Part shown: positions 1 through 64,000 of the stretch, piece after piece
Numbering within the stretch: position 1 is the first letter of the stretch
Layout: each line of letters opens with the position of its first letter
Source of the DNA: a bacterium
Lineage (GTDB): Bacteria; Auribacterota; Tritonobacteria; UBA1439
Reading direction: 5' to 3'
DNA length: 64,000 bases
NCBI GenBank assembly: GCA_028716845.1
Contig: JAQUPF010000008.1
Location: 1 to 64,000 of the forward strand
Translations under genes and position numbers: made by a program
The notes under the pieces: model-generated
Told to the model about the DNA's origin: nothing
Seen by the model: only the letters and a program-made list of their open reading frames with translations
Databases searched by the model: none

Positions 1-2
1 GG

Positions 3-626
3 GTCTCCTACGGCGGCGGCGGGGAGGCGCTCGCGAGAATGGCGCTCTCCGGGAAGGGCGACGTCCTCCTGGCCCCCGAGCAGTGGATCATGGAGCGGGC
101 GACGAGGGAGGGGGCGGTCATCCCGGAGACGATCCGGACGGTCGCCTACATGGTCCCGGTCATCGCGGTGCGGAAGGGGAACCCGAGGGGGATACGGACG
201 CTCGCGGACCTCGCCGCCCCCGGGACGAGGGTGGCGATCAGCCGTCCCGAGACCACCCTTCTCGGAACGATCGCAACGGATATGTTCGAGAAGGCCGGCC
301 TCGCCGACGCGATCGGCGCGAACGTCGTCACCCAGGCCCCCGATCCCGGCGTCCTGCTGGCGATGCTCCTGATGGGGCAGGTCGACGCGGGGATCATCTG
401 GCATTTCTACCGTGACCTGGCCGGCGGCGGGATCGAGACGATCCCGCTGCCGTGCGACGGGCGGGCGGCCATCGCCGAGATGCAGGCCGCGGTCTCCTCG
501 TACAGCACGAGGGGGGGAGAGGCCCTCGGCTTCGTCGAGTTCATGGCCTCGGCGGAAGGGAGGTCCGTGTGGGAGGAGCACGGCTACCTCATGACCGAGG
601 CGGAGGCGGGGGCACTGTGCGACTGA
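3..626 (+). CDS. Molybdate/tungstate-type periplasmic solute-binding protein, 5' end outside window
   Basis: The frame is already open at the first codon and has no start, so the N-terminus and signal peptide lie outside the window; about 207 residues are visible. The segment SGKGDVLLAPEQWIM, a LADLAAPGTRVAISRPE block and a late VDAGIIWHFYRDL block fit the second half of ModA/WtpA-type binding proteins, which capture oxyanions and pass them to an ABC permease. No permease or ATPase gene follows. The downstream methyltransferase begins at a GTG inside its last codons, so the two are probably co-transcribed. Substrate is inferred from family resemblance only. Confidence 0.65.
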   Translation, partial: VSYGGGGEALARMALSGKGDVLLAPEQWIMERATREGAVIPETIRTVAYMVPVIAVRKGNPRGIRTLADLAAPGTRVAISRPETTLLGTIATDMFEKAGLADAIGANVVTQAPDPGVLLAMLLMGQVDAGIIWHFYRDLAGGGIETIPLPCDGRAAIAEMQAAVSSYSTRGGEALGFVEFMASAEGRSVWEEHGYLMTEAEAGALCD

Positions 627-1279
627 CGCCGGCATGCAGGCGATTCACCCTCGACCCGGCCGAGGTGGCCGCCAACCGCGCCCGGTTCGCCGAGCGGATG
701 GAGCTGTACCGCGCGCGGGGGCTCGACGTCATCGGACACCGCGAATGGATGGTGCGGTGGGCGGGCCCCCTCCTCGGCGGGGAGATTCTGGAGCTCGGCT
801 GCGGGCGCGGCTACACGGCGCTCGCGGCGGCGAGGGCGGGGCGCCGCCTCACCGCCGCTGACCGCGACCCGGAGATGCTGCGCACGACCGCGCTGAACCT
901 CGCCGCGGAGGACCTGCTGTCCCGCGTGACGCTCCTCCGGGCGGACGCCGGGCGCACGCCGTTCGGCGCGCGCTCGTTCGACGCGCTGCTCGCCGTGGAT
1001 TTCTTCCACCACGCGGAGGCGCCGGAGGAGGTCCTCCTCGAGATCGACCGGATCCTGAAGCCGGGGGGCCGGGCGATCATCTCCGACTTCGACGCGGCGG
1101 GGCTCGAACTCATCGCGAGGGTGCACGCGGCCGAGGGGCGCTCGCACCAGGCCCTCGGCACCGGCCGCGAGGGGGTGCGCCGGTCACTCCTCGATCGGGG
1201 CTACGGCCTCGAGGAGGCCGGCTGCATGTTCCACTGGTCGATGATCGCGCGAAAAACGGCTCGCGGAGGGGGTGCATGA
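617..1279 (+). CDS. Class I SAM-dependent methyltransferase
   Basis: The 220-residue product has the Rossmann methyltransferase signature ELGCGRG at residues 59-65, an acidic residue after the second strand (TAADRD), and the later LLAVDFFHHAEAPEEVLLEIDRIL segment typical of the Methyltransf_11 type. I start it at GTG 617, overlapping the preceding gene by 10 bp, because the longer upstream frame reads through a coding region in the wrong phase and gives low-complexity sequence. The stop overlaps the next ATG by 4 bp. Substrate is not visible; small-molecule or cofactor methylation is as likely as macromolecule methylation. Confidence 0.8.
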   Translation: MRLTPACRRFTLDPAEVAANRARFAERMELYRARGLDVIGHREWMVRWAGPLLGGEILELGCGRGYTALAAARAGRRLTAADRDPEMLRTTALNLAAEDLLSRVTLLRADAGRTPFGARSFDALLAVDFFHHAEAPEEVLLEIDRILKPGGRAIISDFDAAGLELIARVHAAEGRSHQALGTGREGVRRSLLDRGYGLEEAGCMFHWSMIARKTARGGGA

Positions 1280-1521
1280 TGCCGACCTACGAGTACGAAT
1301 GCACGGCGTGCGGCGGGCGGTTCGAGCGGCGGCAGCGGATGGCCGATCCGCCGGTCGCTGCATGCCCCGCGTGCGGCGGGGGGGTCCGCCGGCTCATCAG
1401 CGGCGGCGCCGGTATCATCCTCAAGCGGGAGGGGCGCGGCGGCGCCTGTTCGCTGGAGCAGGCGGGGCGGACCTGCTGCGGGCGCGAGGAGCGCTGCGAC
1501 GCGCCGCCGTGCGGGGAATGA
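1276..1521 (+). CDS. FmdB-family zinc-ribbon protein
   Basis: A short 81-residue protein opening MMPTYEYECTACGGRFE, the FmdB/CxxC_CXXC_SSSS hallmark. Paired cysteines at 9/12 and 30/33 can form one zinc ribbon; a Cys-rich tail (CSLEQAGRTCCGREERC and a final C) adds more possible ligands. The family is named from a putative regulator of formylmethanofuran dehydrogenase, but its role is poorly defined. It overlaps the methyltransferase stop by 4 bp; ATG 1279 is an equally good start. Confidence 0.85.
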   Translation: MMPTYEYECTACGGRFERRQRMADPPVAACPACGGGVRRLISGGAGIILKREGRGGACSLEQAGRTCCGREERCDAPPCGE

Positions 1522-1524
1522 AGG

Positions 1525-2472
1525 ATGGTCACGGCCATGCTCGATCATATATATGGTCCGGTTCCCTCACGGCGCCTGGGTCGCTCCCTGGGGATCGATC
1601 TCGTGCCGTTCAAGACCTGCACGTATGACTGCGTGTACTGCCAGCTCGGGCGCACCACGAACAAGACAATCGAGCGGAAGGAGTATTTTCCGATCGATGA
1701 GCTCCTGGCGGAGTTGAAGATGAAGGCGGCGGCAGGGCCTCCGTCCGACTACATCAGCCTCTCGGGGTCGGGGGAGCCGACGCTGCACAGCCGCATCGGC
1801 GATCTGATCGACGGGATCAAGGGCACGACGGACATTCCCGTGGCCGTCCTCACGAACGGCTCGCTCCTGTGGAGGCGGGAAGTGCAGGATGCACTCATGG
1901 ACGCCGATCTCGTCCTGCCCTCGCTCGATGCGGGCGACGTGCACGTGTTCCGTCACGTGAACCGTCCCCATCCCGAGATCGAGTTCCAGGCCATGGTGGA
2001 GGGGATCGCCGAATTCACCGGGCGCTTCGCCGGCTCCGTGTGGCTGGAGGTCCTCCTGCTCGCGGGCGTGACGGGGATCGCTGCGGAGGTGGAAAAGATC
2101 GCCGCCCTCGCCGGGCGCATCCGCCCGGAGCGCATCCAGCTCAATACGGTGTTGCGGCCGCCCTGCGAAGATTTCACCTATCCGGTGCCGGCGGAGAGAC
2201 TGCGTGCGTTCGCGCGCCTCTTCCATCCCGCCGCGGAGGTGATCGACGAGGGCGGCATGAGCGCCCCCCCGCCCTCTCCGCAGGCCGGCATCGGCAATGT
2301 CGACATACTCATCCTGTTGCGCAGGCGGCCCTGCACGGTCCGGGATGTGTCCGCGGGGCTCGGCATGCACGTGAACGAGGCCACGAAGCGGCTGGAGGCC
2401 CTGCGCAAGCGGGGGCTTGTCTCAACGGTGCGAAGGGACGGCGCCGTGTACTACACGGCGGCGGCGGGATGA
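1525..2472 (+). CDS. Radical SAM protein (COG0731-like) with C-terminal winged helix
   Basis: The 315-residue protein carries CTYDCVYC (Cys32, Cys36, Cys39), the CX3CX2C ligand set of radical SAM 4Fe-4S clusters, followed by SGSGEPTLH, the strand motif that contacts SAM. The opening IYGPVPSRRLGRSLGIDLVP is characteristic of a bacterial COG0731-like family. About the last 60 residues (NVDILILLRRRPCTVRDVSAGL onward) look like a winged helix. The reaction is unknown. ATG 1537 would match relatives better at the N-terminus, but ATG 1525 has GGGGA at a good distance. The stop overlaps the next start by 4 bp. Confidence 0.85.
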   Translation: MVTAMLDHIYGPVPSRRLGRSLGIDLVPFKTCTYDCVYCQLGRTTNKTIERKEYFPIDELLAELKMKAAAGPPSDYISLSGSGEPTLHSRIGDLIDGIKGTTDIPVAVLTNGSLLWRREVQDALMDADLVLPSLDAGDVHVFRHVNRPHPEIEFQAMVEGIAEFTGRFAGSVWLEVLLLAGVTGIAAEVEKIAALAGRIRPERIQLNTVLRPPCEDFTYPVPAERLRAFARLFHPAAEVIDEGGMSAPPPSPQAGIGNVDILILLRRRPCTVRDVSAGLGMHVNEATKRLEALRKRGLVSTVRRDGAVYYTAAAG

Positions 2473-3470
2473 CGATGGACGAGCACGACTTCCAGAAGGG
2501 GATCGCGGAGGGGATCGCGAAGGAGAAGCTCGCCCGGCACATCCTCGGCGTCTCCGAGAACGACGGCCCCGAGCGGATCAAGAAGGCGTTCTGGCTGCTC
2601 GCGATGCAGCACCATCCCGACCGGACGCCCGGCGACAGGGAATCGGAGCGCCGCTTCCAAAACATCGCCAACGCCTACGACTACCTCGCCAAGGGGGGGC
2701 GGGCGGGCGTCATGTTCGAGGAACGGGAGGCGGAGGCGGAGCGGCGCGCCGGGGGCTACCGGGTCGAGAACCCGTGGGGATACTACCTCTGGTGGCGCGA
2801 CAACTATTTCGACGACCGCTACGGGTTGCCTCCCCGCGAGGGGGAAGGGTCGGGAGGGGGCGACCTGTTCGCCCGGGTCGACCCGCGCCGCTACGAGGAG
2901 TGGTACCGCTCTCCGCGGGGCGCGCGGATCGACGAGGAGGAGAAGGCATCCCTCGCCCGCCTCCTGGGGCCGGGGGGCGGGTCGCGCCTCCTCGACGTGG
3001 GTTGCGGCACCGGCCATTTCACCCGCTGGTTCGCGGCGCAGGGCTACCGGGCGGTCGGCATCGATCTCTCCCGGGAATTCACCGGCCACGCGCGGCGCCG
3101 GGACGGGGCCCTCTACGCCCTGGCCGACGGCTCCCGTCTCCCCTTCGCGGACAATGCGTTCCATGCGGCGTCGGCGATCGCGGTGCTTGAGTTCGCCCGA
3201 TTCCCCGAGTACATCGTGCGCGAGATGCGCCGCGTGGCGGAAGGGGCGATCCTCATCCTCATGCTCAATCCCGACTCCGACCTCAACGCCGAGCGGGGGG
3301 GGAGGAGGACCGGCCCCTTCGCCTCGGCGAGGTTCTGGAAGCCGGACGCGGCGCTCCGGTTCATGCGGGACCTCTTCCCCGAGGGGGCGCCGGGGTCGAT
3401 CCGGAACGAGATCCACGTGGATTTCCATGTCGTGCGGTACGCGCGCACCGATGAAAGGCGGCAGAGATGA
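2469..3470 (+). CDS. J-domain fused to class I methyltransferase
   Basis: This 333-residue protein joins two domains. Residues about 20-75 form a J-domain with helix II, the HPD tripeptide at 49-51 and a following helix, which would stimulate an Hsp70 ATPase. Residues about 165-330 form a Rossmann methyltransferase with LLDVGCGTGHF near 174-184 and GIDLS as the acidic strand. A Trp/Tyr-rich linker (NPWGYYLWWRDNYFDDRY) joins them. ATG 2469 overlaps the radical SAM stop by 4 bp, and the stop overlaps the next gene by 4 bp, so it sits inside a tight operon. Coupling of chaperone recruitment to methylation is inference. Confidence 0.8.
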   Translation: MTMDEHDFQKGIAEGIAKEKLARHILGVSENDGPERIKKAFWLLAMQHHPDRTPGDRESERRFQNIANAYDYLAKGGRAGVMFEEREAEAERRAGGYRVENPWGYYLWWRDNYFDDRYGLPPREGEGSGGGDLFARVDPRRYEEWYRSPRGARIDEEEKASLARLLGPGGGSRLLDVGCGTGHFTRWFAAQGYRAVGIDLSREFTGHARRRDGALYALADGSRLPFADNAFHAASAIAVLEFARFPEYIVREMRRVAEGAILILMLNPDSDLNAERGGRRTGPFASARFWKPDAALRFMRDLFPEGAPGSIRNEIHVDFHVVRYARTDERRQR

Positions 3471-4837
3471 AGAAGGCGGACATCGTGGTGGTGGGGGGCA
3501 GCGCCGCCGGGCTGACGGCCGCCATGACGGCGCGGCGGCATTACCCGGAAAAGGCCACCCTCCTCGTCCGCCGCGAGCGGCAGGTGCTCATCCCCTGCGG
3601 CATCCCCTACATCTTCGGGACCGTGGGGAGCGCGGAGAAGAACATGATGCCCGATTCCATCCTGGACAGGGAGGGGATCGAGCTCCTGATCGCGGAGGTC
3701 GGCGGCATCGAGCGGGAGGGGGGCCTCCTCCGCACGGACGCGGGCGATGTCGGCTACGACCGGCTCATCATCGCGACCGGGTCCCTCCCCTCGATGCCGC
3801 CGATCCCGGGGGCGGAGACCGGGCCCGTCTTCCCCATCCTGAAGGACGCGGCCCACCTGCAGGACATCCAGCGGCGCCTCCGCGGGGCGCGGGACGTCGT
3901 GGTGATCGGCGGGGGGTTCATCGGCATCGAGTGCGCCGACGAGATCCGGAAGACGGGCGACACGCGCATCACCGTCGTGGAGATCGAGCCCCGCTGCCTG
4001 AGCGCCTCGTACGACGACGAGTTCTGCGCCGAGGCGGAGGCGGTGCTCCGCTCGAGGGGAATCCTGATCCGCACCTCCACGCGCGTCCGGCGCATCGACG
4101 GCGGCGAGAGGCCGGCGTCGGTCATCCTGTCGGACGGGACGACCCTCCGGGCCGACGTCATCATCGTCGGGACGGGGTCGGTCGCCAACGTGCGGCTGGC
4201 GCGGGAGGCCGGGCTGCGCATCGGCGCGGGCGGCGCCATCGAGGTGGACCGGACAATGCGGACCTCGGACCCCCGCATCTTCGCCTGCGGCGACTGCGCG
4301 GAGAAGGTGTCGTTCTTCGGCGGGCGCCGCTCCGACCTGAAGCTCGCCTCCATCGCCACGCTGGAGGGCCGCATCGCCGGCGCGAACCTGTACGACGTCA
4401 CGCGCGAGAACCCGGGGACCGTGGGCGTGTGGAGCACCGCGCTCGGGGACTTCGCCCTGGGAACGGCCGGCCTGACGGAATCGATGGCCGTGGAATGGGG
4501 GTATGAACCCGTCGCCGCCACGGTCGAGGGGGCGAATCGCCATCCGGCCGGCATGCCGGGCGGGGCCATGACGAGGATGAAGCTGGTCTTCGGGGCCGGT
4601 TCCGGCGTCCTGCTGGGCGGCCAGGTCCGGGGCAACGACGCCGCGGGGGAGATGATCAACGCGATCGCCGCCTGCGTGCAGAAGCGGATGACGGTCGAGG
4701 ACATCGCCACCTTCCAGATGGGCACCCACCCGGCGCTCACCGCGTCGCCGGTCGCGTACCCGCTCGTGCAGGCCGCGGAGCTCGCGATCGCGACCATGCG
4801 GCGGGCCGCGGCGCGGCGGCCGGGGGGGCGGCGGTGA
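3467..4837 (+). CDS. CoA-disulfide reductase/NADH oxidase-like flavoprotein
   Basis: A 456-residue pyridine-nucleotide-disulfide oxidoreductase. The FAD-binding GxGxxG variant VVGGSAAG is at 8-15, the single redox cysteine is Cys44 in PCGIPY, and the NAD-binding VVVIGGGFIGIE lies near 146-158. RIFACGDCA marks the second FAD contact. This one-cysteine arrangement is that of CoA-disulfide/persulfide reductases and H2O-forming NADH oxidases, not glutathione reductases. No fused rhodanese domain is present. A second enzyme of the same type lies 2 kb downstream, with mrp and an AIR-synthase gene between them. Natural substrate is undetermined. Confidence 0.85.
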   Translation: MKKADIVVVGGSAAGLTAAMTARRHYPEKATLLVRRERQVLIPCGIPYIFGTVGSAEKNMMPDSILDREGIELLIAEVGGIEREGGLLRTDAGDVGYDRLIIATGSLPSMPPIPGAETGPVFPILKDAAHLQDIQRRLRGARDVVVIGGGFIGIECADEIRKTGDTRITVVEIEPRCLSASYDDEFCAEAEAVLRSRGILIRTSTRVRRIDGGERPASVILSDGTTLRADVIIVGTGSVANVRLAREAGLRIGAGGAIEVDRTMRTSDPRIFACGDCAEKVSFFGGRRSDLKLASIATLEGRIAGANLYDVTRENPGTVGVWSTALGDFALGTAGLTESMAVEWGYEPVAATVEGANRHPAGMPGGAMTRMKLVFGAGSGVLLGGQVRGNDAAGEMINAIAACVQKRMTVEDIATFQMGTHPALTASPVAYPLVQAAELAIATMRRAAARRPGGRR

Positions 4838-5691
4838 GGGGCGGGCGGGAGCACACGCCGCCGGCCGCCGCCGCGGCGGGCGCGCGCGACGAGGCCGGGG
4901 ACCGGCGGGCGCTGGAGCGCCGCCTGCGCCGCATCCGGCACACGATCATCGTCCTCTCGGGCAAGGGAGGGGTGGGCAAGAGCACCGTCGCCGTCAACCT
5001 CGCCGTGGCGCTCGGCCTCGATGGCAGGCGGGTCGGCCTCCTCGACATCGACATCCACGGCCCGAGCGTGCCGAAGATGCTGCGCCTCGAGCGGGCCTCC
5101 GTCGAGGCGGCCGACGACGGTTCGATCGTCCCGGTCGAGATCGGCGGCCTCAAGGTCATGTCCATCGGCTTCCTGCTGCGCGATCGCGATGAGGCGGTCA
5201 TCTGGCGCGGGCCGCTGAAGACGGGGGTCATCCGGCAGTTCCTCCGGGACGTGGCGTGGGGCGACCTGGACTACCTCGTCGTCGACTCGCCGCCCGGGAC
5301 CGGCGACGAGCCGCTCTCCGTCTGCCAGCTCGTCGGGGAGGCCGCCGGCGCGGTGATCGTCACCACCCCGCAGGACGTGGCCACCGCGGACGTGCGGCGC
5401 TCGATCGGCTTCTGCCGCGCGCTCGACCTGCCTGTCATCGGCGTCATCGAGAACATGAGCGGCTTCACCTGCCCGGGCTGCGGCCGGCGGCTCGATATCT
5501 TCAGGACGGGCGGCGGCGAGCGGATGGCGCGCGAGACGGGCGTGCCGTTCCTGGGGAGGATCCCGATCGAGCCCGCCCTCGGCGAGACGTGCGACGAGGG
5601 CCTGCCGTACGTCCACCGCCACGCGCGCACGGAGACCGGGCAGGCGTTCCGGCGCGTCGTCGATTCGATTCTCGAGCGGGCCGGGCGGTGA
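4834..5691 (+). CDS. mrp: Mrp/NBP35-family P-loop ATPase, Fe-S carrier
   Basis: The 285-residue product has the deviant Walker A GKGGVGKS at 43-50, DIDIHGPSVP at 71-80, Walker B LVVDSPPGTGDE at 148-159 and the CPGC pair (Cys213, Cys216) that bridges a 4Fe-4S cluster between two subunits in this family. Mrp proteins carry and deliver Fe-S clusters. The N-terminal extension is short and Ala/Arg-rich with no DUF59 domain. Translation starts at GTG 4834, overlapping the flavoprotein stop. The neighbourhood of NifX-like and Fe-S proteins fits a metallocluster role. Confidence 0.92.
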   Translation: MRGGREHTPPAAAAAGARDEAGDRRALERRLRRIRHTIIVLSGKGGVGKSTVAVNLAVALGLDGRRVGLLDIDIHGPSVPKMLRLERASVEAADDGSIVPVEIGGLKVMSIGFLLRDRDEAVIWRGPLKTGVIRQFLRDVAWGDLDYLVVDSPPGTGDEPLSVCQLVGEAAGAVIVTTPQDVATADVRRSIGFCRALDLPVIGVIENMSGFTCPGCGRRLDIFRTGGGERMARETGVPFLGRIPIEPALGETCDEGLPYVHRHARTETGQAFRRVVDSILERAGR

Positions 5692-5718
5692 GGGGTCCCC
5701 CCGCGGAGGGAGGCTGAA

Positions 5719-6738
5719 ATGTCGAAGTTTCCCCTCCGGGTCCTCCGGGAAAATGTGTACGCGTTCACCGGCGTCAGCGACCCGGACGTCATGTTGGGCG
5801 CTGCGTTCGGAGAGGACGCCGCGATGGTCCGGGTCGGAGGCGATATCCTCCTCTCGCACGTGGATCCGATCGTCGGAGCGGTGGAGGGCATCGGCTACCT
5901 GGCCGTGCACGTGGCGTGCAACGACATCGCCGCCCGAGGGATCCCCCCCCGCTGGATCCTGCTGCTCATCATGGTGCCCCGGCTGGAGGACGCGGAGACG
6001 GTCGGACGGGTCATGGCGGATTGCAGGCGCGCCGCCGACGAGATCGACGTCTCCATCATCGGCGGGCACACGGGATACTCGTCGGGCATCTCCCGCCCCC
6101 TGGCGGCGGTGACGGCGCTGGGCGTCGCGGGGGGACGCACCCCCATCCTGACAGCGGGGGCGAGGATCGGCGACGTGGTGCTCGTGACGAAAGGGGTCGC
6201 GCTCGAGGGGACCGCCATCCTGGCGCAGGATTTCGCGGGCACCGCCAAACGGCTGGGGCTTGGGGAAGAGGAGATCGCCGGCGCGCGCCGGTTCATCGAC
6301 ATGGTGAGCGTCATCCCCGAGGCCCTGGACCTGGCGGAACAGGGCGCGCACGCCATGCACGACGCGACCAGGGGCGGCCTTCTGGAAACGCTGCTGGAGA
6401 TCGCGCATCTCTCGAACGTCGGCATCGAGATCGATGCATCGAGCATCCCGGTCGATCCTCTCGTCGCGAGATTCGCCGGGGCATTCGGATTCGATCCGCT
6501 GCGGATGATCTCCTCCGGGACGCTCGCCGCGACGGTCCCGCCCGAGCAGGCCGCGGCGGCGCTTGAACGCGTGCGGGCGCGGCACGTCGTCTGCGCGGCG
6601 ATCGGCACCGTCGTCGAGGGGGGCGGGGTGCGGGTCGTGCGCGGGGGGGAGGTCGATTTCCATGATGAGATCCGTTGCGAGGAGGACGAACTGGCCCGCA
6701 TGTGGGCCCGCCACCGGCCGGACGGATCGGCGGGATGA
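5719..6738 (+). CDS. AIR-synthase-related protein, HypE/SelD/ThiL-like
   Basis: A 339-residue member of the PurM/AIR synthase superfamily: FGEDAAMVRVGGDILLSHVDPIVGA near the N-terminus is the ATP/metal-binding strand, followed by NDIAARGIPP, IIGGHTG and the C-terminal-domain motif HDATRGGLLETLLEIA. It resembles HypE, which dehydrates a C-terminal thiocarbamoyl-cysteine to make the cyanide ligand of NiFe hydrogenase, but it ends ARHRPDGSAG with no terminal Cys, so it cannot work by HypE chemistry. A start at ATG 5719 follows GGAGGGAGG. It is probably an ATP-dependent activating enzyme for an unknown substrate. Confidence 0.8.
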   Translation: MSKFPLRVLRENVYAFTGVSDPDVMLGAAFGEDAAMVRVGGDILLSHVDPIVGAVEGIGYLAVHVACNDIAARGIPPRWILLLIMVPRLEDAETVGRVMADCRRAADEIDVSIIGGHTGYSSGISRPLAAVTALGVAGGRTPILTAGARIGDVVLVTKGVALEGTAILAQDFAGTAKRLGLGEEEIAGARRFIDMVSVIPEALDLAEQGAHAMHDATRGGLLETLLEIAHLSNVGIEIDASSIPVDPLVARFAGAFGFDPLRMISSGTLAATVPPEQAAAALERVRARHVVCAAIGTVVEGGGVRVVRGGEVDFHDEIRCEEDELARMWARHRPDGSAG

Positions 6739-6766
6739 CTGAGGCATCCGCAAGGAGGCGGAGGGA

Positions 6767-8137
6767 ATGAAGCCCCTCGCGGGGAACGACGAAAGGGTAT
6801 TGATCATCGGCGGCGGCATTGCGGGCCGGAACGTGTGCCGCGAGCTGCTCCGGCTCGGGAAGTCCGCCGGCATCACGCTCGTCAAGCGGGAATCCCACGG
6901 CAGCTACTCCCCCTGCGGCCTCCCCGCCGTGATCGGGGGGGAGCTGGGCGCGATGGAGGATATCCTTTTCCCCGGCCTCGACCGGAAGCTGGCCGCGGGC
7001 AATGTGCGGGTCCTCCCCGGAACCGAGATCAGGGAGATCGACCTCGGCGCCCGGCGGGCCGAGACGGACGGTGGAGAGAGCCTGGCATACGACCGCCTCG
7101 TGATCGCCACCGGGAGGCGGCCGCACATCCCCCCCATCCCCGGCGCCGACAAGGGCGGCGTATGCACGCTCTCCGACTTCGAGGACGGGATGCGGATACA
7201 GCGGGAACTGCCCGGGACACGGAGGGCGGTCGTCATCGGCGGGGGATTCATCGGCTGCGAGCTGGCGACCGCTCTGCTGCAGCGGGGGGTCGACACGACC
7301 CTCGTGGAAATCGCGCCGCACATACTGCCCCAGATCCTGGATGGGGAGATGGCCGCGCTCCTCCAGGAACGGCTCGGAGAGCTCGGCTGCCGGATCATCA
7401 CCGGGAGAGGCGTCGCCCGGATCAACGTGTGCGACAGGGCGGAATCCGTATCCGTAGACGGCCTCGGGGCCCCGCTCCCGGCTGAACTGGTCCTCATCGC
7501 GACCGGCGTCATCCCCGAGACGACGCTGGCCGCGAGCGCCGGATGTGAGATCGGGAGGCTCTCGGGGCTGGTGACGGACGGCCGGCAGCACCCCCGGGCG
7601 GGCGGGAAGTTCCTCGAGGAGGTGTACGCGCTCGGAGACTGCGTGGAGATCACGGACATGCTGACCGGGAGCGCCCGGCTGAGCCCCCTCACGGAAACGG
7701 CGATCGTGCAGGCCAGAATCGTCGCCCGCGACATGGCGGGCAACCGGCGGCCGGGCGCCGGGCAGGGGGAGGGGCACGTCTGCTCGTCTCTCACGCTCAT
7801 CGGGGGCCGGCAGGTCGGGATGACGGGGCTGACCGGCGCCGAGGCCCGGGCCGCCGGCATGCGCCCGAGGGCGGTGCAGACGACCGGCCGGTCGAAAGAG
7901 GTGTACTACCCGGGACAAACGACGGTACACCTGCGGCTGTTGGCGGATGCGGATCGGATCATCGGCGCGCAGCTCATCGGGGAGGAGGAGGTCAGGGGGA
8001 TGCTCAATGAGATCAGCGCCCTCATCCGGGCGCGGACGGGCGTGGATGACATTCTCCGCCGGCAGAGGGGCTACACCCCCGCGCTCGCCTCCTCCCCCGA
8101 CGTGTTCACGCGCGCGCTCGAGAAGCTGTCGGACTGA
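6767..8137 (+). CDS. Second CoA-disulfide reductase-like flavoprotein
   Basis: A 456-residue paralogue in fold of the gene at 3467, but diverged. FAD site VLIIGGGIAG at 11-20, redox Cys50 in SPCGLP, NAD site AVVIGGGFIGCELA in the middle and YALGDCVE for the second FAD contact. Its C-terminal dimerisation domain (VHLRLLADADRIIGAQLIGEEEV onward) matches the NADH oxidase/CoADR form. It follows the AIR-synthase gene by 28 bp with an AAGGAGGCGGAGGG ribosome site and precedes thioredoxin, so thiol or persulfide chemistry is plausible. Confidence 0.85.
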   Translation: MKPLAGNDERVLIIGGGIAGRNVCRELLRLGKSAGITLVKRESHGSYSPCGLPAVIGGELGAMEDILFPGLDRKLAAGNVRVLPGTEIREIDLGARRAETDGGESLAYDRLVIATGRRPHIPPIPGADKGGVCTLSDFEDGMRIQRELPGTRRAVVIGGGFIGCELATALLQRGVDTTLVEIAPHILPQILDGEMAALLQERLGELGCRIITGRGVARINVCDRAESVSVDGLGAPLPAELVLIATGVIPETTLAASAGCEIGRLSGLVTDGRQHPRAGGKFLEEVYALGDCVEITDMLTGSARLSPLTETAIVQARIVARDMAGNRRPGAGQGEGHVCSSLTLIGGRQVGMTGLTGAEARAAGMRPRAVQTTGRSKEVYYPGQTTVHLRLLADADRIIGAQLIGEEEVRGMLNEISALIRARTGVDDILRRQRGYTPALASSPDVFTRALEKLSD

Positions 8138-8185
8138 ATCAGGGGGACGGAGCGGGCCGTGCGCGAGGGCCCGAAAGGAGGAGCG

Positions 8186-8512
8186 ATGGAGATCAGACTC
8201 GACGACGCCGATTTCGACGACCAGGTGCTGCGGTCGGAACTCCCGGTCCTGGTCGATTTCTGGGCCGAGTGGTGTGCGCCGTGCCTGGCGATCGCGCCGA
8301 CGGTGGCGGCGATCGCGCGGGAATACGCCGGGAAGCTCACGGTGTGCAAGCTGAACGTGGACGAGGCGCCGCGGACCGCCGCGCGGTACGAAATCCGGGG
8401 GATCCCCTCGCTCGTCATCTTCAAGGGCGGCAAGGTCGCGGAGCGGATCGTGGGGGTGATTTCCAGGGAGGCGCTGGAGGGGAAGATCAAGCCGCACATC
8501 GCCGGGGACTAG
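8186..8512 (+). CDS. trxA: Thioredoxin with WCAPC active site
   Basis: The 108-residue protein has the thioredoxin fold with active site WCAPC at 29-33 and the cis-proline loop IPSLVIF in the second half. Most TrxA proteins have WCGPC; Ala in place of Gly is an accepted variant that may change redox potential. ATG 8186 is preceded by AAAGGAGG, which fixes the start over an in-frame upstream GTG. It follows the second CoADR-type flavoprotein by 48 bp, so that flavoprotein could be its electron partner, but no dedicated thioredoxin reductase with a CxxC is visible nearby. Confidence 0.9.
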   Translation: MEIRLDDADFDDQVLRSELPVLVDFWAEWCAPCLAIAPTVAAIAREYAGKLTVCKLNVDEAPRTAARYEIRGIPSLVIFKGGKVAERIVGVISREALEGKIKPHIAGD

Positions 8513-8516
8513 AGAC

Positions 8517-8539
8517 CGTGGACGGGGCGGCCGTCCACG
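8517..8539. other. Strong hairpin between trxA and MBL gene
   Basis: CGTGGACGG and CCGTCCACG form a perfect 9-bp stem around a GGCGG loop, starting four bases after the thioredoxin stop. There is no T-run, so it is not a classical terminator; it could protect the upstream mRNA end or attenuate transcription. Confidence 0.4.
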
Positions 8540-8575
8540 CGGTGCGCGTGGCGCCCCCCGGCGAGGAGGTGGGCA

Positions 8576-9409
8576 GTGACCGTCGCGATCACCGTCCTCG
8601 TCGAGGACGTGGCGGAGGAGGGGCTGCGGCCCGAGCACGGCCTGTCGCTGTGGATCGAGGCCGGCGGGCTCCGCATCCTGTTCGACACGGGACAGGGGCG
8701 GACGCTCCCCGGGAACGCCCGCCGCCTCGGGGCGCGGATCGAGGACACCGACCTCCTCGTCCTCAGCCACGGCCATTACGATCACACGGGAGGCGTCGCC
8801 GGCGTCCTGGAGATCGCGCCCGGCGCCCGCCTGATCCTCCACCCGGGTGCCCTGATCCCGCGGTACAGCGTGCGGGCCGGAAGGCCGCCGCGGATGATCG
8901 GCATGCCGACCCCCTCGCGCGCCGCGATCGAGGGGGCGCGGAGCGGCCGGATCGACCGGGCGGTCCGCCCGCTCCGGCTCGCCCCCGGCATCGGCGTCAC
9001 CGGGCCGGTGCCTCGGGAGACCGACTACGAGGACACGGGGGGGCCGTTCTTCCTCGATCCCGAGGGCGCCCGACCGGACCCGATCGAGGACGACATGGCG
9101 CTGTGGATCGAAACGCCGGAGGGCCTGATCGTCTGCGCGGGGTGCAGCCACGCGGGACTGATCAACACCCTGCACCGCGTGAGAAGCGTGAGCGGCATGC
9201 GCGCTCTCCGGGCCGTCATCGGCGGATTCCACCTCCTCCAGGCGGACGACCGTCGCCTCGCGATGACGGTGGACGCGCTCCGCGCGCTCTCGCCGGGGGC
9301 GCTCCTCCCCTGCCACTGCACCGGAGAGAAGGCCGTCCGCGCCATGACGGCGGCGCTCGGCGGGGGGGTGTCGCGCTGCCGGACCGGGATGCGGTTCCGT
9401 TTCAAATGA
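8576..9409 (+). CDS. Metallo-beta-lactamase-fold hydrolase (COG1237 type)
   Basis: A 277-residue MBL-fold protein. The HxHxDH zinc motif is HGHYDH at 65-70, with the later ligands in VCAGCSHAGLINTL, GGFHL and PCHCTG. The COG1237 subgroup includes a proposed dihydropterin ribofuranosyl-aminobenzene phosphate synthase of methanopterin synthesis and many uncharacterised anaerobe proteins beside cofactor genes. The start is GTG 8576 with GGAGGT just upstream. Reaction unknown; the cluster suggests a thiol, pterin or metallocofactor substrate. Confidence 0.85.
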   Translation: MTVAITVLVEDVAEEGLRPEHGLSLWIEAGGLRILFDTGQGRTLPGNARRLGARIEDTDLLVLSHGHYDHTGGVAGVLEIAPGARLILHPGALIPRYSVRAGRPPRMIGMPTPSRAAIEGARSGRIDRAVRPLRLAPGIGVTGPVPRETDYEDTGGPFFLDPEGARPDPIEDDMALWIETPEGLIVCAGCSHAGLINTLHRVRSVSGMRALRAVIGGFHLLQADDRRLAMTVDALRALSPGALLPCHCTGEKAVRAMTAALGGGVSRCRTGMRFRFK

Positions 9410-9416
9410 AGAGGGG

Positions 9417-10178
9417 ATGGCGTCGATGGACCTGCTGAACGTTCTCATGGATGCGGCGGGGGACGACGCCCCCGTCGGGGATGTGGCGATCGGTGCCTTC
9501 GTCTGCATGGTCAGCAGCCGCCATGCCGGCCTGTCGTCGAGTTTCCGCGGCAGGTGCGGCGCGGCGGGATGCGCCTCCGCCGCCGGGGGCGCCGGCCTCT
9601 CGCGTGCGGGGGACCTCGCGGGGATGAGCGCACGCAGGCTCGCCGGCTACGCCGCCTCCGACAACCTCCTCGAGGCGTCCGTGGGCGTGGCCGCGCTCAA
9701 CTCGCTCATCGCGCCGCCCCCCGCGGCCCTCGCCGAATTGAACGCGTCCGAGGTCATCGCCCGGACGGGCGCGGGGAAGAGGGTCGCGGTGATCGGACAC
9801 TTCCCGTTCGTGGAGCGGTTGCGGGGCGCGGCGGAGGTGCGGCTCATCCAGCGTGAACCGTGGGACCGGGAGGGGGCGCTCCGGGAGGCGGAGGCGAAGA
9901 TCCCCGGCTGCGACGTCGTGGCCGTCACGGGGAGCTCCCTCATCAACCGCACCTTCGGCCGTCTCCTCTCGCTCGCGCGCGGCGCGTACGTCATCGTCAT
10001 CGGGGCGTCGACGCCGCTCTCGCCGGCGCTGTTCCGCCTGGGCGTCTCCGCCCTCTGCGGCACGGTCGTCGACGACGCCGACGCCGCCCGCCGCGCCCTC
10101 ACGCAGGGCGCGACCTTCCGCGAGATGAGGGGCATCAGGCGGGTGACGATCTTCGCGCCCGGCGCCGAGCTCCCGTAG
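9417..10178 (+). CDS. DUF4213/DUF364 family protein
   Basis: A 253-residue protein with a C-terminal Rossmann-like half containing KRVAVIGHFPFVERLR, VVAVTGSSLINRTFGRLL and VIVIGASTPLSPALFRLGV, all typical of DUF364, which has been proposed to bind or chelate heavy metals. The N-terminal part contains CGAAGCASA, which could add thiol ligands. GAGGGG just before ATG 9417 supports that start; ATG 9426 is an alternative. A second protein of related pattern lies at 11704, with NifX-like genes between. Function is not established. Confidence 0.75.
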   Translation: MASMDLLNVLMDAAGDDAPVGDVAIGAFVCMVSSRHAGLSSSFRGRCGAAGCASAAGGAGLSRAGDLAGMSARRLAGYAASDNLLEASVGVAALNSLIAPPPAALAELNASEVIARTGAGKRVAVIGHFPFVERLRGAAEVRLIQREPWDREGALREAEAKIPGCDVVAVTGSSLINRTFGRLLSLARGAYVIVIGASTPLSPALFRLGVSALCGTVVDDADAARRALTQGATFREMRGIRRVTIFAPGAELP

Positions 10179-10355
10179 AGTCTCAGTATTGCACCATCGC
10201 GTCCCGACCGCGTGGTGCGGATATGCTCCTCAGGGGCATCGGCGGCGGGAGAGGGCCCGGTAGGCCGATGGATGTAGTATCCTCCGCCGCAGAAACTAAT
10301 AAATGCAGGGCGGCGAGTGGGTGGAATGGCACGGTATCTGCAGTTATCATAGGCG
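10179..10355 (+). other. Hairpin-rich leader before the NifX-like operon
   Basis: This non-coding stretch holds several inverted repeats in series: GCACCA-T-CGCG with CGCGTGGTGC (10191-10218), ATGCTCC with GGGGCAT (10223-10239), CATCGGC with GCCGATG (10237-10243 and 10264-10270), and TGCAG with CTGCA (10304-10308 and 10338-10342). GGCGGCGGGA (10241-10250) can instead pair with TCCTCCGCC (about 10280-10288), excluding the third stem. It matches no riboswitch class I recognise. It could terminate the DUF364 transcript, regulate the following genes, or both. Confidence 0.45.
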
Positions 10356-10793
10356 ATGAGAGTCGCGATCCCAGTCTGGAACGGGAGGATCTCCCCCGTC
10401 TTCGACGCGGCGAGGAACGTGGTCATCGCGGATGTCGAGGGGGGGCGGCGGGTCCTCACGTCGGAGGCCCGGCTCCCGGAAGGCATCCCGCAGATGCGGG
10501 TGCGGAGCATGGCCGCCATCGGCGCGGAGGTGCTGATATGCGGCGGGATATCGCGCGAGCTCGCGGCCATGCTGCAGTACTCGGGGATACGGGTCATCCC
10601 CGGGATGAGCGGGGAGGTCGGGGAAATCCTCGATGCCTTCATCTCGGGAAAGATCCCGTCTCAGAACTACTTCATGCCGGGCTGGCGGGGATGGCGACGG
10701 GGGCGCGGGTGCGCCCACCGGGGCGGGCGGCAGTGGGGAGCGCCGTTCGCGTCCGGGGACGATGAACGGGGTTTCAGGAACAGGAGGAGGTGA
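10356..10793 (+). CDS. NifX/NifB-C-terminal-like protein (dinitrogenase FeMo-cofactor family)
   Basis: The 145-residue protein begins MRVAIPVWNGRISPVFDAA, the standard opening of the NifX/NafY/ORP fold, which binds metal-sulfur cofactors or precursors. GAEVLICGGISRELAAML and a later GVxVI-type strand complete the fold by about residue 95; the remaining tail is Arg/Gly/Trp-rich and unlike the family. There is no nif structural gene in the window, so nitrogenase is not implied. It is followed after 5 bp by a DUF5320 gene and a second NifX-like gene, a trio common in anaerobes. Confidence 0.8.
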   Translation: MRVAIPVWNGRISPVFDAARNVVIADVEGGRRVLTSEARLPEGIPQMRVRSMAAIGAEVLICGGISRELAAMLQYSGIRVIPGMSGEVGEILDAFISGKIPSQNYFMPGWRGWRRGRGCAHRGGRQWGAPFASGDDERGFRNRRR

Positions 10794-10798
10794 TCGAG

Positions 10799-11158
10799 AT
10801 GCCAGGTTTTGACGGAACGGGGCCCATGGGAATGGGGCCGAGGACGGGCGGCGGGTTCGGATTCTGTCCCCCCGGCGCCGGGCCCGCGGCCGGCGGCGGG
10901 TGGCCGGTGTACGGCGTCGGCAGGGGCGGCATGCCGTGGGGCGGCGGAAGGGGCCGTGCCTGGGGCGGCGGCAGAGGCAGGTGGCGGCCGTACGCGCCGT
11001 ACGCGTGGGGGTACCCCCAGCCCTGGGGGTACGGGCCGCAGGCGCCCTCCGGGGCGGACGAGCTGACCTTCCTGCGCGAGCACGCGCGCGGCCTCGAGGA
11101 GGAGCTCAAGGCCGTCAGGGAGCGGCTGGAGAAGATGGAGGCCGCCTCCGGGGAATAG
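10799..11158 (+). CDS. DUF5320-like Gly/Trp-rich small protein
   Basis: A 119-residue protein opening MPGFDGTGPMGMGPRTGGG, which is the DUF5320 signature, then a Gly/Arg/Trp/Tyr-rich stretch, and a C-terminal coiled coil (LTFLREHARGLEEELKAVRE). ATG 10799 follows AGGAGGAGGTG, which fixes the start over an upstream GTG. Proteins of this family regularly sit between NifX-like and MinD/Mrp-like genes but have no assigned function; a scaffold role is only a guess from the coiled coil. Confidence 0.8.
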   Translation: MPGFDGTGPMGMGPRTGGGFGFCPPGAGPAAGGGWPVYGVGRGGMPWGGGRGRAWGGGRGRWRPYAPYAWGYPQPWGYGPQAPSGADELTFLREHARGLEEELKAVRERLEKMEAASGE

Positions 11159-11236
11159 CGGCTCCACGGGGCGTATGCAGGCGCGGCGGGGACGCGGTGT
11201 CGGGCGTTCCCGCCCGCGCGGCATGAAGGGAGGAGC

Positions 11237-11635
11237 ATGAAACACGCAATTTCCACCGACGGGGACTTCGTCTCCGCGCACTTCGGGCGATGCCCCCACT
11301 TCACGATCGTGAGCGTCGAGGGCGGCGAGGTGCGGTCCGCCGAAACGATCCCCAATCCTGGCCACCATCCCGGCTTTCTTCCGCAGTACCTCCACGAGCG
11401 GGGGGTCGAGTGCATCGTCGCCGGCGGCATGGGGCCGCGCGCGCAGCAGCTGTTCGCCGAGAAGGGCATCGGGGCGGTCCTGGGCGTCGAGGGCCGCGTG
11501 GCCGACGTGATCGACCGGCTGCGGCGCGGCGAGCTCACGGGCGGCGCGAGCATGTGCTCGCCCGGGGCGGGCAAGGGATACGGTATCGAGAAGACGGAGT
11601 GCGATCACGGGGAGCGCCCGCTGGACATTCCCTGA
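11237..11635 (+). CDS. Second NifX-like protein
   Basis: A 132-residue NifX/NafY-fold protein: HAISTDGDFVSAHFGRCPHFTIVSVEGGEV, then PGHHPGFLPQYLHERGVECIVAGGMGPRAQQLF, which is the exact pattern of this family in anaerobes and of the orange protein (ORP) relatives. It differs from the gene at 10356 in having the cysteine and histidines HFGRCPHF and PGHHPG, plausible metal or cluster ligands, and a short Cys/His tail (MCSPG, ECDHGE). GGGAGGAGC precedes ATG 11237. Likely metallocluster binding or transport; the client is unknown. Confidence 0.85.
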   Translation: MKHAISTDGDFVSAHFGRCPHFTIVSVEGGEVRSAETIPNPGHHPGFLPQYLHERGVECIVAGGMGPRAQQLFAEKGIGAVLGVEGRVADVIDRLRRGELTGGASMCSPGAGKGYGIEKTECDHGERPLDIP

Positions 11636-11684
11636 GGGCGCCATTCATGCTACTGTCAGGCAGGCGGTCTCTCCGCCTTGGCAC

Positions 11685-11703
11685 AGAGTGAAGGTCTGAC
11701 CAT
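11685..11703 (+). repeat. Boundary motif copy a (GGTCTGACC) before start codon
   Basis: AGAGTGAAGGTCTGACCAT abuts the ATG at 11704. GGTCTGACC (11693-11701) is a 4-bp-arm inverted repeat. Similar sequences recur at 12511, 23457, 34622 and 36902, always within about 10 bases of a gene end. Confidence 0.5.
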
Positions 11704-12459
11704 ATGTTGCTGCTCGAGCGGTGCCGTGACAGGCTGCGCGGGCTGTCGGCGCGCCACGGCCTGGACGGCGCGGCGGTGACCGTCCTCGCCCGGCCGCTCA
11801 CGCCCGAGGAGGCGATCGGGACGCCGGGGCGGCGGGACTTCCCGATCCTGGAGGGGCGGGAGCGCGTCATCGAGGCGACGGTCGACGGCGCGCGCGGGCA
11901 GGCGTTCACCGATTCTCCCTCGGAGTTCATCGGCAGATTCCGTGACATCCTCGATTCCCCGCTCGCGACGAGCCGCGAACGCGCCGTGTTCCTCGCGGCG
12001 ATGAACGCCGCCCTGTGCCGGCTGGGCATCGCGGAGGGGACCGTCCACTGCAGGGACGACGACCCGGAGGAGTGCGCCGCCGAAATCGCGGCGGCCGCGC
12101 GCGGCGCCGGGGCGCGGACGGTCGGCCTCGTCGGCCTCAACCCCGCCATCGCCGAGGCGCTCGCGGGGGAGTTCGGGCCCGCCAATCTCATGATCAGCGA
12201 CATGAACCCGCGGAACATCGGCGCGGTGAAATTCGGCGTGACCGTCATCGACGGGCGGGAGGGGGCGGCGGCGATCGCGCGGTCGTGCGACCTGGTCCTC
12301 GCGACCGGCACGGCGCTCGCGAACGGGACGCTCGACGGAATCTCATGCCTCGCCCGCGACGCCGAAAGGAGGCTCGTCCTCTACGGCGTGACCGCCGCGG
12401 GGGCGTGCGCCCTCCTCGGCCTGGAGCGGTGGTGCTTCCGGCCGCGGGAGGGACGGTAG
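11704..12459 (+). CDS. DUF364-like Rossmann protein
   Basis: A 251-residue protein with RRDFPILEGRERVIEATVDG near the N-terminus and a C-terminal Rossmann half (GARTVGLVGLNPAIAEAL, LMISDMNPRNIG, CDLVLATGTALANGTLDGI, LVLYGVTAAGACALLGL) that follows the DUF364 layout. I did not see the typical nucleotide-binding glycine pattern in full, so family assignment is moderate. It lies directly upstream of an Fe-S protein gene and downstream of a NifX-like gene. A cofactor-handling role is inferred from these neighbours only. Confidence 0.6.
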   Translation: MLLLERCRDRLRGLSARHGLDGAAVTVLARPLTPEEAIGTPGRRDFPILEGRERVIEATVDGARGQAFTDSPSEFIGRFRDILDSPLATSRERAVFLAAMNAALCRLGIAEGTVHCRDDDPEECAAEIAAAARGAGARTVGLVGLNPAIAEALAGEFGPANLMISDMNPRNIGAVKFGVTVIDGREGAAAIARSCDLVLATGTALANGTLDGISCLARDAERRLVLYGVTAAGACALLGLERWCFRPREGR

Positions 12460-12510
12460 GAGGAGCGGGAAATGCCCCCGGACATCCCGTGTCTCTCCGG
12501 CGCCAGTTCA

Positions 12511-12530
12511 TAGTGACGGCCTGACCCCAT
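12511..12530 (+). repeat. Boundary motif copy b (GGCCTGACCCC) before start codon
   Basis: TAGTGACGGCCTGACCCCAT runs straight into the ATG at 12531. It is a variant of the GGTCTGACCCC motif found at other gene edges in this window. Confidence 0.5.
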
Positions 12531-13034
12531 ATGGGAACGCCCCTCGTCCGCGGCTTCGACATGCGACTCGCCACGCCGGACTGCCTTCCGGGCGCGACGC
12601 ACTACCGCGCGGACGTCGCCCTCCATGAAGACATCGCCGAGGCCCTCCCCTACCTGAACGCCGAGCTCGAAGGCGCCGACTACAACCACGCGGCGAGGGT
12701 CCTGCTCTGGAACGGGGGCGGGAAGCGATACGCCTTCAGGCCCCGCGGGATCGCCATCGCCCCGGTCCGTGACCGGGAGGAGGCCGATCCGCTCGCGCGC
12801 GCCATCATCCGGACCGTGAACGAGATCTGGGCTCGAAGGGACGCGATCCGGCCGAGGTTCGAGGGCAGGCGGCCCCCTCCCACGGCGCTGGAAATCTACC
12901 GGCTCCTCCCCCGGACGAACTGCAGGGAATGCGGCTTCCTCTCCTGCATGGCGTTCGCGACCGCCGTGCGGAGCGACCCGTCGAAATCGGCGCTCTGCCC
13001 CCACGCCGCGATCACGATCGAGGGAGCGACATGA
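12531..13034 (+). CDS. Fe-S cluster protein with C-terminal PF04060-type domain
   Basis: A 167-residue protein. Its last 45 residues hold Cys131, Cys134, Cys139 and Cys156 (CX2CX4CX16C in TNCRECGFLSCMAFA...LCP), the 4Fe-4S motif of the corrinoid iron-sulfur protein large subunit and of RnfB/reductive-dehalogenase activators. The N-terminal 110 residues (GATHYRADVALHEDIAEALPYLNAELEGADYN) resemble a domain often found with this Fe-S motif in anaerobe accessory proteins. There is no CO dehydrogenase gene in view. It ends the cofactor block; ATG 12531 abuts a boundary motif rather than a clear ribosome site. Confidence 0.75.
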   Translation: MGTPLVRGFDMRLATPDCLPGATHYRADVALHEDIAEALPYLNAELEGADYNHAARVLLWNGGGKRYAFRPRGIAIAPVRDREEADPLARAIIRTVNEIWARRDAIRPRFEGRRPPPTALEIYRLLPRTNCRECGFLSCMAFATAVRSDPSKSALCPHAAITIEGAT

Positions 13035-13064
13035 ACAACGCCGGGAACTCCCCGGCGGGTTCCG

Positions 13065-13085
13065 GGAATTGCCAGAGGCAATTCC
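13065..13085. promoter_or_regulatory. Operator-like palindrome over the -35 of the SPFH operon
   Basis: GGAATTGCC-AGA-GGCAATTCC is a perfect 9-bp inverted repeat with a 3-bp centre. It includes the TTGCCA -35 hexamer of the putative promoter and looks like the half-sites of a dimeric regulator. It might also fold as an RNA hairpin ending the upstream gene, but there is no T-run. Confidence 0.5.
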
Positions 13086-13097
13086 ACGCGGTATCAT
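13070..13097 (+). promoter_or_regulatory. Sigma-70-like promoter for the SPFH/ABC operon
   Basis: TTGCCA (13070-13075) and TATCAT (13092-13097) are 16 bp apart. Transcription would start near 13104, giving a leader of about 115 bases before ATG 13219. Confidence 0.45.
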
Positions 13098-13218
13098 GGT
13101 GCGGCACATGACGGTATCGCGTGCGATCGGGGACGGGCCCGACCGCTCCAGGCATGCACGCGGCGCGCTCGCGCGTCGTTGATGCGGCGGGCCGCGCCCG
13201 CGGGGGTTCGCACGGCGC

Positions 13219-14916
13219 ATGGACATCAGGCGAAGGGCCGCAGGGATCGCCACGATCGTCAGCGTCCTCCTCACGCTGCTGAAGTTCACGCTCTACTCCT
13301 TCACCGGCAGCCTCGTCATCCTCGCCGAGGCGTGGCACTCGTTCAGCGACATCGCCACCTCGCTCCTCCTCTTCGTCGCCCTCTCGCGCGGGGCCGGCAC
13401 GGCCCCCCCGGCCGGCGCGCCGACGGGCCGGCTGCGGGTGCGGCCCGAGCTCCTCGTCTCCTTCGGCATCGGCGGCTTCCTCTTCTGCGTCGCCGTCGCC
13501 CTCATCCGCCGCGCGCTCACCGGCGCCGCGGTCCCCGTGCAGAACCCGACGCTCTCCGGGGTGCTCTTCATCTGCTTCGCGATCGGCTCGTCGTTCCTGT
13601 CGCGATTCGAGACCGGCGTCGGGATCAGGCACCACTCGATCGGCCTCGTCTCCGACGGGATGCATTCCCGGGCGGACATGGTCGCCTCGCTCCTCGCGGG
13701 GGTCTCGCTGATCCTCTACGGCCTGGGCATCGACATCGACCGGTGGATGGCCCTCGCCATATCGCTCTTCATCCTCTCCCTCTCGATCGAGGTGATGGTG
13801 AACGCGGCGTCCCTCAGGCTGCGCGGCGACGACGGCGCCGCCTTCCGGTTCCGGTCGTACCGGATCCTCCTCGCCCTCGCCGACCGTGAGGCCGTCGCGG
13901 GGGCGCTCCGGCGGCTCGACGCGGCGCTCGGCGGGCACATCGGGCGCTCGGCGGCATTCCGCCGCCTCTTCCGCGGGGCCTGCCGCGCGGTTCCCCTCCT
14001 GCTCCTCGCGGCGTACCTCTCCACCTGTCTCCACGCCGTGGGCCCATCGGAGCGGGCCGTCCGGCTCCGCTTCGGGAGGCCGGTTGCGGAGGTCGGCCCC
14101 GGCCTCCACCTCAAGCGACCCTGGCCCGTGGACCGCGTCATCAGGCGGGACGCGAGCGCCGTGAAGAGACTCCCCATCGGGAACCTGCTCGACACCCAGA
14201 GCACCGCGCTCCTCTGGACGAGGGTCCACGGGACCGAGGAGGCGTTCCTCTCCGGGGACAACAACTACGTCTTCCCCTACCTCACCGTCCACTACCGGAT
14301 CAAGGACCTCCGGGCCCACCTCTTCCGGGTGGAGGATCCCGTCGGCCTGTGCCGCGACCTGGCGCACGCGAGGCTCCTGCGCTTTTTCGCGGCGCAGTCG
14401 TTCTACGAGCTCGCGACGAGCGACCGCCCGCGCCTCTGCGAGACGTTCATGGCCGGCCTCCAGGAGGATCTCGACCGGTTCGGCGCCGGCATCGAGGTGG
14501 TGGCCGTGAACATCAGGGACATGCACCCCCCCGTCCCCATCGCGGGGTCGTTCGAGGAGGTCATCGCGGCGATCCAGGCGAAGCAGCAGATCGTCAACGA
14601 GGCCCTCGCCTACAGGAACAAGGCGATCCCCGAGGCGCGGGGGGAGTCGGCGCGCACCGTCAACGAGGCCTCCGCCTACGTGATCGAGAAGGTCGCCCAC
14701 GCGAAGGGGGACGCCGCCCGCTTCGCGATGCGCCTGGACGCGCACGGGCTCGATCCGGCGGTCTCCTATCGGCAGATCTATTTCGCTTCCATGCGGTCGG
14801 CCCTCCCGCGGGCGAGGAAGATCGTCTTCGACCCGCGCGCCGGGAGCCCCTCCCTGTACCTGGAGTCGGGCGAGGGGGGTGCCGGGGCGTGGTTCACGGA
14901 GGTGGTGGAGCCATGA
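13219..14916 (+). CDS. Cation diffusion facilitator domain fused to SPFH (HflK-like) domain
   Basis: A 565-residue fusion. Residues 1-200 look like a cation diffusion facilitator: helix 2 AEAWHSFSD (His40, Asp44) and helix 5 SDGMHSRAD (Asp146, His149, Asp153) reproduce the His/Asp metal site that moves Zn2+ and similar ions. After a cytoplasmic link, a new membrane segment at about 256-273 leads into an SPFH domain (SERAVRLRFGRPVAEVGPGLHLKRPWPVDRV) running to the C-terminus with the usual Ala/Glu-rich helix. CDF and SPFH proteins are normally separate. It opens a six-gene operon and overlaps the next start by 4 bp. No good ribosome site precedes ATG 13219. Confidence 0.75.
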   Translation: MDIRRRAAGIATIVSVLLTLLKFTLYSFTGSLVILAEAWHSFSDIATSLLLFVALSRGAGTAPPAGAPTGRLRVRPELLVSFGIGGFLFCVAVALIRRALTGAAVPVQNPTLSGVLFICFAIGSSFLSRFETGVGIRHHSIGLVSDGMHSRADMVASLLAGVSLILYGLGIDIDRWMALAISLFILSLSIEVMVNAASLRLRGDDGAAFRFRSYRILLALADREAVAGALRRLDAALGGHIGRSAAFRRLFRGACRAVPLLLLAAYLSTCLHAVGPSERAVRLRFGRPVAEVGPGLHLKRPWPVDRVIRRDASAVKRLPIGNLLDTQSTALLWTRVHGTEEAFLSGDNNYVFPYLTVHYRIKDLRAHLFRVEDPVGLCRDLAHARLLRFFAAQSFYELATSDRPRLCETFMAGLQEDLDRFGAGIEVVAVNIRDMHPPVPIAGSFEEVIAAIQAKQQIVNEALAYRNKAIPEARGESARTVNEASAYVIEKVAHAKGDAARFAMRLDAHGLDPAVSYRQIYFASMRSALPRARKIVFDPRAGSPSLYLESGEGGAGAWFTEVVEP

Positions 14917-15803
14917 GAATCCGTTGGATGCCGGTCGTCGTTGTCCTCGCCGCCGCCTGCGGCCTGTACCTTTCGGCCTACACGGTGGGGGAGAGCGAGT
15001 ACGTCATCGTCACCCGTTTCGGGAGGCCGGTGCGGATCATCGAACGGTCGGCGGCGCGCCCGCACTTCAAGATGCCGGGGCTCATCGACCGGGTCAACCG
15101 GATCGACAAGCGGACGCAGTGCTTCAGGACGATCCCGATCCAGCTGCTCCTCGGGGACAAGAACCCGATCATCGTCTCCTGCTACGTCACGTGGCGCGTG
15201 GCGGACCCGCTCCGGTTCTTCCAGTCGCTCATGACGCCGGAGAACGCCGGCCAGAAGCTCTCGGACATGGTCTCCTCGCAGCTCGGCAACGTGCTCGGCG
15301 GCTACACCCTCGACAACGTCATCAACACGGACGAACAGGCGGTCAAGCTGTCGGAGATGGAGGGGCGCATGACGGCGGGCTGCAACGCGATGGCGCGCCC
15401 CGAGTACGGCATCGAGGTGGTCGGGATCGGCTTCCGGCGGGTCAACTACCCCTCGATCGTGGCGGAGGCGGTGTACAACAGGATGAAGGCGGAGCGGGAC
15501 AAGGAGGCGAAGAAGTACCGCGCCGAGGGCGCCGAGCAGGCGTCGAGGATCGAGGCGGAGACGGACAGGGAGGCCTCCGAGATCGTCGCGCGGGCGTATC
15601 AGGAGGCGGAGACCATCAAGGGCGAGGGGGACGGGGAGGCGATGCGCATCTACGCGGAGGCCTACGGCCGGGACCGCTCCTTCTTCGAGTTCCTCAAGTC
15701 GATGGAGGCGTGCGAGCGGGTCCTGGGCGAGAAGAGCACGCTCATCCTCTCGACCGACTCGGACCTGTTCCGCTACCTGCGCGCGCCCGAGCCAGCCCGC
15801 TAG
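14913..15803 (+). CDS. SPFH-domain protein, HflC-like
   Basis: A 296-residue stomatin/prohibitin-family protein: one N-terminal membrane segment (residues about 6-23), then GESEYVIVTRFGRPVRI and IDKRTQCFRTIPIQLLLGDKNPIIVSCYVTWRVADPLRFF, as in HflC, and a long charged helix ending LSTDSDLFRYL, the HflC-type C-terminus. HflC with HflK forms a periplasmic cage over the FtsH protease. No ftsH is in the window, and the partners here are two other SPFH proteins and an ABC transporter, so a different client is likely. ATG 14913 overlaps the fusion gene by 4 bp. Confidence 0.8.
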   Translation: MRIRWMPVVVVLAAACGLYLSAYTVGESEYVIVTRFGRPVRIIERSAARPHFKMPGLIDRVNRIDKRTQCFRTIPIQLLLGDKNPIIVSCYVTWRVADPLRFFQSLMTPENAGQKLSDMVSSQLGNVLGGYTLDNVINTDEQAVKLSEMEGRMTAGCNAMARPEYGIEVVGIGFRRVNYPSIVAEAVYNRMKAERDKEAKKYRAEGAEQASRIEAETDREASEIVARAYQEAETIKGEGDGEAMRIYAEAYGRDRSFFEFLKSMEACERVLGEKSTLILSTDSDLFRYLRAPEPAR

Positions 15804-15815
15804 GAGACCGACGCC

Positions 15816-16826
15816 GTGGAGCATTCCATACGGTCCGAGATCGGGCGCAGCCTCAGGGGGACGGGGAGGTTCGCGCGCTGGGTGGCGCTCTGCCTCCTCG
15901 GCATCTACCTCCTCTCGGGCGTCTACTCGATCTCGCCGAACGAGACGGGGGTCCTCCAGCGGTTCGGGCGCGTGCTCGAGGCGGACATCAGCCCCGGCAT
16001 CCATTGGGCGTTCCCGTGGCCGGTCGACCGGGTGTCGCGCGTCCCCGTGCGGGAGAGCAGGCGGGTGAGCGTGGACGACTTCTTCGAGGGGGGCGAGCAC
16101 GCCGAGCCGTTCCGGAGGCTGACCGGCCTCGCCCCCGCCTGCGTCACCGGCGACAACAACATCGTGACCGTCAACTGCGCGATCCAGTACCTGATCAGCG
16201 ACCCGGCGGCGTACCTGTTCGGCGTCGCGCGCGTCGAGGAGGCGTTCCACGACCTGGCGGCCGCCGCGGTCCTCCACTGCATCGCGCGGATGCCGGTGGA
16301 CGAGATCCTGACATACGGCAAGACGCGGATCGAGCGCTTCATCAAGGAGCACCTCCAGGAGCGCCTGGACGCGATCGGCGCGGGCATCGCGGTCTCGTTC
16401 GTGGAGCTGCGGGACGTCCGCGCCCCCCGGGCGGTGCAGTCGTACTTCGACGACGTGATCAACTCGAAGATCGACAAGCGGAACAGGGTCGCGACGGCCG
16501 AGAGCTACCGGAACGAGCAGATCCCCCACGCGCACGCCCGCGCGGACAGGACGGTCCAGGAGGCGCGCGCCCACGCGCAGCGGGCGGTCGCCGAGGCGGA
16601 GGGGAACGCGAGCAGGTTCCTCTCGCAGCTCGAGGAATATCAGAAAGACCCCGACACCACCCGCCGGCGGCTCTTCCTGGAGTTCGCGGCGAGGATCCAC
16701 CCGCGCCTGGAGGGGACGATCGTGGTGGAGGAGGGGGGGCAGCCCGTGCGGCTCCTCCAGCGGCAGTCCCCCGCCATCCCCCGGCGGCCGGCGCCCGCCC
16801 GCCCGGCATCCCGGTGGAGGAACTGA
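15816..16826 (+). CDS. SPFH-domain protein, HflK-like
   Basis: A 336-residue protein with an N-terminal membrane segment (residues about 23-40), SPNETGVLQRFGRVLEADISPGIHWAFPWPVDRV and VTGDNNIVTVNCAIQYLISDPAAYLF, the HflK pattern, then a helical region rich in Ala, Glu and Arg and a Pro/Arg tail. It is the third SPFH domain in a row after the CDF fusion and the HflC-like protein. Translation starts at GTG 15816, 12 bp after the previous stop. The three may assemble as a mixed membrane microdomain or cage; that is inference. Confidence 0.8.
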   Translation: MEHSIRSEIGRSLRGTGRFARWVALCLLGIYLLSGVYSISPNETGVLQRFGRVLEADISPGIHWAFPWPVDRVSRVPVRESRRVSVDDFFEGGEHAEPFRRLTGLAPACVTGDNNIVTVNCAIQYLISDPAAYLFGVARVEEAFHDLAAAAVLHCIARMPVDEILTYGKTRIERFIKEHLQERLDAIGAGIAVSFVELRDVRAPRAVQSYFDDVINSKIDKRNRVATAESYRNEQIPHAHARADRTVQEARAHAQRAVAEAEGNASRFLSQLEEYQKDPDTTRRRLFLEFAARIHPRLEGTIVVEEGGQPVRLLQRQSPAIPRRPAPARPASRWRN

Positions 16827-16845
16827 GCGCGGGGGCGAGGACGGC

Positions 16846-17598
16846 ATGACGGACAGCGCGATCAAGATGAGCGGCCTCCGCGTCCGGTTCAGGGACCGGG
16901 GGCGGGAGGTCGAGGCGCTGGCGGGCGTGGACCTCGAGGTGCGCGCGGGCGAGGTCTTCGGCTTCATCGGGCCGAACGGCGCCGGGAAGACGACCGCCAT
17001 GATGGTCCTGCTCGGCTTCGTGGAGCCGTCGGCGGGCTCGGCGACGGTGTTCGGGGAGGACGTGCGGCGGCGGATCGCGCGGGAGCGGATCGGCTACCTC
17101 GCCGAGCGGGCGGAGGCGTACCCGTTCCTCACCGGGCGGGAGCTCCTCGACACGGCGGGACGCCTCTTCGGGCTGCGGGGCGCGGCGCTCCGGGAGCGGG
17201 TCGACGGCCTCCTGGAGCGCCTCGGCCTCGCCGGGGCGGCCGACCGGCGGATCGCGACCTACTCGCGGGGGATGCTCCAGCGCGCCGGCCTCGCGCAGGC
17301 CCTCGTGAACGACCCCGACCTCCTCATCCTCGACGAGCCGACCGGCGGGATGGATCCGCTCGGGCGCGTCGAGGTGCGCGGGATCATCGCCGACCTGCGG
17401 CGGCGGGGGAAGACGGTCTTCTTCTCCTCCCACGAGCTCTCGGAGATCGAGCTCGTCTGCGACCGGATCGCGATCATCTCCCGCGGGGCGATCCTGTCCG
17501 GCGGCGAGACGCGCGCGCTGGTGGCGCGGGCGGCGTCGCTCGAGAAATATTTCCTCGAGCTGCTCGGGGCGGATTCCCCGGGGGGAGGCGGGCGATGA
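16846..17598 (+). CDS. ABC transporter ATP-binding protein (ABC-2 type)
   Basis: The 250-residue ATPase has Walker A GPNGAGKTT, the signature loop YSRGMLQR in place of LSGGQ (common in the CcmA/NatA class), Walker B LLILDEPTGGMDP and the switch histidine in SSHELSE. These ATPases pair with ABC-2 membrane subunits for export or membrane remodelling. The stop overlaps the permease start by 4 bp, so the pair is certain. Only one ATPase gene is present, so it acts as a homodimer. Confidence 0.9.
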   Translation: MTDSAIKMSGLRVRFRDRGREVEALAGVDLEVRAGEVFGFIGPNGAGKTTAMMVLLGFVEPSAGSATVFGEDVRRRIARERIGYLAERAEAYPFLTGRELLDTAGRLFGLRGAALRERVDGLLERLGLAGAADRRIATYSRGMLQRAGLAQALVNDPDLLILDEPTGGMDPLGRVEVRGIIADLRRRGKTVFFSSHELSEIELVCDRIAIISRGAILSGGETRALVARAASLEKYFLELLGADSPGGGGR

Positions 17599-18380
17599 GG
17601 CGGGCGCGCGCCGTCGCGAGAACGGTGTGGCTCGAGACGATCCGGCGGAAGGACATCTACGTCCTCGCGATCCTGCTCGTCGCGCTCCTCTGCGCGCTGC
17701 TGTCCGCGGACGTGTTCGGGCTGGGGGCCACGACGCGGTACGTGACGGACCTGGGGCTGATGGCGGCCTGGCTCTTCTCCCTCGTCCTCGCGGTCGGGGT
17801 GGGCTGCCGCCAGCTCCCCGAGGAGGAGCGGCGGGGGACCGTCTACTTCCTCCTCTCCAAGCCGGTCACGCGCGGCGAGCTCCTCGCGGGGAAATGGATG
17901 GGGGCATGGGGCGTCGTCGCCTTCGCGACGGCGGCCTTCTACCTGCTCGTGGCCGGCGTGGCGGCCGCGCGGGGAGGGGCGCTCGACCCGGCCGCCCTCG
18001 CCCAGGCATGGCTCCTCCACGCCGCCGCCCTCGCCTGGGTCGTCGCCCTCGGGATCGCCCTCTCCACGCGCATGACGTTCGGCGCGGCGGCCGCGTCGAC
18101 GGCCGTCCTCCTCGCGGCATCGTTCACGATCGTGCCGCGCGTGCCCGAGATCATCGGAGGGGGCGGGGCGGACGAGGCGGCCCTCCTCGTGCTCTACTAC
18201 CTGTTCCCCCACCTCGAGCTCTTCGACATGCGGATGCGGCTGGTCCACGAGTGGGGCACCGTCCCGTGGGGGGTGGGCGCGCTGCTCGTCGCCTACGGCG
18301 CCGTTCTCGCGGTGCTCTTCATGGCCCTCGCCCGGCTCGGCTACCGCCGGAAGCGCTTCTCGCGGGGGGAGATCGGATGA
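17595..18380 (+). CDS. ABC-2 type membrane permease
   Basis: A 261-residue integral membrane protein with about six hydrophobic segments (for example DIYVLAILLVALLCALLSADV, GVVAFATAAFYLLVAGVAAA and LLVAYGAVLAVLFMALARLGY). The cytoplasmic stretch EEERRGTVYFLLSKPVTRGELLAGKW is a recognisable ABC-2 permease motif (NosY/NatB class). It is coupled to the ATPase by a 4-bp overlap and to the TPR gene by another. Exported substrate unknown. Confidence 0.85.
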   Translation: MRRARAVARTVWLETIRRKDIYVLAILLVALLCALLSADVFGLGATTRYVTDLGLMAAWLFSLVLAVGVGCRQLPEEERRGTVYFLLSKPVTRGELLAGKWMGAWGVVAFATAAFYLLVAGVAAARGGALDPAALAQAWLLHAAALAWVVALGIALSTRMTFGAAAASTAVLLAASFTIVPRVPEIIGGGGADEAALLVLYYLFPHLELFDMRMRLVHEWGTVPWGVGALLVAYGAVLAVLFMALARLGYRRKRFSRGEIG

Positions 18381-19273
18381 GGACGGCGGGGGACCGCGCG
18401 CGATTCATGGCGGCGGCGGCCGTCGCGGCGCTCCTCATCGCCGCCTTCTCCCTCGCCTGCGTCCTCACGAGCAGCGAGGCGCTCGCCCCGCAGCGGACGG
18501 CGTCGATCGCCGCCAGGATCCTCGGCGAGAGCCGGCGGGCGCTCGGCGACTCGTTCTGCGTCGAGGCGGACCGGTACTTCCACCGGGGGGTCCCGCACCG
18601 GCGGGAGCGCGCCTTTACCGACGCGATCGGGCGGCTGGCGGGGGTCGTCCGCCCGGCGACGCACGAGCACCTCTCCGGCGGCGACATCCGCGAGATGATG
18701 CCGTGGCTCCGGTTCGCCACCCTGATGGATCCCGGGAACGTCGACGCCTACACGGGCGCCGCCTTCTGGGTGGCGCGGGAGCACGAGGAGGGCCTCCCGC
18801 AGGCGCTCGCCGTCCTCGCCGAGGGGCGGCGGAAGAACCCGTACGACTACCGCATCCCGCTGCAGGAGGGGAACATCCTCCTCCACCACGGCGACGTCGA
18901 CGGGGCCGAGCGGGCGTTCGACCTCGCCCTCCGGCTCTGGCCCGGCGCGGAGCGGTGCCCCGAGGAGCAGAAGCGGCTCGACCGGTCGGCGCTGCTCAAC
19001 TACCGCGGCTTCGTCCACGAGCTGCGGGGCGATCCCGACGGCGCGCTCCGCTGCTACCGCGCCTGCCTGGAGGCGCGGCCGGAATCCGCCGAGCTGCGGG
19101 CGGTCGTCCGTGAGATCGAGGAGGGGACGCGGACGCGGGCGGAAGCGGAGGAGATCCTCCGCGCCGTCTTCCTCTCCGGCCGCCTCGGCGGCGAGGACAT
19201 GGAGTGCAGCCGGGTCGGCCACCACGATCATGCGCACGACCACGATCACGCGCACGACCATGACCACCACTGA
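18377..19273 (+). CDS. Membrane-anchored TPR protein with His/Asp tail
   Basis: A 298-residue protein with one N-terminal membrane segment (about 9-32), then TPR-like helical pairs (LRFATLMDPGNVDAYTGAAF, YRIPLQEGNILLHHGDVDGAERAF, LNYRGFVHELRGDPDGALRCYRACLEARPES). The last 17 residues, 282-298, are only His, Asp and Ala: HHDHAHDHDHAHDHDHH. Such tails bind Zn2+, Ni2+ or Co2+ in metal chaperones and transporters. It ends the operon that begins with a CDF-type metal transporter domain, and overlaps the permease stop by 4 bp. The TPR part probably docks it to a partner protein. Confidence 0.8.
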   Translation: MRTAGDRARFMAAAAVAALLIAAFSLACVLTSSEALAPQRTASIAARILGESRRALGDSFCVEADRYFHRGVPHRRERAFTDAIGRLAGVVRPATHEHLSGGDIREMMPWLRFATLMDPGNVDAYTGAAFWVAREHEEGLPQALAVLAEGRRKNPYDYRIPLQEGNILLHHGDVDGAERAFDLALRLWPGAERCPEEQKRLDRSALLNYRGFVHELRGDPDGALRCYRACLEARPESAELRAVVREIEEGTRTRAEAEEILRAVFLSGRLGGEDMECSRVGHHDHAHDHDHAHDHDHH

Positions 19274-19280
19274 CGGCCGC

Positions 19281-19600
19281 CGCGGATCAGACGAACCAAT
19301 TCACCACGGCTCAAAGAACCAATCCACCACGGATGTTCACTGATCAGTACGGATCAAACCACAGTTGAAAGTCGAAAGTTCAAAGTCCAAAGAGGATGGT
19401 GTTTCTGCCGCGGCAGGCACCCTGAATCTGCTGCGATCCAATCCGTGATAATCCGTCAATGATCCGTGGAGATCCGCGGCTCGTGGTTCATTGTTCCGCC
19501 GCGGGTGGCGCGATGGACGAAGTACGAACGACGACAGACGCGCTGCGGTATGATCCGTGCATATCCGTGGTGCGGAGTTCTTTGTTCCTGCCGCGGATTC
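19281..19600 (+). repeat. Dispersed intergenic repeat, copy R1
   Basis: Non-coding, AT-richer block made of recurring words: GGATGTTCACTGATCAGTAC, CAGTTGAAAGTCGAAAGTTC, AGGATGGTGTTTCTGCCGCG, GATCCGTGGAGATCCGCGGC and GTGGCGCGATGGACGAAG. About 115 bases in its middle are identical by eye to the reverse strand of copy R5. It carries no credible gene; short reading frames across it are products of the repeat. Confidence 0.8.
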
Positions 19601-19604
19601 CATA

Positions 19605-19633
19605 TTGCGGGGCGCGCGGCCGCCCTGTATAAT
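19605..19633 (+). promoter_or_regulatory. Sigma-70-like promoter of the cobalamin riboswitch
   Basis: TTGCGG (19605-19610) and a perfect TATAAT (19628-19633) with 17-bp spacing. The predicted start near 19640 coincides with the first base of the riboswitch. Confidence 0.75.
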
Positions 19634-19639
19634 GCGGCC

Positions 19640-19813
19640 GGTTCTCTGAAAGATTCTCCAATCGAGGGAAAGCGGTGAGAAGCCGCTGCTGCCCCCGCAA
19701 CTGTAAGTGGCGCTGGTGATGTCCCCCGGTCACTGGCGCAGCGGATCGCGGAACGCGGTTGCTGCGCTGGGAAGGCCAGGCGGGACGCGGGACTGCCACG
19801 AGCCAGGAGACCT
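19640..19813 (+). ncRNA. Cobalamin (adenosylcobalamin-type) riboswitch
   Basis: Conserved landmarks appear in order: GGTTCTCT at the 5' end, GAGGGAAAGCGGTGAGAAGC, CCCCCGCAACTGTAAG, the CACTGG block, GGGAAGGCCAGGC, and the B12 box GAGCCAGGAGACCT (19800-19813). The architecture is that of class I cobalamin riboswitches. A terminator hairpin follows 45 bases later, so bound cobalamin is expected to stop transcription before the secreted protein gene at 19936. Confidence 0.93.
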
Positions 19814-19855
19814 CGTTCTGTGCTCCTCCGGGGTGCGAGGAGGCCTAGATGGCAT

Positions 19856-19897
19856 TGGGCCGGAACTCCGGTGTCGGAGTGTCCGGCCCCTTTTTTC
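19856..19897 (+). terminator. Intrinsic terminator of the riboswitch expression platform
   Basis: GGGCCGGA...TCCGGCCC with an inner ACTCCG/CGGAGT stem and a GTGT loop, followed at once by TTTTTT. This is a classic rho-independent terminator located between the aptamer and the coding region, so regulation is by premature termination. Confidence 0.9.
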
Positions 19898-19935
19898 GCG
19901 CGTCAGTCCCGCCGCACGGCGGGAGGGAGGGAACA

Positions 19936-21255
19936 ATGAGAAGGGCATTGATCGCGGCGATGCTCGCCGCGGGAATCTGCATCCCCGCCGCGGCGGCGGG
20001 GGACGGCGACGTCTTCGTCCACGCGGCCGTGTCGCTCGGCCGGAACCTCATGGGCGGGTTCGACTACCTGCCCGACGGGGACATCCTCGGGGTGTACTCG
20101 GACCCGCTCTTCGCGTCGAATGCGCGCGTGGTGCTGATCGACGCGAACGGCGACGGCGTGCCGGCGGGTCCAGAGACGAAGTACGACCTGGGGATGGTGA
20201 CGTGGGGCACCTTTCTCAAGGTGAGCCCGGACGGCACCACCGCCCTGTTCGGCGAGAGCATCAACTACACGATGTACTCCATGGATCTGGCGACGTACGC
20301 CGAGCCGAAGGTGCTGGAGGGAATCCAGGGGATGTACGACTGCGCCTTTCTGACCGACAAGCGATGCTACGTGAGCGCCAACCCGCCGGAGAACCCCGGC
20401 GAGTTCTCCACGACGAACAAGATCGCGCGCCTCGATCTGGATTCCATGCAGCGGAGGGATGTGGCGTCGATCGAGGGCACCTTCTCCGGGCCCATCGACG
20501 TGGACGATGAGGGAAACCTCTACTATGTGCGGGGGAGGGCGAACTTCCCCCCGCGGGCCGGCGACTTCAGCATTCTCAGGTTCGCGGCGGCCGACCTCGA
20601 GGGGGCGTACGAATCATCCACGCCGCTCGGGCCGGATGACGCGACGGTCATCGCGACGGACCTCGACGGCGGGCAGGACGTGGCGTGGCATTCCTCGGGC
20701 ACCCTGTTCGTCGCGGATGCGAACAACGGAAGGGTCTACGCCGTCAGGGCCGACGGCGCCGTCTCCGACTTCGCCTTCATCCCCGGCGACGCGGCCGAGG
20801 GCTTCTGGTTCCTCGCCTTTCACGGGAGGGATCTCCCCCTCGCCGGCAGGGCCGCGCTCTCATCGCGGCTCGCCGCCACCTACCAGCCCCTCAGCGGGCA
20901 GGGGGAGCCGGATCTCTTCATCCTGACGCCGCCGTTCATGCGGGGCGACCGGCTCGTCCTCACCGTCGAGGCGGAGGAAACCGAAGATCGGTTCGACGCC
21001 TACGCCGCGCTCGCGGGGCCCCGGGGACTCCTGTACTACATCTCGCCCGGCGGCGTCTCCGAGAGACGGGCCGCCTACGCGCGAAACGTGGACGGCCTCG
21101 AGGAGCCGTTCGGGGGGACGCTGCTCGACATGACCATACCGGCGAACGCCCCCTCCGGGGAGTGGATCCTCCACGCCGGCACCGTGCCGCCCGGGGCGGC
21201 CCCGTCGGTCGCCGGCGCCCTCGCCCACGACGCGGTGACGGTCGCCGTCGAGTGA
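19936..21255 (+). CDS. Secreted propeller-like protein under cobalamin riboswitch control
   Basis: A 439-residue exported protein: signal peptide MRRALIAAMLAAGICIPAAAA, no lipobox, then repeated beta-propeller-like units such as GGFDYLPDGDILGVY, FLKVSPDGTTALFG, GPIDVDDEGNLYYVRG and DVAWHSSGTLFVADANNGRVYAVRADG to about residue 310, and a C-terminal beta-sandwich-like domain (DRLVLTVEAEETEDRFDAYAAL onward). ATG 19936 follows GGGAGGGAGGGAAC. The riboswitch implies a part in cobalamin supply. Bacteroides BtuG is a surface propeller that binds B12 very tightly, so a functional analogue is possible; homology is not shown. No B12 transporter gene is adjacent. Confidence 0.75.
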   Translation: MRRALIAAMLAAGICIPAAAAGDGDVFVHAAVSLGRNLMGGFDYLPDGDILGVYSDPLFASNARVVLIDANGDGVPAGPETKYDLGMVTWGTFLKVSPDGTTALFGESINYTMYSMDLATYAEPKVLEGIQGMYDCAFLTDKRCYVSANPPENPGEFSTTNKIARLDLDSMQRRDVASIEGTFSGPIDVDDEGNLYYVRGRANFPPRAGDFSILRFAAADLEGAYESSTPLGPDDATVIATDLDGGQDVAWHSSGTLFVADANNGRVYAVRADGAVSDFAFIPGDAAEGFWFLAFHGRDLPLAGRAALSSRLAATYQPLSGQGEPDLFILTPPFMRGDRLVLTVEAEETEDRFDAYAALAGPRGLLYYISPGGVSERRAAYARNVDGLEEPFGGTLLDMTIPANAPSGEWILHAGTVPPGAAPSVAGALAHDAVTVAVE

Positions 21256-21291
21256 GGGGAAGGGCGGCGGGCCCCGATATGCTACCATGGC

Positions 21292-21327
21292 CCCGGATCA
21301 TCCGTGCGCGCGCACGGATGATCCGGG
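21292..21327. repeat. Perfect 36-bp palindrome
   Basis: Two 18-base arms, CCCGGATCATCCGTGCGC and its exact reverse complement, meet with no spacer, 20 bp before ATG 21347. The arm word GGATCATCCGTG resembles the GATCCGTG words of the dispersed repeats. No T-run follows. It could be a cruciform or terminator-like element, or the remnant of a repeat insertion. Confidence 0.8.
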
Positions 21328-21346
21328 TGAGGGGGCCCCGACGCCG

Positions 21347-22915
21347 ATGACGAAGCGGGCGGCGCTCGCGCCGATGCTGCTGGCCGCGATCGCCTACGGG
21401 AACATCCTCGGCAACCGGTTCACGAACTGGGACGACGCGCACCTCATCGTCCGCAACACCGCGATCCGCTCCTTCGACCCGGTCTTCGTCATCCGGCACT
21501 TCCACATCACCTACCCGCCGCTCAACGTCCTCTCCCACGCCGCCGACTACGCCTTCTGGCGGCTCAACCCGGTCGGCTACCACCTCACCGACATCCTCCT
21601 CTACCTGCTCATCGTCTTCTCCTTCTTCCTCCTCTGCCGGGCGATCCTCGGCGACGAACGGGGGGCGCTCGCGGCGGCGGCACTCTTCGCGGTCCACCCG
21701 CTCCATGTCGAATCGGTCGCCTGGCTCTCGAGCAGGAAGGACGGCCTCGGGATGCTCCTCTACTTCCTCGCCTTCCTCGCGCACGTCAGGGCGGCGCGGG
21801 GCGGCGGCCGCCGCTTCGCCTGGCTCGGCGCCCTCTTCTACATGGGCGCGCTCTGGTCGAAGCCGCTCATGATCACGCTGCCGGTCGCCCTCGCCCTGCA
21901 CGACCTCCTCCTTCTTCCCCGCGGCGTCGGCCGGATCCGGGGCATCGCGGGACGCCTCGCCCCGTACGCCGTCCCGATCCTTCTCACCGCCCTCGCGGCG
22001 GCGCTCCTCGATCCGCGCAACGAGATGCGGACCCCCTACCACGGCGGGAGCCCGTACATGACGTTCCTGGCGGTCGCGACGGTCCTCGGCGACTACGGCC
22101 GGATGCTCGTCCTGCCGACCGGCCTGTCGCCGCTCTACGTCGTCCGCATCCCGTCCGGGATCGCGGAGGCGCGGGTGCTCGTCCCGCTCGCCGTCGCGAC
22201 CCTCGCCGTCGCCCTCGCCGCCCGGTACCGCCCGCGCGCTCCCCTCCCCCTCTTCTGCCTCCTCTGGGCGGCGGCGGGGCTCCTGCCGGTGCTCCAGATC
22301 ATCCCGGTGAACGTCGTGAAGGCCGACCGGTACCTGTACCTCCCGACCGCCGCCCTCTGCCTCCTCGCCGGGTGGGCGGCCGCCGCGGTGCGGGAGGGGG
22401 CGCTCCGCCGGGCCGCCGCCGGCGCGCTGCTCGCGGGCGTGACCGCATTCACGGTCCTCACCATCGCCCAGAACACCGTCTGGCGCGACAGCGCGGCGCT
22501 CTGGGAGCGTGTCCTCATGCGGGATCCCTCGAACGCGGACGCCTACAACAACCTGGGGATCGCCCGCGCGGAGGCGGGCGACCTGCGGGGGGCGGAGGAG
22601 GTCCTCGCGCAGGCGCTCCGCCTCCGGCCGGATTTTCCTTCGGCGCGGAACAACCTCGCGACCGTCTACCGGATGACCGGCAGGCACGACGAGGCGCTCG
22701 AGGAGCTCGGCCGCGCGGCGGGCCTCGCGCGGGACGTCGTCTACGCGGCGAGCGCGCACGTCAACATGGGGCTCGTGTACGAGGCGAAGGGGGATTACGA
22801 GAGGGCGCTTCAGGCGTACGAGCAGGCCGCCCGCCTGAACCCCGTCTACCTGGACGACGCCCTCATCCGGGAACGGATGGCGGACTGCCGGCGCGCCGCC
22901 TCCCGCGCCGACTGA
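21347..22915 (+). CDS. TMTC-type membrane protein with C-terminal TPRs
   Basis: A 522-residue protein. Residues 1-380 hold about ten membrane segments with the family landmarks GNRFTNWDDAHLI near the N-terminus and HPLHVESVAWLSSRKDGLG, as in TMTC proteins, which in animals are O-mannosyltransferases using lipid-linked mannose. QIIPVNVVKADRYLYLP is the second conserved loop. TPR units follow (NADAYNNLGIARAEAGDLRGAEEV, SARNNLATVYRMTGRHDEALEEL, AHVNMGLVYEAKGDYERALQAYEQA). ATG 21347 is chosen because upstream codons fall in the palindrome. Bacterial members are not well characterised. Confidence 0.85.
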   Translation: MTKRAALAPMLLAAIAYGNILGNRFTNWDDAHLIVRNTAIRSFDPVFVIRHFHITYPPLNVLSHAADYAFWRLNPVGYHLTDILLYLLIVFSFFLLCRAILGDERGALAAAALFAVHPLHVESVAWLSSRKDGLGMLLYFLAFLAHVRAARGGGRRFAWLGALFYMGALWSKPLMITLPVALALHDLLLLPRGVGRIRGIAGRLAPYAVPILLTALAAALLDPRNEMRTPYHGGSPYMTFLAVATVLGDYGRMLVLPTGLSPLYVVRIPSGIAEARVLVPLAVATLAVALAARYRPRAPLPLFCLLWAAAGLLPVLQIIPVNVVKADRYLYLPTAALCLLAGWAAAAVREGALRRAAAGALLAGVTAFTVLTIAQNTVWRDSAALWERVLMRDPSNADAYNNLGIARAEAGDLRGAEEVLAQALRLRPDFPSARNNLATVYRMTGRHDEALEELGRAAGLARDVVYAASAHVNMGLVYEAKGDYERALQAYEQAARLNPVYLDDALIRERMADCRRAASRAD

Positions 22916-22924
22916 CCGGCGGGC

Positions 22925-23065
22925 CTACCAGCGCATGACGTCCGTGAGGTACCACTGCTTCCAGTCCTCCACCGTGTGTCGGGCGGAGGCGCAGCCGCCG
23001 AGCGACGCCGCGGCGCAGACGGCGACGGCGAGCAGCAGGGCGATCGTGAGGCGGCGGCGTGTCAT
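22925..23065 (-). CDS. Very small lipoprotein (46 aa)
   Basis: On the reverse strand: a signal peptide MTRRRLTIALLLAVAVC followed by lipobox LGGC (mature Cys at residue 25) and only about 20 mature residues ending YLTDVMRW. A GGAGGAAGGA ribosome site lies about 6-7 bases before ATG 23065, and a weak promoter is upstream, both of which favour a real gene. It converges with the TMTC gene. Small lipoproteins of this size can be envelope stress or entericidin-like proteins; the function here is unknown. Confidence 0.7.
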   Translation of the reverse strand: MTRRRLTIALLLAVAVCAAASLGGCASARHTVEDWKQWYLTDVMRW

Positions 23066-23086
23066 TCGTTCGATCCTTCCTCCATC

Positions 23087-23116
23087 AATGTACCACGGCG
23101 CGGGGGCCGCCGGCAA
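23087..23116 (-). promoter_or_regulatory. Possible promoter of the small lipoprotein gene
   Basis: On the reverse strand, TTGCCG (23116-23111) and TACATT (23092-23087) with 18-bp spacing, 22 bp before the start codon. Confidence 0.35.
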
Positions 23117-23135
23117 CGCAATTGCGCCCCGGCCG

Positions 23136-23365
23136 CGGACAGGAACCAAGCCACCACGGATTGACACCGATTCGTGCGGATTTTCACGGACTCGGCCACA
23201 GTTCAAAGTCGAAAGTTCAAAGTGGAGAGGACCAGTGATTCCGCCGCGGATGAACGCGGATCCAAACGAGGAACCGCGGATCAACGCGGATCGGACTGCT
23301 GTCCAGGCTGCAGTTGGATCCGCAATGATCCGTGAGGATCCGCGGCGGGTGGTGCATTGATCCGA
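23136..23365 (+). repeat. Dispersed intergenic repeat, copy R2 (degenerate)
   Basis: Contains CCACCACGGATTGACACCGA, CACAGTTCAAAGTCGAAAGT and strings of GCGGATCAACGCGGATC and GATCCGTGAGGATCCGCGG. The word order follows R1 but individual modules differ, so this copy is older or recombined. The rest of the gap to 23477 holds a TATAAT at 23397-23402 with no well-spaced -35, and a boundary motif. Confidence 0.7.
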
Positions 23366-23456
23366 TTTTGCGGGGCGGAGGCGGGAGCACATATACTATA
23401 ATCTCTCCATGGTCTCCATGCCCTCCGGGGCGCGTGGGGAGCGGCGGGGGCCTGGT

Positions 23457-23477
23457 TAATAGTGAAGGTCTGACCCC
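23457..23477 (+). repeat. Boundary motif copy c (GGTCTGACCCC) before start codon
   Basis: TAATAGTGAAGGTCTGACCC is followed by C and then the ATG at 23478. GAAGG may double as a weak ribosome-binding site. It is the best preserved copy of the motif also seen at 11685, 12511, 34622 and 36902. Confidence 0.55.
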
Positions 23478-23966
23478 ATGCGGTGGATCGGACAGGCGGC
23501 GGTCGTCATCGCCCTCGGGGCGCTCGCGGGGATGCTGAGCAACAGCGTCTCCCCGCGGCGGATTCCGCTCGTCGGGGAATGGCGGAAGGCGTACGGCGTC
23601 CCGTCGCCGGGGGGCGCGGGCGACCCGACGCGCGGCAACGTCGAGATCGGCCTTGGGGAGACGGCGCGCCTCCTCGGCGAGGGGGCCCTCATCCTCGACG
23701 CGAGGACGGCCGACCGCCACGCCGAGGGGCACATCCCGGGCGCCCTCCCGGTCCCGGAGACGCGCTGGCGAAACCTTCCCCCTGACATCGTCGACGCGGC
23801 CGCCCACGCCCCCGTCGTCATCGCCTACTGCGAGAGCATGGAGTGCGACGAGGCGCACCTGCTCGCGACGGCGCTCCGGCACGCCGGCGTCGGGGGGGTC
23901 AGGGTCTTCGCCGGTGGGATGGCGGAGTGGCGGGCGGAAGGGCGGCCGGTCGAGTCGTGGAGGTGA
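23478..23966 (+). CDS. Membrane-anchored rhodanese-like protein
   Basis: A 162-residue protein with an N-terminal membrane anchor (about residues 5-20) and a rhodanese domain: LILDARTADRHAEGHIPGALPVP (CH2A-type motif) and catalytic Cys118 in AYCESMECDEAHLLATALRHAGV, then VRVFAGGMAEWRAEG. The active loop CESMECD has an extra Cys at 122. Rhodaneses move sulfane sulfur. It heads a + strand series with a DoxX/MauE protein directly after it, a pairing seen in membrane thiol-redox modules. Confidence 0.85.
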   Translation: MRWIGQAAVVIALGALAGMLSNSVSPRRIPLVGEWRKAYGVPSPGGAGDPTRGNVEIGLGETARLLGEGALILDARTADRHAEGHIPGALPVPETRWRNLPPDIVDAAAHAPVVIAYCESMECDEAHLLATALRHAGVGGVRVFAGGMAEWRAEGRPVESWR

Positions 23967-23973
23967 GCGGGGC

Positions 23974-24441
23974 ATGAGGACGGCGGCGGGGCGGCTCTTC
24001 GACACGTGCCTCCGGCTCTTCCTCGGCGGGCTCTTCGTCTACGCGAGCATCCACAAGATCCAGGACCCCCAGGCGTTCGCCCGGATCATCTACGGCTACA
24101 GGATCCTGCCGGCGGAGCTCGTCAACGCCGCCGCCATCATCCTGCCGGGCGTGGAGCTCGTCGCCGGTGCGCTCCTCATCGCCGGCCTCCTCTCGCGCGG
24201 GGCGACGCTCGTCATCGCGGCCTGCCTCGCCGTCTTCATCGCCGCGCTCGCCTTCAACATCGCCCGCGGCCTCGAGTTCGACTGCGGCTGCCTCTCCTTC
24301 GCGGCGTCGCGGCGGGGCGCGGCGGTCGACCTGCTCATCCGCGACATCCTGTTCCTCGCGATGGCGGCGCGGCTCCTCGCCGCCCCCCGCCTCCCCTGCA
24401 CGCTCGACCGGCTGCTCGGCCTGGACCGGGGGCGGCGATGA
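23974..24441 (+). CDS. DoxX/MauE-family membrane protein
   Basis: A 155-residue protein with four membrane segments: RLFLGGLFVYASIHKIQDP, LVNAAAIILPGVELVAGALLIAGLL, TLVIAACLAVFIAALAFNIA and LLIRDILFLAMAARLLA. YASIHKI...P...A..I..Y.ILP is the MauE/DoxX signature. CGC at the end of helix 3 (FDCGCLSF) is conserved in MauE relatives and may take part in electron transfer to secreted disulfides. The stop overlaps the next start by 4 bp. Confidence 0.8.
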   Translation: MRTAAGRLFDTCLRLFLGGLFVYASIHKIQDPQAFARIIYGYRILPAELVNAAAIILPGVELVAGALLIAGLLSRGATLVIAACLAVFIAALAFNIARGLEFDCGCLSFAASRRGAAVDLLIRDILFLAMAARLLAAPRLPCTLDRLLGLDRGRR

Positions 24442-25448
24442 AGGCGCGCGCTGCGGCGCGGCGGATCGCGCGGGCGCTCGCCGTCGCCTGGCTCGCCGCC
24501 CTCGTCGGCTGCCTCGCCTGGGGGAGGCGCCAGTTCGCCGTCGCGATCCCGCCGAACCTCGGCAACCACGAGCGGAATCTCGCCTCCCTCCCCCCGCCGG
24601 GGGCGCCGGTCGAGTTCGCGGTCGTCTCCGACCCCCACGCGAGCGCCGTCTTCGCGCGGCTCGCGGCGGAGATCGCCCGCGGCAGGCCCGATTTCGTCAT
24701 CCTCCTCGGCGACTTCGTCCGGGGTCCGGACCTCGCGCGGAACCGTTTCTTCTGGGACGAGATCCGGCGGACCGGCATCGACTGCCCCATTTTCATTGTC
24801 CTCGGCGACAACGACGTCACCCCCCGCCGGGGCGCCGTCGAGCCGGAGGTGACGCTTGCGCAGTACGCGGCATGGTACGGCCCCCGGAACTTCTCGTTCC
24901 GGGCGGGCGACTGCCTCTTCCTCCTCCTCTTCAACGTCCGCGGCGTGCACGGCGGGGAGTACCTCGCGTTCCTCGGGAAGGCGCTCGAGCGGCGCCCATC
25001 GGAGGCGCGGCACGTCTTCGTCTGCGCCCACGTGCCGCCCTGGTTCTCGCTGCCGGGGGCGCCCGAGGGGTACCTCGAGAACGACCCCGCCTTCTTCGAT
25101 CTCCTCGAGCGGCACCGGGTCGGGTACGCCCTCTCGGGCCACGAGCACGGCCAGTGGCGCGGCAGGCACCGGGGAACGGATTTCATCCGCCTCGCGGGCG
25201 GCGGGGGACGGCTGCCCGAGCCGGAGGGATGGGGGATGTTCCACCACGCCGCCCGCTTCAGGATCGACGGCGACCTCGTCGCCGAGGAGCTCCTCGTCGT
25301 CCCGCGGACGCGGGCGCCGCTGAAGGCGCTCCGCCACGCCTGCTGGGTGCACGCCTACCCGTTCTGGCGGCGGCACCCGCTCCTCCTCGCCGCCGCCGTC
25401 GCCGCCCCCGCCCTCCTCCTGATTCTCTTGATGCGGAAGCGTCCATGA
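24438..25448 (+). CDS. Membrane-associated metallophosphoesterase
   Basis: A 336-residue calcineurin-like phosphoesterase. Metal-site motifs in order: VVSDPHA (in place of the usual DxH), ILLGDFV, VLGDNDV (GDND in place of GNHD), CAHVPPW and SGHEHG. An N-terminal hydrophobic segment (about 14-30) acts as an anchor or signal, and a second one lies at the extreme C-terminus (LLLAAAVAAPALLLILLM), so both ends may sit in the membrane. Substrate unknown. Confidence 0.85.
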   Translation: MKARAAARRIARALAVAWLAALVGCLAWGRRQFAVAIPPNLGNHERNLASLPPPGAPVEFAVVSDPHASAVFARLAAEIARGRPDFVILLGDFVRGPDLARNRFFWDEIRRTGIDCPIFIVLGDNDVTPRRGAVEPEVTLAQYAAWYGPRNFSFRAGDCLFLLLFNVRGVHGGEYLAFLGKALERRPSEARHVFVCAHVPPWFSLPGAPEGYLENDPAFFDLLERHRVGYALSGHEHGQWRGRHRGTDFIRLAGGGGRLPEPEGWGMFHHAARFRIDGDLVAEELLVVPRTRAPLKALRHACWVHAYPFWRRHPLLLAAAVAAPALLLILLMRKRP

Positions 25449-25493
25449 GGTAGAGTGGAAGGCGCAGGTGCGCGGCGCGAAAGGAGGACCGCC

Positions 25494-25796
25494 ATGAAGG
25501 ACCTGTTCCGGAAGGGGCTCCTCGTGGGGCTCGGGGCCGCAGAGTTCACCCGCGAGACGCTCGCCCGGGCCGTCGAGGAGCTCCAGAAGAAGGGGGAGAT
25601 GAGCAGGACGGAGGCCAGGAAGGTCATGGACTCCTTCTCCCGGACGGCGAAGAAGCGGCAGGAGGAGTTCGGCGAGGCGGTCGGGAAGGGGCTCTCGTCC
25701 CTCTACGGCAGGATGAACATCGCCACCGACGCCCGGATCAGGGAGCTCGAGAAGCGGCTCAGGAGCCTCGAGCGGAAGGCCAAGGCCAAGAAGTAG
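25494..25796 (+). CDS. Phasin-like coiled-coil protein
   Basis: A 100-residue, almost wholly helical protein with LLVGLGAAEFTRETLARAVEELQKKGEMSRTEARKV and a C-terminal coiled coil ending in Lys-rich KAKAKK. It matches the small phasin/PhaF-like group (polyhydroxyalkanoate synthesis regulator phasin, COG3937). ATG 25494 follows AAAGGAGG, excluding the upstream in-frame ATG. It lies 6 bp before a UbiB/AarF gene, a common pairing in bacteria, possibly reflecting shared membrane-lipid or quinone biology. No PHA synthase is seen. Confidence 0.75.
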   Translation: MKDLFRKGLLVGLGAAEFTRETLARAVEELQKKGEMSRTEARKVMDSFSRTAKKRQEEFGEAVGKGLSSLYGRMNIATDARIRELEKRLRSLERKAKAKK

Positions 25797-25802
25797 CCGC
25801 CG

Positions 25803-27482
25803 ATGCGCTACCTCTCCCTCATCAGGCGGCGGGAGGAGCTCGCCCGCTTCCGGCACGTGATGGGGGTGCTCTTCCGGTACGGCTTCGGCTACTTCGTCTA
25901 CGAGCTGAAGCTCGGCGAGCACCTCCCGCTCGTCAGCCGCATTGCCAGGAGGTACGAGCCGGAGCGGCCCCTCGGCGTCGGGGAGCGGCTCCGGCTCGCC
26001 TTCGAGGAGCTCGGCCCGACCTTCGTCAAGTTCGGCCAGATCCTGAGCAACAGGGCGGACCTCATCCCGCCGGACGTCATCCGGGAGCTCGCGAAGCTCC
26101 AGGACAGCGCCCTCCCCTTCCCGGCGGAGGAGGCGCGTGCCATCATCGCCGCCGAGGTCGGCCGGCCGCCCGGGGAGCTCTTCGCCGAGTTCTCGGATGA
26201 GCCGCTCGCCGCCGCCTCCGTCGCCCAGGTCCACCGCGCCGTCCTCCCCTCCGGGGAGCGGGTGGTGGTGAAGGTGCAGCGACCCGGGATCGCCCGGCAG
26301 ATCTCGACCGACCTGAACATCCTCGCGGCCCTCGCCGCCGGCCTCGAGCGCTACGTCCCGGAGAGCGCGGCCTTCCGCCCGGTGGACCTCGTCCGCTTCT
26401 TCCGGAAGACCGTCAGCCGCGAGCTCGACTTCGTCGTCGAGGCGCGGAACGCCGAGCGCTTCCGCCGCAACCTCCGCGACGTCCCCGGGATCCGCATCCC
26501 GAAGGTGTACTGGGAGTGCACGGCCCCGCGCGTCGTCGTCTTCGAGGACCTCCGCGGGATGCGGGTGGACGACCTCGCCGCGATCGAGGCGGCGGGGATC
26601 GACCCGAGGGAGGTCGCCGCCGCGGGGGCGCGGGCGTTCCTCAGGCAGGTCTTCGTCGACCGGTTCTTCCACGCCGACCCGCACCCGGGCAACCTCTCCG
26701 TCCTCCCCGACGGCTGCATCGCCCTCGTGGACTTCGGCATGGTGGGCCGCCTCGACGGCGACCTCCTCGAGCATCTCGCGCGGGTGGTGCTCGCCGTCGC
26801 CGACCACGACGCCGCCCGGGCGGCCCGCTCCCTCCTCCGGCTGCGGACCTCGGACGAGGAGATCGACGAGGAGGCGTTCCGCTCCGACCTCGCCTTCACG
26901 ATCGAGGGCTACGCCGGCAGGCCGCTCCGGGAGATCGACCTCGGCCGCATCATCAACGAGACCGTCTACATCGCGGCGCGCTACCGCATCCGGATGCCCC
27001 CCGACCTCGTGCTCCTCGGGAAGGCGGTCGTCGCCGTGGAGGGGACGGGGCGGGTGCTCGACCCCGACTTCGACATGGTCGCCGCCGCGCGGGGGTTCGC
27101 CCGCGAGTTCATCCTCTCCCGCTTCAGGCCGGCGCACGTGCGGGACCGGCTCGAGCAGGTGGCGGAGGACCTCGTCTTCTTCCTCCGGGACCTCCCCGGC
27201 GACCTCCAGTCGATCGTCAAGAAGGCGACGCAGGGGCGGCTCAAGATGGAGTTCCAGCACCGCGGCCTCGACACCTTCATCGGGGAGATGGACAAGTCGA
27301 GCAACCGCCTCTCCTTCGGGATCATCGTGGCGGCGCTCATCGTCGGGTCGTCGCTCATCACCCTGAGCGACAAGGGGCCCCACCTGCTCGGCGTGCCCGT
27401 CCTCGGGATCGCCGGCTTCCTCCTCGCCGGGCTCCTCGGCCTCTGGCTCATCTTCGGCATCGTGCGCTCGGGGCGGCTGTGA
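25803..27482 (+). CDS. UbiB/AarF (ABC1) family atypical kinase
   Basis: A 559-residue protein. The family-specific KxGQ motif is KFGQILSNR, with PPDVIRELAKLQDSALPF after it; the Ala-rich loop is AAASVAQVHRA; VVVKVQRPG has the ATP-binding Lys; DRFFHADPHPGN is the catalytic loop and LVDFGMVG the metal-binding DFG. Two C-terminal membrane helices follow (LSFGIIVAALIVGSSLITL, GIAGFLLAGLLGLWLIFGI). UbiB proteins have ATPase activity and assist isoprenoid quinone or lipid synthesis. No other quinone gene is adjacent. Confidence 0.92.
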   Translation: MRYLSLIRRREELARFRHVMGVLFRYGFGYFVYELKLGEHLPLVSRIARRYEPERPLGVGERLRLAFEELGPTFVKFGQILSNRADLIPPDVIRELAKLQDSALPFPAEEARAIIAAEVGRPPGELFAEFSDEPLAAASVAQVHRAVLPSGERVVVKVQRPGIARQISTDLNILAALAAGLERYVPESAAFRPVDLVRFFRKTVSRELDFVVEARNAERFRRNLRDVPGIRIPKVYWECTAPRVVVFEDLRGMRVDDLAAIEAAGIDPREVAAAGARAFLRQVFVDRFFHADPHPGNLSVLPDGCIALVDFGMVGRLDGDLLEHLARVVLAVADHDAARAARSLLRLRTSDEEIDEEAFRSDLAFTIEGYAGRPLREIDLGRIINETVYIAARYRIRMPPDLVLLGKAVVAVEGTGRVLDPDFDMVAAARGFAREFILSRFRPAHVRDRLEQVAEDLVFFLRDLPGDLQSIVKKATQGRLKMEFQHRGLDTFIGEMDKSSNRLSFGIIVAALIVGSSLITLSDKGPHLLGVPVLGIAGFLLAGLLGLWLIFGIVRSGRL

Positions 27483-27498
27483 GGGGGGGCGTGCCGAC

Positions 27499-28389
27499 GT
27501 GCGGGCGATAGCGGGGGCCGACATCTTCCTCCACGCCGCGTGCGCGGCGCTCGTCGCGTTCGCGATCGTCGTCCTCGCCACCGAGGCGCTCCACGCCGCG
27601 TGGGCGCTCCTCGCCGTCCCCGCCGTGGCCCTCTACGCGGCCGCGGCGCTCCACCGGCCGCTCCGGCGTCGCCGGCTCGCGCGGCGCCCGTTCCCGGCGG
27701 CCTGGCGCGACATCCTCTCCCGGGACGTCTCCTTCTACCGCCGCCTCGACGGGGAGGGCAGGCGCCGGTTCGAGCGCGACGTGCGCATCTTCCTCTCGGA
27801 GTGGACGATCGAGGGCGTCGGCGGCGCGGCCGCGGACGACGAGGCCCGCGTCCTCATCGCCGCCGCGGCCGCCGTCCTCGTCCACGGCCGGCCGGACTGG
27901 GAGCTGCCGCGGGGGCGGACGGTCCTCGTCTACCCGGAGGGGTTCGACGAGCGGTTCCGCTTCAGGCCCTCCGGCCCGCTCATCGGCGAGGTGCACGGCC
28001 AGGGGCCGGTCATCATCTCGCGGCGGGGGCTCCTCGACGGCTGGCGCGGCGCGGGCGGGGCGGTGAACGTCGCGATCCACGAGTTCGCGCACCTCCTCGA
28101 CATGCGCGCCGCCCGGGCCGACGGCGTCCCGGCGATGCTGCAACTGCGGTCGGTCGGCCCCTGGCTCGATCTCATGGAGCGTGAGATGGAGCGGGTCCGG
28201 CGCGGCCGCTCCATCCTCGACCCGTACGCGGCGGAGAACGAGGCGGAGTTCTTCGCCGTGGCGGTGGAGACGTTCTTCGCGAGGCCGCGGGCGATGCGGG
28301 ACCGCCACCCGGAGCTCTACGGGGCGCTCGCCCGCCTCTTCAACCAGGATCCGGCGTCGTCGGCCGGGGGAAAACGAGGGGCGACATGA
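27499..28389 (+). CDS. MtfA-like zinc metallopeptidase
   Basis: A 296-residue protein with two hydrophobic N-terminal segments then an MtfA/DUF980 domain: PFPAAWRDILSRDVSFYRRL, the zinc motif HEFAH at 194-198 within NVAIHEFAHLLDMR, and YAAENEAEFFAVAVETFF supplying the third ligand. E. coli MtfA is an aminopeptidase linked to control of glucose PTS through Mlc; this one is membrane-anchored by contrast. GTG 27499 is the start. The stop overlaps the next gene by 4 bp. Confidence 0.85.
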   Translation: MRAIAGADIFLHAACAALVAFAIVVLATEALHAAWALLAVPAVALYAAAALHRPLRRRRLARRPFPAAWRDILSRDVSFYRRLDGEGRRRFERDVRIFLSEWTIEGVGGAAADDEARVLIAAAAAVLVHGRPDWELPRGRTVLVYPEGFDERFRFRPSGPLIGEVHGQGPVIISRRGLLDGWRGAGGAVNVAIHEFAHLLDMRAARADGVPAMLQLRSVGPWLDLMEREMERVRRGRSILDPYAAENEAEFFAVAVETFFARPRAMRDRHPELYGALARLFNQDPASSAGGKRGAT

Positions 28390-29777
28390 AGACGGCGTTC
28401 GTGCTGGCGTCGGCGCTCGTCGCGGCGGCGTGCGGGTGCGTCTCGGTCAGGGCGGAGGAGGCGGACCGGCGGGCGGAAGTGCTCGCGCGCGTCGCCGCGT
28501 ACGCGCGCTGCCGCGAGGAGCTCGCGCTCGCGGGGCACCGCGGACGGCGGGAGGAGCTCCGCGGGCGGCTCGAGCGGATGGGCCGGGAGCTCGCCGCCGA
28601 CGGGATCGACGCCGCGAGCTTCATCGGCGTCCGGGGGAGGAGCGAGGACATCTTCGGCGACTGGTTCTTCGACGGCGCCTGGATCGTCAACAGCGTCTAC
28701 TGGAACCTAGGGCGGAAGTTCAGCCCGGAGCGGTTTTTCCGGAAGGTCGCCGGCCGGCCGCGGGAGTCGGACGGCGTCACGGGCGCCGGCGGCGTCCCCG
28801 ACTCCGCCTTCTTCATCAACACCGACATCGCCGCGGTCACGCCCGCCCGCCTCCTCGCCGACGACGAGCGGATCCGCCCCCACGGGAACATCACCATCAC
28901 CCGCCGGAAGCGGGAGGGGAAGTCGAAGGGGTTCTACGGCATGGACGAGCGGGGGGAGGAGTACATCTTCATCGTGGACCCCCCGGGGATGGAGGAGCAG
29001 GTCACGGCGGCGGAGGTCGTCGGCTCCACGCTCGTCCGGATGGCGGGCTACAACGTCCCGATGAGCGCCATCGTCACCATCCGGGGGACCGGGAACCCCA
29101 AGTTCGACGGCCGGCGCGCAGTCGCCACGATCCTCGTCCGGGGATACCGGGGGCACTGGTCGTACCGCGCCTTCCGCAACCGGCGCGAGATCAGGGCGAC
29201 GAGGATCTTCGGCGCCTGGCTCCACAACACGGACTGGGTTGACCACAACACGGGCGTGAGCGTCGTGAAGGTCGACGGCTTTCCCCTCACCCGCTACTAC
29301 ATCTTCGATTTCGGCGGGTCGCTCGGGAGCTGGAACATACGGCCGAAGGACCCGCGCGACGGCTGGGAGAACTACGTCGACTTCAGCGAGATCTTCGCCT
29401 GGCCGGTCCGCGGGCCGCTCAGGATGCTCGGCCGCCGTCCGCGGCCGTACGACGAGGAGGCCCTCCCCTACAGCGAGGCGGTGGGACTCTTCGACGCGAA
29501 CGTCGATCCCGACCGGTACCGCGCCAACTACCCGAACATGGCCTGGCGGGCGATGACGCGCGAGGACGCCCTCTGGGCGGCCGGCCTCATCGCGCGCTAC
29601 AGCCCCGGGCAGGTCCGGACCGCCGTGGAGCTCGCCCGCTACGCGCGGCGCGAGGACGCGGACCACGTCTTCCGCACCCTCATGGAGCGGCGGCGGCGGA
29701 TCCTCGATCACTACGGCGCGGCCGACGCGTGCGCGGCGGCGCCCGATCCGGGGGAGGCAGCCGGCGCCCTCGAATGA
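28386..29777 (+). CDS. Secreted protein with possible kinase-like fold
   Basis: A 463-residue exported protein with signal peptide MKTAFVLASALVAAACGCVSV; the Cys residues near the cleavage region could also give a lipoprotein. It is not a family I recognise. The segment TAAEVVGSTLVRMAGYNVPMSAIVTI, then ATRIFGAWLHNTDWVDHNTGVSVVKVDG and YYIFDFGGSLGSW, runs in the order of HipA/CotH/FAM20-type kinases: an acidic residue on helix C, a catalytic loop of the D-x-x-x-N form (DWVDHN) and a metal-binding DFG. Upstream KREGKSKGFYGMDERGEEYIF could hold the ATP-binding Lys. An exported kinase is therefore a hypothesis. Confidence 0.55.
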   Translation: MKTAFVLASALVAAACGCVSVRAEEADRRAEVLARVAAYARCREELALAGHRGRREELRGRLERMGRELAADGIDAASFIGVRGRSEDIFGDWFFDGAWIVNSVYWNLGRKFSPERFFRKVAGRPRESDGVTGAGGVPDSAFFINTDIAAVTPARLLADDERIRPHGNITITRRKREGKSKGFYGMDERGEEYIFIVDPPGMEEQVTAAEVVGSTLVRMAGYNVPMSAIVTIRGTGNPKFDGRRAVATILVRGYRGHWSYRAFRNRREIRATRIFGAWLHNTDWVDHNTGVSVVKVDGFPLTRYYIFDFGGSLGSWNIRPKDPRDGWENYVDFSEIFAWPVRGPLRMLGRRPRPYDEEALPYSEAVGLFDANVDPDRYRANYPNMAWRAMTREDALWAAGLIARYSPGQVRTAVELARYARREDADHVFRTLMERRRRILDHYGAADACAAAPDPGEAAGALE

Positions 29778-32700
29778 GCAGGCCGTCGCTCGAGAGGATT
29801 CTCAGGGTCCGCCGCCAGGAGCAGCCGCTCCTCCTCCTCATGGTGGCGACGATCGCCCTCTTCCAGTTCTGCCAGATCGTCAACGAGAACTTCTCCGAGA
29901 CCGTCTTCCTGAAGCGGTACGGCGTCCGCCACCTCCCCGGCACCTTTTTCTTCAACTCGCTCGCCTTCCTCGTCATCATCGGCGCGCTCAACCGGGTCGT
30001 CGACCGCACCGCCCGCGCCCGGCTCATCTCGCAGCTCCTCCTCGTCTTCGCCGGCGCGCTCCTCGCCCTCCGCCTCCTCCTCCTCTCGGGCGCGTCGCTC
30101 GCCTACCCGGTCATCTACATCGCCGTCAAGCAGATGAAGTACGTCTTCTTCATCGTCTTCTGGACGCTCGCGAGCGACGTCTACCCCACCCGGAAGGCAC
30201 GGCGCCTCTTCCCGCTCATCGGCGGCGGGGGCGTCCTCGGCGTGATCGCCGGGAGCGTCCTGAGCGGCCGGATCGCCGCCCTCACCGGCACCGACAACCT
30301 CCCGCTCTTCGGCGCCGCGGGGATGCTCTCCTCCTGCGGCCTCGTCGCCCTCGGCCGCCGCCAGGTGGGGCGGCTCTCCCCCGTCCGGCTCTCCCTCCCG
30401 CGGCGGGAGGGGACCGCGGCCTTCTGGACGTTCCTGCGGCGGGAGCTCGGCCGGTTCCGGCGCTCCTCGCTCCTCGGCTATCTCATGGTGCTCGCCCTCC
30501 TGCCGGGGATCGTCCAGCCGCTCTTCGAGTACATCTTCAACTACCTCGCCGACCGCGCCTACCCGTCCGAGGAGTCGCTCCTCGGCTTCTTCGGCCTCTT
30601 CAAGGGATCGTTCAACGCCGTCATCCTCGCCTGCCAGGTCTTCGTCGCGGGGGGGCTCTTCCGGCGGTACGGGATCGTCAACCTCCTCTTCTCCTACCCG
30701 ATCGGCTACCTCTTCACCTTCGGCGGCCTCGCCCTCAGCTTCCGCCTGCCGGCGGCCGTCATCGGGAAGGGGGGGCTCGAGGCGATCGACGCCGCCCTCT
30801 ACAAGCCGGGGAGCCAGATGCTCTACAACATCATCCCGCCCGAGCTCCGCGGCAGGGTGAGCGCCCTCGTCCAGGGGGCCGTCCGGCGGATCGGCGAGCT
30901 GGGCGGCAGCGGCCTCCTCTGGCTCCTGCGGCTCTTCGTGCAGCCGCACGCCCTCACGCTCGTGGGGCCGTGCGTGGCGGTGGCGTGGCTCCTCGTCACC
31001 CGGCTGCTGAAGCGCTCCTACGCCTCGATCCTCTACCGGAGCCTGTCCGAGAAGCACGTGGACTTCGGCGAGCTCGAGGAGCGGGACCTCCGCTCCCTCA
31101 TGACCGGCGAGGCGCGGGCCGCCCTCGCCGGGCGCCTCGCGACCGGGGACGGGGCGACCGCCGTCCTCGCGGCGCGGCTGCTCGCCCAGTCGGGGGCGCG
31201 GGGGTGGGCCGGGACGGTCTGCGCCCAGCTCGCCCGGCACGACCCGGCCACGCAGGTCGAGCTCCTGCGCGTCGTCGCCGGCGGCCCGCCCGACGAGGCG
31301 ATCCCGGCGGCGCTCGCCGCCGCGGACCGCCTCCGCGGGACGGCGCGGGCGGAGCTCGCCGCCATCGTCCGGCGCGCGGCGCCGGGGCGGGGCGTCGCCC
31401 TCTTCCGGGCGGGGCTCGGGAGCGCCGATCCCCGCCTCGTCGCGGAGTCGCTCATCGGCCTCCGGGCGGCGGGGGAGCGGATCGACGTCGAGTGGGCGCT
31501 CGCGCGGCTGGAGGCGGCGGACGCCGAGGAGGCGCGGGCCGCCGTCTACTTCCTTGGCGAGGCGGGGGACCCGTCGCACCTGGAACGGCTCCTGCTCCTT
31601 GCGGCCTCGCCCGAGGCGGATCTCCGGGCGGAATGCGCCCTCGCCCTCGGCGCGCTCGGCCTCGACGTCGCCTCGGAGCGGTGGCGCGCCTTCCTGGAGG
31701 ACCCGCACCCGGCCGTGCGCCGGCGGGCGCTCGAGGGGCTCGCCGCGCTCCGGCGGACGGAGGCGGTCGCCCCCGCCATCGCGGCGCTCCGCGACGAGGA
31801 CGCCGCCGTCCGGGCGGCCGCGCGGGCCCTCATCGAGGCGCACGGCGAGGCGGCGGTGCCGATCATCACGGCGGCGATCCCGGCGGCCGGGATCCTCCAG
31901 CGCGCGGCGCTCATGGAGATCCTCGAGCGGGGGGGAATGAAGGAGCAGACGCTCCTCGGCCTCATCGACCGGCAGGTTGCGGACGGGTACCGGGCCCTCG
32001 CCCGGATGCGCGCCGCCGACGGCTTCCCGCCGGGGCGCGCGCGCGAGGCCCTCTTCCTCCTCCTCGCCAACCGGCTCAACGAGGTCACCGACGACATATT
32101 CCGGGCGCTCGGCCTGCTCCTGAAGGGGAGCCGGGTGCAGTTCTTCCTGGAGAGCTACCACGACCGGGAGGAGGCCGTCCGGGAGCAGGCGCTCGAGGCA
32201 CTCGAGAACGTCCTCACGCCGGCGCTCGCACGGCGGCTGCTCCCGCTCCTGGAGGACCTGCCCCTCGAGCTCAAGCTCGAGGCGGGCGCGCGCTACTACG
32301 GGGTCGGCGGGGCCGACCTCTGCGCGATGCTGCACGAGATGCTCGACTCGGAGAACGACGCGGACGCGCTCTGCGGCCTCATGTGCATCGAGGAGGCGCG
32401 GCGGCGCGGGGAGCCCGCGCTCGCGCGGCCGCTCAGCGAACGGGCGCGGCGGGTGCCGGAGCGGTCGTGCCAGAAGGGGGGACAAGCCGTGGAAGAACTC
32501 ATGGAGAGGGTGCTCACGCTGAAGGGGGTGCCGATCTTCTCGCTCCTCCAGTTCAAGGAACTCCTCGCGATCGCCTCCATCGCCCAGCCCGAGCGGTACG
32601 GCGACGGGGACGAGATCGTCCGGCAGGGGGAGCGGGGCTCCACGATGTACATCATCACCGCGGGGAGGGTGCGGATCGTCTCGCGCGCCGGCGGCGACGA

Positions 32701-32926
32701 GGTGCCCCTCGCGACGCTCGGGCCGAGCGACTACTTCGGCGAGATGGCCCTCTTCGACGACTCGCCCCGCTCCGCCTCCGCGGTCGCCGCAGGGGAGGTG
32801 GGGGTGCTCGCCATCGAGAAGCGCGAGTTCCGGGACATGCTCCGCGAGTACCCGGCCGTCTCCATCATGATGTGCGAGGAGTTCTGCCGCCGCCTCCGCC
32901 GCACCATCGAGAAGGTGAGCGTCTGA
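29774..32926 (+). CDS. MFS/nucleotide-transporter-like domain fused to HEAT repeats and cNMP-binding domain
   Basis: A 1050-residue protein. Residues 1 to about 410 form about ten to twelve membrane helices; LPLIGGGGVLGVIAGSVLSGRI and IIPPELRGRVSALVQGAVRRIGELGGSGLLWLL resemble ATP/ADP-translocase (NTT) and MFS-like proteins. Residues about 430-880 are alpha-helical HEAT repeats (DPHPAVRRRALEGLAALRRTE, DEDAAVRAAARALIEAHGE). Residues about 915-1040 are a cyclic-nucleotide-binding fold (GDGDEIVRQGERGSTMYIITAGRVRIV, GPSDYFGEMALFDDSPRSASA). Such fusions are known in a few phyla. A cNMP or similar ligand may gate transport. Confidence 0.8.
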   Translation: MSRPSLERILRVRRQEQPLLLLMVATIALFQFCQIVNENFSETVFLKRYGVRHLPGTFFFNSLAFLVIIGALNRVVDRTARARLISQLLLVFAGALLALRLLLLSGASLAYPVIYIAVKQMKYVFFIVFWTLASDVYPTRKARRLFPLIGGGGVLGVIAGSVLSGRIAALTGTDNLPLFGAAGMLSSCGLVALGRRQVGRLSPVRLSLPRREGTAAFWTFLRRELGRFRRSSLLGYLMVLALLPGIVQPLFEYIFNYLADRAYPSEESLLGFFGLFKGSFNAVILACQVFVAGGLFRRYGIVNLLFSYPIGYLFTFGGLALSFRLPAAVIGKGGLEAIDAALYKPGSQMLYNIIPPELRGRVSALVQGAVRRIGELGGSGLLWLLRLFVQPHALTLVGPCVAVAWLLVTRLLKRSYASILYRSLSEKHVDFGELEERDLRSLMTGEARAALAGRLATGDGATAVLAARLLAQSGARGWAGTVCAQLARHDPATQVELLRVVAGGPPDEAIPAALAAADRLRGTARAELAAIVRRAAPGRGVALFRAGLGSADPRLVAESLIGLRAAGERIDVEWALARLEAADAEEARAAVYFLGEAGDPSHLERLLLLAASPEADLRAECALALGALGLDVASERWRAFLEDPHPAVRRRALEGLAALRRTEAVAPAIAALRDEDAAVRAAARALIEAHGEAAVPIITAAIPAAGILQRAALMEILERGGMKEQTLLGLIDRQVADGYRALARMRAADGFPPGRAREALFLLLANRLNEVTDDIFRALGLLLKGSRVQFFLESYHDREEAVREQALEALENVLTPALARRLLPLLEDLPLELKLEAGARYYGVGGADLCAMLHEMLDSENDADALCGLMCIEEARRRGEPALARPLSERARRVPERSCQKGGQAVEELMERVLTLKGVPIFSLLQFKELLAIASIAQPERYGDGDEIVRQGERGSTMYIITAGRVRIVSRAGGDEVPLATLGPSDYFGEMALFDDSPRSASAVAAGEVGVLAIEKREFRDMLREYPAVSIMMCEEFCRRLRRTIEKVSV

Positions 32927-32943
32927 GGGCGGCGACGCGGCGG

Positions 32944-32972
32944 TTGAAACGCGGCGCGGGAGATGGCATATT
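32944..32972 (+). promoter_or_regulatory. Promoter of tRNA-Met
   Basis: TTGAAA (32944-32949) and CATATT (32967-32972) with 17-bp spacing, 12 bp before the tRNA. Confidence 0.6.
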
Positions 32973-32984
32973 GGGCGTGCGCGG

Positions 32985-33061
32985 GGCGGTGTAGCTCAGC
33001 CGGTCAGAGCAGCGGAATCATAATCCGCGTGTCGCTGGTTCGAATCCAGCCACCGCCACCA
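32985..33061 (+). tRNA. tRNA-Met(CAT), elongator type
   Basis: Acceptor arms GGCGGTG and CACCGCC pair fully; the D-arm is GCTC/GAGC; the anticodon stem GCGGA/TCCGC encloses loop ATCATAA with CAT at 33019-33021; the T-arm is GCTGG-TTCGAAT-CCAGC; CCA is encoded. AGCAGCGGAATCATAATCCG is typical of elongator tRNA-Met. A tRNA-Ile with lysidine-modified CAT cannot be fully excluded by eye. Confidence 0.93.
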
Positions 33062-33062
33062 G

Positions 33063-33099
33063 CACTACAGTTCAAGGTTGAAAGTCAAAAGTTCAAAGC
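33063..33099 (+). repeat. Short repeat fragment R3
   Basis: CACTACAGTTCAAGGTTGAA then AGTCAAAAGTTCAAAG, the TTGAAAGTC module of the dispersed repeat alone, lying between the tRNA and the aminotransferase gene. Confidence 0.6.
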
Positions 33100-33117
33100 G
33101 TAGGGAGAGGTCGCGCC

Positions 33118-34272
33118 ATGCCCGTCCGTGACGCCTTCCTCGTCTTCGGCAGCCCCCTCATCGAGGAGCCCGAGATCCGCGAGGTCGTCGACTGTCTCCG
33201 CTCCGGCTGGATCTCCACCGGCCCCCGGGTCGGCCGGTTCGAGGAGCTGTTCCGGGAGTACGCGGGGGCGCGGCACGCCCGGGCCCTCGGCTCCTGCAGC
33301 GCCGCCCTCCACCTCTCGATGCTCGTCTCGGGCGTCCGGGAGGGGGACGAGGTCATCACCACGCCGATGACCTTCGCCTCCACGGCGAACGTCATCACGC
33401 ACACCGGCGCCGTTCCCGTCTTCGCCGACGTCGACCGCGAGACGATGACCATCGACCCGGAGGAGGTGCGGCGCCGGCTCTCGCCGAAGACCCGCGCGAT
33501 CATCCCCGTCCACTTCGCCGGCCGCCCCTGCGACATGGACCCGCTCATGGCGATCGCCCGGGAGCGGGACCTCGTCGTCATCGAGGACGCCGCGCACGCG
33601 ATCGAGGCGGTCTACCGGGGCCGGAAGGTCGGCTCGATCGGCGACCTCACCTGCTTCTCCTTCTACGTGACGAAGAACATCATCACCGGCGAGGGGGGGA
33701 TGGTGACGACGGACCGCGACGACTGGGCGGAGCGGATCGAGATGTACGGCCTCCACGGCCTGAGCCGCGGGGCATGGCGCCGCTACTCGGACGAGGGGTT
33801 CCGGCACTACGAGGTCGTCTACCCCGGTTACAAGTACAACATGATGGACATCCAGGCGGCGATCGGCATCCACCAGCTCCCCCGGATCGGCCGCTACCTC
33901 GGCCGGCGCGAGGAGATCTGGCGACGCTACGACGAGGCGTTCCGGGACCTCCCGCTCGCCACGCCGCCGCCCCCCGCCCCGGACACGGTCCACGCCCGGC
34001 ACCTCTACACGGTCCTCCTCGACATCGACCGGATCGGCCGCAGCCGCGACGAGATCCAGCAGGCGCTCCACCGGGAGAACATCGGCACGGGGATCCACTT
34101 CATCGCCGTCCACCTGCACCGTTACTACCGCGAGCGGTACGGCTTGCGGCGGGGGGATTTCCCGAACGCGGAGTTCATCTCCGACCGGACCATCTCGCTG
34201 CCGCTCTCCGCGAAGCTCACGGACCGGGACGTGGAGGACGTCATCGCGGCGATGCGAAAGGTCCTCGCCTGA
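33118..34272 (+). CDS. DegT/DnrJ/EryC1/StrS-family sugar aminotransferase
   Basis: A 384-residue PLP enzyme of the nucleotide-sugar aminotransferase family: GSCSAALHLSMLVSGV, TTPMTFASTANVI, VIEDAAHAIEAVYRGRKVG and the PLP-lysine region CFSFYVTKNIITGEGGM, then GLHGLSRGAWRRY and YKYNMMDIQAAIG. It transfers an amino group to a keto sugar bound to a nucleotide, for surface glycans. The near-by WecD-like N-acetyltransferase (opposite strand, 380 bp away) fits the same amino-sugar pathway. AGGGAGAGG precedes ATG 33118. Confidence 0.88.
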   Translation: MPVRDAFLVFGSPLIEEPEIREVVDCLRSGWISTGPRVGRFEELFREYAGARHARALGSCSAALHLSMLVSGVREGDEVITTPMTFASTANVITHTGAVPVFADVDRETMTIDPEEVRRRLSPKTRAIIPVHFAGRPCDMDPLMAIARERDLVVIEDAAHAIEAVYRGRKVGSIGDLTCFSFYVTKNIITGEGGMVTTDRDDWAERIEMYGLHGLSRGAWRRYSDEGFRHYEVVYPGYKYNMMDIQAAIGIHQLPRIGRYLGRREEIWRRYDEAFRDLPLATPPPPAPDTVHARHLYTVLLDIDRIGRSRDEIQQALHRENIGTGIHFIAVHLHRYYRERYGLRRGDFPNAEFISDRTISLPLSAKLTDRDVEDVIAAMRKVLA

Positions 34273-34277
34273 CCCGT

Positions 34278-34590
34278 CGCGGATCAGAGGAATACATCCA
34301 CCGCGGCTCAACGAACCAATCACCACGGTTCAAAGAACCAATCCACCACGGATGTTCACTGATCAGTACGGATCAAACCACAGTTGAAAGTCGAAAGTTC
34401 AAAGTTCAAAGCGGGAAGCAGTGATTGTTCGCCGCGGCAGGAACCCCGTAGCTGCCGCAATCCAATCTGTGGAGATCCGTACTGATCCGTTCCAACCCGT
34501 GGCTGTTGGTTCATTGCCCCGCTGCGGGTGGCGCGATGGACGAAGGACGACCGACGCGCTGCCATGCAATCCGTGGCCGGGAGTGCATCA
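34278..34590 (+). repeat. Dispersed intergenic repeat, copy R4
   Basis: Same module order and orientation as R1: GGATGTTCACTGATCAGTAC, CAGTTGAAAGTCGAAAGTTC, the GATCCGT-rich part, and GTGGCGCGATGGACGAAGGA near the end. It differs from R1 in the middle (GCGGGAAGCAGTGATTGTTC in place of AGGATGGTGTTTCTGCCGCG). Nothing coding is seen here. Confidence 0.8.
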
Positions 34591-34621
34591 AGCGCCGGGA
34601 GGCGGGCGGCCAGAAAGGTAG

Positions 34622-34642
34622 AATAGTAAAGGGTTGACCCCG
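34622..34642 (+). repeat. Boundary motif copy d (GGGTTGACCCC)
   Basis: AATAGTAAAGGGTTGACCCC lies 7 bp beyond the stop codon of the reverse-strand GNAT gene. It is the same motif that abuts start codons at 11704, 12531 and 23478. Confidence 0.5.
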
Positions 34643-34648
34643 GGGGAG

Positions 34649-35620
34649 TTAATCGAGCCAGGCGTGGAAGGTGTGCCGGGCGCGGGCGTACTCGAAGTTC
34701 AGCTTCTGGTAGACGCGGACGATGTTGACGTTGCCAAGCTGGGTCTCGAAGTCCTGCATGTCGTAGCGGCGCATCCCCTCCCGCATCGCCTCCTCGAGGA
34801 TGGCGACGTAGGCCCCGAACCCCTCCGGCAGGCAGCCGCCGAGGCCGCCGCCGACGACCTTCACGCCCGTCGCATCGAGGATGTCGCGCTTCAGCCGGTA
34901 GCCGAGGAAGCCGACCACCTTCCCCTTCCGCTCCGCGACGATGATCCGCTCGGCGATCCCGGCGTCGAGAATCCGCTCCGCCCAGAGCCGGTAGAGGCGG
35001 TCGCAGCGCTCCCGCGGGAGGCGGGGGTCGGCGTGGTAGCGGCCGATGAAGCCCCGGTACGCCTCCTCCGCGACGCGGAGGACGCCGTCATGGTCCTCCG
35101 GCCGGTAGAGCCGCGTCTTGAACAGATACTTGCCGTGGCCGAGCTCCTGCCGGCGGGGGATGAAGATGTAGGTGACGATCGTGTCCGTGAGGAAGAAGCC
35201 GGCCGCCTCGAGGCAGTGGATGAGGGGGAAGTCGTCCGCGTCGGCCCGCACGTTCAGGTGGGCGTACCCATCGGCGCGGCACCGGTCGAGGAGGGCGTCC
35301 CGGAGCGCCGCGAGGTCCTCCCGGGACGCCCCCTCCCCGTGGACGAAGAGCGGCACGTGGCCCATCCGGACGCCGAAGATCGAGGAGTCCCACGAAAGCG
35401 GCCGCGCCGCCGCGAGCGCCCGCACCGCGCCGTCCCGCTCGGCGACGAGGACCTTCCCGTCCGCGCGGCAGGCGGCGAGCTTGTGGAGGAGGTACGCGGC
35501 CTGCCTCTCGCGGCTGAAGAGGCGGTAGCGGCGCAGGTCGTTGTATCGGTACGACTCGATGAGCGCCCGGGCGCCGGCCTCGTCCCCCGGGCCGCACTCC
35601 CGCACCGCGCAGCCGCCCAT
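34649..35620 (-). CDS. WecD/RffC-like GNAT N-acetyltransferase
   Basis: A 323-residue protein with two GNAT-like halves. The first has ARPLSWDSSIFGVRMGHVPLF, recalling the start of dTDP-fucosamine acetyltransferase WecD; the second holds the acetyl-CoA-binding part (RIIVAERKGKVVGFLGYRL) and ends QLGNVNIVRVYQKLNFEYARARHTFHAWL, the terminal motif of the WecD group. It would N-acetylate an amino sugar. It starts 1 bp after the glycosyltransferase stop, so the two form an operon. Confidence 0.8.
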   Translation of the reverse strand: MGGCAVRECGPGDEAGARALIESYRYNDLRRYRLFSRERQAAYLLHKLAACRADGKVLVAERDGAVRALAAARPLSWDSSIFGVRMGHVPLFVHGEGASREDLAALRDALLDRCRADGYAHLNVRADADDFPLIHCLEAAGFFLTDTIVTYIFIPRRQELGHGKYLFKTRLYRPEDHDGVLRVAEEAYRGFIGRYHADPRLPRERCDRLYRLWAERILDAGIAERIIVAERKGKVVGFLGYRLKRDILDATGVKVVGGGLGGCLPEGFGAYVAILEEAMREGMRRYDMQDFETQLGNVNIVRVYQKLNFEYARARHTFHAWLD

Positions 35621-35621
35621 C

Positions 35622-36569
35622 TCAATCCCCCCGCGCGGTGTGGACCGCGCGCACGGTGTAGAAGGGGAGCTCGTTCTGCCGGCGGTAGATGCGGATGATG
35701 AACTCGCCGAGGAAGCCGAGGATCATGAGCTGGAGGCCGACGACGACGGCGAGGAAGACGAGCGCCTGGGCCCGCACCCCGGGGGGCGCGCCGAGGCCGA
35801 AGCGGAGGACGAGGTAGAGGATGCCGCCGAGGACGCCGAGGGCGAAGAGGGCAGTGCCGGCGAGGCTGACCTTCTGGAACGGGCGGCGGCTGAAGTTGGT
35901 GACGAAGTCGAGCGCGAGCTCGAAGAGGTCCTGGACGCCGTAGCCGGAGCGGCCGCCGATGCGCGGCCGGTGGGCGACCTCGATCTCGGCGACCGAGCGG
36001 GCGAGTCGAACCCCGAGCGGCTTGAGGAACCGCCGCATCTCGCCGTACCGGAGGATCTGCTTGGCGAGCGGCGTCCGGATGGCGACGGCCGGGCAGCCCC
36101 AGTCGCGGAGCCGCGTCCCCGTCATTCGTCCCGCGATGGCGTTGAAGAGGCGCGACGGGAGCACGCGGCCGAGGAGCGGGTCGCGCCTGCCGACCCGCAC
36201 CCCGCCGACGAGGTCGTGCCCCTCCCCTATCCTCTCCAGGAGCCGGGGGATCTGGTCGGGGGGGACCTGGAGGTCCGAGTCGAGCGTGACGATGACGTCA
36301 CCCGATGCGGCCTCGAAACCCGCGCAGAGGGCGGCGTGCTGGCCGTAGTTCGCGTCGAGCTCGACGACCTTCACCCGGGGGTCGTGCCCGCAGAGGGCGA
36401 GGAGCCGCCGGAGCGTCCCGTCGGTCGAGCCGTCGTCCACGAAGACGATCTCGTAGTCCGCGAACCACTCCCCCTGGAGGCGCGCGAGGACGCCGCCGAC
36501 CTCCCGCAGGCAGGCCTCGACGATCCCCTCGTTGTCGTGGAGCGGAATGACGACGGAGACGGTGTGCAT
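35622..36569 (-). CDS. GtrB/DPM1-like polyprenyl-phosphate glycosyltransferase
   Basis: A 315-residue GT2 enzyme: VSVVIPLHDNEGIVEACL, IVFVDDGSTDGTLRRLLAL, VIVTLDSDLQVPPDQIPRLL (the DxD-type metal motif) and R..N.......MTG..L.DWGC, as in GtrB/ArnC/YkcC. Two C-terminal membrane helices (LAGTALFALGVLGGILYLVL, LVFLAVVVGLQLMILGFLGEFII) fit transfer of a sugar onto polyprenyl phosphate. ATG 36569 with GGGGTGA upstream is chosen; the longer frame would translate repeat R5. Confidence 0.85.
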   Translation of the reverse strand: MHTVSVVIPLHDNEGIVEACLREVGGVLARLQGEWFADYEIVFVDDGSTDGTLRRLLALCGHDPRVKVVELDANYGQHAALCAGFEAASGDVIVTLDSDLQVPPDQIPRLLERIGEGHDLVGGVRVGRRDPLLGRVLPSRLFNAIAGRMTGTRLRDWGCPAVAIRTPLAKQILRYGEMRRFLKPLGVRLARSVAEIEVAHRPRIGGRSGYGVQDLFELALDFVTNFSRRPFQKVSLAGTALFALGVLGGILYLVLRFGLGAPPGVRAQALVFLAVVVGLQLMILGFLGEFIIRIYRRQNELPFYTVRAVHTARGD

Positions 36570-36590
36570 GGCGTTCACCCCGGTCGCCCC

Positions 36591-36596
36591 ATTATA
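36591..36596 (-). promoter_or_regulatory. -10 box of the gtrB-like/GNAT operon
   Basis: On the reverse strand a perfect TATAAT lies 21 bp before ATG 36569; the -35 (ATGCAT at 17 bp) is poor. The leader would be about 15 bases and holds the GGGGTGA ribosome site. Confidence 0.4.
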
Positions 36597-36617
36597 CACC
36601 CCGCCCGCCGTTGATGC

Positions 36618-36880
36618 ATCATGTACTCCGGGCCGCGGGCGGAACAATGAACCACGAGCCGCGGATCTCCACGGATCATGCCGGATCGCCACGGATTGGA
36701 TCGCAGCAGATTCAGGGTGCCTGCCGCGGCAGAAACACCATCCTCTTTGGACTTTGAACTTTCGACTTTCAACTGTGGTTTGATCCGTACTGATCAGTGA
36801 ACATCCGTGGTGGATTTGTTCTTTGAGCCGTGGTGAAACTGTTCTTTGAACCGCGGCGGGAACCCCGGCCGGCTGCGGCC
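36618..36880 (-). repeat. Dispersed intergenic repeat, copy R5
   Basis: Reverse-oriented copy. On the minus strand it reads CGGATGTTCACTGATCAGTA, AACCACAGTTGAAAGTCGAA, AGGATGGTGTTTCTGCCGCG, CAGGCACCCTGAATCTGCTG and the GATCCGTGGAGATCCGCGGC end. The central part is identical by eye to R1, so the family has spread or been homogenised recently. Confidence 0.8.
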
Positions 36881-36901
36881 GAGGCAGGGGGGCGAAAACT
36901 T

Positions 36902-36923
36902 TAATACGAAAGGGTTGACCCCG
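36902..36923 (+). repeat. Boundary motif copy e (GGGTTGACCCC)
   Basis: TAATACGAAAGGGTTGACCC followed by CG ends 5 bp before the stop codon of the reverse-strand sulfatase-like gene. Almost the same as copy d. Confidence 0.5.
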
Positions 36924-36927
36924 GCGC

Positions 36928-38382
36928 TCACTGGAGGTAGCCGAGGGCACGGAGCTGGTCCTTTATCTCCTGGTCGAGGTGCGCCTTCTCGGGAGAGAGG
37001 GCGACGCCGAGCGCCTCCCGCGCCCTCCGGTTGTCCGCGCGCCAGCCGTCAAGGATCGCGTCCAGACGCGCGTGCACGGCGGTGTCCCTCCCCACCATGT
37101 TCGTCCTCTCCAATGGATCGTCGACGAGGCGGTACAGCTCCGGCCCGCGCGGCTCGGGGGCGTCCTCGCCCGACCGGATGAGCTTCCACCCGTCGTCGCG
37201 CACGGCCTCGGAGACCACGGCATCCGCGAAGGCCGGCGCCGGGGGGAGGGAGCCGCCCCTGAGGGCGTCCAGGAAACTCCGCCCCTGGAAATGCGGCGGT
37301 CGGGGAACCCCCAGCATCTCGAGGACCGTGGGGAGTATGTCGATGCTCATGACCTGCCGCGGGACCCGCACGCCCTTCCCCACGAGCGGCGGGTAGACGA
37401 TGATGAGGGGCACGCGCAGGATTTCGTCGTAGAGGACCGGGGGATGCCCGAGCTCGCCGTGCTCGAGGAAACACTCGCCGTGGTCCGAGGTCACGATGAG
37501 GATGGTGTGGTCATGCATGCCCAGCTTGCCCACCTCCTCCCACATCCGCTCCAGCCTCCCGTCGAAGAAACGGATGCCGCCGTCATAGGCGTCGACGAGG
37601 TAGCGGAGGGACTCCCGGAAGGAGGGCATCCTCGGCCAGCGGTCCTTGAAGAAGGTCTCCATCTCCGCCTTGAGCGGCACCAGCTTGTCGCGGGTGACCA
37701 TCTGGTGGAATTCCCTCGTGGTGCACCAGGCGAGGACCGCCTTCTCGAACTCCTCGTCGCTCAGGTCGAACCGCCGGCTGTTGATGCGGCGGGCGATGTC
37801 GGCGAGGGCCGGATCGGCCATGATGTCGACGGGCTGGGGATGGTGGAGGTAGGGGAAGTGGACGTCGTAGGTGTGGTAGAAGAGGAAGAACGGGCGCCGC
37901 CGCTTCTTCAGAACCCAGCGGAGGGTGCGCCGGTCCTTGTCGCCGCCCCTCCGCGAATCGAATACGTCGAAGCCCTGGCCGAACCCGAATTGCGCCGAGA
38001 TGAGTCCCCCGTCCACGAAGGCGGCCGTGTCATACCCGGCGTCCCTGAGGATCTCCGCCATGGTGAGAAACGCCTCCCCCATCTTGTCCGTATCGCCCCT
38101 CACCCGGTGCGTGGTGGCGTGGAGAGAGGTCAGCATGGAGACGTGGGAGGGGAGGGTCCAGTGCGACTGCACGATCGCGTCCTCGAAGAGGGTCCCCTCG
38201 CGCGCGAGGCGGTCCAGGAACGGCGACGTCTCCTTCCCGTATCCGTAGCAGCCGAGGCGGTCGGCCCGGAGGGTGTCGATGGATACGAGCACGACGTTCG
38301 GACGGCGGCCGCCCCGCGCGAGGACCGCCCAGAGGAGGACGGCGGCCGCGAGGCACGCCGCAAGGAGGATCGTCTTCTTCAT
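36928..38382 (-). CDS. Sulfatase-fold protein with Thr at the nucleophile position (paralogue 1)
   Basis: A 484-residue alkaline-phosphatase-superfamily protein with an N-terminal membrane anchor (residues 4-22). VLVSIDTLRADRLG supplies two metal-binding Asp, ILIVTSDHGECFLEHG the DHG ligands. The sulfatase motif C/S-x-P-S-R is replaced by TLPSH (Thr76), so a formylglycine cannot be made and a Thr-nucleophile phosphodiesterase or phosphotransferase is more likely. A very similar protein lies at 41836. The putative promoter gives a leader of about 9 bases without a ribosome-binding site. Confidence 0.8.
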   Translation of the reverse strand: MKKTILLAACLAAAVLLWAVLARGGRRPNVVLVSIDTLRADRLGCYGYGKETSPFLDRLAREGTLFEDAIVQSHWTLPSHVSMLTSLHATTHRVRGDTDKMGEAFLTMAEILRDAGYDTAAFVDGGLISAQFGFGQGFDVFDSRRGGDKDRRTLRWVLKKRRRPFFLFYHTYDVHFPYLHHPQPVDIMADPALADIARRINSRRFDLSDEEFEKAVLAWCTTREFHQMVTRDKLVPLKAEMETFFKDRWPRMPSFRESLRYLVDAYDGGIRFFDGRLERMWEEVGKLGMHDHTILIVTSDHGECFLEHGELGHPPVLYDEILRVPLIIVYPPLVGKGVRVPRQVMSIDILPTVLEMLGVPRPPHFQGRSFLDALRGGSLPPAPAFADAVVSEAVRDDGWKLIRSGEDAPEPRGPELYRLVDDPLERTNMVGRDTAVHARLDAILDGWRADNRRAREALGVALSPEKAHLDQEIKDQLRALGYLQ

Positions 38383-38398
38383 GGCGCGTACCGTGTGC

Positions 38399-38428
38399 AG
38401 TGTACATGAATCCGGCGCGCCGACGAAA
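38399..38428 (-). promoter_or_regulatory. Putative promoter of sulfatase-fold paralogue 1
   Basis: Reverse strand TTTCGT (38428-38423) and TACACT (38404-38399), 18-bp spacing; the spacing and surrounding GGATTCATG are kept in the paralogue. Confidence 0.35.
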
Positions 38429-38461
38429 CGGTATTATTCGCCTCCCGGCGCATGATGCGCA

Positions 38462-38840
38462 CCCGACCGCGGATCATATCGCAGCGCGTCGGTCGTCGTT
38501 CGTCCTTCGTCCATCGCGCCACCCGCGGCGGGACAATGAACCACGAGCCGCGGATCTCCACGGATCATTGACGGATCTTCACGGGTTGCATTGCAGCAGA
38601 TACAGGGTTTTTGCCGCGGATTGCGCGGATTATCGCGGATTCAACCGCAGCTTTGAACTGTGGTCCGATCCGCGTTGATCCGCGGTTCACCGTTTGGATC
38701 CGCGTTCATCCGCGGCTGAGTCTCTGTGACTTTCCGCTTTGGACTTTGAACTTTCGACTTTCAACTGTGGTTTGCTCCGTGATGATCAGTGATTATCCGC
38801 GGTGGATTGGTTCTTTGAGACGCGGTGGATTGGTTCCGTG
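38462..38840 (-). repeat. Dispersed intergenic repeat, copy R6 (longest)
   Basis: Reverse-oriented, with the block found at the end of R1 and R4 (TCCTTCGTCCATCGCGCCAC, GACAATGAACCACGAGCCGC), a run of GCGGATT/GATCCGCG words, then TTTGGACTTTGAACTTTCGA and the terminal GATCAGTGATTATCCGCGGT. No gene is evident in the 475-bp gap. Confidence 0.8.
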
Positions 38841-38857
38841 CGGCGGGTCGTACGTCT

Positions 38858-39865
38858 TCAGCGGATGCCGGCGGCGCGGCAGCGGCGGCGGTGGAGCGCC
38901 ACCTCGGCCGCGCCCGCCTCGAAGAGCGCCGCGAGCCGCCGCAGGTCGGGGCGCGCCCCGGCCTGGATGCGCCGCCGCTCGGCGAGCGCGTGCGGCAGGT
39001 GGCCGAGCGCCCCGGCGAGGCCCCGGATGAGGGGGGCCGCCTGCCGCCCCTTCAGGATCTGGTAGCCGGCCTGGAGGAGGAGGTCGAAGAGGAGGGCGGG
39101 CAGCGCCCGGGGCAGGAACGCCGCCGGCATGTTCTTGACGAAGGTCGTGACGCCGTTCCGGGCGCTCAGGCGAACCGCGGCATCGCTCCGCCGCCGTCCC
39201 GAGGTCGCGCCGCCGATGTGGTGGCAGACCGCCCGCGGCGCGTAGAGGCAGCGCCGGTCGCGGAGCTGCGCCCTGAAGTCGAGGTCCACGTCCTCCTTGT
39301 AGGAGACAAATCGCTCGTCGAAGAGGCCGATCTCGTCGAAGAGGCGGCGCCGGTAGAGCGCCGCGCCCGCGCAGGCGCCGAAGACCTCCTCCTCTCGGTC
39401 GTACGGCGGGCCGTCCGGCGCGAGGAAGCCGCGGGGCACCGACCGGCCGTTCAGGGCGAAGCAGTCGCCCGCGCTGTCGATGACCGAGCGGTCGCGAAAA
39501 TCGAGCATCCTCGAGGCGCAGAAGGCGACGTCGGGCCGCCGTTCGAGGACCGCGACGAGCTCGGCGAGCCAGTCGGGGCGGACCTCGGTGTCGTTGTTGA
39601 GGAGCGCGACGAACTCCCCCGCCGTCGCGCGGATCCCCGCGTTCACCGCCGCCGCGAACCCCTCGTTCCGCGGGAGGGGGAGGACCGAGACCGCCGCGGC
39701 GCGCTCCCGGAGGATGCGGAGCGAGCCGTCGGTCGAGCCGTTGTCGACGACGAGGACCGAGAAGCCGCCCGCGGTCTGCCGCGAGAGGGCGTCGAGGCAG
39801 CCGCGGAGCCACCGCTCCCCGTTGTAGTTCGGGATGATGACCGTGATGGGGGCCCGGCCGCTCAT
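38858..39865 (-). CDS. GT2 glycosyltransferase, rhamnosyltransferase-like
   Basis: A 335-residue GT-A enzyme: ITVIIPNYNGERWLRGCLDAL, VLVVDNGSTDGSLRIL, GFAAAVNAGIRATAGEFVALLNNDTEV (the DxD motif as NDT) and FGACAGAALYRRRLFDEIGLFDERFVSYKEDVDLDFRAQL, the acceptor-side ED motif. This matches the WbbL/rhamnosyltransferase branch. There is no membrane domain of its own, though the C-terminal part is amphipathic. It overlaps the DUF2723 stop by 4 bp, so both belong to one operon with the sulfatase-fold gene. Confidence 0.88.
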   Translation of the reverse strand: MSGRAPITVIIPNYNGERWLRGCLDALSRQTAGGFSVLVVDNGSTDGSLRILRERAAAVSVLPLPRNEGFAAAVNAGIRATAGEFVALLNNDTEVRPDWLAELVAVLERRPDVAFCASRMLDFRDRSVIDSAGDCFALNGRSVPRGFLAPDGPPYDREEEVFGACAGAALYRRRLFDEIGLFDERFVSYKEDVDLDFRAQLRDRRCLYAPRAVCHHIGGATSGRRRSDAAVRLSARNGVTTFVKNMPAAFLPRALPALLFDLLLQAGYQILKGRQAAPLIRGLAGALGHLPHALAERRRIQAGARPDLRRLAALFEAGAAEVALHRRRCRAAGIR

Positions 39866-41826
39866 CGCCCCGGCGCCCCCGCGCCGCCCGCCGGCGGCAG
39901 GAGCTCGTACAGGCAGACCGACCGGACCGCCCCGAGCCGCGCCGGCGGGACGGAGACGGCGCGCTCCACCCGGCCGGTCGAGAGATCGATGACGGCGGCG
40001 TTGAGGCCGCGGCGCGAACCCGAGACCCGCTCGCCGCCGACGAGGATCTCGCTCCTGTCCCCGCGGCCGTAGCCGGCGCAGCGGATCAGGATGTCCGCCG
40101 GGAGGGCGGCGTCGGCGCCGGGGATCGCCGTCCCGGCGCCGGCGGCGAGGCGCACCGGGGCGTAGCGGAACGTCATCCAGCCGCGCCAGCGGCCGTCGCG
40201 CCGCACGACCGCGTCGGCCGCCGCCCAGCCGAAGGTGGCGCCGGCGACGGCGCGGGTCTTCAGGCCGAGCGCCTGGAGAGAGTCGTACGCCTCGTCGCTC
40301 AGGATCGTCAGCCCCTCGTCCCGCACCGAGAGGAGCAGCATCCGGTCGGGGCCGAGCTCGAGGAGCTCGCGAACGAGCGGGTGCTCCTCCTCGATGACCG
40401 GCACCGCCCGCCAGCCCATCCGCTCGATGCGGGCGAGCGACGCCGGGTTCCGCTCGAGGGCGAACAGGTAGAGGCTGAACGGCCCCTCACGCTCGAGGGC
40501 GGGCGTGTACGGGTCCCAGGTCGGCGGCTCCCCCGCCCGGTACCGCTCGAGTCCCGCCGGCTCCCAGTGGTGGAGGACGCAGACGTCCTCGCCCGCGCGG
40601 GCCCGCTCGCCGAGGATCTTGTAGAGGAGCGCCTCCGTCCAGTGGTAGTTCGGCGACAGGATGATGCTCCGCGGCCGCACCGCGGCGATCACCCGGTCGG
40701 CGGCCCGGTCGTACTCGACCTTCTCGCGCAGGTCCTGGACGGGGAAGTTGTCGGCGAGGCACCAGGCGGCGAGTGCCGCGACCGCCGCGCAGGCGGGGAG
40801 GCGGAGGCGGCCGCGCGGGACCGCGAAGGCGATCGCCGCCGCGAGGGCCATCGTGGCCGGGACGAAATAGATCGGCTGCTCGATGTGCGGGCCGTTGATG
40901 TAGAGGGCGACTGTCGTGCCGTAGAGGAGGAGGAGGAACCAGCCCCAGACCCGGTCCCGCCTGAAAAGGGCGACGAAGCCGGCGGCGGCGAGGGCGATGC
41001 CGGCGAGGCCGATCTGGCCGGCGAGCGTCCGGGCGTAGACCGGGATGTAGACGGTCACCGCCTGCCGGAGCGTCGGCTCGAAGTAGTGGCGCCGGAACGG
41101 CCCGCCCGTCGCGAACCAGGCGAGCTCGCCGAATCCCCGCACCGCCCCCTCGCTGTATTCCGGCCCGCCGAGCGTCCGGAGGGGGAGGTAGAGGTACTGC
41201 GCCGCCGCCAGGATGATGATGAGGGCGACGGCGGCGAGCGCCCTCGGCTCGCGGACGATCCGCGCCTCCGTCGCGAGGACCAGCACGGCGAACGGGGGGA
41301 TGAGGACGATGACCATGAGGTGGTTGCCGAAGCTGACGGCGTAGAGGGCGCAGGCGAGGTAGAGCCACCGCCGGCGCCCGGTCTCCCGCCAGACGGCGAG
41401 GGCGCAGACCGTCGCGGCGAGGAGCATGAAGGCGAGCGTGTACACCTCGGCGATCGTGCAGGTGGACCAGAAGGTGAACGAGAAGGCGAAGACGAGGGAG
41501 GCGGCGAGCGCCGCGAGGGCGTCGCCCGAGAGCCGGGCGGTCAGGAGGCAGAGGAGGGCGACCGCGAGCGCCCCGAAGAGGGCTGACATGAGGTTGATCC
41601 GCCAGGCGAGCGTCCCCCACGGGAGGCGGGCGAAGAGGGCGTTGAGAAAGATGTAGGTCGGGAAGCCGGACGGATGCGGGAGGCCGAAGACGGCGCCGAT
41701 GAACTGAAACTTGGAGGTGTCCCCGTAGCCGCCGACGCCGGGGAGGAGGGTGCGGAGGTAAACCGCGAGGCTCGCGGCGAATGCGGCGAGCGCGGCCGCC
41801 CGCCGGGTCCATCGAGGGCTCATCAT
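39862..41826 (-). CDS. DUF2723 membrane protein with C-terminal ILEI-like domain
   Basis: A 654-residue protein. The N-terminal part has LLPGVGGYGDTSKFQFIGAVFGLPHPSGFPTYIFLNALF, the DUF2723 signature, and about ten membrane helices; the human relative TMEM260 is an O-mannosyltransferase. Residues after about 380 are soluble (RSIILSPNYHWTEALLYKIL). LLLSVRDEGLTILSDEAYDSLQALGLKTRAV near residue 500 resembles the interleukin-like EMT inducer (ILEI/FAM3) fold, which occurs in bacterial glycosyltransferase-linked proteins. GGGGAGG precedes the start; it lies 9 bp after the sulfatase-fold stop. Confidence 0.75.
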   Translation of the reverse strand: MMSPRWTRRAAALAAFAASLAVYLRTLLPGVGGYGDTSKFQFIGAVFGLPHPSGFPTYIFLNALFARLPWGTLAWRINLMSALFGALAVALLCLLTARLSGDALAALAASLVFAFSFTFWSTCTIAEVYTLAFMLLAATVCALAVWRETGRRRWLYLACALYAVSFGNHLMVIVLIPPFAVLVLATEARIVREPRALAAVALIIILAAAQYLYLPLRTLGGPEYSEGAVRGFGELAWFATGGPFRRHYFEPTLRQAVTVYIPVYARTLAGQIGLAGIALAAAGFVALFRRDRVWGWFLLLLYGTTVALYINGPHIEQPIYFVPATMALAAAIAFAVPRGRLRLPACAAVAALAAWCLADNFPVQDLREKVEYDRAADRVIAAVRPRSIILSPNYHWTEALLYKILGERARAGEDVCVLHHWEPAGLERYRAGEPPTWDPYTPALEREGPFSLYLFALERNPASLARIERMGWRAVPVIEEEHPLVRELLELGPDRMLLLSVRDEGLTILSDEAYDSLQALGLKTRAVAGATFGWAAADAVVRRDGRWRGWMTFRYAPVRLAAGAGTAIPGADAALPADILIRCAGYGRGDRSEILVGGERVSGSRRGLNAAVIDLSTGRVERAVSVPPARLGAVRSVCLYELLPPAGGAGAPGR

Positions 41827-41835
41827 GCGCCTCCC

Positions 41836-43266
41836 CTACTGCAGGTACCCGAGCGCCCGGAGCTGCCGCAGCGTCTCCTCGTCCGGCCTCGCCGTCTCGC
41901 GCCCGAGGCCGAGCCGCTCCCGGAGCGCCTCGTCCGCCGCCCGCCGGCGGTCGAGCTCCCCGGCGAGCGCCTCGAGGCGCGCGGGCTCGGCGCCGGCGAG
42001 GTTCTCCCGCTCGCCCGGATCCCGCGCGAGGTGGTAGAGCTCGGGGGGCGGCCCCCCCTCCGCGGCGGCCCGTATGAGCTTCCAGTCGGGCGTCCGCACG
42101 GCCTCGATGGTCCCGGTGCCGGCGAACGCCGGCCTCGTCGCTCCCTTCCCCACCCCGCGGATGAGCGGGACGAGGCTCTCCCCCTGGAGGTGCGGCGGGG
42201 GGGCGATGCCGGCCATCTCGAGCGCCGTCGGCAGGATGTCGATGAGCATCGCCTGCGCGGCGACGGCCTTCCCCGCCCGCGGGAGGCCGGGGAAGGCGAC
42301 GATGAGCGGGACCCTGATGATCTCATCGTAGAGCGCCTCCGGGTGGCCGATCGTGCCGTGCTCGAGGAACCCCTCGCCGTGATCGGAGGTGACGATGAGG
42401 ATCGTGTCCGCGTCGAGCCCCGCCGCCCGCGCCCGCTCCCAGAACCCGCGGAACCGCCGGTCGAACCGGCGCACGCCGGCGTCGTACGCCTCGACGAGGT
42501 ACCGGATACTTTCCGCGCAGGAGGGCATCTTCGGCCAGCGCTCCCGGAAGAACCGGTCCATCTCTTTCTTCAGCGGGGCGATCTTCCCCGGCGGGAACAG
42601 CCTGTAGAACTCGCGCGTCGTGCACCAGGCGAGGACCGCCTTCTCGAACTCCTCGTCGCTCAGGTCGAAGCGGCCGCTCATGATGCGCGCGGCGATCTCC
42701 TCGAGCGCCGGCTCGCCGGAGAAGTCGCGCGGCGAGGGGTGGTGGGTGTAGGGGAAGTGGACGTCGTAGGTGTGGTAGAAGAGGAAGAACGGCCGGCGGC
42801 GGCCGCGCATCCATCGGAGGGCGCGCCGGTCCTTCTCGTCGCCGCGGGTCTCGTCGTCGAAGAGATCAAAGCCCTGGTGGAAGCCGAACGCCGGCGACAT
42901 CCAGCCGCCGTCGGTGAACGCCGCCGTCTCGTAGCCGTTCGCCTTGAGAATCTCCGCCATCGTGAGGATTCGGTCCCCGAGCCGGTCCGTCTCCCGCCGC
43001 GCCTGGTGGACGCCCGGGTGGAGCGAGGTGAGCATGGAGGCGTGGGAGGGGATCGTCCAGGTCGCCTGGGCGATCGCGGTCTCGAAGCGCACCCCGTCGG
43101 CGGCGAGCGCGTCCAGAAACGGCGCGGCGCCGGCCCCGACCCGGTCGGCCCGGAGGGTATCGACCGAGACGAGGATGATGTTCGGACGGCGCCCGCCCCG
43201 CGCGAGGACCGCCCAGACGAGGACGGCGGCCGCGAGGCACGCCGCGAGGAGGATCGCTCTCTTCAT
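41836..43266 (-). CDS. Sulfatase-fold protein with Thr at the nucleophile position (paralogue 2)
   Basis: A 476-residue paralogue of the gene at 36928: N-terminal anchor MKRAILLAACLAAAVLVWAV, ILVSVDTLRADRVG, TIPSH (Thr71) at the nucleophile position, TSDHGEGFLEHG for the metal site and the same C-terminal LRALGYLQ. The DNA around both start codons is almost the same, so the pair comes from a fairly recent duplication. I chose ATG 43266 because it matches paralogue 1. It leads an operon with DUF2723 and a glycosyltransferase, which suggests modification of surface glycans or their lipid carriers. Confidence 0.8.
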   Translation of the reverse strand: MKRAILLAACLAAAVLVWAVLARGGRRPNIILVSVDTLRADRVGAGAAPFLDALAADGVRFETAIAQATWTIPSHASMLTSLHPGVHQARRETDRLGDRILTMAEILKANGYETAAFTDGGWMSPAFGFHQGFDLFDDETRGDEKDRRALRWMRGRRRPFFLFYHTYDVHFPYTHHPSPRDFSGEPALEEIAARIMSGRFDLSDEEFEKAVLAWCTTREFYRLFPPGKIAPLKKEMDRFFRERWPKMPSCAESIRYLVEAYDAGVRRFDRRFRGFWERARAAGLDADTILIVTSDHGEGFLEHGTIGHPEALYDEIIRVPLIVAFPGLPRAGKAVAAQAMLIDILPTALEMAGIAPPPHLQGESLVPLIRGVGKGATRPAFAGTGTIEAVRTPDWKLIRAAAEGGPPPELYHLARDPGERENLAGAEPARLEALAGELDRRRAADEALRERLGLGRETARPDEETLRQLRALGYLQ

Positions 43267-43282
43267 GGCGCGTATCGGGGGC

Positions 43283-43312
43283 ATTGTGCATGAATCCGGC
43301 GCGGCCTCGCAA
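43283..43312 (-). promoter_or_regulatory. Putative promoter of sulfatase-fold paralogue 2
   Basis: Reverse strand TTGCGA (43312-43307) and CACAAT (43288-43283), 18-bp spacing, aligned with the element before paralogue 1. No ribosome site lies between it and ATG 43266. Confidence 0.4.
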
Positions 43313-43377
43313 CGGTTTTGTTGGACACGTTTTCCTGGCAAGGCACGACAGGCCGTGTGCTACACTACGGCGGGCCG

Positions 43378-44190
43378 ATGACGACCTACTACGACGTCCT
43401 CCAGATCGATTGTGACGCGACGCGCGACGGCATCAAGTCCGCCTTCCGGCTGAAGGCGAAGGAGTGCCATCCCGACCTCCAGCCCCAGGAGCGGCGGGCG
43501 TGGGGCCACGCGCGGATGCACGAGATCCTGCGGGCCTACGAGGTCCTTATCGACGACCGGAAGCGGGCCGACTACGACCGCACCATCGGCCGCGCCGCCC
43601 TGCGGGCCTCGTCGCTCCGCGAGAGCCTGCGGAGGCGCCCGCACGAGACGGCCGCCTGCTGCCGGCTCATCTTCCTCGACCTGCTCAACGGGCGCGGCGC
43701 GGAGGCACTCGCCCTCTACGAGCGGATGCGGGCCGCCCGGCGGCCGTTCGATCTCGCCCCCCACATGGAGGACGGCGAGCGGCTCGACTGCGAGTTTCTC
43801 CTCGCGGAGGAGTACGAGCGGCAGGGGCGCGACGAGGCGGCGTTCCGGCACTATGCGCGCGTCCACGCCGACGACGCGGCGGTCCGCCACTTCGGCCACT
43901 TCAGGGAGGAGATCCTCCTGCGGCTGCGGAACCTCGTGGTCCGGCTCCTCAGGGAGGGCGGCAACCTCCCGCTCGCCCTCCGCGGCTTCGCCGATCCGCT
44001 CCGCGGGGAGCTGCCGCGGCGTGAGCGGGCGTTCCTCTACAAGAAGATCGCCGACTGCTTCCTGCGGATGGGCGAGGAGCGCCTCGCCCGGCTCAACCTC
44101 CTCGCCGCCCTCCTCCTCCACCCCGGTCTCGGCGGGACGAAGAAGCTCCGCGCCCGCCTCCGCTGGGGCCGCCCCGCCCTCACCGCCTGA
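43378..44190 (+). CDS. J-domain protein with helical C-terminal region
   Basis: A 270-residue protein opening TTYYDVLQIDCDATRDGIKSAFRLKAKECHPD (HPD at about 31-33) and AYEVLIDDRKRADYD, a complete J-domain. The remaining 195 residues are helical with TPR-like phrases (LLAEEYERQGRDEAAFRHYARV, KIADCFLRMGEERLARLNLLAALLLHP) but no zinc-finger or client-binding domain of DnaJ. It is a co-chaperone for an Hsp70 with a specific, unknown client. Divergent from the sulfatase-fold gene. Confidence 0.85.
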   Translation: MTTYYDVLQIDCDATRDGIKSAFRLKAKECHPDLQPQERRAWGHARMHEILRAYEVLIDDRKRADYDRTIGRAALRASSLRESLRRRPHETAACCRLIFLDLLNGRGAEALALYERMRAARRPFDLAPHMEDGERLDCEFLLAEEYERQGRDEAAFRHYARVHADDAAVRHFGHFREEILLRLRNLVVRLLREGGNLPLALRGFADPLRGELPRRERAFLYKKIADCFLRMGEERLARLNLLAALLLHPGLGGTKKLRARLRWGRPALTA

Positions 44191-44202
44191 CGCGCGACGC
44201 CT

Positions 44203-44402
44203 CCCGCGGCGGAACAATGCACTAAAAGCCACCGATCTCCACGGATCATGACGGATCGCCACGGATTGGATCGCAGCAGATTCAGGGTGCCTGCCGTGGC
44301 AGAAACACCATCCTCTTTGGACTTTGAACCTTCGACTTTCAACTGTGGTTTGATCCGTGATGATCAGTGATTATCCGTGGTGGATTTGTTCTTTGAGCCG
44401 AG
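44203..44402 (-). repeat. Dispersed intergenic repeat, copy R7
   Basis: Reverse-oriented, close to R5: CGGCGGAACAATGCACTAAA, TCTCCACGGATCATGACGGA, CAGATTCAGGGTGCCTGCCG and TTTCGACTTTCAACTGTGGT, with a few substitutions. It fills the gap between the J-domain gene and nifS. Confidence 0.8.
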
Positions 44403-44405
44403 GGG

Positions 44406-45572
44406 CTACTTCGCCGGGCCGCGGCCGAACGGGCTGATGGCCCGGAGCTCGCGGATGATGGGAGGGACGCGCTCGATGGCGAAGTCGATCTCCTCGTCCG
44501 TGGTGTAGCGGCTCAGGCTGAACCGGACGGAGCCGTGGGCGGCGGTGTACGGGACGCCCATCGCGCGGAGGACGTGGGACGGCTCGAGCGAGCCGGAGGT
44601 GCAGGCGGAACCGGAGGAGGCGCAGATGCCGAGCTCGTTGAGGCGGAGGAGGATCGCCTCCCCCTCGACGTACTCGAACGAGATGTTCGCCGTGTTCGGG
44701 AGCCGGCGCGCGGGATGCCCGTTCAGGCGGGTGTCGGGGGCGCGGGAGAGGAGTTCCCGCTCGAGCCGGTCGCGGAGCGCCTTTACCCTCGTCCGCTCCT
44801 CCTCCATCGTCCGCGCGGCGAGCTCGCAGGCCGCGCCGAGGCCGACGATGGAGGCGACGTTCTCGGTGCCGCCGCGGCGGCCCATCTCCTGGTGGCCGCC
44901 GACGATGAGCGGGTTGAACTTCGTCCCCTTCCGGATGTAGAGGGCGCCGACCCCCTTCGGGGCATGGAGCTTGTGGCCGGAGAGGGCGAGGTAGTCGATC
45001 ACGCTCCGGCGCATGTCGATCGGGACCTTCCCGACCGCCTGGACGGCGTCGGTGTGGAAGGCGCAGCCGCAGGCCTTCGCGATCGCCGCCACCTCCTCGA
45101 CGGGAAAGACGACGCCGGTCTCGTTGTTCGCGTACATCACCGAGACGACGCCGGTGCAGTCGCGGACGGCGGCGCGCACCTCGTCGGGGTCGAGCATCCC
45201 CTCCGCGTCCACCCCCAGCCAGAAGACGCGGCGCCCCTCCCGCTCGAGCTGCTTGCCGAGGGCGAGGACCGCCGGGTGTTCGACGCGCGTCGTGACGACG
45301 TGGGCCCGCGTCGGGTCTGCCTTGAGGGCCGAGAGGATGGCGGTGTTGTCGCCCTCCGTCCCGGAGCCCGTGAAGATGATCTCCTCCGCATCGGCGCCGA
45401 TGAGGGCCGCCACCTGCCCGCGGGCGCGATCGATGTGCCGCCGCACCCCGCCGCCGAAGGAGTGCATGCTCGACGGGTTGCCATAGGAGTCGCCGAGGAA
45501 CGGCAGCATCGCCTCGAGCACCTCCGGCGCGATGCGCGTGGTGGCGTTGTTGTCGAGGTAGACGGTCCTCAC
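44406..45572 (-). CDS. nifS: Cysteine desulfurase NifS/IscS
   Basis: A 388-residue class V aminotransferase-fold desulfurase: YLDNNATTRIAPEV at the start, the PLP lysine Lys201 in LSGHKLHAPKGVGALYIRKG and the persulfide cysteine Cys324 in ASSGSACTSGSLEPSHVLRAMG. The SSGSAC(T)SG loop and its length are those of the NifS/IscS group. It takes sulfur from cysteine for Fe-S clusters on NifU, whose gene overlaps it by 4 bp. Confidence 0.95.
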   Translation of the reverse strand: MRTVYLDNNATTRIAPEVLEAMLPFLGDSYGNPSSMHSFGGGVRRHIDRARGQVAALIGADAEEIIFTGSGTEGDNTAILSALKADPTRAHVVTTRVEHPAVLALGKQLEREGRRVFWLGVDAEGMLDPDEVRAAVRDCTGVVSVMYANNETGVVFPVEEVAAIAKACGCAFHTDAVQAVGKVPIDMRRSVIDYLALSGHKLHAPKGVGALYIRKGTKFNPLIVGGHQEMGRRGGTENVASIVGLGAACELAARTMEEERTRVKALRDRLERELLSRAPDTRLNGHPARRLPNTANISFEYVEGEAILLRLNELGICASSGSACTSGSLEPSHVLRAMGVPYTAAHGSVRFSLSRYTTDEEIDFAIERVPPIIRELRAISPFGRGPAK

Positions 45573-46414
45573 CCCTGGACCTCCTCCACGGTGATCTCCG
45601 GCGAGACGAACTCGCGGAGCTTCCGCTCCACGACCGAGGCGACCGTCACGCCGGAGGCAGGGCAGCCGGCGCAGGCGCCGCGGAACGCCACCTGGACCGT
45701 GTTCCCGACGACGTCGATGAGCTCGATGTCGCCGCCGTCCAGGCGGAGCGCCGGCTTGATTTCCTTCTCGATCGTCTCCTGGATGCGGCCGATCTTCTGG
45801 ATGTTCGTCATCGGCCGCGCCGCCGGTCCGGGCCGGGTCTCCTTCTCCAGCTCCTTCCGCCGGACCTCGTCGATGATCTCCTGGATCTCCGGCACGCAGC
45901 CGCCGCAGCCGCCGCCCGCCTTGCAGTAGTGGGTGACCTCCTCCGGCGTCGTGAGGCGGTTCTCGCGGACGACCCGGGCGATCTGCGCGTCGGTCACGCC
46001 GAAACAGGTGCAGACGATCCTCCCCTCCTCGGCCGGCACCGGCTTCTCGCCGCGCAGGTTGGCGAGCGCCGCCTCGAGCGCCTCCCGCCCCATCACGGAG
46101 CAGTGCATCTTCTCCTTCGGGAGGCCGCCGAGGTGGCGGGCGATGTCGTCGTTCGTGACCCGGCCGGCCTCCTCGACGGTCATCCCCTTGATGATCTCGG
46201 TGAGGGCGGAGGCGGAGGCGATGGCGCTCGCGCAGCCGAACGTCTGGAACTTCGCGTCGGCGACCCGGCCGTCGGGGTCGATCTTGAGGTAGAGCTTGAG
46301 GGCGTCGCCGCAGGCGATGTTGCCGACCTCGCCGACGGCGTCGGCGCCGGGTATCTCACCCACGTTCCGCGGGTGGAGGAAATGGTCCATGACCTTCTCG
46401 CTGTAGTCCCACAT
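45569..46414 (-). CDS. nifU: NifU, three-domain Fe-S scaffold
   Basis: A 281-residue full-length NifU. The IscU-like part has Cys35 (NIACGD), Cys61 (FGCASAIASAS) and the later KMHCSVMG cysteine; the central [2Fe-2S] BFD-type part has IVCTCFG and YCKAGGGCGGC; the Nfu domain ends in ACAGCPAS (CxxC). It assembles clusters with sulfur from NifS and gives them to client proteins. This NifU-NifS pair serves general or oxygen-sensitive Fe-S assembly in many anaerobes without nitrogenase, which fits the Fe-S genes in the first 13 kb. Confidence 0.95.
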   Translation of the reverse strand: MWDYSEKVMDHFLHPRNVGEIPGADAVGEVGNIACGDALKLYLKIDPDGRVADAKFQTFGCASAIASASALTEIIKGMTVEEAGRVTNDDIARHLGGLPKEKMHCSVMGREALEAALANLRGEKPVPAEEGRIVCTCFGVTDAQIARVVRENRLTTPEEVTHYCKAGGGCGGCVPEIQEIIDEVRRKELEKETRPGPAARPMTNIQKIGRIQETIEKEIKPALRLDGGDIELIDVVGNTVQVAFRGACAGCPASGVTVASVVERKLREFVSPEITVEEVQG

Positions 46415-46430
46415 GGGGCGTCCTCCCGTC

Positions 46431-46448
46431 GGGCCGGCACGCCGGCCC
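46431..46448 (-). promoter_or_regulatory. Hairpin in the nifU leader
   Basis: GGGCCGGC and GCCGGCCC form an 8-bp stem with a 2-base centre, 17 bp before the nifU start and just upstream of its GGGAGGA ribosome site. It could influence translation or be a regulator site. Confidence 0.4.
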
Positions 46449-46456
46449 TTTGCTCC

Positions 46457-46487
46457 ATTATAGTATATCGCCGGTCAACCCCGGCAA
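46457..46487 (-). promoter_or_regulatory. Possible nifU-nifS promoter
   Basis: Reverse strand TATAAT (46462-46457) with TTGCCG at 19 bp (46487-46482). TTGACC is also present but too close (10 bp). The -10 is convincing, the -35 is not. Confidence 0.4.
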
Positions 46488-46493
46488 CGAATC

Positions 46494-46775
46494 AATCTCC
46501 CCTCCGCGGCGCAACGAACCAATCCGCCGCGGATGTTCACTGATCATCACGGATCAAACCACAGTCGAAAGTCGAAAGTTCAAAGTCCAAAGAGGATGGT
46601 GTTTCTGCCGCGGATTACCGTAGATTCATGATGCGCCTGTTGCGGATGAATCCCTATTCCTTTTAATTTTCTCCTTTCAACTTTGAACTTTGAACTTTCA
46701 ACTGTTTTTGGATCCGTGAAAATCCGTTCATGATCCGTTTCAATCCGTGGCTTTTAGTGCATTGTCCCGCCGCGG
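46494..46775 (+). repeat. Dispersed intergenic repeat, copy R8
   Basis: Begins like R1 (GGATGTTCACTGATCATCAC, CCACAGTCGAAAGTCGAAAG, AGGATGGTGTTTCTGCCGCG) then diverges into an AT-rich stretch (ATTCCTTTTAATTTTCTCCT) and TTTGAACTTTGAACTTTCAA, ending with CAATCCGTGGCTTTTAGTGC. The AT-rich insert is the least GC-rich sequence of the window. Confidence 0.75.
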
Positions 46776-46800
46776 CCCCCGCAGGATGCGGTCGGCGGGA

Positions 46801-48099
46801 TTACGGCGCGACGGCGACCGCCGCGGCCTCGATGAAGCCGGGGATGACCGCCCCTCCCCTCGTGAGCGCCGCCGTGAAGGTGTACGAGCGGCCGGCGGCC
46901 GAGTCCGGGACCGCGGGAATCGAGAAGAGGAGGGCGGAGACGGGCCGGTCGATGCCGGACGGGGCCGAGGCGACGGGGACGAGGCCCGGGATGAGGATGC
47001 CGGGCCGCCCGAGGTCGAATGAATAGACGCCGTCCGTCCCGCTCAGGAAGCCCCATGCGGTGAAGCCCCCCGCCGGCGGCATCACCGACGCCCGCACCTC
47101 GAACGGCACTCCGGCGGCCGGGGACGGGTCCGACGCCTCGATACGGAGGAGCGGGCCGTGCTTCATGACGCGGCGCACGCCGGCGGCGAGGGCGGTGCCG
47201 TCCGGCAGCGGCAGGAGGGCGTAGATGTTCCCGAGGCCGGAGAGGTCCGCGGCGAGGCGCCAGGCCGTTTCACCCGGCGGCAGCGCGTGGATTGCGCCGT
47301 CGCAGCTGCTCCCGGCGAAGATCGTGCCGTCCTCCCCCTCGGCGAAGGCAAACACCGCCCACGAGCGCGCGCCGAGGAGCCCCATCGAGAGCCAGGTCTC
47401 CCCGCCGTCGTCCGAGCGGTGCACCATCCCGTCGCACCCGGCGTAGAGGGCGCCGTCCGCCGTCTCGAGGAGGGTGTAGACATAGGCGGCGCCGGCGGGG
47501 CCGCCCGTCGGCAGCCAGGTCACGCCGCCGTCGTCAGAACGGTACACGCGGTCGTCCGCCCCGGCATAGAGCGTGCCGTCCGCGCCCTCGAGGAGACAGT
47601 AGATGAAGCGGGCGCCGGCGATCTCCCCTCCCCGCTCCCAGGTCATGCCGCCGTCCGAGGATTTGTAGATCATCCCGTTCGGACCCGTCCCTGCGTGGAT
47701 CGCGCCGCCGGCCTCGATGAGCGTCTTGACCTCCGCGGCGTCGGGAAAACAGGCCGACTCCTGCCAGGTCTCCCCGCCGTCGGCCGTCATGAAGACCGCT
47801 CCGTTCGGCGCCGTCCCCGCGTAGATCGCGCCGTCGGACTCGAGGAGCGCGAGGACGTGGGATGCGCCGTCGATCTCGGCCGTCCGCGTCCAGGTCATGC
47901 CGCCGTCGGCCGTCGCGAAGACGGCGCCGGTGGGGCAGGTGGCGGCGTAGACGGCGCCGTCCGCCGCCCGGATGAGACGGAAGACGTCCTCGACACCGCC
48001 GAGGGGGGCGGTCGGCGCCCATCCCCAGGTCGCGGCGAGGGAGGGGGAGGCGGCCTGGAGAAGGACGGCGGCGGCAAGCGACGCGGCGAGCCGGCTCAT
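46801..48099 (-). CDS. Secreted BNR/YCF48-like beta-propeller protein
   Basis: A 432-residue exported protein: signal peptide MSRLAASLAAAVLLQAASPS, then seven-fold-like repeats each with an Asp-box (TADGGMTWTRT, TADGGETWQES, SSDGGMTWERG, SDDGGVTWLPT, SDDGGETWLSM), the pattern of BNR/sortilin/YCF48 propellers. A C-terminal beta-sandwich (FEVRASVMPPAGGFTAWGFL onward) follows from about residue 330. Sialidase catalytic arginines are not evident, so a binding or structural role is likelier. It overlaps the end of the next upstream gene by 4 bp. Confidence 0.75.
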   Translation of the reverse strand: MSRLAASLAAAVLLQAASPSLAATWGWAPTAPLGGVEDVFRLIRAADGAVYAATCPTGAVFATADGGMTWTRTAEIDGASHVLALLESDGAIYAGTAPNGAVFMTADGGETWQESACFPDAAEVKTLIEAGGAIHAGTGPNGMIYKSSDGGMTWERGGEIAGARFIYCLLEGADGTLYAGADDRVYRSDDGGVTWLPTGGPAGAAYVYTLLETADGALYAGCDGMVHRSDDGGETWLSMGLLGARSWAVFAFAEGEDGTIFAGSSCDGAIHALPPGETAWRLAADLSGLGNIYALLPLPDGTALAAGVRRVMKHGPLLRIEASDPSPAAGVPFEVRASVMPPAGGFTAWGFLSGTDGVYSFDLGRPGILIPGLVPVASAPSGIDRPVSALLFSIPAVPDSAAGRSYTFTAALTRGGAVIPGFIEAAAVAVAP

Positions 48100-48701
48100 C
48101 GCTCTTTCCGCCGCTGCCTGCGGGCGAACCGGACGATCGTCCACCCCCACGCGCAGAGGACGACGGCCGGGTCGAGGAGGTAGTCCCACAGGTTTGACGA
48201 CTCGAGGAGCCGGAGGCTGTATGCGGCCACGGCGACGACGGGGAAGAGCGCCGCGCGCCTGCGGCCCGAGGCCCAGGCCGCCGCCGAGAGGACGAGGAGG
48301 GCGGCGAGGAGGAGGACGGGGCCGTAGCCGAGCCGGTAGGCGTCGGGCGGCATGAGCCCCGACGCCGACGGGTAGAGGATCAGGCCGCCCGCCGCGACGG
48401 CGCCGAGAACGGCGGAGCGGTCGGGCCGCGGAAGGGAGCGCGTCCCCGAGAGCGCGCCCGCGAGGGCGCAGCCGAGGAGGAGGAGCGAGGTGACGCTCAG
48501 CTCGCCCGCGACGCCGAGGAGATACCCTGACAGCGGGATGGCGGCGGCGAGCGGGACGGCGAGGATGAGCGCGCGCGCGCGGCGCGTGCGCCTCGACGCG
48601 CGGAGCGCGGCCGCCGCCGCCGCGGCGGCGAGGAGCCAGAACTGGAGGAGGCCGTACGGGTGGACGGGGAACGGCGGTCTCACCGGAGTCCTCCCAGCCA
48701 T
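48096..48701 (-). CDS. Multi-pass membrane protein of unknown function
   Basis: A 201-residue protein with about five to six hydrophobic segments (LLQFWLLAAAAAAAALRAS, ALILAVPLAAAIPLSGYLLGV, LLLLGCALAGALSG, VLLLAALLVLSAAAWAS) and a C-terminal Arg/Lys-rich end (WTIVRFARRQRRKER). ATG 48701 is inside the end of the sialidase-like gene (22-bp overlap). It belongs to no family I can name; position between two secreted propeller genes suggests a helper of their export or anchoring. Confidence 0.65.
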   Translation of the reverse strand: MAGRTPVRPPFPVHPYGLLQFWLLAAAAAAAALRASRRTRRARALILAVPLAAAIPLSGYLLGVAGELSVTSLLLLGCALAGALSGTRSLPRPDRSAVLGAVAAGGLILYPSASGLMPPDAYRLGYGPVLLLAALLVLSAAAWASGRRRAALFPVVAVAAYSLRLLESSNLWDYLLDPAVVLCAWGWTIVRFARRQRRKER

Positions 48702-49819
48702 GACTCGTTGAAGCGGACGTGCCTGATCCGCTCCCTGTTCCACGAGTAGAGGAGGTGGTAGACGCCGCGTTCGTCCTGGATGAGGTACGGGTACGAGTGG
48801 CCGGTGATCCCCGGCTCCCCCTCCTCGAACCGGTACACCTCCTCCCAGGCGCGCCCGCGGTCGGTCGACCGGGCCAGGGCCAGGACGTCCCGGTCCACCT
48901 CGAGGGCGTTGTAGACGAGGAGGAACGTCCCGTCGCGGCCGCGCAGCCCCATGACGGCGGAGTCGGGGTTCGGGAGGCGCATGTTCCAGGGGGGGGTCCA
49001 TGAGCGGCCGCCGTCGGAGCTGTCCGACCGGAGGATCCGCCGGTGGGGCGTGCCGCTCTGGCGGAGGAAGGCGACGGCCCAGTGCGGCAGGCCGGGGACG
49101 ACGGACGGCTGGAGCGACGACCGCCCCCAGGATATCCGGACCTCGTCGAAAACGCGGCCGGAGGGATCGAGGCGGAGGAGGGCGCCGAACTTGCCGATCC
49201 CCTCCCGGTAGACGGGGAGGCCGAGGCCGCCGTCGGAGAAGAGGACCGGCGCGCAGCGGGCGAGCGTCCCCTTGTCGAAGAACGGGTTCGCCGGGATCCG
49301 TCGGGCCGGCGACCAGGTCAGGCCGCCGTCGCCGGAGACGCGGGCGTTCAGCGAGGCGCCGGACCAGCCGCCCGCGGAGACGCTCACGTAGAAGAGCCAG
49401 AGGCGCCCCGACGAGTCCCGGCCGAGGACGGCGTTCCCGACCTTCCGCACGGCTCGGCCGAGGTCCGCGGCCGTCCGGGCGGCGTCCGTCAGGACCCGCG
49501 GCTCCCCCCACTCCCCCGAGGCCGCGTCCCACCGCGCGCCGTAGATCGCGACGTCGGCCGCCCCCTCCCTCGACCCGCCGTACCAGGCGGCGAGGAGGCC
49601 GCCGTCCGTCTCGACGAGCGTGGGACAGTGGACGCTTCTCGTCAGCCCCTCGCCGGGGAGGAAGTCGGAACGGAGGAACGGCGTCGCCGACGGGACGGCC
49701 GGCCGCGGCGGCGGGACGGCGAACTCCCAGCGGGGAGCGCGCTGGAACGCCTCCTGGAGCGGCGGCAGGAAGACGGCCGCGAGGACCAGCAGGAAGACCC
49801 GCGTGGACACCCTCTCCAT
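48680..49819 (-). CDS. Secreted sialidase-family (BNR) protein
   Basis: A 379-residue protein with N-terminal signal/anchor VFLLVLAAVFLPPLQEAF. It has the exo-sialidase-like layout: RSVHCPTLVETDGGLLAAWYGGSREGAADVAIYGARWD, Asp-box SGDGGLTWSPAR and SSDGGRSWTPP, and GHSYPYLIQDERGVYHLLYSW near the end. This group is often annotated neuraminidase-like (DUF4185/BNR_2), but the Arg triad cannot be confirmed by eye, so glycan hydrolysis is uncertain. Confidence 0.75.
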   Translation of the reverse strand: MERVSTRVFLLVLAAVFLPPLQEAFQRAPRWEFAVPPPRPAVPSATPFLRSDFLPGEGLTRSVHCPTLVETDGGLLAAWYGGSREGAADVAIYGARWDAASGEWGEPRVLTDAARTAADLGRAVRKVGNAVLGRDSSGRLWLFYVSVSAGGWSGASLNARVSGDGGLTWSPARRIPANPFFDKGTLARCAPVLFSDGGLGLPVYREGIGKFGALLRLDPSGRVFDEVRISWGRSSLQPSVVPGLPHWAVAFLRQSGTPHRRILRSDSSDGGRSWTPPWNMRLPNPDSAVMGLRGRDGTFLLVYNALEVDRDVLALARSTDRGRAWEEVYRFEEGEPGITGHSYPYLIQDERGVYHLLYSWNRERIRHVRFNESWLGGLR

Positions 49820-49841
49820 CCGCCCCTCCGCGCCGACGCCG

Positions 49842-50303
49842 TCAGCGCACGAACGCCTCGGGCCGCCGGGCCGCGGCGTCGTCGATCCGCTCGAGATGGT
49901 GCTCGAGGACGTCCATCCCGCCGATCTCCGCCCGCGAGAAGAAGCCGCAGGCAGTCGTCTCGCCGCTCGTCGCGAGCGCGCCGCCGACCGCCTCCGCCTC
50001 GAAGCTCAGGACGACCATCTGGAAGCGGTCGCCGCCGGCGTACTCGACGACGCGGTCGGGGCTGCCGTACACGCCGATGAGGCGCCCGACCCGCACCTCG
50101 AGGCCGGTCTCCTCCCGCACCTCGCGGGCGCACGACTCCTCGACGCCCTCACCCGCCTCCATGTGGCCGCCCGGCAGGCACCACCGGCCGTTGTCGGACC
50201 GGCGGGTGAGGAGCACCTTCCCGCACCGGTCGAAGATCACGGCCGACGTGCAGAGGCACAGCGCGCCGGTCGCGCCGATCCGCTCGCCATGGAGGATTCT
50301 CAC
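49842..50303 (-). CDS. Nudix hydrolase
   Basis: A 153-residue protein with a complete Nudix box, GGHMEAGEGVEESCAREVREETGLEV (residues about 45-70, GX5EX7REUXEEXGU). RRSDNGRWCLPGG upstream is typical of the MutT/ADP-ribose group. Substrate undetermined. The start is GTG 50303; a TGC-TATAAT extended -10 sits only 8 bases upstream, so the message may be leaderless. Confidence 0.9.
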   Translation of the reverse strand: MRILHGERIGATGALCLCTSAVIFDRCGKVLLTRRSDNGRWCLPGGHMEAGEGVEESCAREVREETGLEVRVGRLIGVYGSPDRVVEYAGGDRFQMVVLSFEAEAVGGALATSGETTACGFFSRAEIGGMDVLEHHLERIDDAAARRPEAFVR

Positions 50304-50311
50304 GGTGCCGG

Positions 50312-50320
50312 ATTATAGCA
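50312..50320 (-). promoter_or_regulatory. Extended -10 promoter of the Nudix gene
   Basis: Reverse strand TGCTATAAT, i.e. TGn plus a perfect TATAAT (50317-50312). The -35 is poor. The transcription start would fall within 0-3 bases of the GTG start codon. Confidence 0.5.
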
Positions 50321-50344
50321 TGTCCCCTCGGCCGGCGCAGTAGG

Positions 50345-50535
50345 GCCGGCGTGGCTCAAAGAACCAATCCACCGCGGATCAACGCGGATCGGACCACAGT
50401 TCAAAGCTGCGGTTGAATCCTGGATAATCCGCGTCAATCCGCGGCAAGAACCCTGTAGCTGCTGCAATCCAATCCGTGACAATCCGTCAATGATCCGTGG
50501 AGATCGGTGGCTATTGGTGCATGGTTCCGCCGCGC
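50345..50535 (+). repeat. Dispersed intergenic repeat, copy R9
   Basis: AAAGAACCAATCCACCGCGG, GATCAACGCGGATCGGACCA, CAGTTCAAAGCTGCGGTTGA and a run ending AATGATCCGTGGAGATCGGT. The TTGAAAGTC core is shortened. No gene is seen between 50304 and 50618. Confidence 0.75.
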
Positions 50536-50536
50536 C

Positions 50537-50565
50537 TTGACACCGCCATGGGCCTGTACTACTAT
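50537..50565 (+). promoter_or_regulatory. Sigma-70-like promoter of the lipoprotein/HDAC operon
   Basis: Perfect TTGACA (50537-50542) and TACTAT (50560-50565) with 17-bp spacing, giving a leader of about 47 bases before ATG 50619. One of the clearest promoters in the window. Confidence 0.75.
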
Positions 50566-50618
50566 GGGCCAGCGGTGCGCCGCGCGCCTGCGGCCGCCCG
50601 CCACAGGGGGGGACAAAC

Positions 50619-51224
50619 ATGACGCGCGCAATCCTGGGTGCCCTCATCTGCGCCGCCGCCGTCTCCGCCGGCTGCGCCGGCGTCACCACCGGGCGCTTCA
50701 GCCGGTCGGACCGCGGCAGGGTGGTGGAACGCATCGCCGTCGTCGCCCGCGACCAGACGAGGGCCGACCGGTACCAGATGTGGATGTGGGCGAAGCGGCG
50801 GCCGCGCGTCGTGCCGGTGGACAACTCCTCCGACGTCATCGCCGCCTCCCTCGCCGCGAAGACCGACCGGCGGATCATCCGGCCCGAGCTCACGGCGGAC
50901 GCCCTCCGAAGGCTCAACCTCGAGAACGCCGATGTGCTCAGCGCCGACAATGTCGTGGCGCTCGGCGCCGCCGTCGGCGCGGACGCGGTCCTCCTGTCGG
51001 ACGTCTCCTTCTACCTCCAGAATTATCTCTTCTACAAGACGTTCGGCCTGGTCGAGATCACCATGCGGCTCGTGTCGGCGAGCGACGGGGCCCTCCTCTG
51101 GGCCTCGAAGGGGAAGAACTTCGCCCTCTTCATCACCACCGACAGCGCCCTCGACAAGGTCCGTGAGAAGATGCTCGTGGAGCTCGCCGCCAAGCTGGAG
51201 GCGGACAGGGCGCTGGGCATGTGA
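50619..51224 (+). CDS. Lipoprotein of unknown function
   Basis: A 201-residue protein with signal peptide MTRAILGALICAAAVSAGC and lipobox VSAGC (Cys19). The mature part has LGAAVGADAVLLSDVSFYLQNYLFYKTFGLVEITMRLVSASDGALLWASKGKN, the alternating pattern of periplasmic/outer-membrane accessory lipoproteins related to CsgG/LptE-like or DUF799 folds; no firm family. GGGGGGA lies before the start. The next coding frame follows with a likely frameshift (see the deacetylase entry). Confidence 0.75.
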   Translation: MTRAILGALICAAAVSAGCAGVTTGRFSRSDRGRVVERIAVVARDQTRADRYQMWMWAKRRPRVVPVDNSSDVIAASLAAKTDRRIIRPELTADALRRLNLENADVLSADNVVALGAAVGADAVLLSDVSFYLQNYLFYKTFGLVEITMRLVSASDGALLWASKGKNFALFITTDSALDKVREKMLVELAAKLEADRALGM

Positions 51225-51315
51225 CGGAGGGGCGCGGCTCGCCCTCCTCGCCCTCCCGCTCGCGGCCGCCGCGCTCGCGTCCGCGGGCGGCTGCGGGTCG
51301 CCGCCCCGTCCCCCG

Positions 51316-52275
51316 ATGGACACCGCGCGCACCGGATTCGTCTACAGCGACGCCTTCCTCGGCCACGACGCCGGCCCCGGGCACCCCGAGCGTCCCGAGC
51401 GCCTCCGGGCGATCCTCGACGCGCTCGACCGGGCGGGCCTCCGCGAATCGCTCGTCCCGATCGAGCCCTTCCCCGCAACCGACGCGGCCCTCGCCCGCGT
51501 CCACGACCGCCGGCACATCGAGCGGGTCCGGCGGGCCTGCGAGCGCGCCCCGTCCCGCCTCGACGAGGACACCGCCGTGAGCCCCGGCTCCCTCGAGGCG
51601 GCGCTCCTCGCCGCCGGGGGGGCGATGGCGGCCGTCGACGCGGTCGCGGAGGGGAGGGTCCGGAACGCCTTCTGCGCCGTCCGGCCGCCGGGCCACCACG
51701 CCACGCGCGACCGGGCGATGGGCTTCTGCCTCCTCAACAACGTCGCCGTCGCCGCCCGCCACGCGCAGGACCGGCACGGCCTCCGGCGCGTCCTCATCGT
51801 GGACTGGGACGCCCACCACGGGAACGGGACGCAGGACATCTTCTGCGGCGACCCGTCCGTCCTCTACTTCAGCACGCACCAGTACCCCTGCTACCCGGGG
51901 ACCGGCGCGGCGCGGGAGCGCGGGAAGGGGGCCGGCGAGGGGACGACCGTGAACGTGCCGATGCCGCCGGGGAGCGGCGACGCCGAGTTCCGGAGGGCGT
52001 TTGAGGAGGTCCTCGTGCCGGCCGCGGACGCCTTCGGGCCCGACATCGTCCTCGTCTCCGCCGGCTTCGACGCCCACGAGGCGGATCCGCTCGTCTCCCT
52101 CGGCGTGACGACGGAGGGCTTCGCGGCGCTGACGGCGATCGTCCGCGGCATCGCCGGGCGCCACTGCGCGGGGCGGCTCGTCTCCGTCCTCGAGGGCGGC
52201 TACGACCTGCGGAACCTCGGCGACTCGGCGGCGGCGCACGTCCGGGAGCTCATGCGGCAGGAGGAGGGGCGGTGA
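51316..52275 (+). CDS. Histone deacetylase-family amidohydrolase
   Basis: A 319-residue enzyme of the arginase/deacetylase fold: YSDAFLGHDAGPGHPERPERL, VRPPGHHATRDRAMGFCLLNN (the HH catalytic pair), VLIVDWDAHHGNGTQDIF (zinc Asp and His) and VLVSAGFDAHEADPLV (second zinc Asp), ending EGGYDLRNLG. Bacterial members deacetylate acetylpolyamines, acetoin-pathway or other amides. The first ATG is 51316, but the same frame upstream encodes a lipoprotein-like leader (LALLALPLAAAALASAGGC) with no start codon. GTG 51221 would supply one if a single base were missing from the G-run near 51226-51231. Confidence 0.88.
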   Translation: MDTARTGFVYSDAFLGHDAGPGHPERPERLRAILDALDRAGLRESLVPIEPFPATDAALARVHDRRHIERVRRACERAPSRLDEDTAVSPGSLEAALLAAGGAMAAVDAVAEGRVRNAFCAVRPPGHHATRDRAMGFCLLNNVAVAARHAQDRHGLRRVLIVDWDAHHGNGTQDIFCGDPSVLYFSTHQYPCYPGTGAARERGKGAGEGTTVNVPMPPGSGDAEFRRAFEEVLVPAADAFGPDIVLVSAGFDAHEADPLVSLGVTTEGFAALTAIVRGIAGRHCAGRLVSVLEGGYDLRNLGDSAAAHVRELMRQEEGR

Positions 52276-52523
52276 TGGAGATATCGGGACGGAGGACGCG
52301 GACGGTCGCGGCGGCGCTCGCGCTCGCCTCGGCGCTCCCGCTCGCCGGCGGCTGCGAGCAGCGGATCATCCGGAAGGAGGAGCAGCCGTTCATGGAATGG
52401 GCGGAGAAGAACTGGAAGAAGCTCACGCCGCGGCAGCAGGCCGACTACTACGAGATGATCGAGAAGCAGAAGGAGCGGGCCCGTCGCGAGGCGGAGCGGG
52501 CGTCCCGCAAGCCCGCCGGCTGA
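52275..52523 (+). CDS. Small lipoprotein (82 aa)
   Basis: Signal peptide with lipobox LAGGC (Cys near residue 27) and a short, very charged helical mature part (WAEKNWKKLTPRQQADYYEMIEKQKERARREAERASRK). ATG 52275 overlaps the deacetylase stop by 1 bp; GTG 52272 is an alternative. Function unknown; third gene of the operon starting at 50619. Confidence 0.75.
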   Translation: MEISGRRTRTVAAALALASALPLAGGCEQRIIRKEEQPFMEWAEKNWKKLTPRQQADYYEMIEKQKERARREAERASRKPAG

Positions 52524-52552
52524 TTGCATTCCCGCCCCCGACCGCCTATACT
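52524..52552 (+). promoter_or_regulatory. Promoter of tRNA-Pro
   Basis: TTGCAT (52524-52529) and TATACT (52547-52552), spacing 17 bp, 8 bp before the tRNA. Confidence 0.65.
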
Positions 52553-52560
52553 GTCACCGT

Positions 52561-52636
52561 CGGGGCGTGGCGCAGCCGGAAGCGCGTCTGGTTTGGGACC
52601 AGAAGGTCGGCGGTTCGAATCCGCCCGCCCCGACCA
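52561..52636 (+). tRNA. tRNA-Pro(TGG)
   Basis: Acceptor arms CGGGGCG/CGCCCCG, anticodon stem TCTGG/CCAGA with loop TTTGGGA (TGG at 52594-52596), T-arm GGCGG-TTCGAAT-CCGCC, encoded CCA. The C1 at the 5' end of the acceptor is typical of tRNA-Pro. Confidence 0.95.
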
Positions 52637-52685
52637 GCACCACCGTTGATCGTTGATCGTTTCTCGGGATGGCGGCCGCAGGGCG

Positions 52686-53282
52686 TCACTCCTTCAGGGC
52701 GATCACCAGGTAGGTCCCCGGCCGGTCGACGAGGCGCAGCGGCCTGAATCCCGCCGCCCGGAGCGGCGTCCCCATCGCCGGCGCCGGGGCCATGACATCC
52801 TTCGAGACGGCGCCCCCCGCCCGTTTGTGGATCTCGTTGATCTCGGCGCTGCCGAGCGGGTGGGCGATGACCAGGCGTCCCCCCGCCCTGAGAATCCGCC
52901 GGATCTCGCCGAGCGCCCGCCCCGCCTCGAAGTGGGGGAAGGCGCAGTAGCAGACGACCGCGTCGAATGAGCCGTCCGCGCACGGGATCTCCTCCGCCCG
53001 CGCCTGGACGAACCCCGCCCCCCGCAGCCCCCGCTTCCGCGACGCCTCCCGGAGCATCCCCGCGGAGAAATCGGCGCAGACGACCCTCCCGCCCGCGCCC
53101 GCGGCCCGCAGCAGGAGCGGCGTCGCCCGCCCGGTCCCGCAGCCGAGGTCGAGGACCGTGTCGCCGGCGCGGAGGCCGAATCGGCCGACCAGGCCGTCGA
53201 GCCGTCCCTGTTCCGCGGCGCCGTGGCGCATCGCGTCCCACCGCTCCGCCTGCCGGTCGAAGAACTCCATCTTCCCCCTCAT
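52686..53282 (-). CDS. Class I SAM-dependent methyltransferase, last gene of the TonB operon
   Basis: A 198-residue Methyltransf_11-type enzyme: VLDLGCGTGRATPLLL (motif I), VVCADFSAGML, AEEIPCADGSFDAVVCYCAFPHFEAGRAL and ILRAGGRLVIAHPLG. It overlaps the permease stop by 4 bp, so it is translated as part of the uptake operon, perhaps modifying the imported ligand. ATG 53270 is an alternative start. Confidence 0.82.
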   Translation of the reverse strand: MRGKMEFFDRQAERWDAMRHGAAEQGRLDGLVGRFGLRAGDTVLDLGCGTGRATPLLLRAAGAGGRVVCADFSAGMLREASRKRGLRGAGFVQARAEEIPCADGSFDAVVCYCAFPHFEAGRALGEIRRILRAGGRLVIAHPLGSAEINEIHKRAGGAVSKDVMAPAPAMGTPLRAAGFRPLRLVDRPGTYLVIALKE

Positions 53283-54085
53283 CGCGCGGCCCTCTTCGGC
53301 GAGCAGAGGATGCAGATTCCGAAGATGGCGCTCGAGGCGAGGATGATCACGGCGCCCGAGGGCAGGTTCAGCCAGTAGGACGCGGTCAGCCCCAGGAGGC
53401 AGGACGCGATCGCGAAGAGGGCCGAGAGGAGGAACATCCGCCGGAGGCTGTAGGTGAGCTGGCAGGCGGCGGCCGGCGGGTTGTAGATCAGGCCGAAGAC
53501 CAGGAGGCCGCCGATCGTGTTGAGCGTGAGGGCGATGACCACGCCGGTCACGAGAAAGACGCCGTACAGCATCGCCTTCTCGGGGATCCCCGCCGCGGCG
53601 GCCGATTCCCGGTGGAAGGCGATGGCCTGGATCTCCTTGAAGAAGAGGACGATCCCGGCGACGAGGAGGACGGCGACGGCCGCCATCAGCCGGATGTCGG
53701 CCGCCGAAACGGCCAGGATGTTCCCCCAGAAGAGGCCCAGCGCCTCCGTCCGCGGCCCCTCGAGCATCCCGAGGCCGAGGAAGGCGAGGCCGATCGTGAC
53801 GGAGAAGAGGATGCCGATCGAGAGTTCCGGGTGGATCCCCGCCCTGTCCGCGAACGGCCCCAGCGCCCCCGCGCAGACTGCGCAGAGGAGGATGCCGCAG
53901 GCGAGGGGGCTCACGCCGGCGAGGAGGCCGAGGACCGCGCCGGCGAAGGCCGCATGCGACATGGCGACGCTCAGGAAAGGGATGCGGAGCGTCACGATGA
54001 ACACGCCCACGAGGCCGCAGCCGAGCCCGCCGAGGAGCGCGGCCGCGAGGGCGTGCCGCATGAACTCATACTGCAGCGGTCCCAT
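53279..54085 (-). CDS. ABC-3 (ZnuB/TroC-like) membrane permease
   Basis: A 268-residue protein with about eight membrane helices and the ABC-3 family features: LRIPFLSVAMSHAAFAGAVLGLL near the N-terminus and GIPEKAMLYGVFLVTGVVIALTLNTIGGLLVFGLIYNPPAAA for the coupling region. Relatives carry Zn2+, Mn2+ or Fe. It overlaps the ATPase gene by 20 bp. Confidence 0.88.
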   Translation of the reverse strand: MGPLQYEFMRHALAAALLGGLGCGLVGVFIVTLRIPFLSVAMSHAAFAGAVLGLLAGVSPLACGILLCAVCAGALGPFADRAGIHPELSIGILFSVTIGLAFLGLGMLEGPRTEALGLFWGNILAVSAADIRLMAAVAVLLVAGIVLFFKEIQAIAFHRESAAAAGIPEKAMLYGVFLVTGVVIALTLNTIGGLLVFGLIYNPPAAACQLTYSLRRMFLLSALFAIASCLLGLTASYWLNLPSGAVIILASSAIFGICILCSPKRAAR

Positions 54086-54872
54086 TCCCCCCTCCCGGGA
54101 ACACGGCCACCCTCCCGTCCACCACCACCGTCCGCACCGGGCATCCGTAGAGGGCGGCGAGCGTCCCCTCGTCGAGCGCGCCGGCCCGCGGGCCGTCGTA
54201 CGCGATCCGGCCGTCCTTCATGAGGAGGAACCGTGAGCAGCACGGCGGGAGGTGGCTGATGAAATGCGTCACGAACAGGACCGTCAGCCCGCCCGCGCCG
54301 TGGACGCGCTCCACGAGGCGGCCGATCTCCGCCTGCGCGGCGATGTCCAGGTCGGAGGTCGGCTCGTCGAGCATGAGCATCGCGGGATCCTGCGCCATCG
54401 CCCGCGCGATCCCCATCTTCCGCCGCTCCCCCCCGGAGAGATGGCCGACGGGCCTCCCGAGCAGGTCGCCGAGGCCGGTGCGGCGCGAGACCTCCTCGAT
54501 CTTCATCCGGTCCTCCCGCGAGGGGCGCCTGAAGAACCGTATCATCGGCCACCTGCCCATCATGACGACCTCCCGGACGGTCGCGGGGAACGCCGGGTCG
54601 TAGTCGCAGTGCTGCGGCAGGTAGCCGATCCGGCGGCGCGCCTCCCGCAGGTGCCTTCCCGACAGCGGCCGCCCGAACAGCTCCACCGAGCCGGCGGTCG
54701 GCGCGACGAGGCCGTTGAGCAGGCGGAGGAGCGTCGACTTGCCGGAGCCGTTCGGACCGGCGACGCCCACGAACTCGTTCCGCCGGATGGAGAGCGAGAT
54801 ATCGCTGAGGGCGCGGCGGTGCCGGAATGCCACGCTCACTCCCCTGAGGTCGGCGACCGCCTCGCCTCCCAT
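54066..54872 (-). CDS. ABC transporter ATPase (ZnuC/TroB-like)
   Basis: A 268-residue ATPase: Walker A GPNGSGKST, Q-loop YLPQHCDYDPAFPATVREVVMMGRW (as in metal-ion importers), signature LSGGERRK, Walker B MLMLDEPTSDLD, switch His in VTHFISHL. ATG 54872 is taken because the upstream frame is the binding-protein gene out of phase. Overlaps: 37 bp with the binding-protein gene, 20 bp with the permease. Confidence 0.9.
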   Translation of the reverse strand: MGGEAVADLRGVSVAFRHRRALSDISLSIRRNEFVGVAGPNGSGKSTLLRLLNGLVAPTAGSVELFGRPLSGRHLREARRRIGYLPQHCDYDPAFPATVREVVMMGRWPMIRFFRRPSREDRMKIEEVSRRTGLGDLLGRPVGHLSGGERRKMGIARAMAQDPAMLMLDEPTSDLDIAAQAEIGRLVERVHGAGGLTVLFVTHFISHLPPCCSRFLLMKDGRIAYDGPRAGALDEGTLAALYGCPVRTVVVDGRVAVFPGGGNGTAAV

Positions 54873-55675
54873 GCCTTCACCCCCTCGATGACCAGCTCCG
54901 CGTTCCGCCTGAGGGTCTCCACGTACCCGTCGCGTTCGGGGAAGAAGCGGAGAACGACATGCCCCGCCCCGGTTTCCCTCGCGATCGGGAGGCCCGTATC
55001 GGAGCCGCTCTGCGCGTTGTCCGCGACAAGCGCCACCTCCATCCGCTTCGCCCGCTCGATGTGCCCGGCCATCTTCCGGGGGGTCATCTCCTCCGGGATG
55101 CCGTACGCGAGGATCCTCCGGAACCCCATCCACCGGAAGAAGGGCTCGAGCCGCACGGACACCGCGACCGGGACCTCCCGCACGCCGAGCGTCTCGGCGG
55201 CGCCCGTGATCTCCCGACCGGCCGCGCCGAGCTCCTCCAGGTAGGCCCCCAGCCGCTCCCGGAAGAACGCCCCCCATTCGGGCCTCATCTCCGCGAACGC
55301 CTCCGCAACCAATCGCGCGGCCTCCGCCTGGCCGGGGGGGATCATGTCGTTCTCGGCCGGCCGGACAGCCAGGTCGCGTACCCGCCGGGGCAGCGCGCGG
55401 GGCAGGAACGACTCGAAGCCGTGCCGGAGCAGCAGGTCGCACTCCTCGATGCTCCTCGCCTCGGACGGCTTCATGTCGAAGTGCCCCGGGCACGCGCCGG
55501 GCGGCACCATGACCGTCACGCGGACCCGCTCGCCGCCCACGCGCGAGGCGGCGCACCCCAGGAGCGAGGTCGTGGCCGCCACCCGGAGCTCCTCCCCGGC
55601 GGCGGCGACGCCGCACAGGAGCAACGCGGCGGCGGCGGCGAGGCGCAGGCAGGCGAGCGGCGGTCTAGAAGTCAA
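54836..55675 (-). CDS. TroA/ZnuA-like binding protein lacking most metal ligands
   Basis: A 279-residue exported protein (signal peptide LRLAAAAALLLCGVAAAGEE) with the cluster A-I binding-protein layout: RVAATTSLLGCAASRVGG, GACPGHFDMKPSEARSI (first His kept), then ENDMIPPGQAEAARLVAEAF where NPHxWLDP is expected, VSVRLEPFFRWMGF where SHxAFGYF is expected, and VADNAQSGSDTGLPIARETGAGHVV. So two of the usual His ligands appear to be missing, and a Zn2+/Mn2+ site of the normal type cannot form. The cargo may be a chelate or another metal. Confidence 0.75.
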   Translation of the reverse strand: MTSRPPLACLRLAAAAALLLCGVAAAGEELRVAATTSLLGCAASRVGGERVRVTVMVPPGACPGHFDMKPSEARSIEECDLLLRHGFESFLPRALPRRVRDLAVRPAENDMIPPGQAEAARLVAEAFAEMRPEWGAFFRERLGAYLEELGAAGREITGAAETLGVREVPVAVSVRLEPFFRWMGFRRILAYGIPEEMTPRKMAGHIERAKRMEVALVADNAQSGSDTGLPIARETGAGHVVLRFFPERDGYVETLRRNAELVIEGVKAWEARRSPTSGE

Positions 55676-57503
55676 AGGCGAGCCCCATCGTGAAGGCGGT
55701 GCCCGGCATGGGGTAGCCGGACACGTACTGGTACTCCTGGTTCAGCATGTTCTCCATGGCGAAGTAGATCTCCCCCCCGGCCGGCCAGCCCTCCTTCCCG
55801 ACCTCGCAGGCGATCTTCCCGTTCAGGAGGAGGTACGAAGAGAGCCGATCCTGCTCGTCATCCTGTCCGAAGCGGTGGTCGGCGTACTCCCCGTCGAGGG
55901 ACAGCCGCAGTTTCCAGAGGCGGTAGAGGATTCCCGAGTTGATCCTCGCGCCGGGGTTGCCCTGCGTCTGGTTGTCCGGGTCCAGTCCGGTCGCCGCGAC
56001 GTAGAGGTCGAGGTTGTCGACGGGCGTCCAGGTGCCGCTCAGCTCCAACCCCTTGTGCGTGAAGGTGCCGATGTTCCGCACCCGCTGCAGGGGAAAGACG
56101 CCGGTGGTGCGGATGAGGTCCGAGCCGCGGTCGATGAAGGCGGCGAGATTGAGCCTGACCCGTTCGCCGACCCCCTGGGAGATCCCCGTTTCGTAATGCC
56201 AGACCGTCTCCGGATCAAGGTCGCGGCTCGCGCCGGGGAAGATGACGAGCTGCGCGATCGCGGGCAGGTTGTAGCCCCGCGCGACGGTGCCGTAGAGGGT
56301 CGTCCGGTCGAGTACCCGGTAGTGCATGCCGAACTGCGGTGCCCACTGCCAGCCGAACTCGGGGCTGTAGTTCATCCTGATGCCCGCCGAGGGCGTGACC
56401 GTGTCGCGGAACGTGTGCCGGACCTGGACGTAGGGGGCCGTCGTCGTGATGAAGTCGGTGAAGTTCTTCGCGGGGTTCACGAAATGCCCCCCGTACCGCT
56501 CGAGCGTGAATCCGAGCGTGCACTCGCCGTCCTCCCAGAGCTTGAACGTCTGGGGCACGTCGAGGCCGTAGCTCTCGTACCTCGTGTGCGATCCCGGTGC
56601 GCCGCTCATCCTGATGTGGCCGAAGTCGCTGTAGAAGTTCGCCCTGCCGTGGACCCTGTCGAAGGAGTTCTCGATCGACGTGTTGAAGCCGTGCTCCCAT
56701 ATGCTCCCCTTCGTCCTGAAGGGGGCATGGGTCGGGCCGGGATTCTCCCAGCGGCTCCGGTAATGCATCCACCCGCCGGTGAGTCTGAACTCGTCGTTCA
56801 GGCGGTAGCGCGATCTTCCGAAGTAGTTGTGCACCCAGTTCCCCGTGTGCCGGCGGTGCCCCTCGGTCTTGAAGAAGCCGCCCGACCCGAGGAGGTCGAA
56901 CGGGCCCTCCTTGAAGGTGAGATGCCCCGTGTGCTCCTGGGTGCGGAAGGTGCCGAACGAGCTCTCACCCCTGCCGTGGATGCCGTCCTCCGGCTCTCTG
57001 GGGACGATGTTGATCACGCCTCCGAAGGCGCCGTTCCCGTGCAGGACGGAAGAGGCCCCCTTGATGATGTCCACCCTGTCGGCCCAGTTCAGCATGAGCG
57101 AATCGGCCAGCGGATGCGCGAACATCCCCTGCTGCTGCGGCATGCCGTCCAGCATGACGCGTATCCCCGTCTGGGGCGCGCCGCCGATCCCGCGGATGAA
57201 CAGGCCGGCGGTGGCGTCCGTCCCGCCCCCGTAGGCCCTCGCGCCGTGCTTGATGGCGTACACGCCGGGCACCTGCGAGACGATGTCGTAGAGACCCCGC
57301 GCGGATGACGCCTCGATCACCTCGCCCGGGATGACGCTCACGTGCTCGCCGTCCTTCCTGACCTCGTCCCTGTACCATCGGGGCTCCGCGACGACGACCT
57401 CCGCGAGCTCGGCCACGTCATCCGCCGCCGCTTCGTCTCCCTGCGGGAAGGCCGGCCCCCCGGCCAGCAGCGAGGCGGCGACGAGCAGATGGCACATTCT
57501 CAT
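55665..57503 (-). CDS. TonB-dependent outer-membrane receptor
   Basis: A 612-residue receptor: signal peptide, TonB box EVVVAEPRW, plug domain (GEVIEASSARGLYDIVSQVPGVYAI, GLFIRGIGGAPQTGIRVMLDGMP, VDIIKGASSVLHGNGAFGGVINIV) and a 22-strand-type barrel ending AFTMGLAFDF with terminal Phe. It overlaps the tonB stop by 4 bp and the binding-protein start by 11 bp, so it is the outer-membrane partner of the following ABC importer. Ligand unknown; His-rich stretch EGHRRHTGNWVHNYFG may matter. GGAGGAAGG precedes ATG 57503. Confidence 0.9.
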   Translation of the reverse strand: MRMCHLLVAASLLAGGPAFPQGDEAAADDVAELAEVVVAEPRWYRDEVRKDGEHVSVIPGEVIEASSARGLYDIVSQVPGVYAIKHGARAYGGGTDATAGLFIRGIGGAPQTGIRVMLDGMPQQQGMFAHPLADSLMLNWADRVDIIKGASSVLHGNGAFGGVINIVPREPEDGIHGRGESSFGTFRTQEHTGHLTFKEGPFDLLGSGGFFKTEGHRRHTGNWVHNYFGRSRYRLNDEFRLTGGWMHYRSRWENPGPTHAPFRTKGSIWEHGFNTSIENSFDRVHGRANFYSDFGHIRMSGAPGSHTRYESYGLDVPQTFKLWEDGECTLGFTLERYGGHFVNPAKNFTDFITTTAPYVQVRHTFRDTVTPSAGIRMNYSPEFGWQWAPQFGMHYRVLDRTTLYGTVARGYNLPAIAQLVIFPGASRDLDPETVWHYETGISQGVGERVRLNLAAFIDRGSDLIRTTGVFPLQRVRNIGTFTHKGLELSGTWTPVDNLDLYVAATGLDPDNQTQGNPGARINSGILYRLWKLRLSLDGEYADHRFGQDDEQDRLSSYLLLNGKIACEVGKEGWPAGGEIYFAMENMLNQEYQYVSGYPMPGTAFTMGLAFDF

Positions 57504-58231
57504 GGATCGGCCTTCCTCCTTCCCTTCCGCGCCGCCATTTCAAACGAGATGGGGATCCGGATCTCCCAGAACTCCCTCCCCGTCTCATCCGGTATCCGGG
57601 GGAACGGGGCGGCGCGCCTGACGGTCGCCTCGGCCTCCCAGTCCAGCACCTTGGAGAACGAACTCCGCACCAGGCGCACGCCGGTCACGTTCCCGTCGCG
57701 TGCCAGGCGGAACCGCACGACGGCGCTCCCCTCGGCTCCCTCGAGGCGCGCCTCCGCCGGATAACGCTTCGCCCGCTCGATGCGCTCGCGCACGAGCGCC
57801 AGGTAGCCGCGCTCGCCCGCGCTGTCGCGCTCGGACCTCCCCGAGGCGCCGGCGGAGGGGATCGAGGCGCGGGCGGCCTCCCCGGCCGCCTCCCGTTTCG
57901 GTTCGCCGCCGGGGGCCTCCACCGGCCGGCCTCGGGGCGGCCTCGGCTGTCGCCGCGTGCGCCCCTCCTCCGCCCGCTCCCGATGCTCCCGCCGGGGTGC
58001 GCCTCCCGCGGATCCCGCCGCCGCGCTGCCCGGCTCAATCGGCGCATTTGACCCGTCCACCGGGCACAGGCCGGTCGTGGAGCCCATCCTGACCGTCAGG
58101 GCGTCGCCGGCCCCCGGCGGGACGGCGGCGGGGCGCCCGTTCCCCGCGATCGACAGGGCGGCGCAGTGGACGCCCAGCGACAGGAGGAAGGCCGCCCGGA
58201 GCATCCCGTCCCGCCAGAACACCTCTTTCAT
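57500..58231 (-). CDS. tonB: TonB-family energy transducer
   Basis: A 243-residue protein with a membrane helix near the N-terminus (LRAAFLLSLGVHCAALSIA, with the conserved SxxxH-like pattern), a Pro/Arg/Glu-rich periplasmic spacer, and a C-terminal TonB domain (YLALVRERIERAKRYPAEARLEGAEGSAVVRFRLARDGNVTGVRLVRSS). It links ExbB/ExbD to the receptor encoded just downstream. ATG 58231 overlaps exbD by 4 bp. Confidence 0.88.
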   Translation of the reverse strand: MKEVFWRDGMLRAAFLLSLGVHCAALSIAGNGRPAAVPPGAGDALTVRMGSTTGLCPVDGSNAPIEPGSAAAGSAGGAPRREHRERAEEGRTRRQPRPPRGRPVEAPGGEPKREAAGEAARASIPSAGASGRSERDSAGERGYLALVRERIERAKRYPAEARLEGAEGSAVVRFRLARDGNVTGVRLVRSSFSKVLDWEAEATVRRAAPFPRIPDETGREFWEIRIPISFEMAARKGRRKADP

Positions 58232-58656
58232 TCCGTTTCCCCGACGGCCGTCGTCATGGTCTCTATCGAGATCTCCCGCATGCCGCATTCCTTCACGATG
58301 TCCATGACCGCCACGAGCGTTTCGAGCCGTACCCGCCGGTCGGCCTCCACGACGACCGCCCGTTCGGGTTCCCGCGGCGGCATCGCGAGGAGCGCCGTCC
58401 TGATGGCTTCCGGATCGGCCCTCCTGCCGTCCAGGAGGAGCGTGCCGTCGCGCTCGACGGTTATCACCGTCCCCTCCCGCTCCCCGGACGATGCCGCCCG
58501 CGCGTCGGGGAGATCCACCCTGAAGAAGCCGCGCTCCACAAAGGATGAGGTCAGCAGGAAGAAGATCAGGAGCAGGAAGACGCAGTCGATGAGCGGCGCC
58601 AGGTTGAACAGCATCGGCTCCTCTTTGCCCCTGCCCGGATCAAGTTCGATTTCCAT
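58228..58656 (-). CDS. exbD: ExbD/TolR-family biopolymer transport protein
   Basis: A 142-residue protein with one membrane helix NLAPLIDCVFLLLIFFLLTSSFV, including the essential Asp (PLIDCVF), and a periplasmic C-terminal domain with DGTLLLDGRRADPEAIRTALLA. It uses the proton gradient with ExbB. Overlaps exbB by 17 bp. Confidence 0.92.
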   Translation of the reverse strand: MEIELDPGRGKEEPMLFNLAPLIDCVFLLLIFFLLTSSFVERGFFRVDLPDARAASSGEREGTVITVERDGTLLLDGRRADPEAIRTALLAMPPREPERAVVVEADRRVRLETLVAVMDIVKECGMREISIETMTTAVGETE

Positions 58657-59263
58657 GCGTGCGCTCGGCGTAGGCGGAGAGGATGTTCTCGGCGAAATCC
58701 TTCGCGGCCGTCAGATGCCGCGCCTGGAGCGATTCAAGCCAGTGGAAGGCGATCAGGGAGGGTATCGCGATGATGAGGCCGAAGGCCGTCGTCAGGAGCG
58801 CCTCCCAGATGCCGCCCGCCAGGACGGAGGCGTTCACCCTGCCGCCGAGCTCCTGGATCCTCATGAAGGCCTGGATCATGCCCATGATCGTCCCCATGAG
58901 GCCGAGGAGCGGCGCCGTATGGGCGATGATGCCGAGCGCCCTGATGCCCCGCCCCGTCACGCGGTCGAACGCGATGAGGTACGTCTTGAGGCGGCGTTTC
59001 ATCTCCCCGGCGCCCCGGGGGGCGGCCGCCGCGCATATGCCGGCGATATCCGAATACGGGTACGGGACCTCCCCGCCGGCGCCCGCGTCCGCCGGCGGCC
59101 GGCCGTCGTACGCGCGCCGCAGCAGCCCGTCCCTGTCGAAGCGCTCGGCCCTCGCGAGCATGGAGAAGCGGCAGGTCCGCTCGATGATGATGGTCAGGGC
59201 GAGGAGCGAGAAGCCGAGGAGCGGGACCATGACCCACCCCCCCTTCGCGATCAGTCCCATCAT
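58640..59263 (-). CDS. exbB: ExbB/MotA/TolQ-family proton channel
   Basis: A 207-residue protein with three membrane helices: WVMVPLLGFSLLALTIIIERTC, TAPLLGLMGTIMGMIQAF (the MotA/ExbB signature) and GIWEALLTTAFGLIIAIPSLIAFHWL. ATG 59263 has GGGAGGG eight bases upstream; the frame is open nine codons further. First gene of the eight-gene uptake operon. Confidence 0.92.
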   Translation of the reverse strand: MMGLIAKGGWVMVPLLGFSLLALTIIIERTCRFSMLARAERFDRDGLLRRAYDGRPPADAGAGGEVPYPYSDIAGICAAAAPRGAGEMKRRLKTYLIAFDRVTGRGIRALGIIAHTAPLLGLMGTIMGMIQAFMRIQELGGRVNASVLAGGIWEALLTTAFGLIIAIPSLIAFHWLESLQARHLTAAKDFAENILSAYAERTHGNRT

Positions 59264-59310
59264 GCGCCGGCCCTCCCGCGGATGCGCCACGTAGTGCCAC
59301 GTTTCTCAAA

Positions 59311-59338
59311 ATTGTAGCACGGAGACCGCGCCTGTCAA
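59311..59338 (-). promoter_or_regulatory. Promoter of the exbB-to-methyltransferase operon
   Basis: Reverse strand TTGACA (59338-59333) and TACAAT (59316-59311), spacing 16 bp. Two copies of ACGTGGC lie just downstream (about 59281-59301), in direct repeat, and could be a regulator site. Confidence 0.7.
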
Positions 59339-59429
59339 CGGGAATTGTGGGGGATCACGGCGGGGCGGTCACCGGGACCCGGCGGGCACCGCGCCATCCC
59401 GCCGCGCCGGCCGGGAGCGGGGGGGGCCG

Positions 59430-59447
59430 CTCCTCCGCGCGGAGGAG
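59430..59447 (-). terminator. Hairpin after ygeW
   Basis: CTCCTCCGC meets its exact complement GCGGAGGAG with no loop, one base after the ygeW stop codon. GC-rich with no U-run, so only a possible terminator or 3'-end stabiliser. Confidence 0.4.
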
Positions 59448-59448
59448 G

Positions 59449-60648
59449 CTACAGCGCCCGCTGCCTCTTCCGGCGGTAGAAGCCGTCGATGAGCGAGATG
59501 GGATCGCGGAAACAGCAGAGGATGATCATGGCGGCGATGATGAATGGCTTGTGCCGGGCCTCCCTGTAGGTCTCGAGGCGGTACCGGTCGAAGATCTGCC
59601 GGCTGACCTCTCCCGCCTCGCAGTTCACCCCCTGCACGTCCGCCGGGAGACAGTGCATGTAGAGCGCGCTGCCGTTCCTCGTCAAGGCGATCTTCTCCTC
59701 GTCGCAGTGCCAGTCCCTGTGCCGGGCGTTCTCGTCGAGGCATTCCCGCTCGATATCGCCGAGCCCCGTCAGGTCGCCGCGTTTCAGCAGTTCCGCGCGG
59801 CGCTCCATCACACGGTAGGAAGCCCAGCTCTTGGGATAGACCGCGTCGGCGTCGCGAAATGCCTCACGCATGTCGTGGAGGACCCGAAACGAGCCGCCGG
59901 AATCCGCCGCGAATCGCGCCGCCTTTGCGGTCACGTCGGGGGAGAGATCGTACCCCTGCGGATGCGCCAGCACCACGTCCATTCCGAACCGGCTCATGAG
60001 GGCGACCACCCCCTGGGGGACGGAGAGCGGCTTGCCGTAGCTCGGAGAATAGGCCCAGCTCATCACGATCCGCTTCCCCCGGAGGCGCTCGATCCCCCCG
60101 AAGAATCGCTTCAGATGGAGCAGATCGGAGAGCGTCTGCGTCGGGTGATCAAGATCGCACTGCAGGTTGATGACCGCGGGCCGGTGGTTGAGGATGCCCC
60201 CGGCGAAGCCGTCGCCGAGGGCCGCCGCCACCTCCCGCATGAACGCATGGCCTCTCCCGAAGAACATGTCATCGCGTATCCCGATCACCTCGCTGAGGAA
60301 GGAGATCATATTGGCGGTTTCCCTCGTCGTCTCGCCGTGGGCAATTTGCGACTTCTGCTCATCCACCTCCTGGTGGGCGAGGCCGAGCATGTCACAGGCC
60401 GAGGAGAACGCGAGCCTGGTCCGCGTCGACTTGTCGCGAAAGAGCGAGACTGCAAGCCCGGTTTCGAAGGCCCTCAGGGAGACATTGTCGCGGTACAACT
60501 CCTGCAGGATCTCCGCCAGGATGAGCGTGCCGACGATATCGTCGTCGTTCTTGTCCCAGCTCAGGAGGAAGTCCCTCCGGAACAGTGCGAAATTGCGCCG
60601 CTTTAAATCCTCGAGCTTCGTTTCGATCCTATCCAACAGTGCGTACAT
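59449..60648 (-). CDS. ygeW: YgeW-type (knotted) carbamoyltransferase
   Basis: A 399-residue member of the aspartate/ornithine carbamoyltransferase fold. FRDKSTRTRLAFSSACDMLG is the carbamoyl-phosphate site (S-T-R-T-R); NLQCDLDHPTQTLSDLLHLKRFFGG is the second conserved block (HPTQ); ALYMHCLPADVQGVNCEAGEV is the HCLP segment. MSWAYSPSYGKPLSVPQGV is specific to YgeW. The true substrate of YgeW is not settled; the E. coli gene sits in the anaerobic purine/uric-acid degradation region with ygeY. Its start overlaps the ygeY end by 20 bp. Confidence 0.9.
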   Translation of the reverse strand: MYALLDRIETKLEDLKRRNFALFRRDFLLSWDKNDDDIVGTLILAEILQELYRDNVSLRAFETGLAVSLFRDKSTRTRLAFSSACDMLGLAHQEVDEQKSQIAHGETTRETANMISFLSEVIGIRDDMFFGRGHAFMREVAAALGDGFAGGILNHRPAVINLQCDLDHPTQTLSDLLHLKRFFGGIERLRGKRIVMSWAYSPSYGKPLSVPQGVVALMSRFGMDVVLAHPQGYDLSPDVTAKAARFAADSGGSFRVLHDMREAFRDADAVYPKSWASYRVMERRAELLKRGDLTGLGDIERECLDENARHRDWHCDEEKIALTRNGSALYMHCLPADVQGVNCEAGEVSRQIFDRYRLETYREARHKPFIIAAMIILCCFRDPISLIDGFYRRKRQRAL

Positions 60649-61864
60649 GCATCCTCCCCCCTTCCATTACTCGCACGTAGTTCCGGGGGAACAGCGCGTA
60701 CCAGGCAGCCGCGGTTGGCAGCTGCTCCGCGCGCACGTGTTCCGCAATCGAGTGAGCGTATCGTTCCTCCCCCGGCCCGAAGCCGACGGTGGGAATGCCG
60801 AACATCCCCATGGTGGCGACGCCGTTCGTGGAGAAGATCCACCGCCCGACGGTCGGCGCGCGGCCGGTGAGCCGCCGGGAGGTGTCCACCGCCGCCCGGA
60901 GCAGCGGGTGGGTCCGGGGCAGAAGCCAGGCGGGGAAAGCGCGCTCGGTCCGGTACACGGACCCGCGGTAGCTCGGGAGATCGTAGGTGAGGACCTCCGC
61001 GACCGCCGCCACGCCGCTCCGGCTGACGGCCTCGCGGACCTCGCGGAGCGCCGAGCGCCTGTCCTCTCCGAGCGTGAGCCGCCGATCCAGATGGATGCTG
61101 CATAAGTCCGGGACGGCACAGAGCGACGGCGATTCGCATTTGATGTCCGTGACCGCCACCGTCCCCCTGCCGAGAAACCGATCGCAACGGAGCGTTCGGT
61201 TCAGCCGCTCGATCTCCCGCACCACCCGGCCCATCGCGTAGATTGCGTTCCGTCCCCGCTCGGGGGCGGAGGCATGCGCCGCCCTGCCCGCCGCGGTGAC
61301 ACGAATCTCCATCCTCCCGCGGTGGCCCCGGTAGACGCCGAGATTCGTCGGCTCCGTGATCACCACGCACTCGGGTCTGAGGCCGTCCTCGCGGATGATG
61401 TACTGCCAGCAGAGGCCGTCGCAATCCTCCTCCTGGACGCTCCCCACGACGTAGAGGGTGAAATCGCCCCACAGGCCGAGCTCCCTGATCAGGCGCGCGC
61501 CGTATACCAGCGACGCCATCCCGGCCTTCTGATCCACCGCGCCGCGACCGTAGATCCTGCCCCCGCGGATCGCCCCCTCGTACGGATCGCACCGCCAGGA
61601 GGCGCGGTGGCCAACGCCGACGGTATCTACGTGCGCGTCCATCGCGATGATCCGTTTCCCGCCCCCCATCCTGCCGAGCAGATTCCCCATCCCGTCCACC
61701 TTGACGGAATCGAAACCCGCGTCCCGCATCTCCCCGCCGATCCGCTCGATCACCTTTCCCTCGGCGCGGCTCTCGCTGGGAATCGAAATCAGATCGCGAA
61801 GAAACGAGACCATCCGCCGCCTGTAGCCCCTGGCCCTCCGCATCACCGCTGCATGCACCGTCAT
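60629..61864 (-). CDS. ygeY: YgeY-type M20 hydrolase
   Basis: A 411-residue M20-fold metallohydrolase that follows the YgeY pattern closely: FLRDLISIPSESRAEGKVIERI, MDAHVDTVGVGHRASWRCDPYEG, GRGAVDQKAGMASLVYGA, VGSVQEEDCDGLCWQYIIRE, TEPTNLGVYRGHRGRMEIRVTAAGRAAHASAPERG and WIFSTNGVATMGMFGIPTVGFGPG. The family is tied by context to selenium-dependent purine hydroxylases. I chose ATG 61864 because it gives the family's N-terminal length; ATG 61873 is possible. It probably cleaves an N-acyl or ureido intermediate. Confidence 0.9.
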   Translation of the reverse strand: MTVHAAVMRRARGYRRRMVSFLRDLISIPSESRAEGKVIERIGGEMRDAGFDSVKVDGMGNLLGRMGGGKRIIAMDAHVDTVGVGHRASWRCDPYEGAIRGGRIYGRGAVDQKAGMASLVYGARLIRELGLWGDFTLYVVGSVQEEDCDGLCWQYIIREDGLRPECVVITEPTNLGVYRGHRGRMEIRVTAAGRAAHASAPERGRNAIYAMGRVVREIERLNRTLRCDRFLGRGTVAVTDIKCESPSLCAVPDLCSIHLDRRLTLGEDRRSALREVREAVSRSGVAAVAEVLTYDLPSYRGSVYRTERAFPAWLLPRTHPLLRAAVDTSRRLTGRAPTVGRWIFSTNGVATMGMFGIPTVGFGPGEERYAHSIAEHVRAEQLPTAAAWYALFPRNYVRVMEGGRMHVRTVG

Positions 61865-61979
61865 TCCTCCCATGTCGTCCCGGACAGCCGGCCCACCGGC
61901 CATGGGGAAGACCACCCTCCCGGTGCGGGGACAGGGGCGATATCAACCGGTCCGCCCTGATAATGCCGGGATGCGGCGT

Positions 61980-63092
61980 TCACGCCCCCGGCACCTCTAG
62001 GCCGTGTGCCGCACGGCGTCCCGCGCCGATCCTCTCCAACAGCACGTCCCGCACAAACCGCTCGACGGCCTTGCCGTCGGTGGCGTCCACGCATTCCTCC
62101 GGCAGGTACTTCCTGCACCTGAGCGCTATTCCCCTGAAACTCCTCAACCAGGAGAAGGCGAAGACGAGGGGGACCCCGACTCCCCACCGGGAGAGCAGTT
62201 CCCGCGCGCCGATGGCGCTCACCGCGTCGCCTGCCACGACGATCAGGATCCGCACGGCCCGCATGAGCGCCGATGCCCGCAAGATGGCGTCGTTGTTCCC
62301 CCATATGAAGTCGCCCCCCATCTCGCCGACGATGACATCCGGCCGGTCGCGAAAGACGGACCGATACACCACGTTCTCGAGAGCGGGGAGCAAGGTCCCG
62401 GCCCCGCATCCGTAGGTATTGCTAAGGCCCGCCTCGATGAAGGAGTGGGAATGCCGCGCCCCCGCCTCCATGTGGGTCATTGCGTCCGCCCTGCTCCCGG
62501 TACCGCTCACTACGACCGAACAGACAGCGAGGGCATACCGATGGGACAGTATGCGGATGATTTGCGAGGCTAGCGTAGTCTTCCCGATGTCGGCGGAGGT
62601 TCCCGCGACGAGGACGATCGGCGGGAGCGGCACCGCCGGAACGCGCGCCGGCGCGAATTCGGACATGTTCAGCACACCGCCGTCGTGCCGCAGGACCCCC
62701 TCCACATCGAGGAGCACCGGCGCCGCAAGGCGCGCGGGGCAATACACCGCCTCACCGATGATCCCCCCCTCGGAAAGGAGATGGAGTCTCCTCCCGCGGT
62801 GCACCATCCCGCGCGGCAGGCATCCCACATAGTGCGTCGTCGACTGCCGCAGCCCCGCGACCCCCGCCAGCAGGTCGTCGGGGTAGAGGTGGACGCCCCT
62901 CCCCCGCACATCCTGCATCAGGAGCTCCCGGTAGCCGTTCTCGACGGAGACCCTCGCCAGGATGACGTCCCCCTCCCTGACCGGCAGCGGGCCCGCATCA
63001 ACCGAGAGCCCCTCCCCGATCGTCTCGAACGGGATGATGCCCAGGACCGAACCGATCGTCACGTCCCGCAGCGCCGTCATCCGTGCATGCAT
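61980..63092 (-). CDS. P-loop NTPase-domain protein of unknown function
   Basis: A 370-residue protein that I do not recognise. Residues 1-150 form a beta-rich domain (GIIPFETIGEGLSVDAGPLPV, REGDVILARVSVENGYRELL, VEGVLRHDGG). A P-loop follows: VLVAGTSADIGKTTLASQI with Walker A at 164-173, close in form to dethiobiotin-synthetase/CobQ-type NTPases, then SVVVSGTGSRADAMTHMEAGARHSHSFIEAGLSNTYGCGAG and DVIVGEMGGDFIWGNNDAIL as a likely Walker B. ATG 63092 has GGAGGAGG before it. It overlaps the upstream PEP-utilising enzyme by 16 bp, and ygeY follows after 115 bp. Confidence 0.6.
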   Translation of the reverse strand: MHARMTALRDVTIGSVLGIIPFETIGEGLSVDAGPLPVREGDVILARVSVENGYRELLMQDVRGRGVHLYPDDLLAGVAGLRQSTTHYVGCLPRGMVHRGRRLHLLSEGGIIGEAVYCPARLAAPVLLDVEGVLRHDGGVLNMSEFAPARVPAVPLPPIVLVAGTSADIGKTTLASQIIRILSHRYALAVCSVVVSGTGSRADAMTHMEAGARHSHSFIEAGLSNTYGCGAGTLLPALENVVYRSVFRDRPDVIVGEMGGDFIWGNNDAILRASALMRAVRILIVVAGDAVSAIGARELLSRWGVGVPLVFAFSWLRSFRGIALRCRKYLPEECVDATDGKAVERFVRDVLLERIGAGRRAAHGLEVPGA

Positions 63093-64000
63093 GACAGACC
63101 TCCTCCACGGTCGCATCGCGCGCGATTCGCCATCCGCCGCATCCTTCCCGCGAGGGCGCCGATGTCGGTGAAGTTGACGCTCATGTAGTCGAATCCGGCC
63201 CCCGCCAGGAACCGCAGATTCCGGGGAACGGAGGCCTGGGCGCCCACAATGCCGATCATGACGAACGGGTTCGCCCTCCGCGCCCGGGCAATCAGTTCCC
63301 CGACGAGCCGCATGACCGATTCGTCGAGCAGCTCGAACGGATTCGCCCGGCAGTCGTCGCCGCACCGCGCGCGGTACGCCTCGTAGTCGTCCCTCGAAAT
63401 GCCCAGCACCGTCTGCGTCAGATCGTTCGTGCCGACGCAGAGCAGGTCGGCCCGCCGCGCGAACTCCTCCGCGCGCAGCACCGCGCCGGGAGTTTCGATC
63501 ATGCAGCCGACCTTCGCGTCCCGCGCCCGGCGCTTGATGTAGTTTCTCCACCGCGCGTACTCCCCGGCGAACGAGACGAACGGAATGAGGATCTCGAGGT
63601 CCGGCCGCTCCGAACGGGGAACACGGCGGAACGCGGAGAGGAGGGCACCTATCTGCAGCTGATAGAGGGCGGGGTAGGCCGTCCCCACCCTGACCCCCCT
63701 CGTGCCGAGGGCCGGGTTGCACTCGCGGAGCGGGCGGAGGAAATCGCCGAGCGGGTTATCCCACAGACGCACGGCGATCGGGCGGCCGGCGGGCACCTCC
63801 GCCAGAATCTCCCCGAACTCCGCCTCCTGCGCCTCGAACATCGCCCTGCCCGCCCCCCCCTCCCCCTTCACCACGAAGCGGTGGAGCAACCTGCGCAGAT
63901 CGGGGCGGAAGAAGCTGTAGCCGGTCCTGCAGAGGCCGATCCCTTCCGCGCCGTACTCGAAGGCCCTCCGTATCGCGGCGCCCGTGTCGGCGTTCGCCCG
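63077..64000 (-). CDS. PEP-utilising enzyme, C-terminal (PPDK/PtsI-type) domain, cut by window
   Basis: The reverse frame is open to the window edge, so about 307 C-terminal residues are visible. It has GAEGIGLCRTGYSFF, LWDNPLGDFLRPL, NPALGTRGVRVGTAYPALYQLQIGALLSAF, LEILIPFVSFAGEYARWR, VGCMIETPGAVLRAEEFARRADLLCVGTNDLTQTVLGISRDD and FVMIGIVGAQASVPRNLRFLAGAGFDYMSVN, the TIM barrel of pyruvate phosphate dikinase/PEP synthase/enzyme I. The motif G-x-C-G-E near the end is replaced by GIVGAQAS, so the catalytic Cys is missing. It may be a paralogue with a new substrate. Confidence 0.8.
   Translation of the reverse strand, partial: RANADTGAAIRRAFEYGAEGIGLCRTGYSFFRPDLRRLLHRFVVKGEGGAGRAMFEAQEAEFGEILAEVPAGRPIAVRLWDNPLGDFLRPLRECNPALGTRGVRVGTAYPALYQLQIGALLSAFRRVPRSERPDLEILIPFVSFAGEYARWRNYIKRRARDAKVGCMIETPGAVLRAEEFARRADLLCVGTNDLTQTVLGISRDDYEAYRARCGDDCRANPFELLDESVMRLVGELIARARRANPFVMIGIVGAQASVPRNLRFLAGAGFDYMSVNFTDIGALAGRMRRMANRARCDRGGGLSCMHG

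Follow-up and report, generated by a model that had tools for sequence, protein, structure and literature searches.

A cobalamin riboswitch leader and a single gene for a 439-aa exported protein lie on the forward strand of the window, i.e. the whole 64,000-nucleotide stretch of bacterial DNA that was analysed (Table 1). The leader begins with a sigma-70-like promoter that the initial annotation had called strong, which holds for the perfect -10 element but not for the -35 element; the latter agrees with the consensus at only three of six positions, and for this reason the promoter has no entry in the consensus promoter scan. The cobalamin aptamer that had been noticed upstream of the gene scores 76.2 bits (E 5.3e-17, cmscan) against the RF00174 gathering score of 31.5. 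As the match spans positions 45-169 of the 189 model positions, it takes in the aptamer core and the B12 box but not the outer model positions. It is one of two cobalamin riboswitches that a whole-genome search found in the source genome (2.68 Mb, 95%-complete). The terminator claimed ahead of the gene is a hairpin with a minimum free energy of -27.6 kcal/mol that is followed by six U residues, and none of 200 shuffled sequences folded equally well (z -4.8). It sits between aptamer and start codon as the expression platform of a transcriptional OFF switch, a direction of switching that we infer from this layout and from riboswitches described before (e.g. PMC12751083).

One open reading frame follows the leader. 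Its best start is the ATG at 19936 behind the ribosome site; an in-frame ATG at 19849, which is used in the mechanical ORF list, precedes the terminator hairpin and was rejected. The product consists of a signal peptide, a beta-propeller and a C-terminal beta-rich module. By inspection, the signal peptide has a basic N-terminus, a hydrophobic core and an AxA site and looks like a type I signal peptide, in line with the export that had been predicted, and there is no lipobox, as an Ile precedes the sole Cys of the signal peptide. A perfect inverted repeat downstream of the propeller gene and ahead of the next one (21347) is a possible transcript end.

Table 1. Features of the riboswitch-controlled propeller locus (window positions).
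Feature	Position	Strand	Details	Basis
Sigma-70-like promoter	19605..19633	+	TTGCGG 19605-19610, 17-nt spacer, TATAAT 19628-19633	read from sequence
Cobalamin riboswitch aptamer core (RF00174)	19665..19813	+	B12 box AGCCAGGAGACC	cmscan and whole-genome search
Rho-independent terminator	19857..19896	+	14-bp hairpin 19857-19889, U6 19891-19896	minimum free energy vs shuffles
Shine-Dalgarno-like site	19922..19932	+	GGAGGGAGGGA	read from sequence
Gene for exported propeller protein (P0001)	19936..21255	+	439 aa	translation; same-layout homologues in relatives
Signal peptide	19936..19998	+	residues 1-21, MRRALIAAMLAAGICIPAAAA	by inspection
Beta-propeller, NHL/SGL-like, apparently six blades	20005..20913	+	~residues 24-326	profile, AF2, Foldseek
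C-terminal beta-rich module	20920..21252	+	~110 aa	matches in own genome; position at C-termini
Perfect inverted repeat	21292..21327	.	18 bp, no spacer, CCCGGATCATCCGTGCGC/GCGCACGGATGATCCGGG	repeat search

Which fold does the protein adopt? Searches of Pfam, NCBIfam and PDB with the single protein gave weak NHL and ScyE matches at most, and the Pfam NHL model reaches 10.4 bits on the window protein, which is below its gathering score of 20. Two family profiles, the first made of 11 members and the second weighted to distant members, were of more use when run against the PDB: the 11-member profile matches NHL propellers (PknD 1RWI with E 7.6e-8, Pizza designs down to 1e-13), and the second profile matches YncE (E 1.3e-4). 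On the window, the family profile match covers 20005-20883. An earlier full-length model had a pLDDT of 58, with beta strands predicted at low confidence in the C-terminal part, and the AlphaFold (AF2) model of the propeller domain, built from the window protein and one homologue, is better and of moderate confidence (pLDDT 69.8, pTM 0.77). Foldseek searches with both models retrieved mostly six-bladed propellers with E values of about 1e-8 to 1e-6, among them the lactonase RPA3624, Pizza6, regucalcin and PknD. In the model, the strand order likewise gives six blades, each about 45 residues long, with the first 70 and the last 40 residues being uncertain. At a model pLDDT of 70, the propeller is thus apparently six-bladed and of the NHL/SGL type. 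Fold prediction, which the initial annotation had proposed as a check of its propeller assignment, hence yields a propeller in two models, and the NHL and YncE profile matches agree with it. BtuG2 (3DSM) was not retrieved from the PDB by either profile up to E 10, and BtuG is not among the best 50 Foldseek matches of the propeller-domain model. This absence from the profile searches and the six-bladed nature of the closest propellers fit the earlier idea of an unrelated or distant BtuG counterpart.

The nearest solved structures in Foldseek include the lactonase RPA3624, regucalcin and Drp35, and B12 riboswitches control salvage enzymes and B12-independent isozymes too. The protein could in principle therefore be a secreted six-bladed enzyme (SGL, lactonase or strictosidine-synthase-like) that is needed when B12 is scarce, for instance to remodel or release corrinoids or as part of a B12-independent bypass. 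This appears very unlikely, as the structural alignments with these enzymes show only 11-18% identity, as no Pfam enzyme family matches the propeller, and as the homologues are found beside uptake genes and with surface-sorting tails, but not beside metabolic enzymes.

More than 400 genomes were searched by sequence and profile, and the resulting family comprises 13 propeller genes at 12 loci in three phyla, one of the loci (G003-C13) carrying two tandem propellers. At all 12 loci with full-domain homologues, a cobalamin-riboswitch match is present in the leader on the same strand. Eight of these matches are above the Rfam gathering score (window 76, G002 86, G003-C16 75, G003-C13 79, G005 77, G026 115, G031 46 and G249 109 bits). 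The other four are below it, though correctly placed (RF01482, threshold 50: G013 38, G265 47 and G427 41 bits; RF00174, threshold 31.5: G386 24 bits). Hairpins with T-runs that can be taken as terminators occur in most leaders of the homologous loci. The initial annotation had suggested a search for other riboswitch-controlled homologues, and riboswitch linkage is indeed a property of the whole family. By a rough estimate, finding an above-threshold riboswitch by chance at most 1 kb upstream of the gene, and on its strand, in each of six of these genomes has a probability of about 1e-21. A match in G203 (E 9e-7) is partial, lacks a riboswitch and was not accepted as a family member. No relatives were found in viral contigs and plasmids, and a scan of genome contigs found nothing with the single protein and one named record with the alignment (CALLYX010000152.1, which is locus G005:C152). 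These linkage data already contradict the view that the protein is a generic surface or adhesion propeller that acquired its riboswitch by chance in the source strain. That view could point to the genes neighbouring the propeller gene in the window, which have no evident B12 role, and to the C-terminal module, which is common to many unrelated proteins; with riboswitches at 12 of 12 loci in three phyla, and with the sole weak non-member match being the one that has none, it retains practically no probability.

The C-terminal module deserves separate consideration. Residues 325-439 match about a dozen other proteins of the source genome, and in all seven proteins examined the module is at the C-terminus, while these proteins are otherwise unlike each other. 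It belongs to no Pfam family, and attachment or sorting is its probable role. In distant propeller homologues it is replaced by short FG-GAP-like repeats (G031, G013), by PEP-CTERM (G249, G386) or by a Por_Secre_tail (G265). As the module is common to unrelated proteins and is swapped out in distant homologues, what the family conserves is the propeller, and the variety of sorting tails suggests that the propeller protein is displayed on the cell surface. Of the “added beta-sandwich” in the initial annotation, the beta-rich C-terminal domain is thus retained at low prediction confidence, but it is a generic module of many proteins. It was also rejected as the B12-specific part: many proteins unrelated to the propeller have it, and the distant riboswitch-linked homologues lack it or have something else in its place.

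Two of the 12 family loci, G249 and G386, adjoin B12 genes. In G249, which belongs to another phylum, a riboswitch is followed by genes for a BtuF-type binding protein, a FecCD permease (BtuC) and an ABC ATPase (BtuD), and then by a second riboswitch and the genes for a LIC_13355-like PEP-CTERM protein, for the propeller and for a pseudopilin. At the G386 locus, CobT and CobS are followed by an oxidase-like gene, a TonB receptor, a BtuF-type gene, a riboswitch-like leader, a pseudopilin, the propeller and a LIC_13355-like gene. At the window locus, no transport gene adjoins the propeller gene. The second riboswitch of the source genome is found elsewhere (G000:C6:83221-89140; L066 9222-15139) and precedes a gene for an 840-aa Ig (He_PIG)-repeat protein that ends in a LIC_13355-like domain. 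Downstream of it are genes for CbiQ, a fused double ABC ATPase and an ECF S component, which together constitute an ECF-type transporter. This locus probably encodes an ECF importer for cobalamin together with a surface binder of its own. In close relatives the second locus has the same layout, with the Ig-repeat/LIC_13355-like protein, CbiQ and the double ABC ATPase, and also DUF4430. The source genome contains 29 matches to B12-binding domains above the Pfam cut-off, and heavy use of cobamides is therefore probable. Seventeen of these 29 matches cluster on one 113-kb stretch (G000:C3:118827-231872), and the clustered proteins are probably cobalamin-dependent radical SAM enzymes.

The usual partner of the propeller is a LIC_13355-like domain (NCBIfam NF033170, LIC_13355 family). 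In G265 and G427, in another phylum than the window genome, propeller and partner domain are fused behind riboswitch matches of the AdoCbl class. Among 59 genomes, 9 of 11 matches to LIC_13355-like domains share a contig with a riboswitch match and lie within about 5 kb of it (LIC_13355-like loci: L066, L069, L072, L073, L093, L095, L101, L102, L104 and G055:C1:1489168). In both PDB searches with the partner, BtuH2 was the best match, though a remote one (E 0.038 and 0.0099); the lower value was obtained with a profile of ten LIC_13355-like domains against 7BIZ, and the next match of this profile has an E of 0.3. The profile match lands in the B12-binding C-terminal domain of BtuH2 and continues weakly further along. 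Within it, an invariant FENxF motif aligns with chain positions 299 (N) and 301 (F) of 7BIZ, which correspond to Asn399 and Phe401 of BtuH2 if a numbering offset of 100 is assumed, and these two residues are B12 contacts (PMC8941943). In BtuH, Ig repeats are followed by the B12-binding domain, and this is also the layout of the LIC_13355-like Ig-repeat protein. The riboswitch linkage and the remote likeness to BtuH2 suggest that lipoproteins of the LIC_13355 family are candidates for B12 binding. The window propeller does not itself resemble BtuH, but its relatives in G265 and G427 have a BtuH-like domain in the same chain. That the partner domain belongs to DUF4465 was considered and dropped, as there is no Pfam match.

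Propellers commonly serve as platforms for protein interactions. The propeller might therefore take part in B12 uptake without binding the vitamin, as a lid, scaffold or partner for a BtuH-like protein, a receptor or a transporter, especially as the LIC_13355-like domain is fused to it or adjoins it and is, given its likeness to BtuH2, the more probable binder. We regard this as unlikely, albeit less so than an enzymatic function. No LIC_13355-like gene is beside the propeller gene in the window genome, G002, G003 (C16) or G005, and a pairing with such a gene is therefore not obligatory; moreover, in Bacteroides it is the propeller BtuG2 itself that binds B12, with femtomolar affinity (PMC6143338).

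The explanation that we consider probable is that the exported acidic NHL-type propeller is made when cobamides are scarce and captures cobamides for uptake. When cobamides are plentiful, B12 would bind to the nascent leader, the terminator would form, and transcription would stop; when they are scarce, the propeller would be made and exported. The propeller would then bind the cobamide beyond the inner membrane, probably at the cell surface and most probably with its acidic face, as BtuG does, and would hand it over to a receptor or transporter, either alone or together with a BtuH-like partner. In the source genome, the uptake machinery could plausibly be that of the second riboswitch locus, with its Ig protein containing a BtuH-like domain and its ECF transporter. 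The window propeller has a pI of 4.2 and a net charge of -24, and acidity is common to the propellers of the whole family (pI 4.05-4.39). The face with which the BtuG2 propeller binds B12 carries negative charge (PMC10404256), but as many unrelated proteins are acidic, acidity is a weak point in the argument for B12 capture. A further-reaching and more tentative idea, to which we give somewhat less than an even chance, is that NHL-type propeller and BtuH-like LIC_13355 domain form a two-part, riboswitch-regulated cobamide-capture kit in at least three phyla outside Bacteroidota, sometimes as one chain that would close round the vitamin, and that B12 binding by its propeller evolved independently of BtuG.

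How does the family relate to known systems? Like BtuG (BtuG2/BT1954, PDB 3DSM), it consists of exported acidic beta-propellers under B12 riboswitches, and it is found at loci of the same kind, with B12 uptake genes and BtuH-like proteins. BtuG is a seven-bladed surface lipoprotein that is tied to BtuB and has been reported from Bacteroidetes only (PMC6143338, PMC10404256), whereas the present family resembles six-bladed NHL/SGL propellers and has other C-terminal tails, and the window protein has no clear lipobox. No sequence homology was detected between the window family and propellers of the BtuG/PF16819 type (profiles up to E 10; Pfam with sub-threshold NHL only). The best reading of these comparisons is that the family would work like BtuG without being BtuG, as a functional counterpart outside Bacteroidota. 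NHL six-bladed propellers (PknD sensor domain 1RWI/1RWL, TRIM71, Pizza6) are the best profile matches and among the best structure matches, but they have no known B12 role, and the window protein remains below the Pfam NHL cut-off. Proteins of the BtuJ/DUF4465 type (IPR027828) are also riboswitch-linked, secreted B12 binders; they are widespread and often have extracellular sorting tails, and in one cluster 40% have PF16819 propeller neighbours, but they are jelly-rolls and thus differ from the propeller in fold (PMC12751083, PMC13398666). In all proteins examined, neither the propeller nor its partners had a DUF4465 Pfam match.

In the literature searched, which included few subscription journals, there is no earlier description of a riboswitch-controlled NHL propeller or PEP-CTERM protein, and the family probably represents a hitherto undescribed kind of protein that catches vitamin B12 at the cell surface. 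Extracellular B12 binders (BtuG, BtuH, BtuJ) have so far been found mainly in Bacteroidota, with the exception of DUF4465 proteins. If our explanation is true, little-known uncultured phyla have a second propeller family that is apparently independent of BtuG but regulated like it and provided with a similar partner, and propellers that capture B12 at the surface evolved more than once. The explanation would also assign a likely function to two families without annotation, the present propeller and the LIC_13355-like domains, which are named after a Leptospira lipoprotein, and it gives a short, testable list of proteins.

Some further observations concern the surroundings of these genes. In three genomes from two phyla, a pseudopilin-like gene (N_methyl, DUF1559-like) occurs with the propeller near a B12 riboswitch (L014 226-981, L095 4347-5096, L102 6867-7667; H-X9-DG CTERM detected in L095). 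Just upstream of the leader in the window, a TPR-like protein has a His/Asp-rich C-terminal tail, GHHDHAHDHDHAHDHDHH (19215-19273), which is likely to bind metal. The intergenic region at 19325-19596 contains an imperfect repeat array that is based on ATCCGTG / CACGGAT and TGTTCCTGCCGCGG with a spacing of about 91 nt, and the 7-mers of this array are found again in the window at about 34.3-38.6 kb and 44.2-50.5 kb.
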